This document shows positions 1-37,759 of a stretch of 37,759 nt of DNA, piece by piece. Source of the stretch: Methylobacter sp. GTDB lineage: Bacteria > Pseudomonadota > Gammaproteobacteria > Methylococcales > Methylomonadaceae. Numbering within the stretch: the stretch's first letter is position 1; each line of letters opens with the position of its first letter. The stretch spans positions 55,636 to 93,394 of the forward strand of contig JAPLRU010000063.1 of the NCBI GenBank assembly GCA_026399025.1, in the 5' to 3' direction. Below the pieces are notes generated by a model. It did not search any database and was not told where the DNA came from. It was given only the letters and a program-made list of their open reading frames with translations. A program made the position numbers and the translations under genes.

Positions 1-797
1 GCGTGGAGATTATTTCCGACAAAGCCCAATACCGTTGTCGCTATTTGGTCGACGCCACCGGCCGTAGCGCTTTGATGGGCAAGAAAGGCAAGACCATTGA
101 GCGTATCGAAAACCTCGGCAAGTTTGCCGTCTATACCCATTTCGAGAACATCCAACCCGGTGTCGAGGCGGACGAGCTGTTCCGTTCAGGCAGTATTTAT
201 GTGCCGGTCGTGGACATCGGCTGGATCTGGATTATTCCTATGTCCGGGCGGAGGCTGAGCGTAGGCTTGGTGGTGCAGAAAGAAAGACCCAAAGATTGCG
301 CTGTGGAGGAATTGTTGCGCCGTTATCTGGCGGCTTCGCCGATATTGAACCGCTTGCTGGCAGGTGCGGAGCAATTCGCGCCGATCCGCGTTGAGGCGGA
401 TTTCAGTTACACCAACCAAAGCCGCTATGGCCTGCGTTATGCCTGTTGCGGCGATGCGGCGGGTTTTCTCGATCCGGTGTTTTCCTCGGGCGTCTTCCTT
501 GCTTTCACCAGTGCGGCCCGCATCGCCGACCGTATCCACGCAGGGCTGCTCGAAGGGCGCGAAGCCGACCCTAGTCTCCATGCTGATGATGACGAGGATT
601 ACCAGTTGGGTTTCAATACCATGCGTTTGTTCGTGGAGCGCTTCTATCAATCCAACATAGTCCATAACCTGTTTTTTGAGGCCGACCGGCACCCGGATTT
701 GAAAGACCAAATCGCACGGCTGCTGTCAGGCGACTTGTGGGCCGACAACAACATCCTGCAGAAAAACCTGCTGGTTGGACGCCGAATGATCACTTGA
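1..797 (+). CDS. FAD-dependent oxidoreductase (halogenase/reductase-like), 5' end outside window
   Basis: This is the C-terminal part of a flavoprotein. The frame is open from the first bases, so the GTG at position 3 is probably internal and the true start lies upstream. The visible 264 residues contain the segment RYGLRYACCGDAAGFLDP followed by FSSGVFLAFTSAARIAD (about residues 139-175). This matches the second FAD-contacting motif (GDAAGFxDPxxxxGV) of the tryptophan-halogenase/geranylgeranyl-reductase type of NAD(P)/FAD oxidoreductases. A conserved DATGRSALMGKK stretch near the visible start agrees with that fold. The N-terminal GxGxxG dinucleotide site and any halogenase WxWxIP motif cannot be fully judged; a WIWIIP-like stretch (about residues 74-79) is present. 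In other bacteria such genes often sit with polyketide or fatty-acid-like clusters, but the upstream neighbours are not visible. Substrate unknown. Confidence 0.75.
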   Translation, partial: VEIISDKAQYRCRYLVDATGRSALMGKKGKTIERIENLGKFAVYTHFENIQPGVEADELFRSGSIYVPVVDIGWIWIIPMSGRRLSVGLVVQKERPKDCAVEELLRRYLAASPILNRLLAGAEQFAPIRVEADFSYTNQSRYGLRYACCGDAAGFLDPVFSSGVFLAFTSAARIADRIHAGLLEGREADPSLHADDDEDYQLGFNTMRLFVERFYQSNIVHNLFFEADRHPDLKDQIARLLSGDLWADNNILQKNLLVGRRMIT

Positions 798-822
798 TAA
801 ACTATACGATGAATCGATCAAC

Positions 823-1192
823 ATAGAACGCCGATGCCGCTGATATAGCGTCCGAAATGAATAAAGCAACATCGTTCCCACGCTCCGGAGACTGTGAAAG
901 TATTCGTTTTAGAACAAAAACAAAAGCATTCACCACGAAGGCACGAAGGACACGAAGTTTTCAATACATTGAGTTTAAACAATTATTTTTACTTCGTGAT
1001 CTTCGTGCCTTCGTGGTGAATAGGTTTTTAAACTCATTTTGATAATACTTTCACAGTCTCTCCGGCGTGGGAATGCCGAAGTACCGCTCCAGCGGTACGG
1101 GACGCCGGAGCGTCCCTCGCTATATTAATTCCAGACGCTATAGTTATGAAAACCTGTATTTATCATAACTATCCGCAGCATCGGCGTTCTAT
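823..1192. repeat. Nested palindromic repeat (MITE/REP-like composite)
   Basis: A roughly 370-bp intergenic block is built as four nested inverted repeats. 823-837 pairs perfectly with 1178-1192. 845-852 pairs with 1134-1141. 874-903 pairs with 1044-1073 (26 of 30). 929-958 pairs with 991-1020 (28 of 30). Smaller hairpins sit on the right side: 1081-1098, 1099-1116, and 1140-1149 with 1163-1172. No protein in it looks real. The arm GTTCCCACGCTCCGG (874-888) recurs at 36067-36081. A non-autonomous mobile element or REP cluster is likely. No transposase and no clear target-site duplication were identified. Confidence 0.7.
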
Positions 1193-1459
1193 TGTATTTG
1201 TAATTTGTTTTTTGCGAGTTACCCTATCAAACCTCATTCCATCCATCGACTTAACACAACACAGTTTGAATTAAGCCGTCTGCAAGCTTTGCCTGTGTCC
1301 CGTCTTTGCGTACAAGCCCAAACGAATATCTGTAGCATACAAAGTCATATCTACTTACAATACCCAGCTTTGTCAGTTTTTCCGGTAACCTTTTAAGTAC
1401 AGATAAAGCCATGCTCGCATGGCCTGTATGCTCAAACGAACTAATCAAACACGAGAACT
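1193..1459. other. Leader region of the large oxidoreductase
   Basis: This is an AT-rich non-coding stretch between the palindromic repeat and the start codon at 1460. It contains one short hairpin, GCCATG-CTCG-CATGGC at 1408-1423. No convincing Shine-Dalgarno sequence precedes the ATG; GAGA lies a few bases upstream. No promoter could be assigned with confidence. Confidence 0.4.
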
Positions 1460-4075
1460 ATGGAACAACACACTCTTACCCTTGGCATCCCCGGCTTTAA
1501 TTATTCCGATTTATACGATTCCGCGCGTCTGAAAGATTTGCTGGAGGTGTTTTTTCGTTCGGTTGAACGCCATGATTCGCAATTGCACGGCGAGTTCAAA
1601 GCTTATCGTCAAAATCAGGGTGAAGGTCTTGCGCCTGAGACGGTGTCCGATTTGCTGGTGCGCATGGGGCCGTATGTCGGTCAGTTTGTCGCCGAGCTTT
1701 TTAATGTTTCCGAGCCGCATCAGGCGCAGGGCGCAAAAATTAAGGATGAGATCGATACCATTTTTACCTATAAGAATGAAGTCGTCGATAAGCTGGCGTT
1801 CTTCTTTAAAGGCCAGAATGCCGATGATTGGGCTATCCCGGCGATTTTAAACCGTTTTGATTTACTGATTGAGGCCGGTTTTCCCGAAGCCAACCAAGAT
1901 GACGATGCCGAACACCGCGTTGCCAGAGTCGGTGCCGCTATCGGACGGTTATACAGTCATTACAAACTGCTTGCCAAAGGCAAAGACAGCGATTACGAAA
2001 ATGCTGATTTAGTCGCAGAGGCTTTGCGCGCCAAACTCGCCGCGCATGAAGAGGCTGCCGCCGAATTTAACGACATCCTTAATCAGCAAGATGCCGCCGA
2101 ATTGATCAACGGCTTGATGGACATCGTATTGCGCTGGAGTTTTGTCGCCCAACAAGACAACGATGTGGTTGCGAACTGGCCGAGTTTCAAACTTCCGCAA
2201 AAGCGCGATTTCGACTATCTGGTTGAGCACGAGCTGGTCGATCGCGGCGAATTTAAAACCTGGATGGGCGAGCGGGAACACCGCCGCCGTCGCGATGGCT
2301 TTAAACTAACCGATCTGCGTTTTAATGGACGCCAAGCCTTGTCCGAGGTTAATCACTGCATTTATTGCCATGAGCGCGATACCGATTCTTGCTCCAAAGG
2401 TATGCGTAACAAGAAAAACAACACCTTTAAAGTCGATCCGCTGGGCGTGACTACCATCGGTTGTCCGTTGGATGAAAAAATCTCGGAAATGAATTTGCTT
2501 AAACGCCAAGGCGACAATATCGGCGCATTGGCGATTGTTATCATCGATAATCCGATGTGTCCCGGCACCGGTCATCGTATCTGCAACGAGTGTATGAAAG
2601 GCTGTATTTACCAAAAAACCGATCCGGTCGATATTCCGCAAATTGAAACCAACGTGTTGACCGATGTGTTATTCATGCCTTACGGTTTTGAAATCTACAG
2701 CTTGCTGACCCGTTGGAATCCGCTCAACGTCAAGCGCCCGTATATGTTGCCTTACAACGGCAAAAACGCGTTGGTGGTCGGTCTCGGCCCCGCTGGCTAT
2801 ACGATGAGCCATTATTTGTTAAATGAAGGTTTCGGCGTTGCCGGTATCGACGGCTTAAAACTGGAGCCGCTACCGGTGGCGTTAACCGGCGACAGCGAGA
2901 ATTTGCCTGCGCCGATTGTGAATTTTCAAGACCTGTATGAAGATTTGGACAAACGCATTCTGGCCGGTTTCGGCGGCGTGGCCGAATACGGCATTACCGT
3001 GCGCTGGGACAAAAACTTCTTGAAAGTCATTTACCTGACCCTGCAACGGCGCGAGGCGTTCCGCGCCTACGGCGGCGTGCGTTTCGGCGGCACCATTACC
3101 ATTGACGACGCATGGCGCATGGGTTTTGACCATATCTGTATCGCTTCCGGCGCAGGCCAACCGACGATTATCGGTTTAAAAAACAACCTGATGCGCGGCA
3201 TACGTAAAGCCTCTGATTTTTTAATGGCTTTGCAATTAACCGGCGCGGCCAAAGCGTCTTCATTGGCGAATTTGCAGGTGCGTTTGCCTGCCGGCGTTAT
3301 CGGCGGCGGTTTGACTGCGATGGATACCGCAACCGAATTGCTGGCCTATTATCCGGTGCAGGTCGAAAAAATCCTGCATCGTTATGAAACGCTGGTCGAC
3401 ACTTACGGCGAGCAAAAAGTACGCAGCCGTTACGACCAAGAAGAAACCCTCATTCTTGATGAGTTTTTGGCGCACGGCAAAGCTATTGTCGCCGAACGCG
3501 AACGCGCGGAAGCGGAAGGCGAGCTGCCGGATTTCCAACCGTTGGTAGAAGCATGGGGCGGCGTCACGCTGTTTTACCGTAAAGGCATACACGATGCGCC
3601 CGCCTATCGCCAAAATCATGAAGAAATCGTTAAAGCACTGGAAGAAGGCATTGCCTTGGCCGAAGGCATGAGCCCGCTCGGCGCAGAGGCCGACGAATAC
3701 GGCCACCTGAACGCCGTTGAATTTGAAAAACTGGTACTGGAAGACGGCCGTTGGAACAATTCAGGCCAAAACATCACGGTGCCGTTGCGCAGCTTATACG
3801 TGGCCGCAGGCACCTCGCCGAACATCATTTATCAAAGCGAATACCCCGACACCTTTGTGATGGATAAATGGTTCTTCCAACGTCACGAACCTGAGTTTAT
3901 AAACGACTCGGTCGAATTAGTGCCGATGCACGATGAAGCCTTCCCCAAGCTGGGCAAGCCCGCGCCGCTGACGTCTTATCAAAAAGACGGCAAATTTATC
4001 AGCTTCTACGGTGATAACCAGCCCGTTTATGCGGGCAATGTGGTTAAAGCCATGGCCAGCGCCAAAGACGGCTAG
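1460..4075 (+). CDS. NfnL/GltD-like Fe-S flavoprotein, N-terminal half of a fused oxidoreductase ended by in-frame TAG
   Basis: An 871-residue protein. Residues 1-290 are a mostly helical extension I do not recognise. Residues 300-382 hold eight cysteines (C300, C303, C311, C335, C367, C375, C378, C382), as in the two-cluster [4Fe-4S] domain of GltD, NfnL and dihydropyrimidine dehydrogenase. GLGPAG at 441-446 is the FAD site, GVIGGGLTAMD at 612-622 the NAD(P)-domain fingerprint, and the end (GD-QPVYAGNVVKAMASAKDG) is the usual GltD-like FAD-contacting terminus. The TAG at 4073-4075 is followed in the same frame by a PyrK/NfnS-like domain up to 5158. The two ORFs therefore look like one 1232-codon gene, similar in domain content to NfnAB (NADH-dependent ferredoxin:NADP oxidoreductase) joined end to end. 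Whether it bifurcates electrons is inference. The N-terminal half alone keeps all its cofactor motifs. Confidence 0.8.
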   Translation: MEQHTLTLGIPGFNYSDLYDSARLKDLLEVFFRSVERHDSQLHGEFKAYRQNQGEGLAPETVSDLLVRMGPYVGQFVAELFNVSEPHQAQGAKIKDEIDTIFTYKNEVVDKLAFFFKGQNADDWAIPAILNRFDLLIEAGFPEANQDDDAEHRVARVGAAIGRLYSHYKLLAKGKDSDYENADLVAEALRAKLAAHEEAAAEFNDILNQQDAAELINGLMDIVLRWSFVAQQDNDVVANWPSFKLPQKRDFDYLVEHELVDRGEFKTWMGEREHRRRRDGFKLTDLRFNGRQALSEVNHCIYCHERDTDSCSKGMRNKKNNTFKVDPLGVTTIGCPLDEKISEMNLLKRQGDNIGALAIVIIDNPMCPGTGHRICNECMKGCIYQKTDPVDIPQIETNVLTDVLFMPYGFEIYSLLTRWNPLNVKRPYMLPYNGKNALVVGLGPAGYTMSHYLLNEGFGVAGIDGLKLEPLPVALTGDSENLPAPIVNFQDLYEDLDKRILAGFGGVAEYGITVRWDKNFLKVIYLTLQRREAFRAYGGVRFGGTITIDDAWRMGFDHICIASGAGQPTIIGLKNNLMRGIRKASDFLMALQLTGAAKASSLANLQVRLPAGVIGGGLTAMDTATELLAYYPVQVEKILHRYETLVDTYGEQKVRSRYDQEETLILDEFLAHGKAIVAERERAEAEGELPDFQPLVEAWGGVTLFYRKGIHDAPAYRQNHEEIVKALEEGIALAEGMSPLGAEADEYGHLNAVEFEKLVLEDGRWNNSGQNITVPLRSLYVAAGTSPNIIYQSEYPDTFVMDKWFFQRHEPEFINDSVELVPMHDEAFPKLGKPAPLTSYQKDGKFISFYGDNQPVYAGNVVKAMASAKDG

Positions 4076-5158
4076 CCGTATGTAGTCAAACTGTTCGAAC
4101 AGGAATTGGCCGACTTAAACCCCGCGCAACAATCCGAACGCGATGCGGCGTTAAAAGCCTTGTTCGCTCGCTTGGATGAGGCTTTTAAAGCCACTATCGT
4201 CGCCATTAACCGCCTGACGCCGACTATTATCGAGGTCGTCGTTAAAGCCCCGATGGCGGCGGAAAAATTCCATCCCGGACAATTTTACCGTGTGCAAAAC
4301 TACGAAGCCTTTGCCCCAGTCGTCGAAGGCACGGTGTTGGCGGCCGAAGGCTTGGCGCTAACCGGCGCGGAAGTCGATAAGGAAAAAGGCACGATCTCGC
4401 TGATTGCGCTGGAGATGGGTTCATCCTCGCGGCTGTGCTCAACCTGGAAAGTCGGCGACCCGCTGGTGATCATGGGCGTAACCGGCACACCGACCGACAT
4501 TCCGACCGGCAAAACCGTGCTGTTGCTCGGCGGCGGCTTGGGTAATGCGGTACTGTTCTCCATCGGCAAAGCCTTACGCGCGGCAGGCAATAAAGTGATT
4601 TATTTTGCCGGTTATAAATACGCGCAAGACCGTTTTAAAGTCGAAGACGTAGAAGCCGCCGCCGATATTATCATCTGGTCGGTCGATAAAGGCGAAGGTG
4701 TCACCGCCATCACCCCGACCCGTCCGCAAGATAAAACCTTTGTCGGCAATATCCTGGAATGCATGTTGGCTTATGCCAAAGGCGAGTTAGGCGAACAGCC
4801 TGTGTCATTGGCCGATGTCGATCACCTGATTGTGATCGGTTCGGATCGTATGATGGCGGCGGTAAAAAGCGCGCGCTTTGACGTATTGAAGCCTTATTTA
4901 AACAAAGCCCATCACGCGATCGGCTCGATCAACTCGCCGATGCAATGCATGATGAAAGGTATTTGCGCGCAATGTTTGTGTAAGCATGTCGATGCCGAGA
5001 CCGGCAAGGAATACTTCGTGTACTCCTGCTACGATCAGGATCAGGATTTGGATAAGGTGGATTTTCCGCATTTGAATGCCAGATTGCGGCAAAATACCGT
5101 GCAGGAGAAATTGTCTAATCTTTGGTTGGATTATTTGTTGGAGAAGCAGCAAAGTTAA
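4076..5158 (+). CDS. NfnS/PyrK-like FAD/NAD(P)-binding half with [2Fe-2S] site, downstream of the in-frame TAG
   Basis: The frame continues directly from the TAG of the preceding ORF (PYVVKLFEQELADLNP...), giving a further 360 codons. FHPGQFYRVQNYE is a ferredoxin-reductase-type FAD site, LLGGGLGNAVLFSIGKAL an NAD(P)-binding motif, and C-M-M-K-G-I-C-A-Q-C-L-C followed later by YSC resembles the [2Fe-2S] cysteines of dihydroorotate dehydrogenase electron-transfer subunit (PyrK) and NfnS. No good independent start exists. The TTG at 4106 has AGGA only one base upstream, and the first in-frame ATG (near 4247) would cut into the FAD domain. Expression therefore needs readthrough, weak reinitiation, or a functional allele without the stop. 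No other lesion is seen, so the nonsense change is recent, tolerated, or a sequencing error. Confidence 0.75.
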   Translation, partial: PYVVKLFEQELADLNPAQQSERDAALKALFARLDEAFKATIVAINRLTPTIIEVVVKAPMAAEKFHPGQFYRVQNYEAFAPVVEGTVLAAEGLALTGAEVDKEKGTISLIALEMGSSSRLCSTWKVGDPLVIMGVTGTPTDIPTGKTVLLLGGGLGNAVLFSIGKALRAAGNKVIYFAGYKYAQDRFKVEDVEAAADIIIWSVDKGEGVTAITPTRPQDKTFVGNILECMLAYAKGELGEQPVSLADVDHLIVIGSDRMMAAVKSARFDVLKPYLNKAHHAIGSINSPMQCMMKGICAQCLCKHVDAETGKEYFVYSCYDQDQDLDKVDFPHLNARLRQNTVQEKLSNLWLDYLLEKQQS

Positions 5159-5245
5159 AGGCAGTCAAAGCACCAGCTAGCTGGATTAACGAGAGGTATC
5201 GTTCTTACGCTCAGGTGCTCTTCGTTATAAATAAGTCACAGAGTT

Positions 5246-5274
5246 GTCATTCCGGCAGGGATTCCCGGAATGAC
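5246..5274. repeat. Short hairpin repeat (GTCATTCCGG/CCGGAATGAC)
   Basis: A perfect 10-bp inverted repeat with a 9-base loop lies in the gap between two converging transcription units (large oxidoreductase on plus, toxin gene on minus). It resembles the widespread GTCATTCCGG-type REP hairpins and could serve as a bidirectional terminator, although no T-tract follows. Confidence 0.55.
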
Positions 5275-5348
5275 GGCTTGTCTGAATGCAGGAGTTAAGT
5301 ATCTTGGGAACAAGGCATTACACGGTCCACGACCTGATAAAGCTGTAG

Positions 5349-5618
5349 TTAAGGAAATTTTTTATAAAAGCCTTCCCGGTTATCGACACGCAGGAACTGA
5401 ATAAGCTCGTTTTCACAGTAAATACCGATACGGTAGCGGTAATCGAATTTAATCCGGTAATAATTCGAAAAACCGGACATTTCCTCTAAATCACTGATAT
5501 TGACAAGACGTTCAGCTTGGCCGGCTTCAATAATAACCTGCTGGATTTTTACCAAAATGCGCTTATCGGTTATTTTTTGCGTATCTTTGGCGAAGCGTTT
5601 ACTGATTTGAATTTTCAT
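5349..5618 (-). CDS. RelE/ParE-superfamily toxin
   Basis: An 89-aa basic protein with the RelE/ParE layout: an N-terminal strand (KIQISKRFAKDTQKI), a central helix pair, and the YYRIKFDYRYRIGIYCEN and QFLRVDNREGFYKKFP strands with the usual arginines. Toxins of this superfamily are ribosome-dependent mRNA interferases (RelE) or gyrase poisons (ParE); which applies cannot be read from the sequence. The start ATG overlaps the stop of the upstream antitoxin gene by 4 bp (ATGA), the typical translational coupling of type II modules in antitoxin-toxin order. The pair sits directly downstream of a defence-like operon on the same strand. Confidence 0.8.
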   Translation of the reverse strand: MKIQISKRFAKDTQKITDKRILVKIQQVIIEAGQAERLVNISDLEEMSGFSNYYRIKFDYRYRIGIYCENELIQFLRVDNREGFYKKFP

Positions 5619-5833
5619 TGCGACAGGCTATCAATAAATGCCTGTTGCTCTTGCTCGCTTAAAAATTCGTTTTCATCCTTAGCGTCTTTGCAGGCCAAGT
5701 AAAAACCCAAGTCCGCCAGTTCCTGATGCTTCTTTTGTAATAACTCTTCTAAGAAAGCTTGTTGGATCTCATTCGGCAAAGTCTCATAAAGCGCATAAAG
5801 ACTATGGGCGGTATCGGCTGGTGCTGTATTCAT
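5615..5833 (-). CDS. Antitoxin of the RelE/ParE-type module
   Basis: A 72-residue acidic protein starting MNTAPADTAHSLYALYETLP and ending EQQAFIDSLSQ. I chose the ATG at 5833, not the longer open frame to 6004, because GGAG lies about 10 bases upstream and the extension would run into the neighbouring TPR gene. Its small size, net negative charge, helical content (ELLQKKHQELADL) and ATGA overlap with the toxin gene identify it as the partner. No clear DNA-binding fold is recognised at the N-terminus, so autoregulation is assumed from other modules and not seen here. Confidence 0.7.
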   Translation of the reverse strand: MNTAPADTAHSLYALYETLPNEIQQAFLEELLQKKHQELADLGFYLACKDAKDENEFLSEQEQQAFIDSLSQ

Positions 5834-5957
5834 GTGTTTGACTCCAAATATTAACTTCAGCATGACAGGTTGACGGTATTTCAACCTGACCAATATTAGC
5901 GCATGAATAATATTGGATTGCGAAAAAATACAACCCCGTGCAGCTAATTCAGGAGGT

Positions 5958-7634
5958 CTATTTTTGACAACGGTTAAGGATTTGCTCGCGCAGGTTATCG
6001 ACATCAGCCGAGTGTCCGTAGATTTTTGCTAATTTGTCTAAATCATCCAACAAATCATCAAAATCGTGTTGCTCATAAATCGCAGCTAAGGCTAGCTCCA
6101 TTTCCGTGTAAGCGGTTTGTGCTTGTCCATGGGCTAACAAGGTTAAAGCAAAGAAGGCGCGGAAATTACCATCCGCAGGGCGTTGCTCCAATGCTTGTTG
6201 GCAAAATTCTACGGCTTGCGCCGTTTGTTGCTGCCAAAGTGCAAGCTCCGCTTTGCGTAATAAGGTGCAAGTGACATTTGTGCCTATTATTTCAGCTTGC
6301 TTTATATCGACTTCGGCTTTTTCGTAATCGTCCAGTTGCATGCATAACACGGCACGGCTTTGATACCAAGCGACATCATCAGGAAAAATATTTATCGCCT
6401 GATTAAAAGCCGCCAGTGCAAGTTCAAATTGTTTTTGTCGTTGGTAAATTGTAGCTAAATCATCAAAACAATCCGCTATACATCTTTTAATCCCAATTTC
6501 TTCATAAATTTGTGCTGCATGTTGTATACTGGCAATCGCACATTCTGGTTGCAATTGTGCGCCTTGTAACACCCCTAGATTCTTAAAGTAATTCGCCTCG
6601 CCTAAACGACTTTTGATCTGTTTATAAATTGGCAAGGTTTTTTGGTAATAATCCAGAGCCTGATTGTACTCGGCTAAATGTCTATGTATATCGCCAAGCG
6701 CTCGAGTGCAATTTGCCTCACCTAAATGGTTTTCAATCTGTTGAAAAATATGCAAGGCTTGCTGAAAACAGTCCTGCGCATCCCTATATTCAGCTAGTAA
6801 CATATGCACCATACCAAGTAATTCAATGCAATTCGCTTTACCTAAAAGACCATCTTTGATTCTTTGATAAATTGTTAAAGCTTGTTGGTAACAGTTTCGG
6901 GCTTGAATATATTCACCTAAACAGTAATGCACACGACCTAAATCTAAAAAACAATCTGCTTTTAATACTTTACTCTGTGTTTTTTGTGTTAATGCAAATT
7001 TCAAATGTTTTATTGCTGATTCATGACGATAATAACGAATATCTATCGCTGCTTGAAAGCTATGAGCATATCCAACTATATCGCCAGTCTCCCGAGTCAA
7101 TTTACCTCCATTCTCAGCCTCCAAAACTATCTGGATTAAACTTTCTAGTTTATCGAATTGAAAACTGTCGTGCCATTCTAAACCTTGCTTAATAAAATCA
7201 TCTTTAGCCCTCAGATTATCCGCCAATAAACTATGATAAATTGTTTCTACTCGCCAAGCGGTAACGCTTTGGTCTTGTTTTTTACAATAAGCAGCGGCAC
7301 GTTTGCTGAGTTTTTGATAGCGGGTTTTATTCGTTGCCCACAACTGAGTCAGTAACAAGTTGCGACTACGTTCATGAACATTAAAGCCACGCTCTGGATA
7401 CACCTCGACAAAAGATAATTCGGTTAAGGCCTGAAAATCGCTGTCTTTAAGGGGGTTAGTTAACACGGCGTTTAAAAAATCGCGGTCAAACCAATGCGGA
7501 ATCGCCGCCGCCCAGACCGCTTGTCGCAAAGTCTCGCTGAGGTTTTGCAAGCTAAATTCCATCACCAACCAATCGCGTTCCGATTCATCAGCGTTTTGTA
7601 GCTTACTTAAAAAATCTTGGTATTTATCGTTCAT
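5958..7634 (-). CDS. Winged-helix plus TPR protein, third gene of a split STAND-like operon
   Basis: A 558-aa cytoplasmic protein with no signal peptide. Residues about 18-100 (ERDWLVMEF..., AAIPHWFDRDFLNAVLTN, ALTELSFVEVYPERGFNVHE) look like the small helical/winged-helix segment that follows the NTPase core in STAND proteins. Residues about 225-540 carry a run of tetratricopeptide repeats with roughly 40-residue spacing; LGEANC..LG..H..LAEY..AL..YQ..L.IY is repeated at about 225, 265, 305 and 345, then shorter repeats follow. It begins 42 bp after the ATPase gene. Together the two genes reproduce the NTPase-WH-TPR order of one STAND protein cut in two, with this part the likely ligand-sensing arm. 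That role is inference. The target it senses is unknown. Confidence 0.65.
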   Translation of the reverse strand: MNDKYQDFLSKLQNADESERDWLVMEFSLQNLSETLRQAVWAAAIPHWFDRDFLNAVLTNPLKDSDFQALTELSFVEVYPERGFNVHERSRNLLLTQLWATNKTRYQKLSKRAAAYCKKQDQSVTAWRVETIYHSLLADNLRAKDDFIKQGLEWHDSFQFDKLESLIQIVLEAENGGKLTRETGDIVGYAHSFQAAIDIRYYRHESAIKHLKFALTQKTQSKVLKADCFLDLGRVHYCLGEYIQARNCYQQALTIYQRIKDGLLGKANCIELLGMVHMLLAEYRDAQDCFQQALHIFQQIENHLGEANCTRALGDIHRHLAEYNQALDYYQKTLPIYKQIKSRLGEANYFKNLGVLQGAQLQPECAIASIQHAAQIYEEIGIKRCIADCFDDLATIYQRQKQFELALAAFNQAINIFPDDVAWYQSRAVLCMQLDDYEKAEVDIKQAEIIGTNVTCTLLRKAELALWQQQTAQAVEFCQQALEQRPADGNFRAFFALTLLAHGQAQTAYTEMELALAAIYEQHDFDDLLDDLDKLAKIYGHSADVDNLREQILNRCQK

Positions 7635-7676
7635 ATTATGGATACAGTGAATGATGTCTGGTCATGTAGAAGACGG

Positions 7677-8453
7677 TTATTGTTGGCGAGGAAAGCCTTC
7701 TATCACTTTAGCAATCGCGCCGGGATTGCCTTTTAAGGCGTGACAAATACCTGCTAAATAAGTCAATTGGGGTTCAATGGGGATTCTGCGCCCCAGAGCC
7801 TTAATCACCGGCAACCATTCTTCCGCCTCAGGCACACCGTAAAGCTCTTTAAGCTCACTGCAATGATTCCAGCCAAAACTTTCCGGTACGTCTTGCCCGG
7901 CAACAACGACGCGCATTTGCGCGGAATCAACCGCACAGCTTAAAAGATCACCGGTTATCCAGCGTTTGATTTCGCTATTAGCTGACTCATAAACATCAAG
8001 CAGCAAAACACAAGGATTATCGAGATTGTTTATATCTTCTGCCCAGGCATTGGTTAAGGTCGAATAACGTTCATCCCGTTGTTCCAGAGTGGCGTTGTCA
8101 AACAAAGCTTTTAACTCCACATTAATCATATTACCCAGCCCAGCTTGAGTATTGCCATTGACATTAATGTTGAGTTGTCGATTTAACTCGCCTACATGCT
8201 GTTTAAAATTATCGAAACACTCCCAGCTTAAACGTCTGCCGGTTTGTAAGAAAATCTGCATCACATTTGAAGTAGCACGTAAATCAACTAAAACTTGATG
8301 AACATCACCTTGAATCTGAGCTCGACAATGTTCCATTAAAAAGCTTTTACCCGTGCCTGATCCGCCTTTGAATAATAAAATCGGTTTGTTACAGTTTTTG
8401 TGCAATAAGCTGTTAAAGGCTTTCGTATGTTCTTTGTAATTGGCAATGCTCAT
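7677..8453 (-). CDS. P-loop ATPase with inserted GNTQAG motif, second gene of a split STAND-like operon
   Basis: A 258-aa AAA/STAND-type NTPase. Walker A is GGSGTGKS at residues 30-37 and Walker B is PCVLLLDVYE at 147-156. A sensor-like strand RVVVAGQDVP lies at about 181-190, and the C-terminus (LTYLAGICHALKGNPGAIA) resembles the GxP helical region of STAND ATPases. Between the Walker motifs, residues 96-113 read INVNGNTQAGLGNMINVE. This is nearly the same as the motif in the membrane protein encoded just upstream (11 of 18 identical without gaps). The gene follows that membrane protein by 51 bp and precedes the TPR gene by 42 bp. It is probably the switch that couples the TPR sensor to the membrane protein (inference). 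Confidence 0.7.
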   Translation of the reverse strand: MSIANYKEHTKAFNSLLHKNCNKPILLFKGGSGTGKSFLMEHCRAQIQGDVHQVLVDLRATSNVMQIFLQTGRRLSWECFDNFKQHVGELNRQLNINVNGNTQAGLGNMINVELKALFDNATLEQRDERYSTLTNAWAEDINNLDNPCVLLLDVYESANSEIKRWITGDLLSCAVDSAQMRVVVAGQDVPESFGWNHCSELKELYGVPEAEEWLPVIKALGRRIPIEPQLTYLAGICHALKGNPGAIAKVIEGFPRQQ

Positions 8454-8504
8454 TTTGATTTTCTAACGGCGTGATGTTTTAAAGCGTGAATATTTTAGCT
8501 TCAA

Positions 8505-8798
8505 TTATTTTTTACTTGTTGCAGCAGCGCGGATAACGTTTTCGTCACCATCCTGCCGGTTATTTTCGATTGAAACATTAGCCGTTTCAGCAGCAATTTC
8601 ATTTCCATTGCCTGCTTGAGTATTGCCGGAAATGCTGATGCCGGTATTTTTATGCTGTTCCATTTTGGCAGTTACACCTTTTTTGCTGGCGTTGAAGTTG
8701 AATATATCCAGCTTGTCTTTAAACACCCATAACGCAAGCAGTAACACCGCAACAATACCCAGCACGATAATCAAAGCAATTTGTACATTTTCACTCAC
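8505..8798 (-). CDS. Small membrane protein with two tandem Asn/Gln/Gly motifs, first gene of a split STAND-like operon
   Basis: A 97-aa protein with one N-terminal membrane helix (about residues 7-25), a short amphipathic or basic stretch, then two 18-residue repeats. Residues 54-71 read ISISGNTQAGNGNEIAAE; residues 75-92 read VSIENNRQDGDENVIRAA. The shared pattern is [IV]-x-[IV]-x-x-N-x-Q-x-G-x-x-N-x-I. The start is GTG at 8798, with GGAGG about 8 bases upstream. The same motif occurs once in the adjacent ATPase. A membrane anchor plus a signalling motif shared with an NTPase partner suggests an effector recruited by homotypic contacts, as in amyloid-signalling pairs. That is a hypothesis; no known domain is recognised. 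Confidence 0.65.
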   Translation of the reverse strand: MSENVQIALIIVLGIVAVLLLALWVFKDKLDIFNFNASKKGVTAKMEQHKNTGISISGNTQAGNGNEIAAETANVSIENNRQDGDENVIRAAATSKK

Positions 8799-9123
8799 TT
8801 ATCTATCCTCCATAAGAAATTTAAAAAACATGCAAAGTCAAAGGCTTGAGAATATGGAGTAGATAAGATGTTCCCACAATTAAAAATCCATTCCAATCCG
8901 CATTGTCCATGGCCTATGTAAACTACATCTCATTATAAGCGGCGCTTTATCGGAGCAATAATAAATTTTAAGTTATTTGGCAGTATAAGAGGCTAATAGA
9001 GGCAGTATTTGGATCTTTAATTCCATCTAAAATATGTTGGCGGATGACCATCTAAACGTCATTGACAACCCATAGCCACACACGATACTTTGGCGGACTA
9101 AAATCTCTTATCGGACACAGCTT
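8799..9123. other. Divergent intergenic region between the STAND-like operon and the DUF1640 gene
   Basis: A 325-bp AT-rich stretch separating two divergently transcribed units. It should hold both promoters. The ribosome-binding site of the minus-strand GTG start lies just inside its left edge (GGAGG around 8807-8812, read on the minus strand). I see no reading frame, tRNA or strong inverted repeat in it. Confidence 0.5.
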
Positions 9124-9396
9124 ATGACCACGATAATATTCGATACTCATAAATTTGTTCGCACGCTTAAAGACTCAGGCGTACCGGAAAATCAGGCTGA
9201 GGCCATTGCTGAAGTGATTAAAGAAGCCCAAGGCGAAGCTGAGTTGGCGACGAAAGCGGATATTGTTAGCGTTCGCCGTGATATTGATGATGTGCGTCGC
9301 GATATGCGGGAAATGGAGCAACGGCTAATCATTAAAATCGGGGCATTAATAGCCTTTGCTATGGGTATTGTTGCGGCTCTGGTGACGCTGCTATAG
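9124..9396 (+). CDS. DUF1640-family coiled-coil membrane protein
   Basis: A 90-aa protein opening with TIIFDTHKFVRTLKDSGVPENQAEAIAE, the signature start of the DUF1640 / CCDC90-like family. A charged coiled coil follows (about residues 30-68, with RRDIDDVRRDMREMEQRL heptads), then one C-terminal membrane helix (about 71-90). In bacteria these short proteins are often found singly or in multiple copies, frequently near mobile or toxin-antitoxin loci. The eukaryotic relatives are mitochondrial inner-membrane proteins linked to the calcium uniporter; the bacterial role is not known. It stands alone, with no co-directional close neighbour. Confidence 0.8.
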   Translation: MTTIIFDTHKFVRTLKDSGVPENQAEAIAEVIKEAQGEAELATKADIVSVRRDIDDVRRDMREMEQRLIIKIGALIAFAMGIVAALVTLL

Positions 9397-9739
9397 GGTT
9401 GTAGAATGCGGCGAAAAAATCGTATCACTTGCGGAAAAAGCCGGATTAGGTCTTGAGTTTTGCACAATCAGCTAAGGAACGCGCATGAAATAACTTGAGC
9501 ATTTGATTCTCCTCACCCCAACCCTCTCCAGCAGGAGAGGGAGCCAGTTGCCGAAGTTATTTCATGCACGTTCCTAAGCATGTTGAATAACCTGTTTTAA
9601 TACCCAACATTTTGAAGTTTTGTAAAACGAAAGACCGAGAGGGCAGGGAGCTGATGCTTCCGCCTCGGCTTTCGGTGATTCGCGCAAGCATTATCGAAGC
9701 CGCAAAATGCCGGGTTACGCTAACCCGACACCTATCCGT
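9397..9739. repeat. Intergenic region with inverted-repeat elements
   Basis: Three structured elements and no gene. 9475-9496 (AGGAACGCGCATGAAATAACTT) is mirrored by 9554-9575 with one mismatch; the inner arm pair CCCTCTCC/GGAGAGGG sits around 9520-9541. This is a palindromic element of about 100 bp. A second stem pairs 9628-9639 with 9664-9674 (one bulge). The motif CGGGTT-ACGCT-AACCCG follows at about 9711-9727. The last two lie between converging genes and may act as terminators, but neither has a clear T-tract. Confidence 0.55.
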
Positions 9740-10618
9740 TTAACGACCCACCGAAACCAAAAAATCCAGCAAGGTCTCATTAATACCCGGCCATTGCGCA
9801 TGAGGTTTGTCGCCTTCGCAATACCAGGTTTTTACGCCTTTAGCGCATCCGGAATAAGCCATGCAGCCATTGGCAAGCTTTTCAGGTATCGGCTCGCATT
9901 GATTGCAGGTCGCCCACCAACCCGAAGTTTGCCGGCCGTATTTGGGAAACAGGCGGTCGTTCACGCTGTGCATAATCATCACAGGAATCGGATCGGGACA
10001 TGTGTGATCGCGCAAATCCTGGTAATCGATGCCTGCCGCGCTGGGTGCAATCGCTTTGGGAATCTGTTTGGTGCCGGCCATAAACGCCAAAGCCATCGCC
10101 GCCGTACCGCCGTCGGAATGCCCGGTAACAAAAATCCGTTCTTGATCGATACACCATTGCTTGGCGACCAAGCCGGGAATCGTGCCGAGTTCGATGGTTG
10201 AGGTTGGTGATAATTCAGGATGATCGGCATAAGCCACGATAAATCCGGCGGTCGTTGCTTTCAGCGTCAGCGCCGTCGTTTTTTCGGTCTTTGCCCGGTT
10301 TGAACCTGCCGGAGAAAACACCAGCAGCAGCGGATGGGCGATAGTGGCATCGTAATTCAACGGTGTGCGTATATTGTATTTAATGCCTTCAAGCGTTGAT
10401 TCGCCGTTAACAGCGCCGGATTCTCCGTCGAGTTTACCGGCAACGCATTGGGGATTTGCTCCGGCATAAGAGGCGCTGCCCACTTGAGAATATTGGTCGT
10501 TATCTTCGCTGAAAAAAACGATCAGTGTTAGCAAAATGGGTAGTACGAACAATAGCTTAAAAACATTGTTCCGGATGGTTGGCGCCGCTTTTAATTTGTC
10601 CAGGTAGGCTTTAAACAT
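9740..10618 (-). CDS. PHB-depolymerase/LpqC-like esterase, membrane-anchored
   Basis: A 292-aa alpha/beta hydrolase. An N-terminal hydrophobic segment (about residues 19-36) without a clear cleavage site suggests a membrane anchor with the catalytic domain in the periplasm. The nucleophile elbow is GHSDGG (Ser168). Likely acid and base are Asp221 (HSVNDRLFP) and His273 (GDKPHAQWPG). The layout agrees with the poly(3-hydroxybutyrate) depolymerase / feruloyl-esterase-like family (COG3509). Six or more cysteines (C58, C156, C207, C238, C241, C252, C258, C267) suggest disulfides, consistent with export. The start overlaps the end of the upstream gene by 8 bp, so the two are co-translated. The natural substrate cannot be inferred. 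Confidence 0.75.
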   Translation of the reverse strand: MFKAYLDKLKAAPTIRNNVFKLLFVLPILLTLIVFFSEDNDQYSQVGSASYAGANPQCVAGKLDGESGAVNGESTLEGIKYNIRTPLNYDATIAHPLLLVFSPAGSNRAKTEKTTALTLKATTAGFIVAYADHPELSPTSTIELGTIPGLVAKQWCIDQERIFVTGHSDGGTAAMALAFMAGTKQIPKAIAPSAAGIDYQDLRDHTCPDPIPVMIMHSVNDRLFPKYGRQTSGWWATCNQCEPIPEKLANGCMAYSGCAKGVKTWYCEGDKPHAQWPGINETLLDFLVSVGR

Positions 10619-11213
10619 CGGACGGCCTCGCTACTGATTTATCGGAGGCGCGTTTCATAAAATATACAGCCACTGCGATAAACACCGCGATAAATAAAAA
10701 TCTTAACGGAAGTTTACCTGAGGACTCCGATTCAAGCCCTACCGAAAGCGGGATATGGTTATCGATGCTTTTGTCTTTATGCACGATTGCAACATGGACC
10801 AGATAATTACCGGCACCGAATTTATTGAAATCAACCGTGCCGTTCACCGTGCCCGATTTTATTTTCGTCGGTTCCAGATAGAAAACGCGGGTTCCTTCCG
10901 GTTCTTTGGTGACTTCAAATTCAACGGTTAAATTACGCAGGCTTTTACCGCCATAATCGAATACCAGGTTAGTGGCGCCCAGGTGCGGAATCGCCTGGCA
11001 ATATTCTTTGCTGCTAAATGTTGGGGTGTAGGCGGTAAAGTGGACTCGCTCATGACTTACCAGAATATTGCAGGCATCGATTTCATCGCTTGCTCCGCGG
11101 TGCGCGTAAGCGGTTGGCGGTAAAGCGAAGCTCAATAATCCGCATAAGCTCAGCATACGACAGCTATAGGTCAACGTATTGATTAATGCGGGTAACAGAT
11201 GACTCTCTTTCAT
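10611..11213 (-). CDS. Exported protein with C-terminal membrane anchor, function unknown
   Basis: A 200-aa protein with an N-terminal signal peptide (hydrophobic 20-36, probable cleavage after PPTAYA at residue 37) and a C-terminal membrane helix at about 169-186 followed by KRASDKS. The region between is beta-rich (LTVEFEVTKEPEGTRVFYLEP, GAGNYLVHVAIVH) and looks immunoglobulin-like or cupredoxin-like. Cysteines at 48 and 72 may pair. The ATG at 11213 has GAGG about 9 bases upstream on the minus strand. It overlaps the esterase gene by 8 bp, so a shared periplasmic role with that enzyme is likely. I do not recognise a named family. Confidence 0.6.
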   Translation of the reverse strand: MKESHLLPALINTLTYSCRMLSLCGLLSFALPPTAYAHRGASDEIDACNILVSHERVHFTAYTPTFSSKEYCQAIPHLGATNLVFDYGGKSLRNLTVEFEVTKEPEGTRVFYLEPTKIKSGTVNGTVDFNKFGAGNYLVHVAIVHKDKSIDNHIPLSVGLESESSGKLPLRFLFIAVFIAVAVYFMKRASDKSVARPSDV

Positions 11214-11325
11214 GCTTAAAACCTCTATCTAGTGAAAGCGGAAGTGTCAATTCCATTGATGGTGGATTTGCGCTTATAAAGGGTATTGGCAATCGGCAGC
11301 GATACCTTGCCCGATTGCCTGCGTA

Positions 11326-11652
11326 TTAGAAATCGAAACTTTCAACTTCCGCAGTTAAAAATAGCGGAGTGCCTCCGGTCGAAATATCAACGGCATGTTG
11401 CGCGGTTTCTTGTCCACCGGGAGAAGTTAAACAGGCTTCCAAATCTTGCATTGACGGAAAATAAACTTCGGCAATGCGATGGAACGGGGCTTGTTCTTGG
11501 CCTACGCTGCTCTTAATCAGCGACGCGACGAAGCGGGTTTTTCCGGCCAATTTTTCTACCGCCATCGGGACATGCTCCTGCGCATAGCGTTGTTCGAATA
11601 TTTCAACATCGGCAGGGGTGGGATACATCACGATTAATTTTGCTGTTTTCAT
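11326..11652 (-). CDS. EthD-domain protein
   Basis: A 108-aa protein of the EthD / ferredoxin-like alpha+beta barrel type. It has an opening strand AKLIVMYPTPADVEIFEQRY, the typical His after a Tyr-containing helix (YAQEHVPMAVE), and a central PFHRIAEVYFPSMQDLEACLTSPGG segment as in EthD and related small dimeric proteins. Members assist in ether degradation (EthD) or act as small monooxygenase/isomerase-like enzymes. The specific reaction here is unknown. It is transcribed divergently from a LysR-type regulator, which probably controls it. Confidence 0.8.
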   Translation of the reverse strand: MKTAKLIVMYPTPADVEIFEQRYAQEHVPMAVEKLAGKTRFVASLIKSSVGQEQAPFHRIAEVYFPSMQDLEACLTSPGGQETAQHAVDISTGGTPLFLTAEVESFDF

Positions 11653-11702
11653 GGTTTTCTCGTATAGCTTTTAAAAGAGCGGCCATCGTATAGTGAAACG
11701 TA

Positions 11703-11719
11703 AGTATTTGTATAATACT
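11703..11719. promoter_or_regulatory. Candidate LysR-type operator
   Basis: The palindrome AGTAT-N7-ATACT contains the T-N11-A core (T at 11705, A at 11717) typical of LysR-regulator sites. It lies in the 118-bp gap between the divergent EthD and LysR genes. A second short dyad, CTAT-N6-ATAG, lies at 11726-11739. The assignment rests on motif and position only. Confidence 0.45.
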
Positions 11720-11770
11720 GACATTCTATGGAACAATAGGTTTTTACTATACTTTCTGAAGGTGGCTCCG

Positions 11771-12646
11771 ATGGAAATGCAGCAAATCCGCTATTTTTTG
11801 GCCGTCTGCGACCAAGGCTCAATCACCCATGCGGCGCAGTTGACTTATGTTTCCCAACCGTCTTTGACGCAAGCCATAAAAAAACTGGAAGATGAAATGG
11901 GCGGGGCTTTATTCACGCGGACCCGTTCAGGCTGTCAGTTAACGCCGTTAGGGCGCATGGTGGAATCTAAGCTACGCAAGATTTATAAAGAGCTTCAGGC
12001 AACTAAAGCTGAGGCGATTCGTTTTACCCGCTTAAATACCATTCCCTTGCGCATCGGTCTGATGACCACTATAGGCGCGCAACGCTTAAGCCCCGGTCTG
12101 GTGTGGTATCAGCAAGAATATCCGAACATCGAATTGGAACTCATCGTCGACAGCGAAACGGAGTTGTTTAAGCAGCTGGATTCCGGCTTATTGGATTTAG
12201 TGATCAGTGCCCCGGTACATGCATTGGCGCCGCCGTATCAATCGACATTGCTTTACCAAGAGCGCTATGTGGTTGTATTCAGCCCCACTCATCGCTTTAA
12301 TCACTTGCAAAAAATCGATTTGAAAGCGATACAGTCGGAACCTTATTTAGACCGGCTCAACTGCGAATTAAGAGAGGATCTGAAATGTATTTGCCACAAC
12401 CAGGAAATCGATCTTTATGCGGCTTACCGCAGCAATAGCGAAGAATGGATTTTGCATATGGTGAAAGCGGGTATCGGTGTGGCGTTAATGCCGGAATATA
12501 CCCTGCCTAAACAGGCAACCGACATCGGTTATCGCTATTTGTCCGAGCCTGAAATTAGTCGTCAGGTGTATGCGATTCATGCGCATCAGGCAGCGCTAAG
12601 ATTTGAGTTGCAGGCATTGATAGCCAATTTGAGTAGCGTGCAGTGA
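11771..12646 (+). CDS. LysR-family transcriptional regulator
   Basis: A 291-residue regulator. I chose ATG 11771 over the longer frame from GTG 11693 because GAAGGTGG sits 6-13 bases upstream and the protein then starts with the canonical MEMQQIRYFLAVCDQGSITHAA. The winged helix-turn-helix covers about residues 1-60 (SITHAAQLTYVSQPSLTQAIKKLEDEMGGALFTR). The periplasmic-binding-like effector domain follows (IPLRIGLMTTIG..., LDSGLLDLVISAP...). The divergent EthD gene and the T-N11-A dyad between them suggest that it controls that gene and itself. The inducer is unknown. The domain layout and length are normal for the family. Confidence 0.88.
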   Translation: MEMQQIRYFLAVCDQGSITHAAQLTYVSQPSLTQAIKKLEDEMGGALFTRTRSGCQLTPLGRMVESKLRKIYKELQATKAEAIRFTRLNTIPLRIGLMTTIGAQRLSPGLVWYQQEYPNIELELIVDSETELFKQLDSGLLDLVISAPVHALAPPYQSTLLYQERYVVVFSPTHRFNHLQKIDLKAIQSEPYLDRLNCELREDLKCICHNQEIDLYAAYRSNSEEWILHMVKAGIGVALMPEYTLPKQATDIGYRYLSEPEISRQVYAIHAHQAALRFELQALIANLSSVQ

Positions 12647-12655
12647 TTTGGCGTT

Positions 12656-12727
12656 TATGTCCGGTAATTATGGCGACGGTTGTCGGGCTTTGATGGTATT
12701 TTTCAAGAGAAAAAGATACCGGACATA
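12656..12727. terminator. Inverted repeat between converging genes
   Basis: An 11-bp perfect inverted repeat, TATGTCCGGTA (12656-12666) and TACCGGACATA (12717-12727), lies just after the LysR stop and just before the end of the minus-strand small ORF. Its position between converging units fits a shared terminator, but the 50-base loop is long and the call is weak. Confidence 0.35.
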
Positions 12728-12739
12728 GGTCGCATCTTT

Positions 12740-12862
12740 TTAACCCAAACGAAATAATTCCTTAATTAATAGCTCAACGGCCCAAGTGACCCATAAAGCA
12801 AAGGCGGACATAGCCAGCGATATCGTTATTATATTGGGATTGTTTAGTGTGGATTTGTTCAT
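12740..12862 (-). CDS. Predicted 40-aa single-pass membrane protein
   Basis: A short open frame, ATG at 12862 and TAA at 12740-12742. It encodes MNKSTLNNPNIITISLAMSA and continues with FALWVTWAVELLIKELFRLG. One hydrophobic segment of about 20 residues (from about residue 11 to 33) is followed by a basic end, as in many small membrane proteins. A weak GGGGTAAG lies upstream. No family is recognised and the frame could be fortuitous. Codon composition and the compact membrane helix make it worth keeping. Confidence 0.4.
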   Translation of the reverse strand: MNKSTLNNPNIITISLAMSAFALWVTWAVELLIKELFRLG

Positions 12863-12951
12863 GGCGCTTACCCCGAGTCAATGAGTCAAAGGGCTATTGT
12901 GGTTAAGCCAGGTTAACGTTTGATGACACTGGGGTAAATTAATGCAGGGGA

Positions 12952-13209
12952 TTAATCTCTAATGGCTCGGATGAATAAAATGTTGCTTGATGCTTGACCA
13001 ATAATCTCAAAGTTCTTGATTGCGGCATCCTGAGTTTTTTTCATCATCAGAAAGCGGACTTCCGACGTGTCTTCAATGTAGCGGTGAATCCGCTCAGTCG
13101 CTTCGATAATGTGTCCAGATAAAATTAAAATAAAACATGACAAAGGCTTCGGGAAAGCCCTATCATTTTCCCCTTTTAAGCTCGATTCGCCGTCTAACGC
13201 ACGGTACAA
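12952..13209 (-). pseudogene. Truncated HepT-like (DUF86) gene remnant
   Basis: Residues about 29-77 of this 85-codon frame (nucleotides about 12979-13125) read HIIEATERIHRYIEDTSEVR and KTQDAAIKNFEIIGQASSNI. This is the N-terminal helical part of HepT-like toxins of the MntA-HepT system. The family continues with a catalytic RxxxxxH/Y region (RNRLIHGY-type) that is absent here: the frame runs into IRAIRD and stops. The upstream 28 codons do not look like HepT. No MntA nucleotidyltransferase is found next to it. It is best read as a degraded, inactive relic of a toxin-antitoxin pair. Confidence 0.6.
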
Positions 13210-13218
13210 GGTTAATGC

Positions 13219-15051
13219 ATGTCGACTCCTATTTCATCTGTAAAATTCATTTTAATAGCCGGTACGCTGTTGTCAGGGTGTAGTGCGACCCGGCAAATTG
13301 TGGTTGATCATCCATCGACTCAGGCCAGTCAGTTTCAACCGTTACAAGGTTTTCAGGCTATTGATGGCGACGATTATTATGTGCGCTTGATTTCGGAGTT
13401 TGATTTTAAAGGCGACAATGTTTTAAAAAGCGGTTGCAGCAATAGGACGCCGTCTTATGAAAAGGGCGATTTATCGGCCGCGCTTATCTATAGTGTGCGT
13501 AACGAGGCGCTTAAACTCAATCGTGAGGCGACCGGTTTTATGTATCAGGCGACCACGGGGAAGTGCAATTTTACCTTCGATGCTAAAAAACAATACCTGA
13601 CACCGTGGATACGTCTGGATTCGGGTAAGGAAACCATGGTCGATTATAATTTTTATACCAACGCCAATAGCGATGTGGATGTGTCGAGCTTGGTCGGCGA
13701 CGTCAACGCGGCCGGCAATCTGCTGGCGTTAACGGGCGTCGGCATGGGGGTTGCTATTATGGGGCAGGTTGCCGGACAGTGGGTAAAAGGTAATCAGCAA
13801 GCGGCGGCGGATGCGCCTGTGTCCCACCAATCGGCCAAGCATAGCTCGGAGTCGCATTCGTTACCGGTGGCTACGGCTTTTTCGGGCAAGACGGGGACGC
13901 TTAATCAGACGATGTTTAAGGTTTATGACGTGGCGGAGGGTGGATTTAATCTGTTGGGTTCTGACACCAAACAATTGGGCGAACTCAAGATTTATCCGGA
14001 AATTCTGCCGTCATTGTTGTTAAAGACTAGCGCTGAAGGTATTCCCGATGCCCGTGATTTGTCGTTTGAGGAGTTGGGTTATTCGCCGATAAAATCGGCT
14101 GCGGGGGAAATCAATCTGCAACAATTGATTGAGCAATCGACACATCCGGCAAAACCGAATTTAAAGCCGGATTGGAATAATTATCAGGAAGTGGAAGGCA
14201 GTTGCCGAAAATTGAAGCTGGTGATGAAGGATTTGGGTTTCAATAAGTTTGATCGTAATGCGGTGATTTATTATTTCCTGGCGAAAAATTCCGATTGGAA
14301 TAACTACAACATCAGTCGGCAAAAGACTCAAAGCGAGGAATTGCGGCCCAAGGTTATAGAAAATTATCGTAGTAAGAATTTTGCTAATTGTCTGACAGCC
14401 GATGATTATGCGGTTATGAAATCAATGGGCTTGCCGGTTAATACGCCGTCCGATTGGGAGCAGATGGGCGAGGCAAGCCAGAAAAAAGAGCAGTTGTTTA
14501 CGCCGCTGAAGTCTATTGAGCGGCAGCTGGTTGCCGTGTTGAAAAATCCTAATAGGATAGAAATGGAACAGCAGTTGTTCCCGCTGTTGAGTACGGCAAA
14601 AAATGGCGATGGTAGTGTGTTGCTGCAAAATCATTTGGGTGATTTTGGTTTAGAGTTATTGTTGAATCCTTCGGTTGCGACGCCTCCGGGCGATGCTTCG
14701 ACTGCTCCGGCCGTTGCGCCGGCGGCTATTCCCGGTGAGGGAATTATTGTGAGCGCCCGTCAATTGGCGCAAGTTTTTTCGGGGCTGTCGATAAATGAGC
14801 TGAGCTGCGCCCGGCCGGTTCCTGACGGTTTGGGAAAATCCGGGAGTAATGCAGGAATTTTATTGTTCACCACTAAAGAAGGTAGTTCGCGTGTTAAAGG
14901 CGGCGCCATGGAATTTGAGTTTTCCGGTGGTAAGGTGATGCGTATTGCTTTTGAGCTATCTACCTACCGGGATTTCGAGCAGGATTTATTGGATCGGCCG
15001 GAAATTGGCGGTTGTCGAATTGATCCTTCTTTTCTGACAAAATTGCACTAG
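13219..15051 (+). CDS. Large lipoprotein of unknown function
   Basis: A 610-aa protein with a lipoprotein signal: hydrophobic residues 9-19 and lipobox LLSG-C21. AAGG lies about 7 bases before the ATG. Residues 50-150 form a beta-rich region with C73 and C116. Residues 155-190 are Gly/Ala-rich and hydrophobic (AAGNLLALTGVGMGVAIMGQ), perhaps a membrane-associating hairpin. Residues 190-480 are mixed with no recognised domain. A Pro/Ala linker (about 486-505) leads to a C-terminal domain of about 100 residues with C530 and C599. Ser-Asp at the positions after the lipid Cys is not seen (CSAT), so outer-membrane sorting is likely. It stands alone on this strand. I do not recognise its family. Confidence 0.6.
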   Translation: MSTPISSVKFILIAGTLLSGCSATRQIVVDHPSTQASQFQPLQGFQAIDGDDYYVRLISEFDFKGDNVLKSGCSNRTPSYEKGDLSAALIYSVRNEALKLNREATGFMYQATTGKCNFTFDAKKQYLTPWIRLDSGKETMVDYNFYTNANSDVDVSSLVGDVNAAGNLLALTGVGMGVAIMGQVAGQWVKGNQQAAADAPVSHQSAKHSSESHSLPVATAFSGKTGTLNQTMFKVYDVAEGGFNLLGSDTKQLGELKIYPEILPSLLLKTSAEGIPDARDLSFEELGYSPIKSAAGEINLQQLIEQSTHPAKPNLKPDWNNYQEVEGSCRKLKLVMKDLGFNKFDRNAVIYYFLAKNSDWNNYNISRQKTQSEELRPKVIENYRSKNFANCLTADDYAVMKSMGLPVNTPSDWEQMGEASQKKEQLFTPLKSIERQLVAVLKNPNRIEMEQQLFPLLSTAKNGDGSVLLQNHLGDFGLELLLNPSVATPPGDASTAPAVAPAAIPGEGIIVSARQLAQVFSGLSINELSCARPVPDGLGKSGSNAGILLFTTKEGSSRVKGGAMEFEFSGGKVMRIAFELSTYRDFEQDLLDRPEIGGCRIDPSFLTKLH

Positions 15052-15192
15052 CGTTTATAGTTGTCTTTTTTGTTTTTTTCCTGATGAAACAAGCCGTTTT
15101 GCTATAAAAACTAAATGTGGATTTGAAAATGAATATAATCCATAATATTAGTGCGGTAAATAATTATAAACATAAACCTCAGGAGAAACATT

Positions 15193-15591
15193 ATGGCTTT
15201 AATTACTTGGACAGCTGGTCAATACGGCACAAATGTTGGCTTTGCAGATGAAGAGCATCAAATTTTGTTTGATAAACTGAATAAGCTGTATGACTTGGCA
15301 ACAGGTGGTGCAGAGCGTTCTGCGATAGGTGCGCAATTAGATGATTTGATCTCATATGTTGTTGACCACTTTGCTCATGAAGAAAGAGAAATGCTGGCAA
15401 AAGGTTATGCCGGTTATGATCGTCACAAGGAAGAGCATGAAGCTCTGGTCGGTATTTGCGGTGGCCTACAAGCAAAATTTCATGCAGGTGAAGCTGAAGT
15501 TGACGAAGGCGTTGGTCAACTGGTTAAAGGTTGGTTAGATAACCATATCCCTAACTTTGATATGGCTTATGCGGATGCATTAAACAGCTGA
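15193..15591 (+). CDS. Bacteriohemerythrin
   Basis: A 132-aa four-helix-bundle di-iron oxygen-binding protein. The ligand set is complete: H22 (DEEHQ), H59 and E63 (DHFAHEE), H78 and H82 (RHKEEH), H118 and D123 (NHIPNFD). A strong ribosome-binding site (AGGAG, 7-8 bases upstream) and a strong terminator immediately after suggest a highly expressed monocistronic gene. In Methylococcus such proteins are proposed to deliver oxygen to the particulate methane monooxygenase. Here the oxygen-using neighbour is the aa3 oxidase operon just downstream, so supply to either enzyme is possible. No sensor or methyl-accepting domain is attached. Confidence 0.93.
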   Translation: MALITWTAGQYGTNVGFADEEHQILFDKLNKLYDLATGGAERSAIGAQLDDLISYVVDHFAHEEREMLAKGYAGYDRHKEEHEALVGICGGLQAKFHAGEAEVDEGVGQLVKGWLDNHIPNFDMAYADALNS

Positions 15592-15612
15592 TCAGGTTCC
15601 AAAGTTAAAAAC

Positions 15613-15651
15613 AAAGGCTTGTGAGTCGCATTGATTCACAAGCCTTTTTAT
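15613..15651 (+). terminator. Rho-independent terminator of the hemerythrin gene
   Basis: A 12-bp perfect stem (AAAGGCTTGTGA, 15613-15624, with TCACAAGCCTTT, 15636-15647) closes an 11-base loop and runs into a T-rich tail. It lies 22 bases after the stop codon. Confidence 0.9.
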
Positions 15652-15902
15652 TGTGTAAAATAAAATCCGGAAAAGGACAGCTGGTATAGATTAGCCGCAT
15701 AGGTTAGAATTGAAAAGATTATTTGTGATAATTATTACGTAAATGGAAAAGGGCGGGCTTTGGCCTGTTCGCAAATTACGAAACGATATAACGCATACAA
15801 GTAGCTCGTAAAAAACAACCCAGCGTAAGAGTGATTGGGCGGTGTTTATTATTAATTACGAGTTATCCAAGAGTTTATAACTACTAACTAGGAGGCTGCT
15901 CC

Positions 15903-17057
15903 GTGAAGAAAACAAAGCAACTGTTCGCAGGTCTGATCTTAATGGCTTTTGGTCTAGGGACAGTACAGGCGGATTACACGCTCAATTTAATGAAAGGGGT
16001 CACAAAGGTCAGCAATGATATTTATGACCTGCACATGTTGATTCTATGGATTTGTGTGTTCATAGGCATTGGCGTGTTCGGAACTATGTTCTATTCGATT
16101 TACCATCATCGTAAATCAAAAGGACATAAAGCGGAGCAGTTTCATGAAAATACGACGGTTGAAATTATCTGGACAATTATTCCGACTCTGATTCTGATCG
16201 GCATGGCTATTCCAGCTACAAAAGCCATGATGGAATTGGATGATGTGCAAGACTCCGAAATGTCTATTAAAGTAACAGGGCATCAGTGGAAATGGGAATA
16301 TGAATATCTTGATAATGGAATTCATTTTTTCAGCAGCTTGGACGAGGCCAGCAATAAAGTACGCCAAGTAGGTTCAGGCTTGGATCCTCGATCGGTCCCT
16401 AATTATTTATTAAATGTTGACAAGCCCTTAGTTATTCCGACTAAAAAGAAAATTCGTTTTGTATTTACCGCTAAAGACGTTATCCACTCGTGGTGGGTGC
16501 CTGATCTAGGTTGGAAGAAAGATACTATTCCCGGCTTTATTAATGAGTCATGGACTTCTGTTGACGAGCCCGGCACTTATCGCGGCCAATGTACTGAACT
16601 TTGCGGTAAGGATCATGGTTTTATGCCGATCGTTGTGATTGCAATGAACGAGCCTGAGTACAATGTTTGGGTAGAGCAACAAAAAGCAGCTGTGATTGCT
16701 GAGGCAGGATCGGCTAGCAAACAATGGAGCAATGAAGAGCTGATTGCTAAAGGTAAAGCTGTCTATGAGACCAGCTGCGCATCTTGCCACATGCCCGATG
16801 GTGCAGGGTTGCCAGGTACTTTTCCTGCTCTAAAGGCAAGTCCTATAGTAACCGGTGATATCAACGCTCAAGTTAAACTAGTCTTAAACGGAAAAGGCAT
16901 GATGCCTGCTTTCGAAAAAATGTTAAGCGCGGTTGATCTCGCTGCAGTCATAACTTATACCCGTAATGGTCTGGGTAATTCGGTGGGGGACTCTATTCAA
17001 CCTTCAGCTATTCAGGCTCTGCAATCGGCAACGCCGGGCGCAGGTAAAAATGAGTAA
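15903..17057 (+). CDS. coxB: Cytochrome c oxidase subunit II with fused cytochrome c domain
   Basis: A 384-aa aa3-type oxidase subunit II that takes electrons from cytochrome c and passes them to subunit I. The start is GTG with AGGAGG about 8 bases upstream. A signal segment (residues 5-23) is followed by two membrane helices (about 43-66 and 86-107). The CuA site is complete: H195, C230, C234, H238 and M241 in C-T-E-L-C-G-K-D-H-G-F-M. The C-terminal extension carries a haem c site CASCH (292-296) and a later GMMPAF methionine ligand, the caa3-type layout. It heads the operon with coxA 54 bp downstream. Confidence 0.96.
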   Translation: MKKTKQLFAGLILMAFGLGTVQADYTLNLMKGVTKVSNDIYDLHMLILWICVFIGIGVFGTMFYSIYHHRKSKGHKAEQFHENTTVEIIWTIIPTLILIGMAIPATKAMMELDDVQDSEMSIKVTGHQWKWEYEYLDNGIHFFSSLDEASNKVRQVGSGLDPRSVPNYLLNVDKPLVIPTKKKIRFVFTAKDVIHSWWVPDLGWKKDTIPGFINESWTSVDEPGTYRGQCTELCGKDHGFMPIVVIAMNEPEYNVWVEQQKAAVIAEAGSASKQWSNEELIAKGKAVYETSCASCHMPDGAGLPGTFPALKASPIVTGDINAQVKLVLNGKGMMPAFEKMLSAVDLAAVITYTRNGLGNSVGDSIQPSAIQALQSATPGAGKNE

Positions 17058-17111
17058 GTCATTGCGTTCTTATCGATCTAATCTTTTTTATATATTCAAG
17101 AGGTATAAAAT

Positions 17112-18728
17112 ATGTCTGCTGTAGTCGCTGAACATGATGATCATCACGATCATCACGATCATGGTCCTGCGAAGGGGCTCTTAAGATGGGTTATTACAAC
17201 CAATCATAAAGATATCGGTACGTTATATTTGGTGTTTGCGCTGGCGATGTTCTTTGTTGGCGGCGCCATGGCAATGGTTATTCGTGCCGAATTGTTTGAA
17301 CCGGGAATGCAGTTTGTTAATCCCCAGTTCTTTAATTCAATGACCACCATGCATGCTTTGGTTATGGTATTCGGTGCAGTTATGCCGGCGTTCGTTGGTT
17401 TGGCCAACTGGATGATTCCAATGATGATCGGTGCGCCGGATATGGCATTGCCGCGCATGAACAATATGAGCTTTTGGTTGTTGGTTGCCGGGGTTTTATT
17501 GCTGGCCAGTACTTTATTTATGGAAGGCGGTGCGCCTGCCGGCGGTTGGACTTTGTATCCGCCGTTAATATTGCAAACGGGTAAAGCATTGCCTTTTGCT
17601 GTTTTTGCGGTGCATTTGTTGGGTATTTCATCAATTATGGGTGCTATAAATATCGTCGCAACGATTTTTAATATGCGCGCCCCCGGCATGACTTTAATGA
17701 AAATGCCGATGTTTGTCTGGACTTGGTTAATTACCGGTTTTTTGCTAATTTCCATCATGCCTGTTTTTGCCGGTTCGGTGACGATGCTGTTGACAGACAA
17801 GTTTTTTCACACCAGTTTTTTTGATGCTGCCGGTGGCGGAGACCCTGTCCTTTATCAACATATTTTCTGGTTTTTCGGTCATCCTGAAGTTTACGTAATG
17901 ATTTTGCCCACTTTCGGTGTGGCTTCTACTATTATTCCGGTGTTTGCTCGTAAGCCTCTATTTGGCTACAGTTCAATGGTCTACGCGACGGCTTCCATTG
18001 CATTTTTGTCGTTTATCGTTTGGGCGCATCACATGTTTACGGTGGGTATGCCGATTGCGGGTGAGCTGTACTTCATGTATGCAACCATGTTAATTGCAAT
18101 TCCTACGGGTGTTAAAGTTTTTAACTGGACCGCAACTATGTGGAAAGGTTCCATGACTTTTGAAACACCGATGTTATTTAGCATCGCTTTCGTTGTTTTA
18201 TTTACGATGGGTGGATTTACCGGTTTAATGATGTCAGTTGCACCGGTTGATTTCCAGTATCACGATACTTACTTTATTGTCGCGCATTTCCATTACACAT
18301 TAGTTCCTGCGTCTGTCTTTATATTGATGGCTGCCGGCTATTTCTGGCTGCCTAAATGGACCGGCCATATGTATGATGAGAAAATTGGCAAATTACACTT
18401 CTGGTTGTCGGTAATCTCGGTAAATGTCTTATTTTTTCCTCAGCATTTCTTAGGGCTTGCCGGTATGCCGCGAAGAATTCCCGATTATGCTGTGCAATTT
18501 GCGGACTGGAATATGATTTCCAGTATCGGGGGCTTTATCTTCGGTGCAAGCCAGCTGTTGTTCCTATATATTGTCATTAAGACTGTCAAAGGTGGAACGG
18601 GTGAAACGGTAACTGATGAAGTTTGGGAAGATGCTTCTAAGCATAGCTTGGAGTGGACTTTATCGTCACCCCCTCCCTATCACTCGTTTACTACACCTCC
18701 GACAGTTATACCTACTGAACATATCTAA
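17112..18728 (+). CDS. coxA: Cytochrome c oxidase subunit I
   Basis: A 538-aa haem-copper oxidase catalytic subunit that reduces O2 to water and pumps protons. Twelve membrane helices are expected. Visible motifs include the low-spin haem His in TTMHALVMVFG, the CuB/Tyr motif WFFGHPEVYVMILP, the HH pair in VWAHHMFTVG, and HFHYTLVPAS with the high-spin and low-spin haem histidines. The E-x-x-x-Y and lysine-channel residues are compatible with an A-type oxidase. The cytoplasmic N-terminus is unusually rich in His and Asp (residues 8-17 alternate H and D). AGAGG precedes the ATG. It is followed by a 12-bp hairpin and the small-membrane-protein/ctaG pair. Confidence 0.97.
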   Translation: MSAVVAEHDDHHDHHDHGPAKGLLRWVITTNHKDIGTLYLVFALAMFFVGGAMAMVIRAELFEPGMQFVNPQFFNSMTTMHALVMVFGAVMPAFVGLANWMIPMMIGAPDMALPRMNNMSFWLLVAGVLLLASTLFMEGGAPAGGWTLYPPLILQTGKALPFAVFAVHLLGISSIMGAINIVATIFNMRAPGMTLMKMPMFVWTWLITGFLLISIMPVFAGSVTMLLTDKFFHTSFFDAAGGGDPVLYQHIFWFFGHPEVYVMILPTFGVASTIIPVFARKPLFGYSSMVYATASIAFLSFIVWAHHMFTVGMPIAGELYFMYATMLIAIPTGVKVFNWTATMWKGSMTFETPMLFSIAFVVLFTMGGFTGLMMSVAPVDFQYHDTYFIVAHFHYTLVPASVFILMAAGYFWLPKWTGHMYDEKIGKLHFWLSVISVNVLFFPQHFLGLAGMPRRIPDYAVQFADWNMISSIGGFIFGASQLLFLYIVIKTVKGGTGETVTDEVWEDASKHSLEWTLSSPPPYHSFTTPPTVIPTEHI

Positions 18729-18742
18729 GGATGGTGCATTCT

Positions 18743-18774
18743 CAGGTTGCTTTTTTGTCAGTAAAAGCAACCTG
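18743..18774 (+). promoter_or_regulatory. Intra-operon hairpin after coxA
   Basis: A perfect 12-bp stem (CAGGTTGCTTTT, 18743-18754; AAAAGCAACCTG, 18763-18774) with an 8-base loop lies 14 bases after the coxA stop. It lacks a following T-tract, so it may protect the coxBA transcript 3' end or partly attenuate expression of the assembly genes downstream. Confidence 0.6.
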
Positions 18775-18801
18775 CTTTAGATACGCGTATTAGGTGAAAG
18801 A

Positions 18802-18900
18802 ATGAAGACCAAAACGAAAAATATTTTAACAGCATTGGTTTTGATCTTGATGGCGGTCATTATTTATGTTTTTGCCGTGATAAGAGCAGTTTCTCAATGA
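18802..18900 (+). CDS. 32-aa small membrane protein of the cytochrome oxidase operon
   Basis: A short frame: ATG at 18802, TGA at 18898-18900. It encodes [20 protein letters not shown] followed by [12 protein letters not shown]. It has a basic N-terminus and a single membrane helix. AGGTGAAAG lies just upstream as a ribosome-binding site, and its end overlaps the ctaG start by 4 bp (ATGA), a strong sign of real translation. Many proteobacterial oxidase operons carry such a cytochrome oxidase small assembly protein just before ctaG. That assignment is by position, size and topology. Confidence 0.75.
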
Positions 18901-19439
18901 ATGAAGGCGTCAAGCAAAAAAACGCCAAATTAGTTCGAATCTTGGTGTTTGTTGTAGTGGGCATGTTCGGTTTCGGTTATGCTCTGGTTCCGCTTTATGA
19001 CGTTTTATGTGAGGTAACGGGACTTAATGGAAAAGTTGAATCTTCCGCTGTTAAGGAGGTTCACTATGAAATTGATAAAAGCCGGGAAATTACCGTAGAA
19101 TTTATGACTGCGCTGAATGAGGCTACACCAATGGTGTTCCGTTCAGAAATAAAAAAATTAAAAGTTCATCCGGGCGAATATTATACGGTGAATTTTTATG
19201 CGGAAAATAAGACCGATAAAGTGATGGTTGCTCGGGCAATTCCAAGTATTTCCCCTGGAGCGGTTGCTGAATTTTTTAAAAAAACCGAGTGTTTTTGTTT
19301 TTCAGAGCAAACATTCAAGGCGTTAGAAGGCAGAACTATGCCGGTGCGTTTTGTTGTTAGTCCGGAAATACCCAAGGAATATAAAACAATTACACTTGCA
19401 TATACATTTTTTGATAATACTGAAACATCAGTAAAATGA
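18897..19439 (+). CDS. ctaG: Cytochrome c oxidase assembly protein CtaG/Cox11 (CuB insertion)
   Basis: A 180-aa membrane-anchored copper chaperone that delivers copper to the CuB site of subunit I. One membrane helix near the N-terminus (about residues 14-32, LVFVVVG-type) is followed by a periplasmic immunoglobulin-like domain. The copper-binding CxC motif is present in [13 protein letters not shown], and [18 protein letters not shown] is the family's N-terminal signature. It is translationally coupled to the 32-aa membrane protein and precedes coxC by 12 bp, so it belongs to the same operon. Confidence 0.93.
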
Positions 19440-19451
19440 GAGAGGAAGGTC

Positions 19452-20315
19452 ATGTCTACAAGTAACGCTTATTATATTCCGCAGAAAGCCACTTGGCCGG
19501 TCGTTGCAACCGGCGGTTTGATGATGATGTTGGCTGGGTTTGCAAACTATTTAAACGGTTCGGCAGCCGGTTCCATCTGGATGTTGTTGGGCTTAGCTGT
19601 TTTTATTGTTATGGTGGCCGGCTGGTTCACGCTGCAGGCCGCTGAAAGCGAGTCAGGCATGTATAGTGCTCAGGTAGGGGTTTCTTACCGTATGGGTATG
19701 ATGTGGTTTATCTTTTCAGAAATCATATTTTTTGCCGTGTTCTTCGGCGCACTCTGGTATACGCGTAATTTGTCGGTACCCTGGTTGGGCGGGGAAGGTG
19801 CTAAGGCAGCAACTAAAGAATTATTATGGCCTACTTTTGAAGCCATCTGGCCAACTAACGGTCCTGGTAAGGTCGGCGGCGATTTTGAGTCTATGGGAGC
19901 ATGGGGAATACCTTTCTTAAATACCTTAATTCTCTTAACCAGCGGTGTGTCGTGTACTTGGGCGCATCATGGCTTACTCGCAAAAAACCGCGATCAGTTG
20001 ATTAAAGGCTTAATGGCTACTGTAGGTTTAGGGCTCTTATTCGTGTCTTTTCAAGCATTTGAGTATCATGAGGCTTATACCGATATGGGGTTAACTTTGG
20101 GCTCAGGCATTTATGGGTCTACCTTTTTCATGTTAACCGGCTTTCACGGCTTTCATGTTTGCGTAGGTGCTATTATGTTGAGTGTTGTGCTGTTTCGTAG
20201 TTGGAAAGGACACTTCTCGCCGGAAAATCATTTCGCTTTTGAAGCGGCGGCTTGGTATTGGCATTTTGTTGACGTAGTATGGTTAGGCTTATTTATATTT
20301 GTTTATGTAATTTAA
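19452..20315 (+). CDS. coxC: Cytochrome c oxidase subunit III
   Basis: A 287-aa integral membrane subunit with seven predicted helices. The family signatures FIFSEIIFFAVFFGALW, SCTWAHHGLLAKNRDQLIKG, GFHGFHVCVGAIML and EAAAWYWHFVDVVWLGLF are visible. AGAGGAAGG lies just upstream of the ATG. The gene is last in the coxBA-ctaG-coxC run and is followed by a strong terminator. It stabilises the catalytic core and binds lipids near the oxygen path; it carries no redox centre. Confidence 0.96.
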   Translation: MSTSNAYYIPQKATWPVVATGGLMMMLAGFANYLNGSAAGSIWMLLGLAVFIVMVAGWFTLQAAESESGMYSAQVGVSYRMGMMWFIFSEIIFFAVFFGALWYTRNLSVPWLGGEGAKAATKELLWPTFEAIWPTNGPGKVGGDFESMGAWGIPFLNTLILLTSGVSCTWAHHGLLAKNRDQLIKGLMATVGLGLLFVSFQAFEYHEAYTDMGLTLGSGIYGSTFFMLTGFHGFHVCVGAIMLSVVLFRSWKGHFSPENHFAFEAAAWYWHFVDVVWLGLFIFVYVI

Positions 20316-20334
20316 TCTAAACAGTCATACCCAT

Positions 20335-20368
20335 AAAAGCGCTGTCGTTAGGCAGCGCTTTTTTTTTG
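20335..20368 (+). terminator. Rho-independent terminator of the cox operon
   Basis: A 9-bp stem (AAAGCGCTG, 20336-20344; CAGCGCTTT, 20353-20361) with an 8-base loop is followed by a run of T residues. It lies about 20 bases after the coxC stop. Confidence 0.92.
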
Positions 20369-20760
20369 TCGGAATGGTTGATTATTGATTTGGAGAATGG
20401 AACACAAATGCTTCCTATTGTAAGGAGAGGGGGCTACGGCTCTAAGATGTGAAGGTAGAATTTGCGTCTGGAACTGCAACGAGAGCCATGCGGAACATTC
20501 TCCGCGGCAGCCCTCGGTAATTGCTCCTGCATCGCCTACTGTTGGTGCTCTACTACAGGCTATCCATAGCCTTATGCATAAGCTCTATTCATTACATCCA
20601 GGTAACTTAGCAATTACCGAGGCTATATTGATTAAACGGATTTAAAAAAGCCGAAGCCAAGTTCAACATGATATATTAATTTAATTTGCAGCATCTTCGT
20701 GAAATTACTCGTGCTTATCCGCTACATCCGCATTCTATTATTAATAGTTACGAATCGTTT
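20369..20760. repeat. Intergenic region with a 14-bp inverted repeat
   Basis: A 390-bp stretch with no convincing gene. CCTCGGTAATTGCT (20512-20525) is repeated in inverse orientation as AGCAATTACCGAGG (20609-20622), perfect over 14 bp, enclosing about 83 bases with smaller dyads. The flanks show no obvious duplication. It looks like a short palindromic repeat element or a remnant of one. A regulatory RNA cannot be excluded. Confidence 0.5.
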
Positions 20761-21009
20761 TTATTTAACAGGGGCAGTTGGCACTTGATGCATCCGGGCG
20801 CCTATCCCGTGAGGCGTAAACATGCCGGTTGCCAAAGCTATAAAGATAAAAATAAATAACACGAGTGAAAGTGCAATCCGAAAAGTCAGTGCTTTGACTG
20901 TTTTTTCGGATTGTTCTTCAGTCTTATGTTTTACTAGATGAAATAGCGCTGAGCCTAAACTGATAATAATCAGGATAAAGGCGATAATGACGATGGTTTT
21001 TATAATCAT
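20761..21009 (-). CDS. DUF2909-family twin-transmembrane protein
   Basis: An 82-aa protein with two membrane helices (about residues 4-25 and 45-65) separated by a charged loop (VKHKTEEQSEKTVKALTFRIALS). This matches the DUF2909 / twin-transmembrane family, usually encoded between coxC and SURF1 in gammaproteobacterial oxidase loci and often on the opposite strand, as here. Its function is not known; location suggests a part in oxidase assembly or haem handling. Confidence 0.8.
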   Translation of the reverse strand: MIIKTIVIIAFILIIISLGSALFHLVKHKTEEQSEKTVKALTFRIALSLVLFIFIFIALATGMFTPHGIGARMHQVPTAPVK

Positions 21010-21111
21010 GAATAGAGTTATGTTATGAGTAAGTTTTTTGTATTCTCGGTTATTTAGCTGCCTGTGCCAATAGCATAAAGAAAAAAAGCATCATCCTTCG
21101 GAGATTTTTCG

Positions 21112-21834
21112 GTGAAGTTTAAAATCATTCCAACGCTGGTTTATTTGTGCCTGTTGCCGGTGTTACTAGCGCTGGGTATGTGGCAATTAGACCGTTCAAA
21201 GCAGAAACAGGCACTCCTTACGTCGCAAGAACAAGCGGTAGCAACTGAAACGTTACATTTATCGGCGACTATTGAAAACGACACAGAAGCATTGAGATAC
21301 AGACAGGTCGACGTTACCGGGCATTACGATGCCGCACACCAGTTTCTGATAGATAACCAAATCAGCGACGGGAAGGTAGGTTATTTTGTTTTGACTCCGT
21401 TTATTTTAGCCGGAGAAACTAAGGCCGTTTTAGTGAATAGAGGCTGGATCCCTTTAAACCGGAACCGGTCTGTACTCCCTGATTTGCAGGTTCATAACGC
21501 GCAAGCGACTATTGTCGGACGAATTAATCATTTTCCCAGTGTTGGTATAAAATTAGCCGGAGCGGAAACTCCAACAGAGAACTGGCCATCGACAGTGCAA
21601 GTGGTCGATACTAATGTTTTGGCTAAAAAGCTGGGCTATCCATTATTTCAATTCCAGGTTGAGCTGGCTAAAGAATTGCCCGAGGGCTTTAAAAGGGAGT
21701 GGCGCAGCTCAACAATTATGCTGCCTGAACAACACACAGCCTATGCAATTCAATGGTTTGCATTGGCATTGACATTAACGGTACTCTTTATTTGGTATAG
21801 CTTTAAACAGAACGATGCACAATCAAAAAAATAA
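21112..21834 (+). CDS. SURF1-family oxidase assembly protein
   Basis: A 240-aa protein with a membrane helix at each end (about residues 5-22 and 211-230) and a large periplasmic domain between. The family motifs are visible: LLALGMWQLDRSKQKQ, YRQVDVTGHYD, VLVNRGWIPL, and HTAYAIQWFALALTLTVLF near the C-terminus. SURF1/Shy1 proteins help insert haem a into subunit I. The start is GTG with CGGAG 8 bases upstream. It overlaps the next gene by 20 bp, so the two are co-translated. Confidence 0.92.
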   Translation: MKFKIIPTLVYLCLLPVLLALGMWQLDRSKQKQALLTSQEQAVATETLHLSATIENDTEALRYRQVDVTGHYDAAHQFLIDNQISDGKVGYFVLTPFILAGETKAVLVNRGWIPLNRNRSVLPDLQVHNAQATIVGRINHFPSVGIKLAGAETPTENWPSTVQVVDTNVLAKKLGYPLFQFQVELAKELPEGFKREWRSSTIMLPEQHTAYAIQWFALALTLTVLFIWYSFKQNDAQSKK

Positions 21835-22411
21835 AAATCATATATTAATTCTGGTTATTTTTGGAATGTCCGTTATTCCCTTTTTAATTGCGTGGGGATT
21901 AAAAGAAAATCCTCAGCTTTTAAATGGGCAAACTAATAAGGGGCAGTTAATAACGCCGCCACTGACGACCGAGCGCGGCGATTTAAGCGGTTTCGACCGA
22001 TTTTCAAGCGATAACATGTCCGAGCTTTCCGGGCACTGGTTGCTGGTAAACATTATACCCAACAGCGACTGCAATGAAGCCTGTATTGAAGCCATTCATA
22101 AAACCAAACAACTACGCTTAATGCTGAATAAGGAGCTGACCCGTACCCGTCGAGTTGCTCTGGTCTTAAAAAATGTTGCGCCGGAAACTGCGGATAAATG
22201 GTGGCAAGATGATCCAACCTTATTAAGAATTAAAGCCAGTGATGCATTAATCAAGAAAGTGACTGAAATTAAACAAGGCAACATTCCTGATGGCATGCTT
22301 TTGTTAATGGACCCGCTAGGTAACTTAATGATGCAGTATGAGCCGGGCTTCAATCCTTATGATGTAAAAAGCGATCTTATGCATCTTTTGCGTATCTCAC
22401 AAATTGGATAG
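21815..22411 (+). CDS. Membrane-anchored thioredoxin-like (SCO-type CxxxC) assembly protein
   Basis: A 198-aa protein: an N-terminal anchor helix (about residues 9-27), then a periplasmic domain in which HWLLVNIIPNSDCNEACIEA carries a CxxxC pair, as in SCO copper-transfer proteins, and DGMLLLMDPLGNLMMQYEPGF matches the final strands of a thioredoxin fold. The SCO histidine is not certain. The gene lies between SURF1 and ctaA in an oxidase cluster, where similar proteins are annotated as cytochrome oxidase assembly proteins. A thiol or copper role in CuA maturation is the likely function (inference). Confidence 0.75.
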   Translation: MHNQKNKNHILILVIFGMSVIPFLIAWGLKENPQLLNGQTNKGQLITPPLTTERGDLSGFDRFSSDNMSELSGHWLLVNIIPNSDCNEACIEAIHKTKQLRLMLNKELTRTRRVALVLKNVAPETADKWWQDDPTLLRIKASDALIKKVTEIKQGNIPDGMLLLMDPLGNLMMQYEPGFNPYDVKSDLMHLLRISQIG

Positions 22412-22421
22412 TGGAAATAAT

Positions 22422-24437
22422 ATGTTTAAAAAAATAACTCTCTTTAGCGTTGTTTTAGCTTTAATCGTTGTTGTAGCCGGTTCATACGTTCGCTTATCGG
22501 GAGCGGGGCTCGGTTGTCCGGATTGGCCGGGATGCTATGGACAGGCTATTCCCTTCGATTTTGCTCAAGGCGGAGTTAGCGATCATGCTGATTTTAAAGA
22601 GCGGGCGGCCAAAGCATTCCCTGGCGCAACTCCGGATATTGCCTTAGCCTGGAAAGAAATGAGTCATCGTTACTTGGCGGCAATCTTAGGCATAAGCGTT
22701 TTGCTGCTGGCCTTGCTTTCGTGGCGGCAACAACACAATCGTTTGCTAGCCGTTACCGGCGCATTGAGCTTGTCGGTTTTGATTGGATTGCAAGCGGCTT
22801 TAGGCATGTGGGCGGTCAAATTTCACGTTATGCCTGTTATTGTAACCGGACACCTGCTGTTAGGCATGATGACGTTCTGGCTATTATTCTGGCTGTACTT
22901 ACGGCTCAATTCCAAGGCTTCAGCATTAGCCGTGCATCGGAATGGTTTGGCTGTATTTGCTCGATTTGCAATGGGGATTTTGTTTTTAGAGATTATTTTA
23001 GGCGCTTGGGTCAGCGCCAACTATGCGGCTTTAGCCTGTTCGGGTTTTCCTCAATGTAACGGTTCATGGTGGCCTAAAGCCGATTATCAAACGGCGCTGA
23101 ATTTCTTTAGCGGATTAAACACCGGCTATACCGGCGTTATTGCATTCGATGCGCAGGTCGCTGCAAATTGGCTGCATAGGGTCGGTGCGCTGGTTAGTTT
23201 TATCGTACTGACCTTGTTGATGTTAAGCGCAACATCAGCGCATCACCCAAAGCCGGTAAGACGAGCCGGTTTGTGGCTGAGTGTAGTGCTGTTGTTGCAG
23301 ATCGGCTCGGGCATTATCGGCATTAGGCTCGGTGCGCCTTTATGGGCGGCGGTAGCTCATAATGCTTTTGCCGCATTATTAATGTTGCCGTTGATCGCTA
23401 TCGGTTTTTACAGTCGACACGCTTATGTCGAAGAGTTAAAACCCACTGTAGAAGCCGAGCCGCAACGCGAAGGCGCGGTTGTCCCGGAAGCGGAAGTTTA
23501 TCCGTTAGCGGAACCCGAGTCGCTATACTTACGCCTTAAAACCCAGTTAAAGCGCACCCGATCAGGGCTTGGCGGAGTATTAGCTCATATTCCCTTAGGC
23601 CGGCAAGAAATTGACGAGGATTTGCTGGAAGAAATTGAAGCCAGTTTGTTAATGGCTGATATAGGTGTTGAGGCGACAACGACCATTATCAAACGCTTGA
23701 CTGAACGCGTAGAGCGGCATCAGCTCAACGATGGCGAGGCCTTAGCCGCAGCCTTAAAGCAAGAGTTACTGAGTATGCTTAAGCCCTGCGACCAGAACTT
23801 GCGTATTCCTAAACAGGATAAACCCTTTGTTATCCTGGTCGTCGGCGTCAATGGGGCGGGCAAAACCACAACCATCGGTAAATTGGCCAAACGCCTCCAG
23901 GCACAAGGACATAGTGTGATGTTAGCCGCCGGAGATACCTTTAGAGCTGCTGCTGTCGAACAATTACAAACTTGGGGTGAACGTAATAATATTCACGTGG
24001 TGGCTCAGCATACCGGAGCCGATTCGGCATCGGTTATTTATGACGGTGTGCAGTCCGCGCAGGCCAAAGGTATTGATGTATTGATTGCCGATACGGCCGG
24101 GCGTTTGCATACAAAGTCCAATTTGATGGATGAATTGAAGAAAGTAAAACGGATTATAAGCAAGCTGGATGAAACCGCGCCTCATGAAGTGCTGCTGGTA
24201 TTGGATGCCGGTACCGGGCAAAATGCCTTGTCGCAAGCAAAGCTGTTTAACGAAACAGTGGCCTTGACGGGCTTGGTTCTGACTAAACTTGATGGCACGG
24301 CAAAAGGCGGTATTATTTTTGCGCTGGCCAAGCAGTTCACTATTCCGATTCGTTTTATCGGCATAGGCGAGGGTATCGATGATCTACAGGATTTCGATGC
24401 GGATGCTTTTGTAAATGCATTGTTTGTTAAAGACTAA
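22422..24437 (+). CDS. Fusion of heme A synthase (CtaA) and SRP receptor FtsY
   Basis: One 671-aa reading frame. The ATG at 22422 is preferred to an upstream in-frame TTG (22404) because GTGGA lies 7 bases before it. Residues 1-335 are a full-length COX15/CtaA: eight membrane helices, haem ligands near H82 (MSHRY), H144 (VTGHLL), H252 (WLHRVG) and H313 (VAHNAF), the C-P-D-W-P-G-C loop and the C-S-G-F-P-Q-C-N-G pair. Residues about 335-366 are acidic like an FtsY A region. Residues 366-671 are a full FtsY NG GTPase: GVNGAGKTTT (475-484), DTFRAAA (505-511), DTAGR (557-561), TKLDG (621-625), IGEG (648-651). No in-frame ATG, GTG or TTG occurs between residues 331 and 400, so FtsY has no obvious start of its own. 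CtaA has a cytoplasmic C-terminus, so the fused FtsY would sit on the correct side. ftsE follows as usual. Confidence 0.9.
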   Translation: MFKKITLFSVVLALIVVVAGSYVRLSGAGLGCPDWPGCYGQAIPFDFAQGGVSDHADFKERAAKAFPGATPDIALAWKEMSHRYLAAILGISVLLLALLSWRQQHNRLLAVTGALSLSVLIGLQAALGMWAVKFHVMPVIVTGHLLLGMMTFWLLFWLYLRLNSKASALAVHRNGLAVFARFAMGILFLEIILGAWVSANYAALACSGFPQCNGSWWPKADYQTALNFFSGLNTGYTGVIAFDAQVAANWLHRVGALVSFIVLTLLMLSATSAHHPKPVRRAGLWLSVVLLLQIGSGIIGIRLGAPLWAAVAHNAFAALLMLPLIAIGFYSRHAYVEELKPTVEAEPQREGAVVPEAEVYPLAEPESLYLRLKTQLKRTRSGLGGVLAHIPLGRQEIDEDLLEEIEASLLMADIGVEATTTIIKRLTERVERHQLNDGEALAAALKQELLSMLKPCDQNLRIPKQDKPFVILVVGVNGAGKTTTIGKLAKRLQAQGHSVMLAAGDTFRAAAVEQLQTWGERNNIHVVAQHTGADSASVIYDGVQSAQAKGIDVLIADTAGRLHTKSNLMDELKKVKRIISKLDETAPHEVLLVLDAGTGQNALSQAKLFNETVALTGLVLTKLDGTAKGGIIFALAKQFTIPIRFIGIGEGIDDLQDFDADAFVNALFVKD

Positions 24438-24444
24438 AAAACCT

Positions 24445-25101
24445 ATGTTAAAGTTCGATAATGTCAGCATGAGGTATCCCGGAGCAGGCGATGTGCTGCG
24501 CAATGTCAGCTTTCATCTACAGCGTGGTGAAATGGCTTTTCTGACCGGGCATTCGGGCGCTGGGAAAAGCACATTATTGAAATTGATTGCAGTTATTGAG
24601 CGTTGTAGCCGTGGGCAGGTTTTATTGGACGGTGAGAACCTTAATTTGGCTAAAGACAGGCACGTTCCTTTTATACGCAGGAAAGTGGGCTTGATTTTTC
24701 AGGATTACAAATTGCTGCAGGATAGAACGGTCTTTGACAATGTTGCATTGCCCTTGGTCATAGCGGGTTACGGTCACCATGAAGTTGCTCGAAGGGTGAG
24801 GGCGTCATTGGATAAAGTCGGGTTACTGGGCAAAGAGAAAAAATATCCCGCTGTTCTGTCAGGAGGCGAGCAGCAACGGGTCGGGATTGCCCGCGCGGTG
24901 ATTAATAAGCCGCTACTGATTGTGGCCGATGAACCAACCGGTAATCTCGATCCTGAATTGTCAGCTGAAATCATGCACTTGTTTGAACGCTTTCAACAAG
25001 TAGGCAGCACGGTACTGATTGCCTCGCATGATATTTCATTAATTAGCCAAATGAATCATCGAGTGTTGAAGCTGGATCACGGTCAATTGGTGGCGAGTTA
25101 A
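24445..25101 (+). CDS. ftsE: Cell-division ABC ATPase FtsE
   Basis: A 218-aa ABC ATPase that works with FtsX to regulate peptidoglycan amidases at the division site. Motifs: Walker [10 protein letters not shown]-loop IFQDYKLL, signature [14 protein letters not shown], Walker [16 protein letters not shown], and switch His in ASHDI. I start at the ATG 24445, 8 bases after the upstream stop. The longer frame from 24415 would overlap ftsY, and the family starts [13 protein letters not shown]. No clear ribosome-binding site is seen, so translation is probably coupled to the CtaA-FtsY gene. Gene order ftsY-ftsE-ftsX-rpoH is standard for gammaproteobacteria. Confidence 0.96.
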
Positions 25102-25104
25102 GCT

Positions 25105-26103
25105 ATGAGACATGCTGTTAACAGGAAGAAACCCAGTAGACAGGAGCGTTGGCAAACCAAAAAATCCGGCGGTAATTTTGTCGATAAATTCCATGCTTAC
25201 CGAAACCTTCATGCGCACGCTTTGTTTTCAAGTCTGGGGCGATTGGTCGCATCGCGATTTTCTTCTGTAATGACGATCGTTGTTTTGGCAATTGCCATTT
25301 CGTTGGCCAGCGGTTTTTATATTCTGGTGGCGAATCTGCAACAACTGGCAAGTAATTTGGAAGCCAGTAATCAAATTTCACTATTTCTTCGAGATGAAAT
25401 TTCAGAGGCAAGGGCTCAGAAGTTCGCAGACACTGTTAGACGGAATCCGGATATTCAGGAAGTGAAACTAATTACCAAAGAACAAGCATTGGCAGAGTTC
25501 GAGTCATTCAGCGGCTTCGGTGAAGCGGTAAAAGCGCTCGAAAAAAACCCACTCCCGATTGTTATTCAGGTGTTGCCGAAAAATTCAATGGCAAGCGAGC
25601 AGGCACTTGAGGATTTACTCGATAATTTCGGCAGAGCGGCAGAGGTTGATATTGTCAGAATGGATATGCAATGGGTGAAACGGCTAAAATCCATTATGGA
25701 AGTGGCACGGCGCGGCGTTATTTTATTAAGCTTGTTGCTGGGTGCCGGCGTATTGTTTATTACCGCTAATACGATACGCCTGGAGTTGCATAATCGCCGA
25801 GATGAAGTGGTGATCGCCAAACTGGTAGGAGCAACTAATGGATTTATTCATCGGCCGTTTCTATACAGTGGTTTCTGGATCGGCTTTTTTTCCGGGGTGA
25901 CGGCATGGTTTATTGTCACCATCATTATGTTAATTTTAAAGCAGCCTGTCGAAACCTTGTCCAGGCTTTATGATGACGGTTTTCATGTATTGTTCTTCGG
26001 TTTCACTGAAACGCTAGCATTGTTGTTCATTTCATCCGTGTTGGGTGTAGTCGGTTCATGGATAGTGCTTCATTTCCAGCTTAGGCAATTAAAGCCCGAA
26101 TAG
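25105..26103 (+). CDS. ftsX: Cell-division membrane protein FtsX
   Basis: A 332-aa partner of FtsE. It has a basic cytoplasmic N-terminus (residues 1-45, many Arg/Lys), a first membrane helix (about 53-75), a periplasmic domain (ISLFLRDEISEARAQKFA..., DIVRMDMQWVKRL), and three C-terminal helices with the family motif LLGAGVLFITANTIRLEL and RRDEVVIAKLVGATNGFIHRP. It begins 3 bp after ftsE. The complex passes ATP-driven conformational changes to periplasmic amidase activators. Confidence 0.95.
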   Translation: MRHAVNRKKPSRQERWQTKKSGGNFVDKFHAYRNLHAHALFSSLGRLVASRFSSVMTIVVLAIAISLASGFYILVANLQQLASNLEASNQISLFLRDEISEARAQKFADTVRRNPDIQEVKLITKEQALAEFESFSGFGEAVKALEKNPLPIVIQVLPKNSMASEQALEDLLDNFGRAAEVDIVRMDMQWVKRLKSIMEVARRGVILLSLLLGAGVLFITANTIRLELHNRRDEVVIAKLVGATNGFIHRPFLYSGFWIGFFSGVTAWFIVTIIMLILKQPVETLSRLYDDGFHVLFFGFTETLALLFISSVLGVVGSWIVLHFQLRQLKPE

Positions 26104-26110
26104 AAAATTA

Positions 26111-26137
26111 TTAGCACTCTTGTTTATAGAGTGCTAA
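26111..26137 (+). promoter_or_regulatory. CIRCE operator upstream of rpoH
   Basis: TTAGCACTC (26111-26119), nine bases, then GAGTGCTAA (26129-26137): a perfect match to the CIRCE element bound by the heat-shock repressor HrcA. It lies 7 bases after the ftsX stop and 33 bases before the rpoH ATG. A TAAAAT at 26135-26140 could be a -10 box overlapped by the operator. HrcA itself is not in the window. Repression of rpoH by HrcA is the direct prediction. Confidence 0.88.
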
Positions 26138-26170
26138 AATTTGAAAAAATTTTCTTTTAAGGGGATCTCA

Positions 26171-27028
26171 ATGAGTAATGCACTGGCTTTACCTATTAAT
26201 TTATCGGTCGGAACATTTGATGCCTATTTAAATGTCGTTAGGCAAATGCCTAAATTGACGATAGAGCAGGAACGCGATTTAGCCTTAAGATTTAGAGATG
26301 ACGGTGATTTAGAAGCCGCGCGCGAACTGGTTATGACCAATTTGCGTTTTGTGATTCATGTTGCCAGGGGATACAGCGGTTATGGCTTATCAATGCCGGA
26401 CATTATCCAGGAAGGCAACATCGGTTTGATGAAAGCCGTTAAGCGTTTTGACCCCGATGTGGGGGTGCGTTTGGTTTCTTTTGCGGTGCATTGGATTAAA
26501 GCTGAAATTCACGAATATGTCATTAAAAACTGGGGCATCGTAAAAGTCGCCACAACCAAAGCACAGCGTAAATTATTTTTTAACCTGCGCAAATCCAAAC
26601 AGGATTTAGGTTGGTTGTCTAATGACGAAGCGGTGGCGATTGCCAACGATCTTAATGTCGATGTGAGTGCGGTTTACGAAATGGAACAACGTTTGGGCAA
26701 CAGGGATATGTCGTTCGATATGTCGGCCGATGAGTCAACGGAAGACAGCTATGTTGCGCCGGCCAGTTATCTTTATCAGCATGGCTCCGACCCGGCGGCA
26801 CTGCTTGAAGATTCCGATTGGGAAGGCCACGCTCAGGATGTGTTGGCGGACGCCATGGCGGAGTTGGACGAACGGAGTCAGGATATTCTGGTCTGCCGCT
26901 GGTTGGCGGATGAAAAAGCGACATTGCACGAGCTTGCCGAACGCTACAACGTATCTGCCGAAAGGATCAGACAATTGGAAAAAAACGCAATGAAAAAAAT
27001 AAAGGCAGCGGTTGAACTTGCTGCGTGA
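26171..27028 (+). CDS. rpoH: Heat-shock sigma factor RpoH (sigma-32)
   Basis: A 285-aa sigma-70-family factor. Region 2 reads [20 protein letters not shown]. The RpoH box [13 protein letters not shown] is present and separates it from the housekeeping sigma. Region 4 with the helix-turn-helix is at the end ([28 protein letters not shown]). I start at ATG 26171, preceded by AAGGGG; the longer frame from 26141 lacks a signal. It directs transcription of chaperone and protease genes after heat shock. A perfect CIRCE element sits in its leader, so HrcA control is added to any promoter control. A terminator follows. Confidence 0.95.
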
Positions 27029-27096
27029 TCCATCGGCTAGGGTTCCGGAATATCCGTTAAATCTCCGCAGGTAGCTAAAGGATTTGTAGTAGCATA

Positions 27097-27134
27097 AAAA
27101 AGGCTTAACGATCTTATCGTTAAGCCTTTTTTGT
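27097..27134 (+). terminator. Rho-independent terminator after rpoH
   Basis: A 15-bp stem (AAAAGGCTTAACGAT, 27097-27111; ATCGTTAAGCCTTTT, 27116-27130) with a 4-base loop and a T-tail. It is A-rich on the other side, so it may also end transcription of the converging TIGR02647 gene on the minus strand. Confidence 0.93.
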
Positions 27135-27166
27135 TGCTTTAAAGTTTAGCAACCGAAACAATAATT

Positions 27167-27403
27167 TTAAATCGGTTTGAGTATGTCCAGAACCGATTGA
27201 GCCTGCTTCGCAGTTTCAAGGCCAAGATTAGTCAAATAACCCCCATCATCCAGTGAGATCAGACCTTTTTCGAATAAGCGGTGAGCGGCGGCACACATTT
27301 CAGGCGGAGCGGTTTTATGTATCTTGATTCCTTCTTGAGTAGTGCGTAGGTTGTAGCGAACCAGAATGTTCAGTTCCTCTACAAGGTCTTGGGTATAGGG
27401 CAT
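27167..27403 (-). CDS. TIGR02647-family protein
   Basis: A 78-aa protein that matches the TIGR02647 pattern throughout: LVEELNILVRYNLRTTQEGIKIHKTA, then AAAHRLFEKGLISLDDGGYL and TNLGLETAKQAQSVLDIL. Such short helical proteins are common in gammaproteobacteria; a winged-helix-like fold is suggested by the GLI..DGGYLT turn, but the function is unknown. It is a single gene, converging on rpoH. Confidence 0.85.
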   Translation of the reverse strand: MPYTQDLVEELNILVRYNLRTTQEGIKIHKTAPPEMCAAAHRLFEKGLISLDDGGYLTNLGLETAKQAQSVLDILKPI

Positions 27404-27607
27404 AGTTAATCCTCATGTTTCAATCTGTACCCAACCGTATCCGATGGGGGAAATTCCACTCACGGATAGCGGCGGGCGGAGTAACATTTTCGTAATGAAA
27501 ATGCTGGCGGAGAGAATAGCCTTGCCCGCGCAGTACTGTCAATTATTAATGATCTCCCCTGCGGCGAACAAAGCGAACAAGAAATTGTAGTGAAAGAGGG
27601 TATTCTT

Positions 27608-28297
27608 TTACGCCGTCTTCTTTCTCGCAACAATCACTCCGTCACGAGTTGGATTAATAAAGCTATCGAATTCAGGATCGTTAAAAATGAGTTCATTATG
27701 TTCAATAATCGCTTCCGTCCAGCCGGGGAAAATATCGCTATAGTTTTCCACCGCTACCCGGCCGCGCCACAGCACATTATCGGCAATATAAAGACCGCCG
27801 GGGCGAATCCTGTCTTTAGCCATGCGCCATACTGCCGGATAATCGCCTTTATCGACATCGTTATAGCAAATATCAAATAAGCCTTCAGTTTGAACAAAAA
27901 TGTCTTGAGCCATGCCGGCCCGAAAGTCGATGCGGTCCCATAAACCGGCTGTACCGAGATAGTGCTCGGCTTGCTCCCGATTCAGAAAATCGGCATCGGT
28001 GCAAATTACTTGGCCTTTCGGGCCTACCGCTCGGGCAAACCAATAGGCCGAATAACCGTAACCGCTGCCAAATTCAAATATCCGCTCAGCATTGATCATT
28101 TTGGCCTGCGCTTCAATAAAAACGCCGACCAAACGGCCTACGATAGGAAAATTATTTTTTTGCGCCAGCGCTTCCATCTCGCTTAATACCGGATGGTCTG
28201 TATGTCGCAATAAACCGTGCATATAATTTTCAATGGCCGGGTTGACCGGAATCAGCGTGTCGGGGTTTAAAACGGTTGGCGATTTTATGGTAGTCAT
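27608..28297 (-). CDS. SAM-dependent O-methyltransferase
   Basis: A 229-aa class I methyltransferase of the catechol/caffeoyl-CoA O-methyltransferase type. Motif I is RIFEFGSGYGYSAYWFAR (SAM binding, residues 72-89); VICTDAD (98-104) is the acidic ribose-binding segment; FDICYNDVDKGDYP is the metal/substrate loop, with Asn replacing one of the usual acidic residues of FIDADK; and GGLYIADNVLWRGRV is the family's conserved block. Substrate unknown. It lies upstream of the TIGR02647 gene on the same strand with a 204-bp gap. Confidence 0.88.
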   Translation of the reverse strand: MTTIKSPTVLNPDTLIPVNPAIENYMHGLLRHTDHPVLSEMEALAQKNNFPIVGRLVGVFIEAQAKMINAERIFEFGSGYGYSAYWFARAVGPKGQVICTDADFLNREQAEHYLGTAGLWDRIDFRAGMAQDIFVQTEGLFDICYNDVDKGDYPAVWRMAKDRIRPGGLYIADNVLWRGRVAVENYSDIFPGWTEAIIEHNELIFNDPEFDSFINPTRDGVIVARKKTA

Positions 28298-28367
28298 TTG
28301 CTTTTCCTCATGAATGATGTGTGTAGTGACTGCTTTTAGCTCTTGGCATTAGCTGAAGAGTGTCGGT

Positions 28368-29378
28368 TTAAAACAGTTCAATTTCACTGAGATCGTTATC
28401 TTGAGCAACAACCGAGATGTCTTCGTATAAAACCACTCTGTTTCTGCCGTTGTCCTTGGCGTAATACAGTGCTTTATCGGCATGGTCCAATTGGGTCGTA
28501 GGCATCGAGACGCCGTCAACACGCGTTACGCCGATGCTGACAGTGACTCGGCCGACAGTAGGGAAGTTATAGTCGGCAATTGCTTGGCGGAAACGGTTAA
28601 AAGCCTCTATAGCCGTTTCTTGGCCGGCTAAATTAAGGATGACAACAAATTCTTCGCCGCCAAAGCGAAATAGAAAATCATTATAACGAAAGCATTTTCC
28701 CATCAATTGACTAAAAATCAGCAACACCTCGTCCCCGTATAAATGGCCGAAAGTATCGTTAACCCGTTTGAAATGGTCAATGTCCAATATTGCAATCCAG
28801 GAGCTTTTTTCCTCCGCTATATCCATAACGTGATAGTCGCTGTAATGTTCGCAAACTTGTAATAAACGCGCATCTAAAGACTGGCGATTGGGTAGCTTGG
28901 TTAACATATCCCGTTCTTTGGTATCGTGCAATATGACCAAGTTCCGATAGACGCCTCGCAGATTGCCCAGCAAATCAAGCATATCCCGGTCGAACGCGCC
29001 TTCCAGATGGATGGCGCGTTCAGGGCCTCCGCTGCCTCTTACCGAATAAATAGCCCAGGCATATAAACCGGATTCGTCCTGAGCGCTCAGGTTCAAGTCA
29101 ATCGTATGGTCAATTTCAGCAAGGAGATTATTATGGTCTTCTTCATCATTTCGGGTGAAATCCAAAGGAAATTGCCTGATTAATAATTCGCGAGCCGTGC
29201 TTGTTTCCCCCGGTTTTCTCTTTTCGTGGGTATAAATTTCATAAGCGGCTACGTTATCAATCCACGGAATTTCAGCAAGAATATTTAAAAAACTATGCGT
29301 TAATGCCTGGTAATCCGATTGGGCGGATAATTGTAAGGTCCAGGAAAAAATTTGCTGTGCGGTCAGATTGAGGTTCAT
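28368..29378 (-). CDS. Diguanylate cyclase with N-terminal GAF-like sensor
   Basis: A 336-aa protein. Residues 1-150 form a putative GAF-like sensory domain (no membrane helix). The GGDEF domain runs from about 155 to 325 and has an intact GGEEF active site (240-244) and an RxxD inhibition site RYND (231-234) five residues before it, so it should make c-di-GMP and be product-inhibited. KLPNRQSLDARL is the domain's usual opening. It is a single gene; its input signal is unknown. Confidence 0.9.
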   Translation of the reverse strand: MNLNLTAQQIFSWTLQLSAQSDYQALTHSFLNILAEIPWIDNVAAYEIYTHEKRKPGETSTARELLIRQFPLDFTRNDEEDHNNLLAEIDHTIDLNLSAQDESGLYAWAIYSVRGSGGPERAIHLEGAFDRDMLDLLGNLRGVYRNLVILHDTKERDMLTKLPNRQSLDARLLQVCEHYSDYHVMDIAEEKSSWIAILDIDHFKRVNDTFGHLYGDEVLLIFSQLMGKCFRYNDFLFRFGGEEFVVILNLAGQETAIEAFNRFRQAIADYNFPTVGRVTVSIGVTRVDGVSMPTTQLDHADKALYYAKDNGRNRVVLYEDISVVAQDNDLSEIELF

Positions 29379-29460
29379 CGGTACTACTCAGGCGCCAGAT
29401 AAAAAACCAATTATGCCGCTTTTGTGTGACAAATGGGATGTTTTTCGAAAATTTGTGGTT

Positions 29461-29490
29461 TTTTAAAAAAGCCTTAATATTTAAAGGCTT
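29461..29490 (-). terminator. Terminator downstream of the fructosamine-kinase gene
   Basis: Read on the minus strand, a 7-bp stem (AAGCCTT at 29484-29490, AAGGCTT at 29469-29475) is followed by a T-run (29461-29470). It ends the four-gene minus-strand unit before the diguanylate cyclase. Confidence 0.65.
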
Positions 29491-29537
29491 GTCTTAGTTG
29501 TCTTGCTAAGCTTGGGATTTTGCTACGGAGAAGGCTT

Positions 29538-30416
29538 TTATCGATCTGTCAGCAATTTACTGAGCATATTTTCAGCCTGATGCAGATAACCTTGCCCGAA
29601 CAGGTTCAGGTGATTGAGTATATGGTACAGGTTATACAGCGCTTTTCTGCGGCTATAGCCCGGATCCAGCGGATAAGCGGCTTGATAAGCCTGATAAAAC
29701 GCCGAGCTGAAACCGCCGAATAATTCGGTCATCGCAATATCCGTTTCACGGTCGCCGAAATAACAGGCCGGATCGTAAATAACCGGATTGCCCTGTTCAT
29801 CGGCGGCCGCATTGCCGCCCCATAAATCGCCATGCACTAAAGCCGGTTGCGGTCGGTAGCCGGAAAACAAGGGCTTTAAATTGCGCAGTAGTTGCTCGCC
29901 CAGCGCTTGCAAGCGTCCGCCGTAGCCATGCTCAGCCGCCAGCGCCAATTGATAGCCTAAACGCCGCTCTTGCCAGAACGTCAGCCAGTCATGGTAGTGG
30001 CCGTTGACTTGCGCGGTGCTGCCTATAGTGTTGTCGCGATGCCAGCCGAAATAAGCCTGTTTTTGCCGATGCAATTGCGCCAGTTGTTGCCCCAGCAACT
30101 GTTCGGAACGCGTATTCAGCCTATTTAAAGCGATATATTCAAGCACTAAAAACGCACGCTCGGGCGTGTTGCCGCAAGCGATAAGCTTCGGTATCCGGAT
30201 AGTTCCGGTTTGCGCCAGCGCTTGCAAACCCGCCGCTTCGGCTGCAAACATCGACAATCGTTCAGGACGGTTCAGCTTAACAAAAAAACTTCGGTCCTCT
30301 GTTTGTAGCCGGTAAGCCGCATTAATATCGCCGCCCGCCAGCGATTGAATTTTGAGTAAGATAAAAGGCCGGCCGGTCGCCGATTCGATATGTTGAATAA
30401 TGTTTTGCCAATTCAT
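29538..30416 (-). CDS. Fructosamine kinase family protein
   Basis: A 292-aa aminoglycoside-phosphotransferase-like kinase of the fructosamine-3-kinase family, which phosphorylates ketoamine adducts on glycated amines or proteins so that they break down. It has a nucleotide-binding lysine in SFFVKLNRP, the catalytic HGDLWGGN (195-202), and the metal-binding Asp215 in VIYDPACYFGDRETDIAM, a family signature. I start at the ATG 30416, which overlaps the upstream metallopeptidase stop by 4 bp (ATGA); the longer frame from 30506 would run back into that gene. It is last of a four-gene unit. Confidence 0.92.
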   Translation of the reverse strand: MNWQNIIQHIESATGRPFILLKIQSLAGGDINAAYRLQTEDRSFFVKLNRPERLSMFAAEAAGLQALAQTGTIRIPKLIACGNTPERAFLVLEYIALNRLNTRSEQLLGQQLAQLHRQKQAYFGWHRDNTIGSTAQVNGHYHDWLTFWQERRLGYQLALAAEHGYGGRLQALGEQLLRNLKPLFSGYRPQPALVHGDLWGGNAAADEQGNPVIYDPACYFGDRETDIAMTELFGGFSSAFYQAYQAAYPLDPGYSRRKALYNLYHILNHLNLFGQGYLHQAENMLSKLLTDR

Positions 30417-30919
30417 CGGTAGAGCTTGCCGAATAAATCCAACTGAGTCAGATACAGCCTCAAATCCAATTCGAATCGGTGATAAGCCGGTTCCATATGT
30501 TCGCACAGCTGATAAAACGCCTTGTTATGATCTTTTTCCTTTAAATGCGCCAGCTCATGCACAACGATCATCCTTAAAAATTCCAGCGGCACATGTTTAA
30601 ACAAAGAGGCTATCCGGATTTCATTTTTGGCTTTGTGTTTGCCGCCCTGCACCCTGGAAATAAAGGTGTGCAGGCCTAAAGCATGATGAAGGTCTTTAAT
30701 CTTATCATCATAAATCACCTTGCTGAGCGGCTGGGATTGCTTGAGCAACGCATTTTTCATGTCAACGGTATAAATGTAAAGCGCCTTATCGGTCTTGATC
30801 GTGTGAGTCTGCGGATATTTTTTCAACAGCGTTTCACCCAGTTTGTCTTGACTGATCAGCAGGCGCACCTGATCGGTTACGGTTTCAGAATAGCCGAGTA
30901 AATATTTTAATTCCGCCAT
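30413..30919 (-). CDS. YgjP-like zinc metallopeptidase (DUF45/M48-like)
   Basis: A 168-aa protein with the zinc motif HELAH (121-125) and the third ligand region KEKDHNKAFY (H131), followed by HMEPAYHRFELDLRLYLT, typical of the YgjP/DUF45 branch of gluzincin-type peptidases. There is no signal peptide, so it is cytoplasmic. Activity on a natural substrate is not established for the family. It starts 3 bases after the upstream gene's end and is translationally coupled to the kinase gene downstream. Confidence 0.85.
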   Translation of the reverse strand: MAELKYLLGYSETVTDQVRLLISQDKLGETLLKKYPQTHTIKTDKALYIYTVDMKNALLKQSQPLSKVIYDDKIKDLHHALGLHTFISRVQGGKHKAKNEIRIASLFKHVPLEFLRMIVVHELAHLKEKDHNKAFYQLCEHMEPAYHRFELDLRLYLTQLDLFGKLYR

Positions 30920-30922
30920 GGC

Positions 30923-31855
30923 TTATTGCTTCACCGAGTTTAGTATTTGCTCTAACGGAGCCAGAGAAATCAAGGCCCGGTAAAGAATCGTTTTATCTTC
31001 CATCAGACCGTAACATTCATAGTGATAAGGCGAGTCTATGGCGTGGCCGATGCCTTCTTTTCGGGCTTCGGGGGGGATTTGACGGATCAGTATATATAAA
31101 GCGTCGCCGGATTTAAGTTGAGCAAGGTAATGACGATCAATGCTGATTTTATGCGACATATACACCAGCGGATTGCGTTCGAAATCATGTTTTTCAATAA
31201 CCGCTTTTTCCAGCAAAGCGCTGGAAATCAGGCTGCATGGGAATATTTCCGGGAACACCGCCTTGTTTTTAAACGGATCGAAAAAAGCATCCTGATCGAC
31301 CAGAGAACCGCACAAAAAATTTTTGGCATTGCTGATGGTGATATATTTTCGTTTTAAAAAAAAACTGCTGCCGGATATAAAAGACCGGTCGGGGTGCTGA
31401 TTGAGCACGCCAAATTGCGGAACATCCGGGTTGGTCAGAAATAAAGCAAACTTGGATTCTTTTTTGTAGCCCAGCAAAGCCAATGCGCCGCCCGCCTTAA
31501 CGGCAATTCTGTTGCTCAGAATCGTCTCCGGATCTTCGGTAAATTGCGATTTTTTTATATCGACGGATACCACCTGACCGGGCTTGACCGCATTAACAAA
31601 AGAAAACTGGTAATTACTGAAACGCAGGTTCTTATCGCTGATAAGCGCGTTTTCATGATGCAAGCGGCGGTACAGGGAAATTTTATGCTCAAGCAGCGAT
31701 TCCACTTGAAAGCCAAGCGCAATCGGGCCTTTGAACGGATTGTGATTGATGCGCAGCCACCTGTTTCTGTCGTGGAACAAGTTGAAATCATCCGTTGCAT
31801 TGCGCGCAACATCGATATGTATTTGGTTAAAAACGTCCGAACTGTCTGACTTCAT
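30923..31855 (-). CDS. Hot-dog/MaoC-like protein, function unknown
   Basis: A 310-aa cytoplasmic protein. NATDDFNLFHDRNRW (about residues 20-34) followed by NPFKGPIALGFQVESLLE resembles the catalytic Asp/His motif and hot-dog helix of MaoC-type (R)-hydratases (DxNxxH...G.I..G). The remainder has a second beta-rich half (RHYLAQLKSGDALYILIRQI, then YHYECYGLMEDKTILYRALISL) that could be a second hot-dog unit. The family is not certain. It sits between an AguB-like amidase and a metallopeptidase gene, which does not point to fatty-acid metabolism. Confidence 0.5.
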   Translation of the reverse strand: MKSDSSDVFNQIHIDVARNATDDFNLFHDRNRWLRINHNPFKGPIALGFQVESLLEHKISLYRRLHHENALISDKNLRFSNYQFSFVNAVKPGQVVSVDIKKSQFTEDPETILSNRIAVKAGGALALLGYKKESKFALFLTNPDVPQFGVLNQHPDRSFISGSSFFLKRKYITISNAKNFLCGSLVDQDAFFDPFKNKAVFPEIFPCSLISSALLEKAVIEKHDFERNPLVYMSHKISIDRHYLAQLKSGDALYILIRQIPPEARKEGIGHAIDSPYHYECYGLMEDKTILYRALISLAPLEQILNSVKQ

Positions 31856-31897
31856 AATGCCTCAACGGTAGAATCCCCGATTTGTTCAACGTGCATG

Positions 31898-32782
31898 TTA
31901 ATCGATAAAGCGCCGGGTCAAATCGCCGTATTCATCAATACGACGATCCCGCAGGAACGGCCATATTTGCCTGACGCGCTCATTGCGAGTTCTATTAATC
32001 GTGCAGCTCAACAGCTTTGTTTCCGAGTCATTGGCGTTAACCAGAATTTCGCCTTGCGGCCCGGTTATAAAACTATTGCCCCAGAAATTAATGCCCGCGG
32101 TCGAATTAGGCGCTTGCTCGAAGCCGATCCGGTTACAGGAAATAACCGGAATGCCGTTGGCAACCGCATGAGCGCGTTGAATGGTAATCCAGGCATCCAG
32201 TTGGCGTTGCTGTTCTTCGGCGGCATCTTCAGGATCCCAGCCTATCGCGGTCGGGTAAATCAACAGGTCCGCACCGGCCAAAGCCATTAACCGGGCGGCC
32301 TCGGGATACCATTGATCCCAGCAGACCAACACGCCTAATTTGCCGATAGAGGTTTCGATGGGTTTAAAACCCAAATCGCCGGGCGTGAAATAATATTTTT
32401 CATAAAAGCCCGGATCGTCGGGAATATGCATTTTCCGGTATTTGCCGGCAATGCTGCCGTCCTTGTCGAACACAACGGCGGTATTGTGATAAAGCCCCGG
32501 CGCTCTTTTTTCGAAAATAGTCGAGACGATGACAATGCCGAGTTTTTTCGCGACGACGGACAGAATTTCAGTGGTCGGTCCAGGAATAGCTTGGGCAAGA
32601 TCGAAATTATTGTAATCCTCGCTTTGGCAAAAATACGGTCCCAGATGCAGCTCGGGCAATACCACCAAATCGGCGTGCTGAGCGGCTGCTTCATGGATTT
32701 TTGCAATAGAAAAATCAAGGTTGGTTTGTCTGTCTTCATCGCAGGGCTGTTGAACGGCGCTAACGGTTAATGTCGATTTCAT
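31898..32782 (-). CDS. aguB: N-carbamoylputrescine amidase (AguB-like) carbon-nitrogen hydrolase
   Basis: A 294-aa nitrilase-superfamily enzyme with the Glu-Lys-Cys triad: E44 (VLPELHLGPYF), K117 (GKYRKMHIP) and C154 (LVCWDQWYPE). The sequences GFYEKYYFTPGD and CWDQWYPEAARLMAL are typical of N-carbamoylputrescine amidohydrolase, which makes putrescine with release of CO2 and ammonia in the agmatine route to polyamines. The usual partner, agmatine deiminase (aguA), is not in the window, so the exact amide substrate is inferred. It is first of the minus-strand unit, 42 bp before the hot-dog gene. Confidence 0.85.
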   Translation of the reverse strand: MKSTLTVSAVQQPCDEDRQTNLDFSIAKIHEAAAQHADLVVLPELHLGPYFCQSEDYNNFDLAQAIPGPTTEILSVVAKKLGIVIVSTIFEKRAPGLYHNTAVVFDKDGSIAGKYRKMHIPDDPGFYEKYYFTPGDLGFKPIETSIGKLGVLVCWDQWYPEAARLMALAGADLLIYPTAIGWDPEDAAEEQQRQLDAWITIQRAHAVANGIPVISCNRIGFEQAPNSTAGINFWGNSFITGPQGEILVNANDSETKLLSCTINRTRNERVRQIWPFLRDRRIDEYGDLTRRFID

Positions 32783-33055
32783 GATAGGTGTAGGGAGTGG
32801 TTTTTGATGGGCGTTATTTTATAACGATTTAATGAGTGGGAAGAACCCCATTGTATGGCTTTTGTAAAAACGAGGCGGTTCGGTCGAGTTATAGCTGAGC
32901 AGTCGGCGCAATACCGGCTTTGGTAATCGGCTAAGGCTTGGTGAAAGCCAAACGACTTAAATGCTGAGCAAATAATTTGAGATGCCAAGCGCCAAGTATG
33001 TGGCTTGTGCCGGTTTTTTTTTGATATAGTGGTTGTTTTTTTGGGATGATTTAAA

Positions 33056-33490
33056 GTGCTTGAAAGTCAGTTTGTAACAATCCTCATCGTAGAGGATGAT
33101 CCCGGCCACTCGAAATTAATCGAAAAAAATCTGCGCCGTGGCGGTCTCGAAAATCCTATCAAGGCTTTTGAAAACGGTCAGCAAGCCCTGGACTACCTTA
33201 ACAGTCAGAGCAATCACCCTATTAATCAATGTGTTCTGCTGTTGCTGGACTTAAACATGCCGGTCATGAACGGCGTGGAATTATTGCGAATTCTTAAACA
33301 AGACGCCAAGTTACGCGAAATCCCTGTGATTATTTTAACGTCGACCGACGACCAGCGTGAAATAGACGAATGTTACAGTCTGGGATGCAATCTCTATGTG
33401 CCCAAGCCTGTCGAGTTTGATCGGTTTTCCGATGCTGTGCGCAAATTGGGACTGATGATCGGGCTTATTGCCGTACCTTCCATTAAATGA
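33056..33490 (+). CDS. CheY-like response regulator (single receiver domain, Rcp1-type)
   Basis: A 144-aa stand-alone receiver. Acidic pocket D14/D15 (VEDDPG), phospho-acceptor D65 (LLLLDLNMPVMNG), switch Thr in ILTSTDD, and K117 (VPKPV) are all present. The start is GTG. The wide loop and LNMPVMNGVELL segment are like the Rcp1 receivers that pair with phytochrome-type kinases. The next gene begins 27 bp later and also opens with a receiver, so both may be phosphorylated by one (absent) histidine kinase. Confidence 0.9.
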   Translation: MLESQFVTILIVEDDPGHSKLIEKNLRRGGLENPIKAFENGQQALDYLNSQSNHPINQCVLLLLDLNMPVMNGVELLRILKQDAKLREIPVIILTSTDDQREIDECYSLGCNLYVPKPVEFDRFSDAVRKLGLMIGLIAVPSIK

Positions 33491-33517
33491 CCTTCCTTTT
33501 TTTCTTTGCTATTTAAT

Positions 33518-36001
33518 ATGCCGACTGTTCCTTCCGCCAAAATTTTATATATAGAAGACGATTTAGGTCTTGCCGAGTTGGTGCGCATCAAGCTCAAGCG
33601 CGATAGTTATCATGTTGTTCATGCGTCAATGGGGCATCAAGCCTTGGTGCTGATGCATGACCAGGATTTTGATATAGTACTGATCGATTTTTATTTGCCG
33701 GACATGAATGGCCTGGAGGTATTAAAGGCTATTCAGGCATTGAAGCATAAATCTACCTGCATCATGATTTCCGGTGTCGATGATATGCAGTTGGTGGTCA
33801 ATGCGATTAAGCAAGGCGCGGAGGATTTTGTGCTCAAGGACGCGGGGGGCGCTTATTTAGAATTACTGCCGACGACGCTGGGCAAGGTGTTGCTTAAGCA
33901 GCGCTTGATTGCGGAAAAAGAAGCGGCCGAACTGGAAAAAAACAAAAGCGAGGCGTTTTATCGTTCCTTAATTGAGCATACCAATATTGTCGCTTGGGAA
34001 TATCTGCCGAACGCCGGGCGCTTCAGTTATGTTTCCGCGCAAGCGGAAAAGCTGACCGGACATAGCTTGGAAGAATGGACTTCGGAAGGCTTTTGGGAAG
34101 CAAGCTTATACCCTGAAGATTATGCAAAAGTGATCGGATTTTGTTCCTCTCCAGCGCATAGGCAGGAGGAAATGGGGCTTGAATTTCGGCTGCTGACAAA
34201 AAACGGCAGTGAAATTTGGCTTAGGCAATTGGTGTCGGTCGTGGAAATAGACCCTGAGCGCTGTTGTGTCTTGCGCGGCTTTTTGATCGATATTACCGAA
34301 TCAAAACACGCTATGGAAAAGCAACGTCTGGCGGAGCTGGTATTCGACAGTATTCATGAAGGGATTATGATTACCGATGCCGATAATTGCATCGAAATCG
34401 TCAACCCGGCATTCAGTAAAATTACCGGCTATAGCGCCGCCGAAGTTAAAGGACAAAATCCGCGCATACTCAGCTCGGGACTGCAAAGCGCCGATTTTTA
34501 TGCGGAATTATGGCGCTCTCTAAATGATCATGGCTACTGGGAAGGCGAAATTTGGAACCGACATAAAAACGGGCGCATGTTTGCCGAATCGACCTCGATT
34601 TCCTATGTTTATGACGAAGTCGGCAACATTAAACGGCACATCGCCATTTTTGGCGACGTGACCGAAAAAAAACAAGCCGAAGAAAAAATTTATTACCAGG
34701 CCAATTACGACCCGCTAACCGACCTGCCCAACCGTCAGCTGTTTCAAGACCGGCTACATTTAGCGGTAGCGTCGGCCAAGCGCAACAACACCAAACTGGC
34801 CTTATTGTTTATCGACCTTGACCGGTTTAAGGAAGTTAATGACAGCGCCGGGCATGAGGCGGGCGACCGCTTGCTGATGCAAGTGGCAAAGCGCTTGAAT
34901 GAATGCGTCCGCGAAAGCGATACGCTGGCGCGTTTGGGCGGCGATGAGTTTACCGTTATTCTGAATAATTTAAGCAATAACTTTGACATAGAGCATATTG
35001 CCAAGACCATGCTGGAATTGCTGGAACAGCCGTTTTCCCTGGCGGCAGGCGTGGATGCGGCTATTTCCGCAAGCATCGGCATTGCAATGTATCCTGCCGA
35101 TGGCGAGGACGATGCAACGCTGATCCGCTATGCCGATGCCGCGATGTACCGGGTTAAAGAAACCGGCAGGAATGGCTTTGAGTTTTTTACCGCTGAAATG
35201 AATCGTGAAGCGGGTAAACACCAAAAGTTTAAAATCGCCTTTAAGGACAGCTTGCACAAAGGCGAGTTTAAAGTGTTCTTTCAGCCGATTTGGCGCTTGA
35301 GTGACGGTCAGATCATGGAAGTGGAGGCTTTGTTGCGTTGGCAACACCCTGAATGGGGCATGGTGATGCCGGATGAGTTTATTCCCGTTGCCGAAGAGAG
35401 CGGCTTTATCCATGAGCTGAGTCTGTTTGTGCTTAACGAGGCCGTTACACAAATTAAAGCTTGGGATGAGTGCAAGGAATGGGAATTGAATAAAGTCTCT
35501 GTCGCCATCAACCTATCGCCGACCCAATTCCGCCAATTGGATGACTGGATAGCTCAATTGCACGCTATTTTGTCCGACTATGCTATTGAGCCGCATAGAA
35601 TTAAACTTGAAATTACCGAGACGGCATTGATGGGCGACACCCTTAAACTGATGGAAACTTTAACCCATGCCCAGGCATCGGGCATCGGAATTTCCTTGGA
35701 TGATTTCGGCACCGGCTTTTCTTCGCTGTCCAGAATAAGCGGCATGCCACTGAATTTCATTAAAATCGATCGTAGTTTTGTTAACAAAATAGGCCGGCAA
35801 GGACAATGCAATGTTATTGAAGCCATTATTTCGATGTCCCATAGCATGAATTGCCAAGTCATTGCCGAAGGTATTGAAACTAAAGAACAGCTGGAATACC
35901 TGAAGCAACTGGGCTGCAACCTGGGACAAGGTTTTTTGTGCAGTCGGCCTGTGCCGGCCTCGGATTTGCTAGCGCTTTTACACAAAGGTGTTTTTGGTTG
36001 A
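33518..36001 (+). CDS. REC-PAS-PAS-GGDEF-EAL c-di-GMP signalling protein
   Basis: An 827-aa cytoplasmic protein. The ATG at 33518 gives the natural start of the receiver (MPTVPSAKILYIEDD). The receiver (1-120) has phospho-acceptor D57 in LIDFYLPDMNGLE. Two PAS domains follow (about 145-275 and 280-405), then a GGDEF domain with intact GGDEF (474-478) and an RxxD inhibition site (RESD) five residues before it, and an EAL domain with EAL at 603-605 plus EITETALM and DDFGTGFSSL, so both halves look catalytically competent. It probably switches between making and breaking c-di-GMP in response to phosphorylation and PAS input (inference). It follows the CheY-like gene in one unit. Confidence 0.93.
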   Translation: MPTVPSAKILYIEDDLGLAELVRIKLKRDSYHVVHASMGHQALVLMHDQDFDIVLIDFYLPDMNGLEVLKAIQALKHKSTCIMISGVDDMQLVVNAIKQGAEDFVLKDAGGAYLELLPTTLGKVLLKQRLIAEKEAAELEKNKSEAFYRSLIEHTNIVAWEYLPNAGRFSYVSAQAEKLTGHSLEEWTSEGFWEASLYPEDYAKVIGFCSSPAHRQEEMGLEFRLLTKNGSEIWLRQLVSVVEIDPERCCVLRGFLIDITESKHAMEKQRLAELVFDSIHEGIMITDADNCIEIVNPAFSKITGYSAAEVKGQNPRILSSGLQSADFYAELWRSLNDHGYWEGEIWNRHKNGRMFAESTSISYVYDEVGNIKRHIAIFGDVTEKKQAEEKIYYQANYDPLTDLPNRQLFQDRLHLAVASAKRNNTKLALLFIDLDRFKEVNDSAGHEAGDRLLMQVAKRLNECVRESDTLARLGGDEFTVILNNLSNNFDIEHIAKTMLELLEQPFSLAAGVDAAISASIGIAMYPADGEDDATLIRYADAAMYRVKETGRNGFEFFTAEMNREAGKHQKFKIAFKDSLHKGEFKVFFQPIWRLSDGQIMEVEALLRWQHPEWGMVMPDEFIPVAEESGFIHELSLFVLNEAVTQIKAWDECKEWELNKVSVAINLSPTQFRQLDDWIAQLHAILSDYAIEPHRIKLEITETALMGDTLKLMETLTHAQASGIGISLDDFGTGFSSLSRISGMPLNFIKIDRSFVNKIGRQGQCNVIEAIISMSHSMNCQVIAEGIETKEQLEYLKQLGCNLGQGFLCSRPVPASDLLALLHKGVFG

Positions 36002-36345
36002 TTTGTAATTATTCAGCCACGGATGCACACTAAGGTAACTCGCACTAATAAATCCCCCACAGCTTCGTTCCCACGCTCCGGCGTCACTGTCATTAAGTTA
36101 AGGATTTTAGTAAGCGCTAGTTTCCAAGCTCCAGCTTGGGAATTCAGTGTAGGAAGCTCCAGCTTCCCGTCTCGCAAAGCTGGAGCGTTGCCGGATGAAT
36201 TCCCACGCCGGAGCCTGGAAACTTTCGGGGCTGGGGGTATTTATTGCGAGTTGCCTAATAAACACAACTTAGATGACTTACCCGGAGTCATTCATTAACT
36301 TGCCCATTTTCCGGTCAATAATTTTGCAAACGGCTCAATAGCGTG
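36002..36345. repeat. Intergenic REP-like hairpin cluster
   Basis: A 344-bp gap with short palindromes and no gene. GTTCCCACGCTCCGG at 36067-36081 is the same 15-mer as at 874-888. Further hairpins are CCAAGCTCCAGCTTGG (about 36123-36138) and GGAAGCTCCAGCTTCC (about 36152-36167), plus AAAGCTGGAGC nearby and CCCACGCCGGAGCC (about 36204-36217). It is a dispersed repeat island between a c-di-GMP gene and the TonB receptor gene; the receptor promoter must lie in its right part. Confidence 0.6.
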
Positions 36346-37759
36346 ATGATAAATATAAATATAAAAAACGCCCTGATTTTAGGGATCGTGTTTACCGGCT
36401 TGGGCATGGTTACCGTGCAAGCGGCTGCCGAGGCGGAAGTGGTTGAACTTAGCCTGGAAGAGCTAATGGATGTAAAAGTCTATTCAGCTGCTAAAAAAGA
36501 GCAGGCATTGGCAGATACCGCAGCCGCCGCTTTTGTCATTACCCAGGAAGATATTCGCCGCTCCGGGGCAACCAGTATTCCGGACGCGTTGCGTATGGCT
36601 CCGGGCGTACAAGTGGCACAAATAAATGCTCATGACTGGGCAATTACCATACGCGGATTTAATGATCGGTTTTCCAATAAACTGTTGGTGCTGGTTGATG
36701 GTCGCACCGTCTATTCTCCGTTATTTTCCGGTACTTATTGGAGTGCGCAGGACATGGTCATGGAGGATATAGACCGCATCGAAGTCATACGCGGCCCCGG
36801 CGGCACGGTGTGGGGAGCCAATGCGGTTAACGGCGTGATCAACATCCGCACCAAACACAGTAAAAATACCCAGGGCGGATTGGTGTCCGCACAAGGCGGC
36901 AATTACCAGAATGGCGGCTCGGTTCGTTATGGCGGCGAGCTGGGTCAAGACGGCAGTTACCGGGTTTATGCCAAAGGCAAACAGAATAGCGATTATCTTA
37001 ACAGCCAAAACCAGAATGCCCATGATCAATGGAATGCCGGACAAGGCGGTTTCCGTGCCGATTACGCGCTGACCGGGAAAGACCAGTTATCTTTTAGCGG
37101 CGATATTCAGGAAATGGCAGGCGATGAAACCATCAATTTCAGACCTAACATTGACAGCTCGATGTCGCAAAGAAATGCCAATGTTACGGCGAAACTAAGC
37201 CATAAAACCGAAGATGGCGAGTGGTATCTGCAAAGTTTTTATTTAACCGATGAGCGGCGCAGCTATTCCATGAATTATCTTATTGATACTTTTGATATGG
37301 AGTTTCAGCACAATCTCCAGGCCGGGAAGCGTAATGCCGTTACCTGGGGTTTGGATTACCGCTTGGTGGCCGATAAGTTGACCGACTTTAACGGCGTGTC
37401 TTTTAATCCTGACAGCCGGGAAACCCAGTTGTTCAGCGCTTTTTTACAGGATCAATTTAGCATTACCGACGGCCTGAGACTGACGCTCGGCAGCAAGATC
37501 GAACATAACGATTATTCCGGTTTTGAATACCAGCCCAACGCGCGTTTATTATGGAAACTCAACGAAAATCACAGCACTTGGACGAGCATATCGCGTGCCG
37601 TGCGTGTACCCTCACGTAGTTTTCAAGATATGAATATCAGCTTGTACAGAGTTAGACTGCCTTTCCCCCCTTTTAATACAATGGAAGGGGCGATAGTCGG
37701 CGATGCCGGGGTTAAATCGGAACAAGTGACGGCATTCGAATGGGGCTATCGCGGGCAGA
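36346..37759 (+). CDS. TonB-dependent outer-membrane receptor, 3' end outside window
   Basis: The frame from ATG 36346 stays open to the window end (471 codons). It opens with a signal peptide (NALILGIVFTGLGMVTVQAA) and a TonB-box-like LSLEELMDVKVYSAA. The plug domain follows: ADTAAAAFVITQEDIRRSGA, SIPDALRMAPGVQVAQI, ITIRGFNDRFSNKLLVLVDG, RTVYSPLFSGTYW, and DIDRIEVIRGPGGTVWGANA with VNGVINI. Beta-barrel strands begin after about residue 180 (the SISRAVRVPSRSF segment is typical). Substrate unknown; iron or vitamin uptake is possible. Full length in this family is about 650-700 residues, so roughly two thirds is visible. Confidence 0.9.
   Translation, partial: MININIKNALILGIVFTGLGMVTVQAAAEAEVVELSLEELMDVKVYSAAKKEQALADTAAAAFVITQEDIRRSGATSIPDALRMAPGVQVAQINAHDWAITIRGFNDRFSNKLLVLVDGRTVYSPLFSGTYWSAQDMVMEDIDRIEVIRGPGGTVWGANAVNGVINIRTKHSKNTQGGLVSAQGGNYQNGGSVRYGGELGQDGSYRVYAKGKQNSDYLNSQNQNAHDQWNAGQGGFRADYALTGKDQLSFSGDIQEMAGDETINFRPNIDSSMSQRNANVTAKLSHKTEDGEWYLQSFYLTDERRSYSMNYLIDTFDMEFQHNLQAGKRNAVTWGLDYRLVADKLTDFNGVSFNPDSRETQLFSAFLQDQFSITDGLRLTLGSKIEHNDYSGFEYQPNARLLWKLNENHSTWTSISRAVRVPSRSFQDMNISLYRVRLPFPPFNTMEGAIVGDAGVKSEQVTAFEWGYRGQ

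Follow-up and report, generated by a model that had tools for sequence, protein, structure and literature searches.

FtsY Fused to a CtaA-Type Membrane Protein in Methylococcales: A Probable Natural Integral-Membrane SRP Receptor

Introduction

What does a cell gain from a single open reading frame that begins as a CtaA-type membrane protein and ends as FtsY, the receptor of the signal recognition particle (SRP)? Such a frame lies in a 37,759-nucleotide stretch of a Methylobacter sp. genome (assembly GCA_026399025.1, contig JAPLRU010000063.1), referred to here as the window. A preliminary description had read the frame as heme A synthase joined to FtsY. No description of a CtaA–FtsY fusion was found in the open PMC literature, as judged from titles and the beginnings of abstracts, with subscription journals and domain-architecture databases outside the search. 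We consider it likely that the product is a natural integral-membrane SRP receptor, the permanent anchor of which would be a former heme A synthase, with bifunctionality possible in the window species.

One Frame Encoding CtaA and FtsY

The fused gene, ctaA~ftsY (22422–24437, plus strand), comprises 671 codons plus a stop, and internal stops are absent; the ORF reading, Pfam, and NCBIfam all contribute to this assignment. Pfam places COX15-CtaA at residues 5–322 (230 bits), covering positions 3–319 of the 322 in profile PF02628 and thus nearly its full length, followed by SRP54_N at residues 393–449 and SRP54 at residues 468–668 (260 bits), each above its cut-off. The NCBIfam ftsY model TIGR00064 scores 375.8 bits against a cut-off of 260.7. 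Since the whole protein passes this threshold, annotation with the model would label it FtsY and could hide the CtaA half. The alphaproteobacterial heme A synthase model NF045570 gives the window protein 46.5 bits (cut-off 550), and an unfused outgroup CtaA likewise falls below, at 50.7.

The CtaA-type membrane domain (residues 1–331; 22422–23414, plus strand) was delimited by Pfam, alignment, and a structure model of the window protein (mean pLDDT 78, pTM 0.52), in which eight long helices span residues 2–25, 73–100, 107–133, 138–161, 174–199, 242–270, 277–303, and 306–330. Window residues E79, H82, and H144 correspond to E57, H60, and H123 of Bacillus subtilis CtaA, and H252 and H313 to H216 and H278 (His numbering as given in PMC12808453). 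All five equivalents are thus present in the aligned window protein, in agreement with the earlier claim of a complete CtaA with eight helices and every heme His, and Cys residues occur in both periplasmic loops. The Cys pair of the C-terminal bundle is C206/C212 in the window protein. A Foldseek search with the model returned 6cqp_A as best match (TM-score by target, 0.88), and its top 50 rows held SRP GTPases only, with no CtaA-fold match among them; the CtaA fold is therefore unconfirmed by structure search, and its assignment draws on the Pfam profile, the pattern of helices, and a match to 6a2j.

The FtsY N and G domains (residues 368–671; 23523–24434, plus strand; Pfam, NCBIfam, and Foldseek) open with a conserved amphipathic helix (LYLRLKTQLKRT). 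The G-domain motif residues—the P-loop Lys, the DTAGR Asp, and the TKLD Asp—are K481, D557, and D624, and their equivalents are kept in 257 of 258 aligned proteins, the remaining one having the Lys with gaps. With an NG domain above the equivalog cut-off and these motif residues in place, the protein is by sequence an FtsY. It lacks a start of its own and the short N-terminal membrane-targeting segment of FtsY, and the model instead predicts a hydrophobic N-terminal anchor of eight transmembrane (TM) helices ahead of the NG domain. Between the two parts lies a linker (residues 332–367; 23415–23522, plus strand) that, from sequence and model, is acidic, predicted to be disordered, and free of start codons. 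As read from the sequence, the junction is translated as one frame.

Distribution of the Fusion

Hereafter, f1–f8 are family labels, g21 and g26 genus labels, and G and L numbers denote genomes and loci. Within the window genus, 21 of 23 genomes contain a fused match, the other two being 80% and 72% complete. Matches occur in 228 of 237 genomes of the family and in 300 of 311 of the order, a tally that takes in the unfused families f2 (18 genomes) and f8 (two genomes); the fused families are f1, f3, f4, f5, f6, and f7 (291 genomes). The genera among 80 of 360 related stretches were Methylobacter, Methylomonas, Methylovulum, Methylomicrobium, Methylotuvimicrobium, Methylicorpusculum, and Crenothrix, along with "Methylococcales bacterium". 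From loci L007–L317, 258 distinct FtsY proteins were assembled, 251 from the fused families and seven from f2 and f8. At least 195 residues of the membrane domain are in frame with FtsY in 246 of the 251, across six families; of the remaining five, three are fragments at contig edges and two, L163 (from G165) and L090, are interrupted. The search for CtaA–FtsY proteins in relatives thus came out in favor of the fusion.

These counts bear on whether the frame could stem from faulty sequencing or assembly, or from a chance neutral event in a single strain. Errors or breaks do happen, as four interrupted copies attest: G038 has a frame change within the CtaA half, G040 a single stop, and G165 a frame change at the junction, and in G291 CtaA and FtsY are adjacent on the same strand but read in different frames, the FtsY alignment being shortened. 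The copies in G038 and G291 came from matches outside the set of 258 proteins. The frame differences in G165 and G291 are either errors or real re-splits. However, the same frame recurs in the 246 proteins, isolates included, and stands on a complete chromosome (Methylomicrobium sp. wino1, L063), making the odds of artefact or accident negligible. An assembly or frameshift artefact is ruled out by the relatives' fused frames, and the missed stop, frameshift, or assembly join that the preliminary description had named as a possible refutation is overturned.

Ten of the 291 genomes in fused families (G005, G016, G043, G141, G149, G188, G194, G198, G199, and G278) had no match at 1e-60. FtsY was also absent from them at 1e-45, and G278 has a CtaA; the ten most likely reflect assembly gaps, though G043 is listed as 100% complete. 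No intact separate ftsY was found in the fused families, and FtsY-only matches in G029, G053, G084, G143, and G175 end at contig ends. Outside the order, no fusion was detected among 369 genomes of the class (three matches at E 1e-140, all within the order) or in a phylum sample, where 190 of 398 genomes matched at E 1e-85 and, among about 150 matches listed, only the FtsY part was covered (query position 316 onwards) bar the window's own; a more diverged fusion would escape these thresholds. The junction was unmatched in a plasmid collection.

Methane oxidation (pMMO) was considered as a trait that the fusion might mark. It was rejected as a simple correlate because the AMO/PmoA family occurs in unfused genomes (12 of 18 in f2, two of two in f8) and, in a test of 24 fused genomes, was not found in six (G185, G256, G257, G266, G306, and G308).

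The source genome (5.23 Mb, 138 contigs, 100% complete) was searched for further copies. With an SRP54-family profile run against the contigs, no second ftsY was found. Two other matches above the cut-off lie in open frames of 458 and 527 aa, lengths that suggest the names Ffh and FlhF, and one weak match on contig 90 is sub-threshold; the fused protein is therefore the sole FtsY found. A second CtaA, free-standing and different from the fused one, is present on contig 34 (open frame of 347 aa), where it adjoins a ygfZ-like gene and not ctaB, the single ctaB-model match of the genome being on contig 20. The preliminary description had asked after free-standing copies of both genes, and only for ctaA was one found. 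It had also supposed that cells must survive with this FtsY; the spread of the fusion over most of the order shows more than an arrangement tolerated by a single strain.

Gene Neighborhood and Probable Origin by Inversion

Ahead of the fused gene on the plus strand lie the cytochrome oxidase genes coxB-ctaD-ctaG-coxC (15903–20315; named by reading, with no profile scan, and by synteny) and a terminator-like hairpin (20335–20362, plus strand; consensus match only), one of 11 such sites in the sequence, where shuffles gave 8.4. The preliminary description had expected the cox operon and the cell-division/heat-shock operon to share transcripts. Given this putative hairpin 3' of coxC, the coxB-coxC transcript may end before ctaA-ftsY, with read-through possibly blocked. 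Next come a SURF1-like cytochrome oxidase biogenesis protein (21112–21834, plus strand; 123.8 bits, below the model cut-off of 190; synteny) and, directly upstream of ctaA~ftsY, a PA0111-family redox-active disulfide protein (21815–22411, plus strand; 51.9 bits, below the cut-off of 230; synteny). Downstream, all on the plus strand and named by order and sequence with no profile scan, are ftsE (24445–25101, taking the ATG at 24445; 24415 in the ORF list), ftsX (25105–26103), and rpoH, encoding the heat-shock sigma factor (26141–27028). By synteny, ftsE is the conserved downstream neighbor of the fused gene.

The unfused families retain an arrangement from which this order can be derived. In f2 loci L148–L152 and f8 locus L153, forward ctaA and ctaB are followed by rpoH, ftsX, ftsE, and ftsY on the opposite strand and then by two forward M16 genes and rsmD, additional genes being present in L151 and L153; cox genes, surf1, and a PA0111-like gene lie upstream of ctaA. 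Escherichia coli likewise has rpoH, ftsX, ftsE, and ftsY reversed beside a forward rsmD. In eight of ten f5 genomes, ctaA~ftsY through rpoH read forward, followed by a reversed ctaB, two forward M16 genes, and rsmD, and then the next gene. As for individual f5 loci, the inverted ctaB of L390 lies at the fetched edge, the L386 stretch ends at rpoH, and L389 has no ftsE or ftsX match. G265 (f4) has ctaB and the M16 genes similarly placed but separated by other genes, and one Methylobacter locus (L049) still has an inverted ctaB downstream. Since the f5 order is the mirror image of that in f2 and f8, it would be the product of inverting the segment from ctaB to ftsY.

An eight-gene tree of 40 taxa rooted on E. 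coli, in which family f7 is not included, unites the 33 fused taxa in one clade (UFBoot 100), with f8 next to it (69) and f2 outside. This tree was used because the fused clade is not recovered when FtsY is taken by itself, f8 then being placed near g21 (support 0.73). Taken together, gene order and phylogeny give good support to a single origin as the simplest reading, in which ftsY became attached to the 3' end of ctaA through an inversion. It is equally well supported that ftsY lost its start in this event, along with the short membrane-targeting segment at its N-terminus: two unfused outgroup FtsY proteins begin with MFGFGKKK ahead of the amphipathic helix, one of them with an acidic stretch between, and the window protein has the acidic stretch and the helix without the MFGFGKKK beginning. 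The locus thus offers a well-documented birth of a gene fusion, in which one inversion suffices and both neighbors are still readable.

The Junction

Across the 246 fused proteins, the linker ranges from 16 to 63 aa, with 40 different lengths, all in frame, and is net acidic in 227. Its dN/dS lies at 0.25–0.69 across 15 groups, below 1, and in the structure model of the window protein pLDDT is under 50 at residues 335–364. No in-frame ATG, GTG, or TTG occurs in the fused gene of the window at residues 325–400; the first in-frame start is a TTG at 401 and has no Shine-Dalgarno (SD)-like motif. The earlier reading of an acidic linker leading into an FtsY without a start of its own therefore stands.

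A flexible, variable, and fast-evolving linker of this kind is also what might be expected if the halves separated during or after translation, through protease cleavage of the linker or an internal start, such that the fusion was an expression route for two proteins; the different frames of the CtaA and FtsY parts in G165 and G291 point the same way. Yet an ATG with an SD-like motif occurs at residues 331–398 in just two of the 246 proteins, versus 191, 17, and 7 in three control stretches, and any start codon with such a motif occurs at the junction in 38, versus 195, 86, and 45. With junction counts below all three controls, a free FtsY from an internal start is unsupported, and so is the internal ribosome entry that the preliminary description had proposed to look for. 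Moreover, 40 linker lengths have all stayed in frame, and a freed FtsY would be left without its first membrane-targeting segment. We consider separation of the halves very unlikely; a receptor that stays joined to its membrane domain is the preferred reading.

Decay and Selection in the CtaA Half

According to published work on CtaA, the substrate and catalytic functions lie in the N-terminal bundle, and the C-terminal bundle holds heme b via two His residues (PMC8239418, PMC7327177, PMC12808453). Mutants carrying Leu at H60, or Leu or Met at H123, are described as inactive with persisting heme binding (PMC12808453). Among the 246 fused proteins, E57 is present in 81, H60 (as His or Asn) in 166, and H123 in 160, and all three are jointly kept in 66. 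On the C-terminal side, H216 is present in 240, H278 in 243, and both in 240, and the second Cys pair is kept in 240. Only seven positions of the CtaA half are at least 95% identical, namely G194, W196, C206, P210, C212, H252, and H313. In controls, all seven residues are found in 14 of 14 outgroup CtaA proteins, and 18 second CtaA copies (recovered from 20 loci) have E57, Asn at position 60, H123, H216, and H278 throughout. The H60N type is a known natural variant (PMC8239418, PMC12808453); natural E57N and E57K variants are also tabulated (PMC8239418), so a copy that lacks just E57 may still be active.

Some copies have lost far more. In genus g26, about 235 residues are left, with six predicted TM helices in 16 of 17 proteins and five in one (crude hydropathy count), and the Pfam match of the g26 copy scanned is limited to profile positions 139–319. 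G201 has no Pfam CtaA match at E 0.01 and instead carries about 200 hydrophobic residues, with five counted spans, in frame with FtsY; where decay has gone this far, individual residues cannot be aligned with certainty, and crude hydropathy gives odd TM numbers such as this five. Independent losses number 37 for the two N-site His residues, 33 for E57, five for the C-site, and four for the Cys pair, all rough counts on a weak FtsY tree. On this sequence evidence, the N-terminal catalytic site (E57/H60/H123) has decayed repeatedly since the fusion, and the C-terminal heme-b ligands and cysteines have stayed. In many relatives, the CtaA half is thus predicted to be a heme-b-binding anchor without synthase activity—an enzyme seemingly turning into a scaffold, which would leave a conserved heme site on an essential targeting factor.

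Selection was gauged by dN/dS, computed as NG86 pairwise medians of the dN of each region over the dS of the FtsY part, with 2 to 163 pairs per group. Values for the N-terminal CtaA half, C-terminal CtaA half, and FtsY are 0.387, 0.297, and 0.097 in f5; 0.216, 0.079, and 0.042 in g26; and 0.125, 0.130, and 0.036 in the window genus; in g21, both CtaA halves stand at 0.066 and FtsY at 0.070. The N-terminal half is higher in ten of 15 groups, lower in four, and equal in one, so the contrast between halves is not universal. In the window genus, the values show that the CtaA half is still constrained, and all seven residues are present in 17 of 20 sequences. The CtaA half of the window species keeps every catalytic residue checked, is under purifying selection, and may produce heme A as well. 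The earlier name heme A synthase is therefore a safe one for the window protein, which keeps E57, H60, and H123; as a general name it is unsafe, and on sequence grounds "heme A synthase" should be confined to copies that keep the catalytic residues.

How many CtaA proteins a genome has also differs between families. Within the fused families, 261 of the 291 genomes have at least two CtaA matches, 27 have one, and three have none; in the unfused families, one match was found in 13 of 18 f2 and two of two f8 genomes, more in two f2, and none in three f2. The fused CtaA is the only one in five genomes at least 94% complete (four of the five g21 genomes and G308), with residues intact in all five; genomes below 94% are left out of this argument, as several may simply miss the contig with the second CtaA. 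The fifth g21 genome is 65% complete and has no CtaA match. Among less complete single-CtaA genomes, G010, G096, and G292 have intact residues, E57 is the sole residue missing from G079, G088, and G090, more are missing from G018 and G307, and G054, G129, G161, and G183 have no mapped locus. For G043, G141, G143, G149, G194, G198, G199, G201, G202, and G016, the E-value or a missing fused match makes it probable that the only match represents the second copy.

These observations bear on functional coupling, in which the fusion would place heme A synthase where SRP delivers oxidase subunit I, with heme A inserted during CtaD synthesis. The gene lies among cox genes, together with SURF1 and a disulfide protein of the assembly type, the window genus largely retains its residues under constraint in both CtaA halves, and the five genomes above have an intact fused CtaA only. 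However, many lineages kept the fusion after catalytic loss, and coupling therefore cannot be its general reason; we regard it as unlikely.

A Probable Membrane-Anchored SRP Receptor

Positive residues in the loops before TM1, 3, 5, and 7 and after TM8 of the window protein suggest an N-in/C-in topology under the positive-inside pattern, consistent with the cytoplasmic CtaA C-terminus expected from the outset, and this topology would place FtsY on the cytoplasmic side. In the integral-membrane receptor that we favor, TM8 of CtaA would end in the cytoplasm, and the flexible acidic linker would keep the NG GTPase at the membrane while letting it reach SRP. The CtaA anchor would be a constitutive stand-in for the transient job of the N-terminal segment of E. 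coli FtsY, and SRP–ribosome complexes would dock to a receptor permanently in the membrane. In the fused proteins, replacement is confined to the first membrane-binding segment; the amphipathic helix at the A/N boundary is kept and may still sense lipid or translocon contact. A second CtaA could have freed the fused one from enzyme duty.

Work on E. coli FtsY, as reported in PMC2780400 and PMC5533587, is compatible with such an arrangement: tethering by a TM segment or an unrelated membrane protein is described as working in vivo, and replacement of the first membrane-binding motif as restoring function unless FtsY is locked in the closed state. Whether bacterial FtsY needs a soluble phase is described as debated (PMC2780400). 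Six families that include culturable methanotrophs would amount to a natural permanent-tether experiment on FtsY.

One observation speaks against a pure anchor: a single TM helix would suffice, yet the heme-b ligands and cysteines are retained, and more than anchoring is therefore asked for. The retained residues may serve to keep the bundle intact, the C-bundles of Aquifex CtaA being described as a trimer core (PMC7327177); alternatively, they may render the receptor responsive to heme or redox state. A bolder and rather doubtful proposal is a heme-loaded SRP receptor, in which the C-terminal bundle (heme b at H252/H313, with C206/C212) would keep or switch the state of FtsY, such that heme or redox/oxygen would control, or be needed for, co-translational insertion. 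By analogy with Aquifex CtaA, the C-terminal bundle of such a heme-loaded receptor might likewise form a trimer core. Were this proposal true, decayed N-bundles beside a near-untouched C-site would be the mark of the new role.

Comparison with Known Systems

FtsY of the E. coli type (PDB 2yhs, 6cqp) shares with the fused protein a complete NG GTPase, the amphipathic helix at the A/N boundary, and the ftsY-ftsE-ftsX-rpoH order. Here, by contrast, an eight-TM heme protein replaces the short N-terminal membrane-targeting segment, and the FtsY part lacks a separate start codon. In 1997, Zelazny reportedly made a construct of a membrane protein and the NG domain that was functional in E. coli. That engineered tether has the same layout, a membrane protein and then the NG domain; the present one is natural and common to six families.

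Compared with CtaA/Cox15 proteins with two Cys pairs (B. subtilis type, PDB 6a2j), the window protein has the eight TM helices, four His residues, E57, and loop Cys; it differs in its C-terminal FtsY, and many relatives have lost the N-bundle site while the C-bundle heme-b site stays. CtaA joined to another protein is also seen in the CtaA–CtaB fusions described in PMC9145763, PMC8239418, and PMC12808453, although the partner there is heme O synthase, a neighboring pathway enzyme.

A membrane-anchored FtsY as such is already known: Streptomyces lividans FtsY is a putative integral-membrane SRP receptor (Bibi et al., 2001, as cited in PMC5533587) with its own hydrophobic N-terminal membrane segment. 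The anchor in that account is a hydrophobic motif, whereas here it would be a complete former enzyme with a conserved heme site. Finally, in the eukaryotic SRP receptor, as described in PMC2780400, the receptor GTPase (alpha) is likewise kept permanently at the membrane via an integral partner (beta); there, the partner is a separate GTPase subunit, SR-beta, and here the anchor would be a covalently attached heme protein.

Interrupted and variant copies of the fused gene

At two loci, the CtaA and FtsY parts of the fused gene were found to lie adjacent to one another but in different reading frames. In genome G165, the change of frame (locus L163, 8900-9150) falls at a homopolymer run, while in genome G291 (locus L401, 1319-3068) it is accompanied by a shortened FtsY alignment. 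These frame differences may reflect either sequencing error or a true re-splitting of the fused gene. Separately, a locus from genome G038 (L413, 946-2911) carries a change of frame within the CtaA half, away from the junction.

Variation was also observed among the haem ligands. At locus L215 of genome G230, the two C-site ligands are both substituted (L, F), and the catalytic H60 and H123 (Bacillus subtilis CtaA numbering), together with the Cys pair, aligned as present. At three further loci, L161 (G265), L162 (G272), and L164 (G106), the reading frame of the fusion stays open for approximately 70-210 codons 5' of the CtaA start, an extension that probably represents overlap with the gene upstream.

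Neighbouring genes and repeats

Upstream of coxB in the window, a 132-aa ORF (15193-15591), labelled putatively as bacteriohemerythrin-like from a reading of its sequence, also precedes the cox genes at several loci from Methylobacter. Downstream of the fused gene, an inverted repeat of 10 pairs (26111-26137) is located between ftsX and rpoH and was flagged as terminator-like on the minus strand. At locus L389 (G298, family f5), the interval from the fused gene to rpoH gave no hit to ftsE or ftsX.

Families with unfused genes

Despite being unfused, families f2 and f8 contain AMO/PmoA-family genes, which were found in 12 of the 18 f2 genomes and in both f8 genomes. One f2 genome, G240, encodes an additional partial FtsY-like frame of 262 aa (contig 223, 1105-1770) as well as its standalone FtsY.

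A second CtaA

Among the 291 genomes of the fused families, 261 contain at least two CtaA matches. In the genome from which the window derives, the second CtaA is encoded on contig 34 (locus L348, 6846-7814), where a ygfZ-like gene adjoins it. This protein is of another type than the fused copy, with Asn at position 60 and without the second Cys pair.
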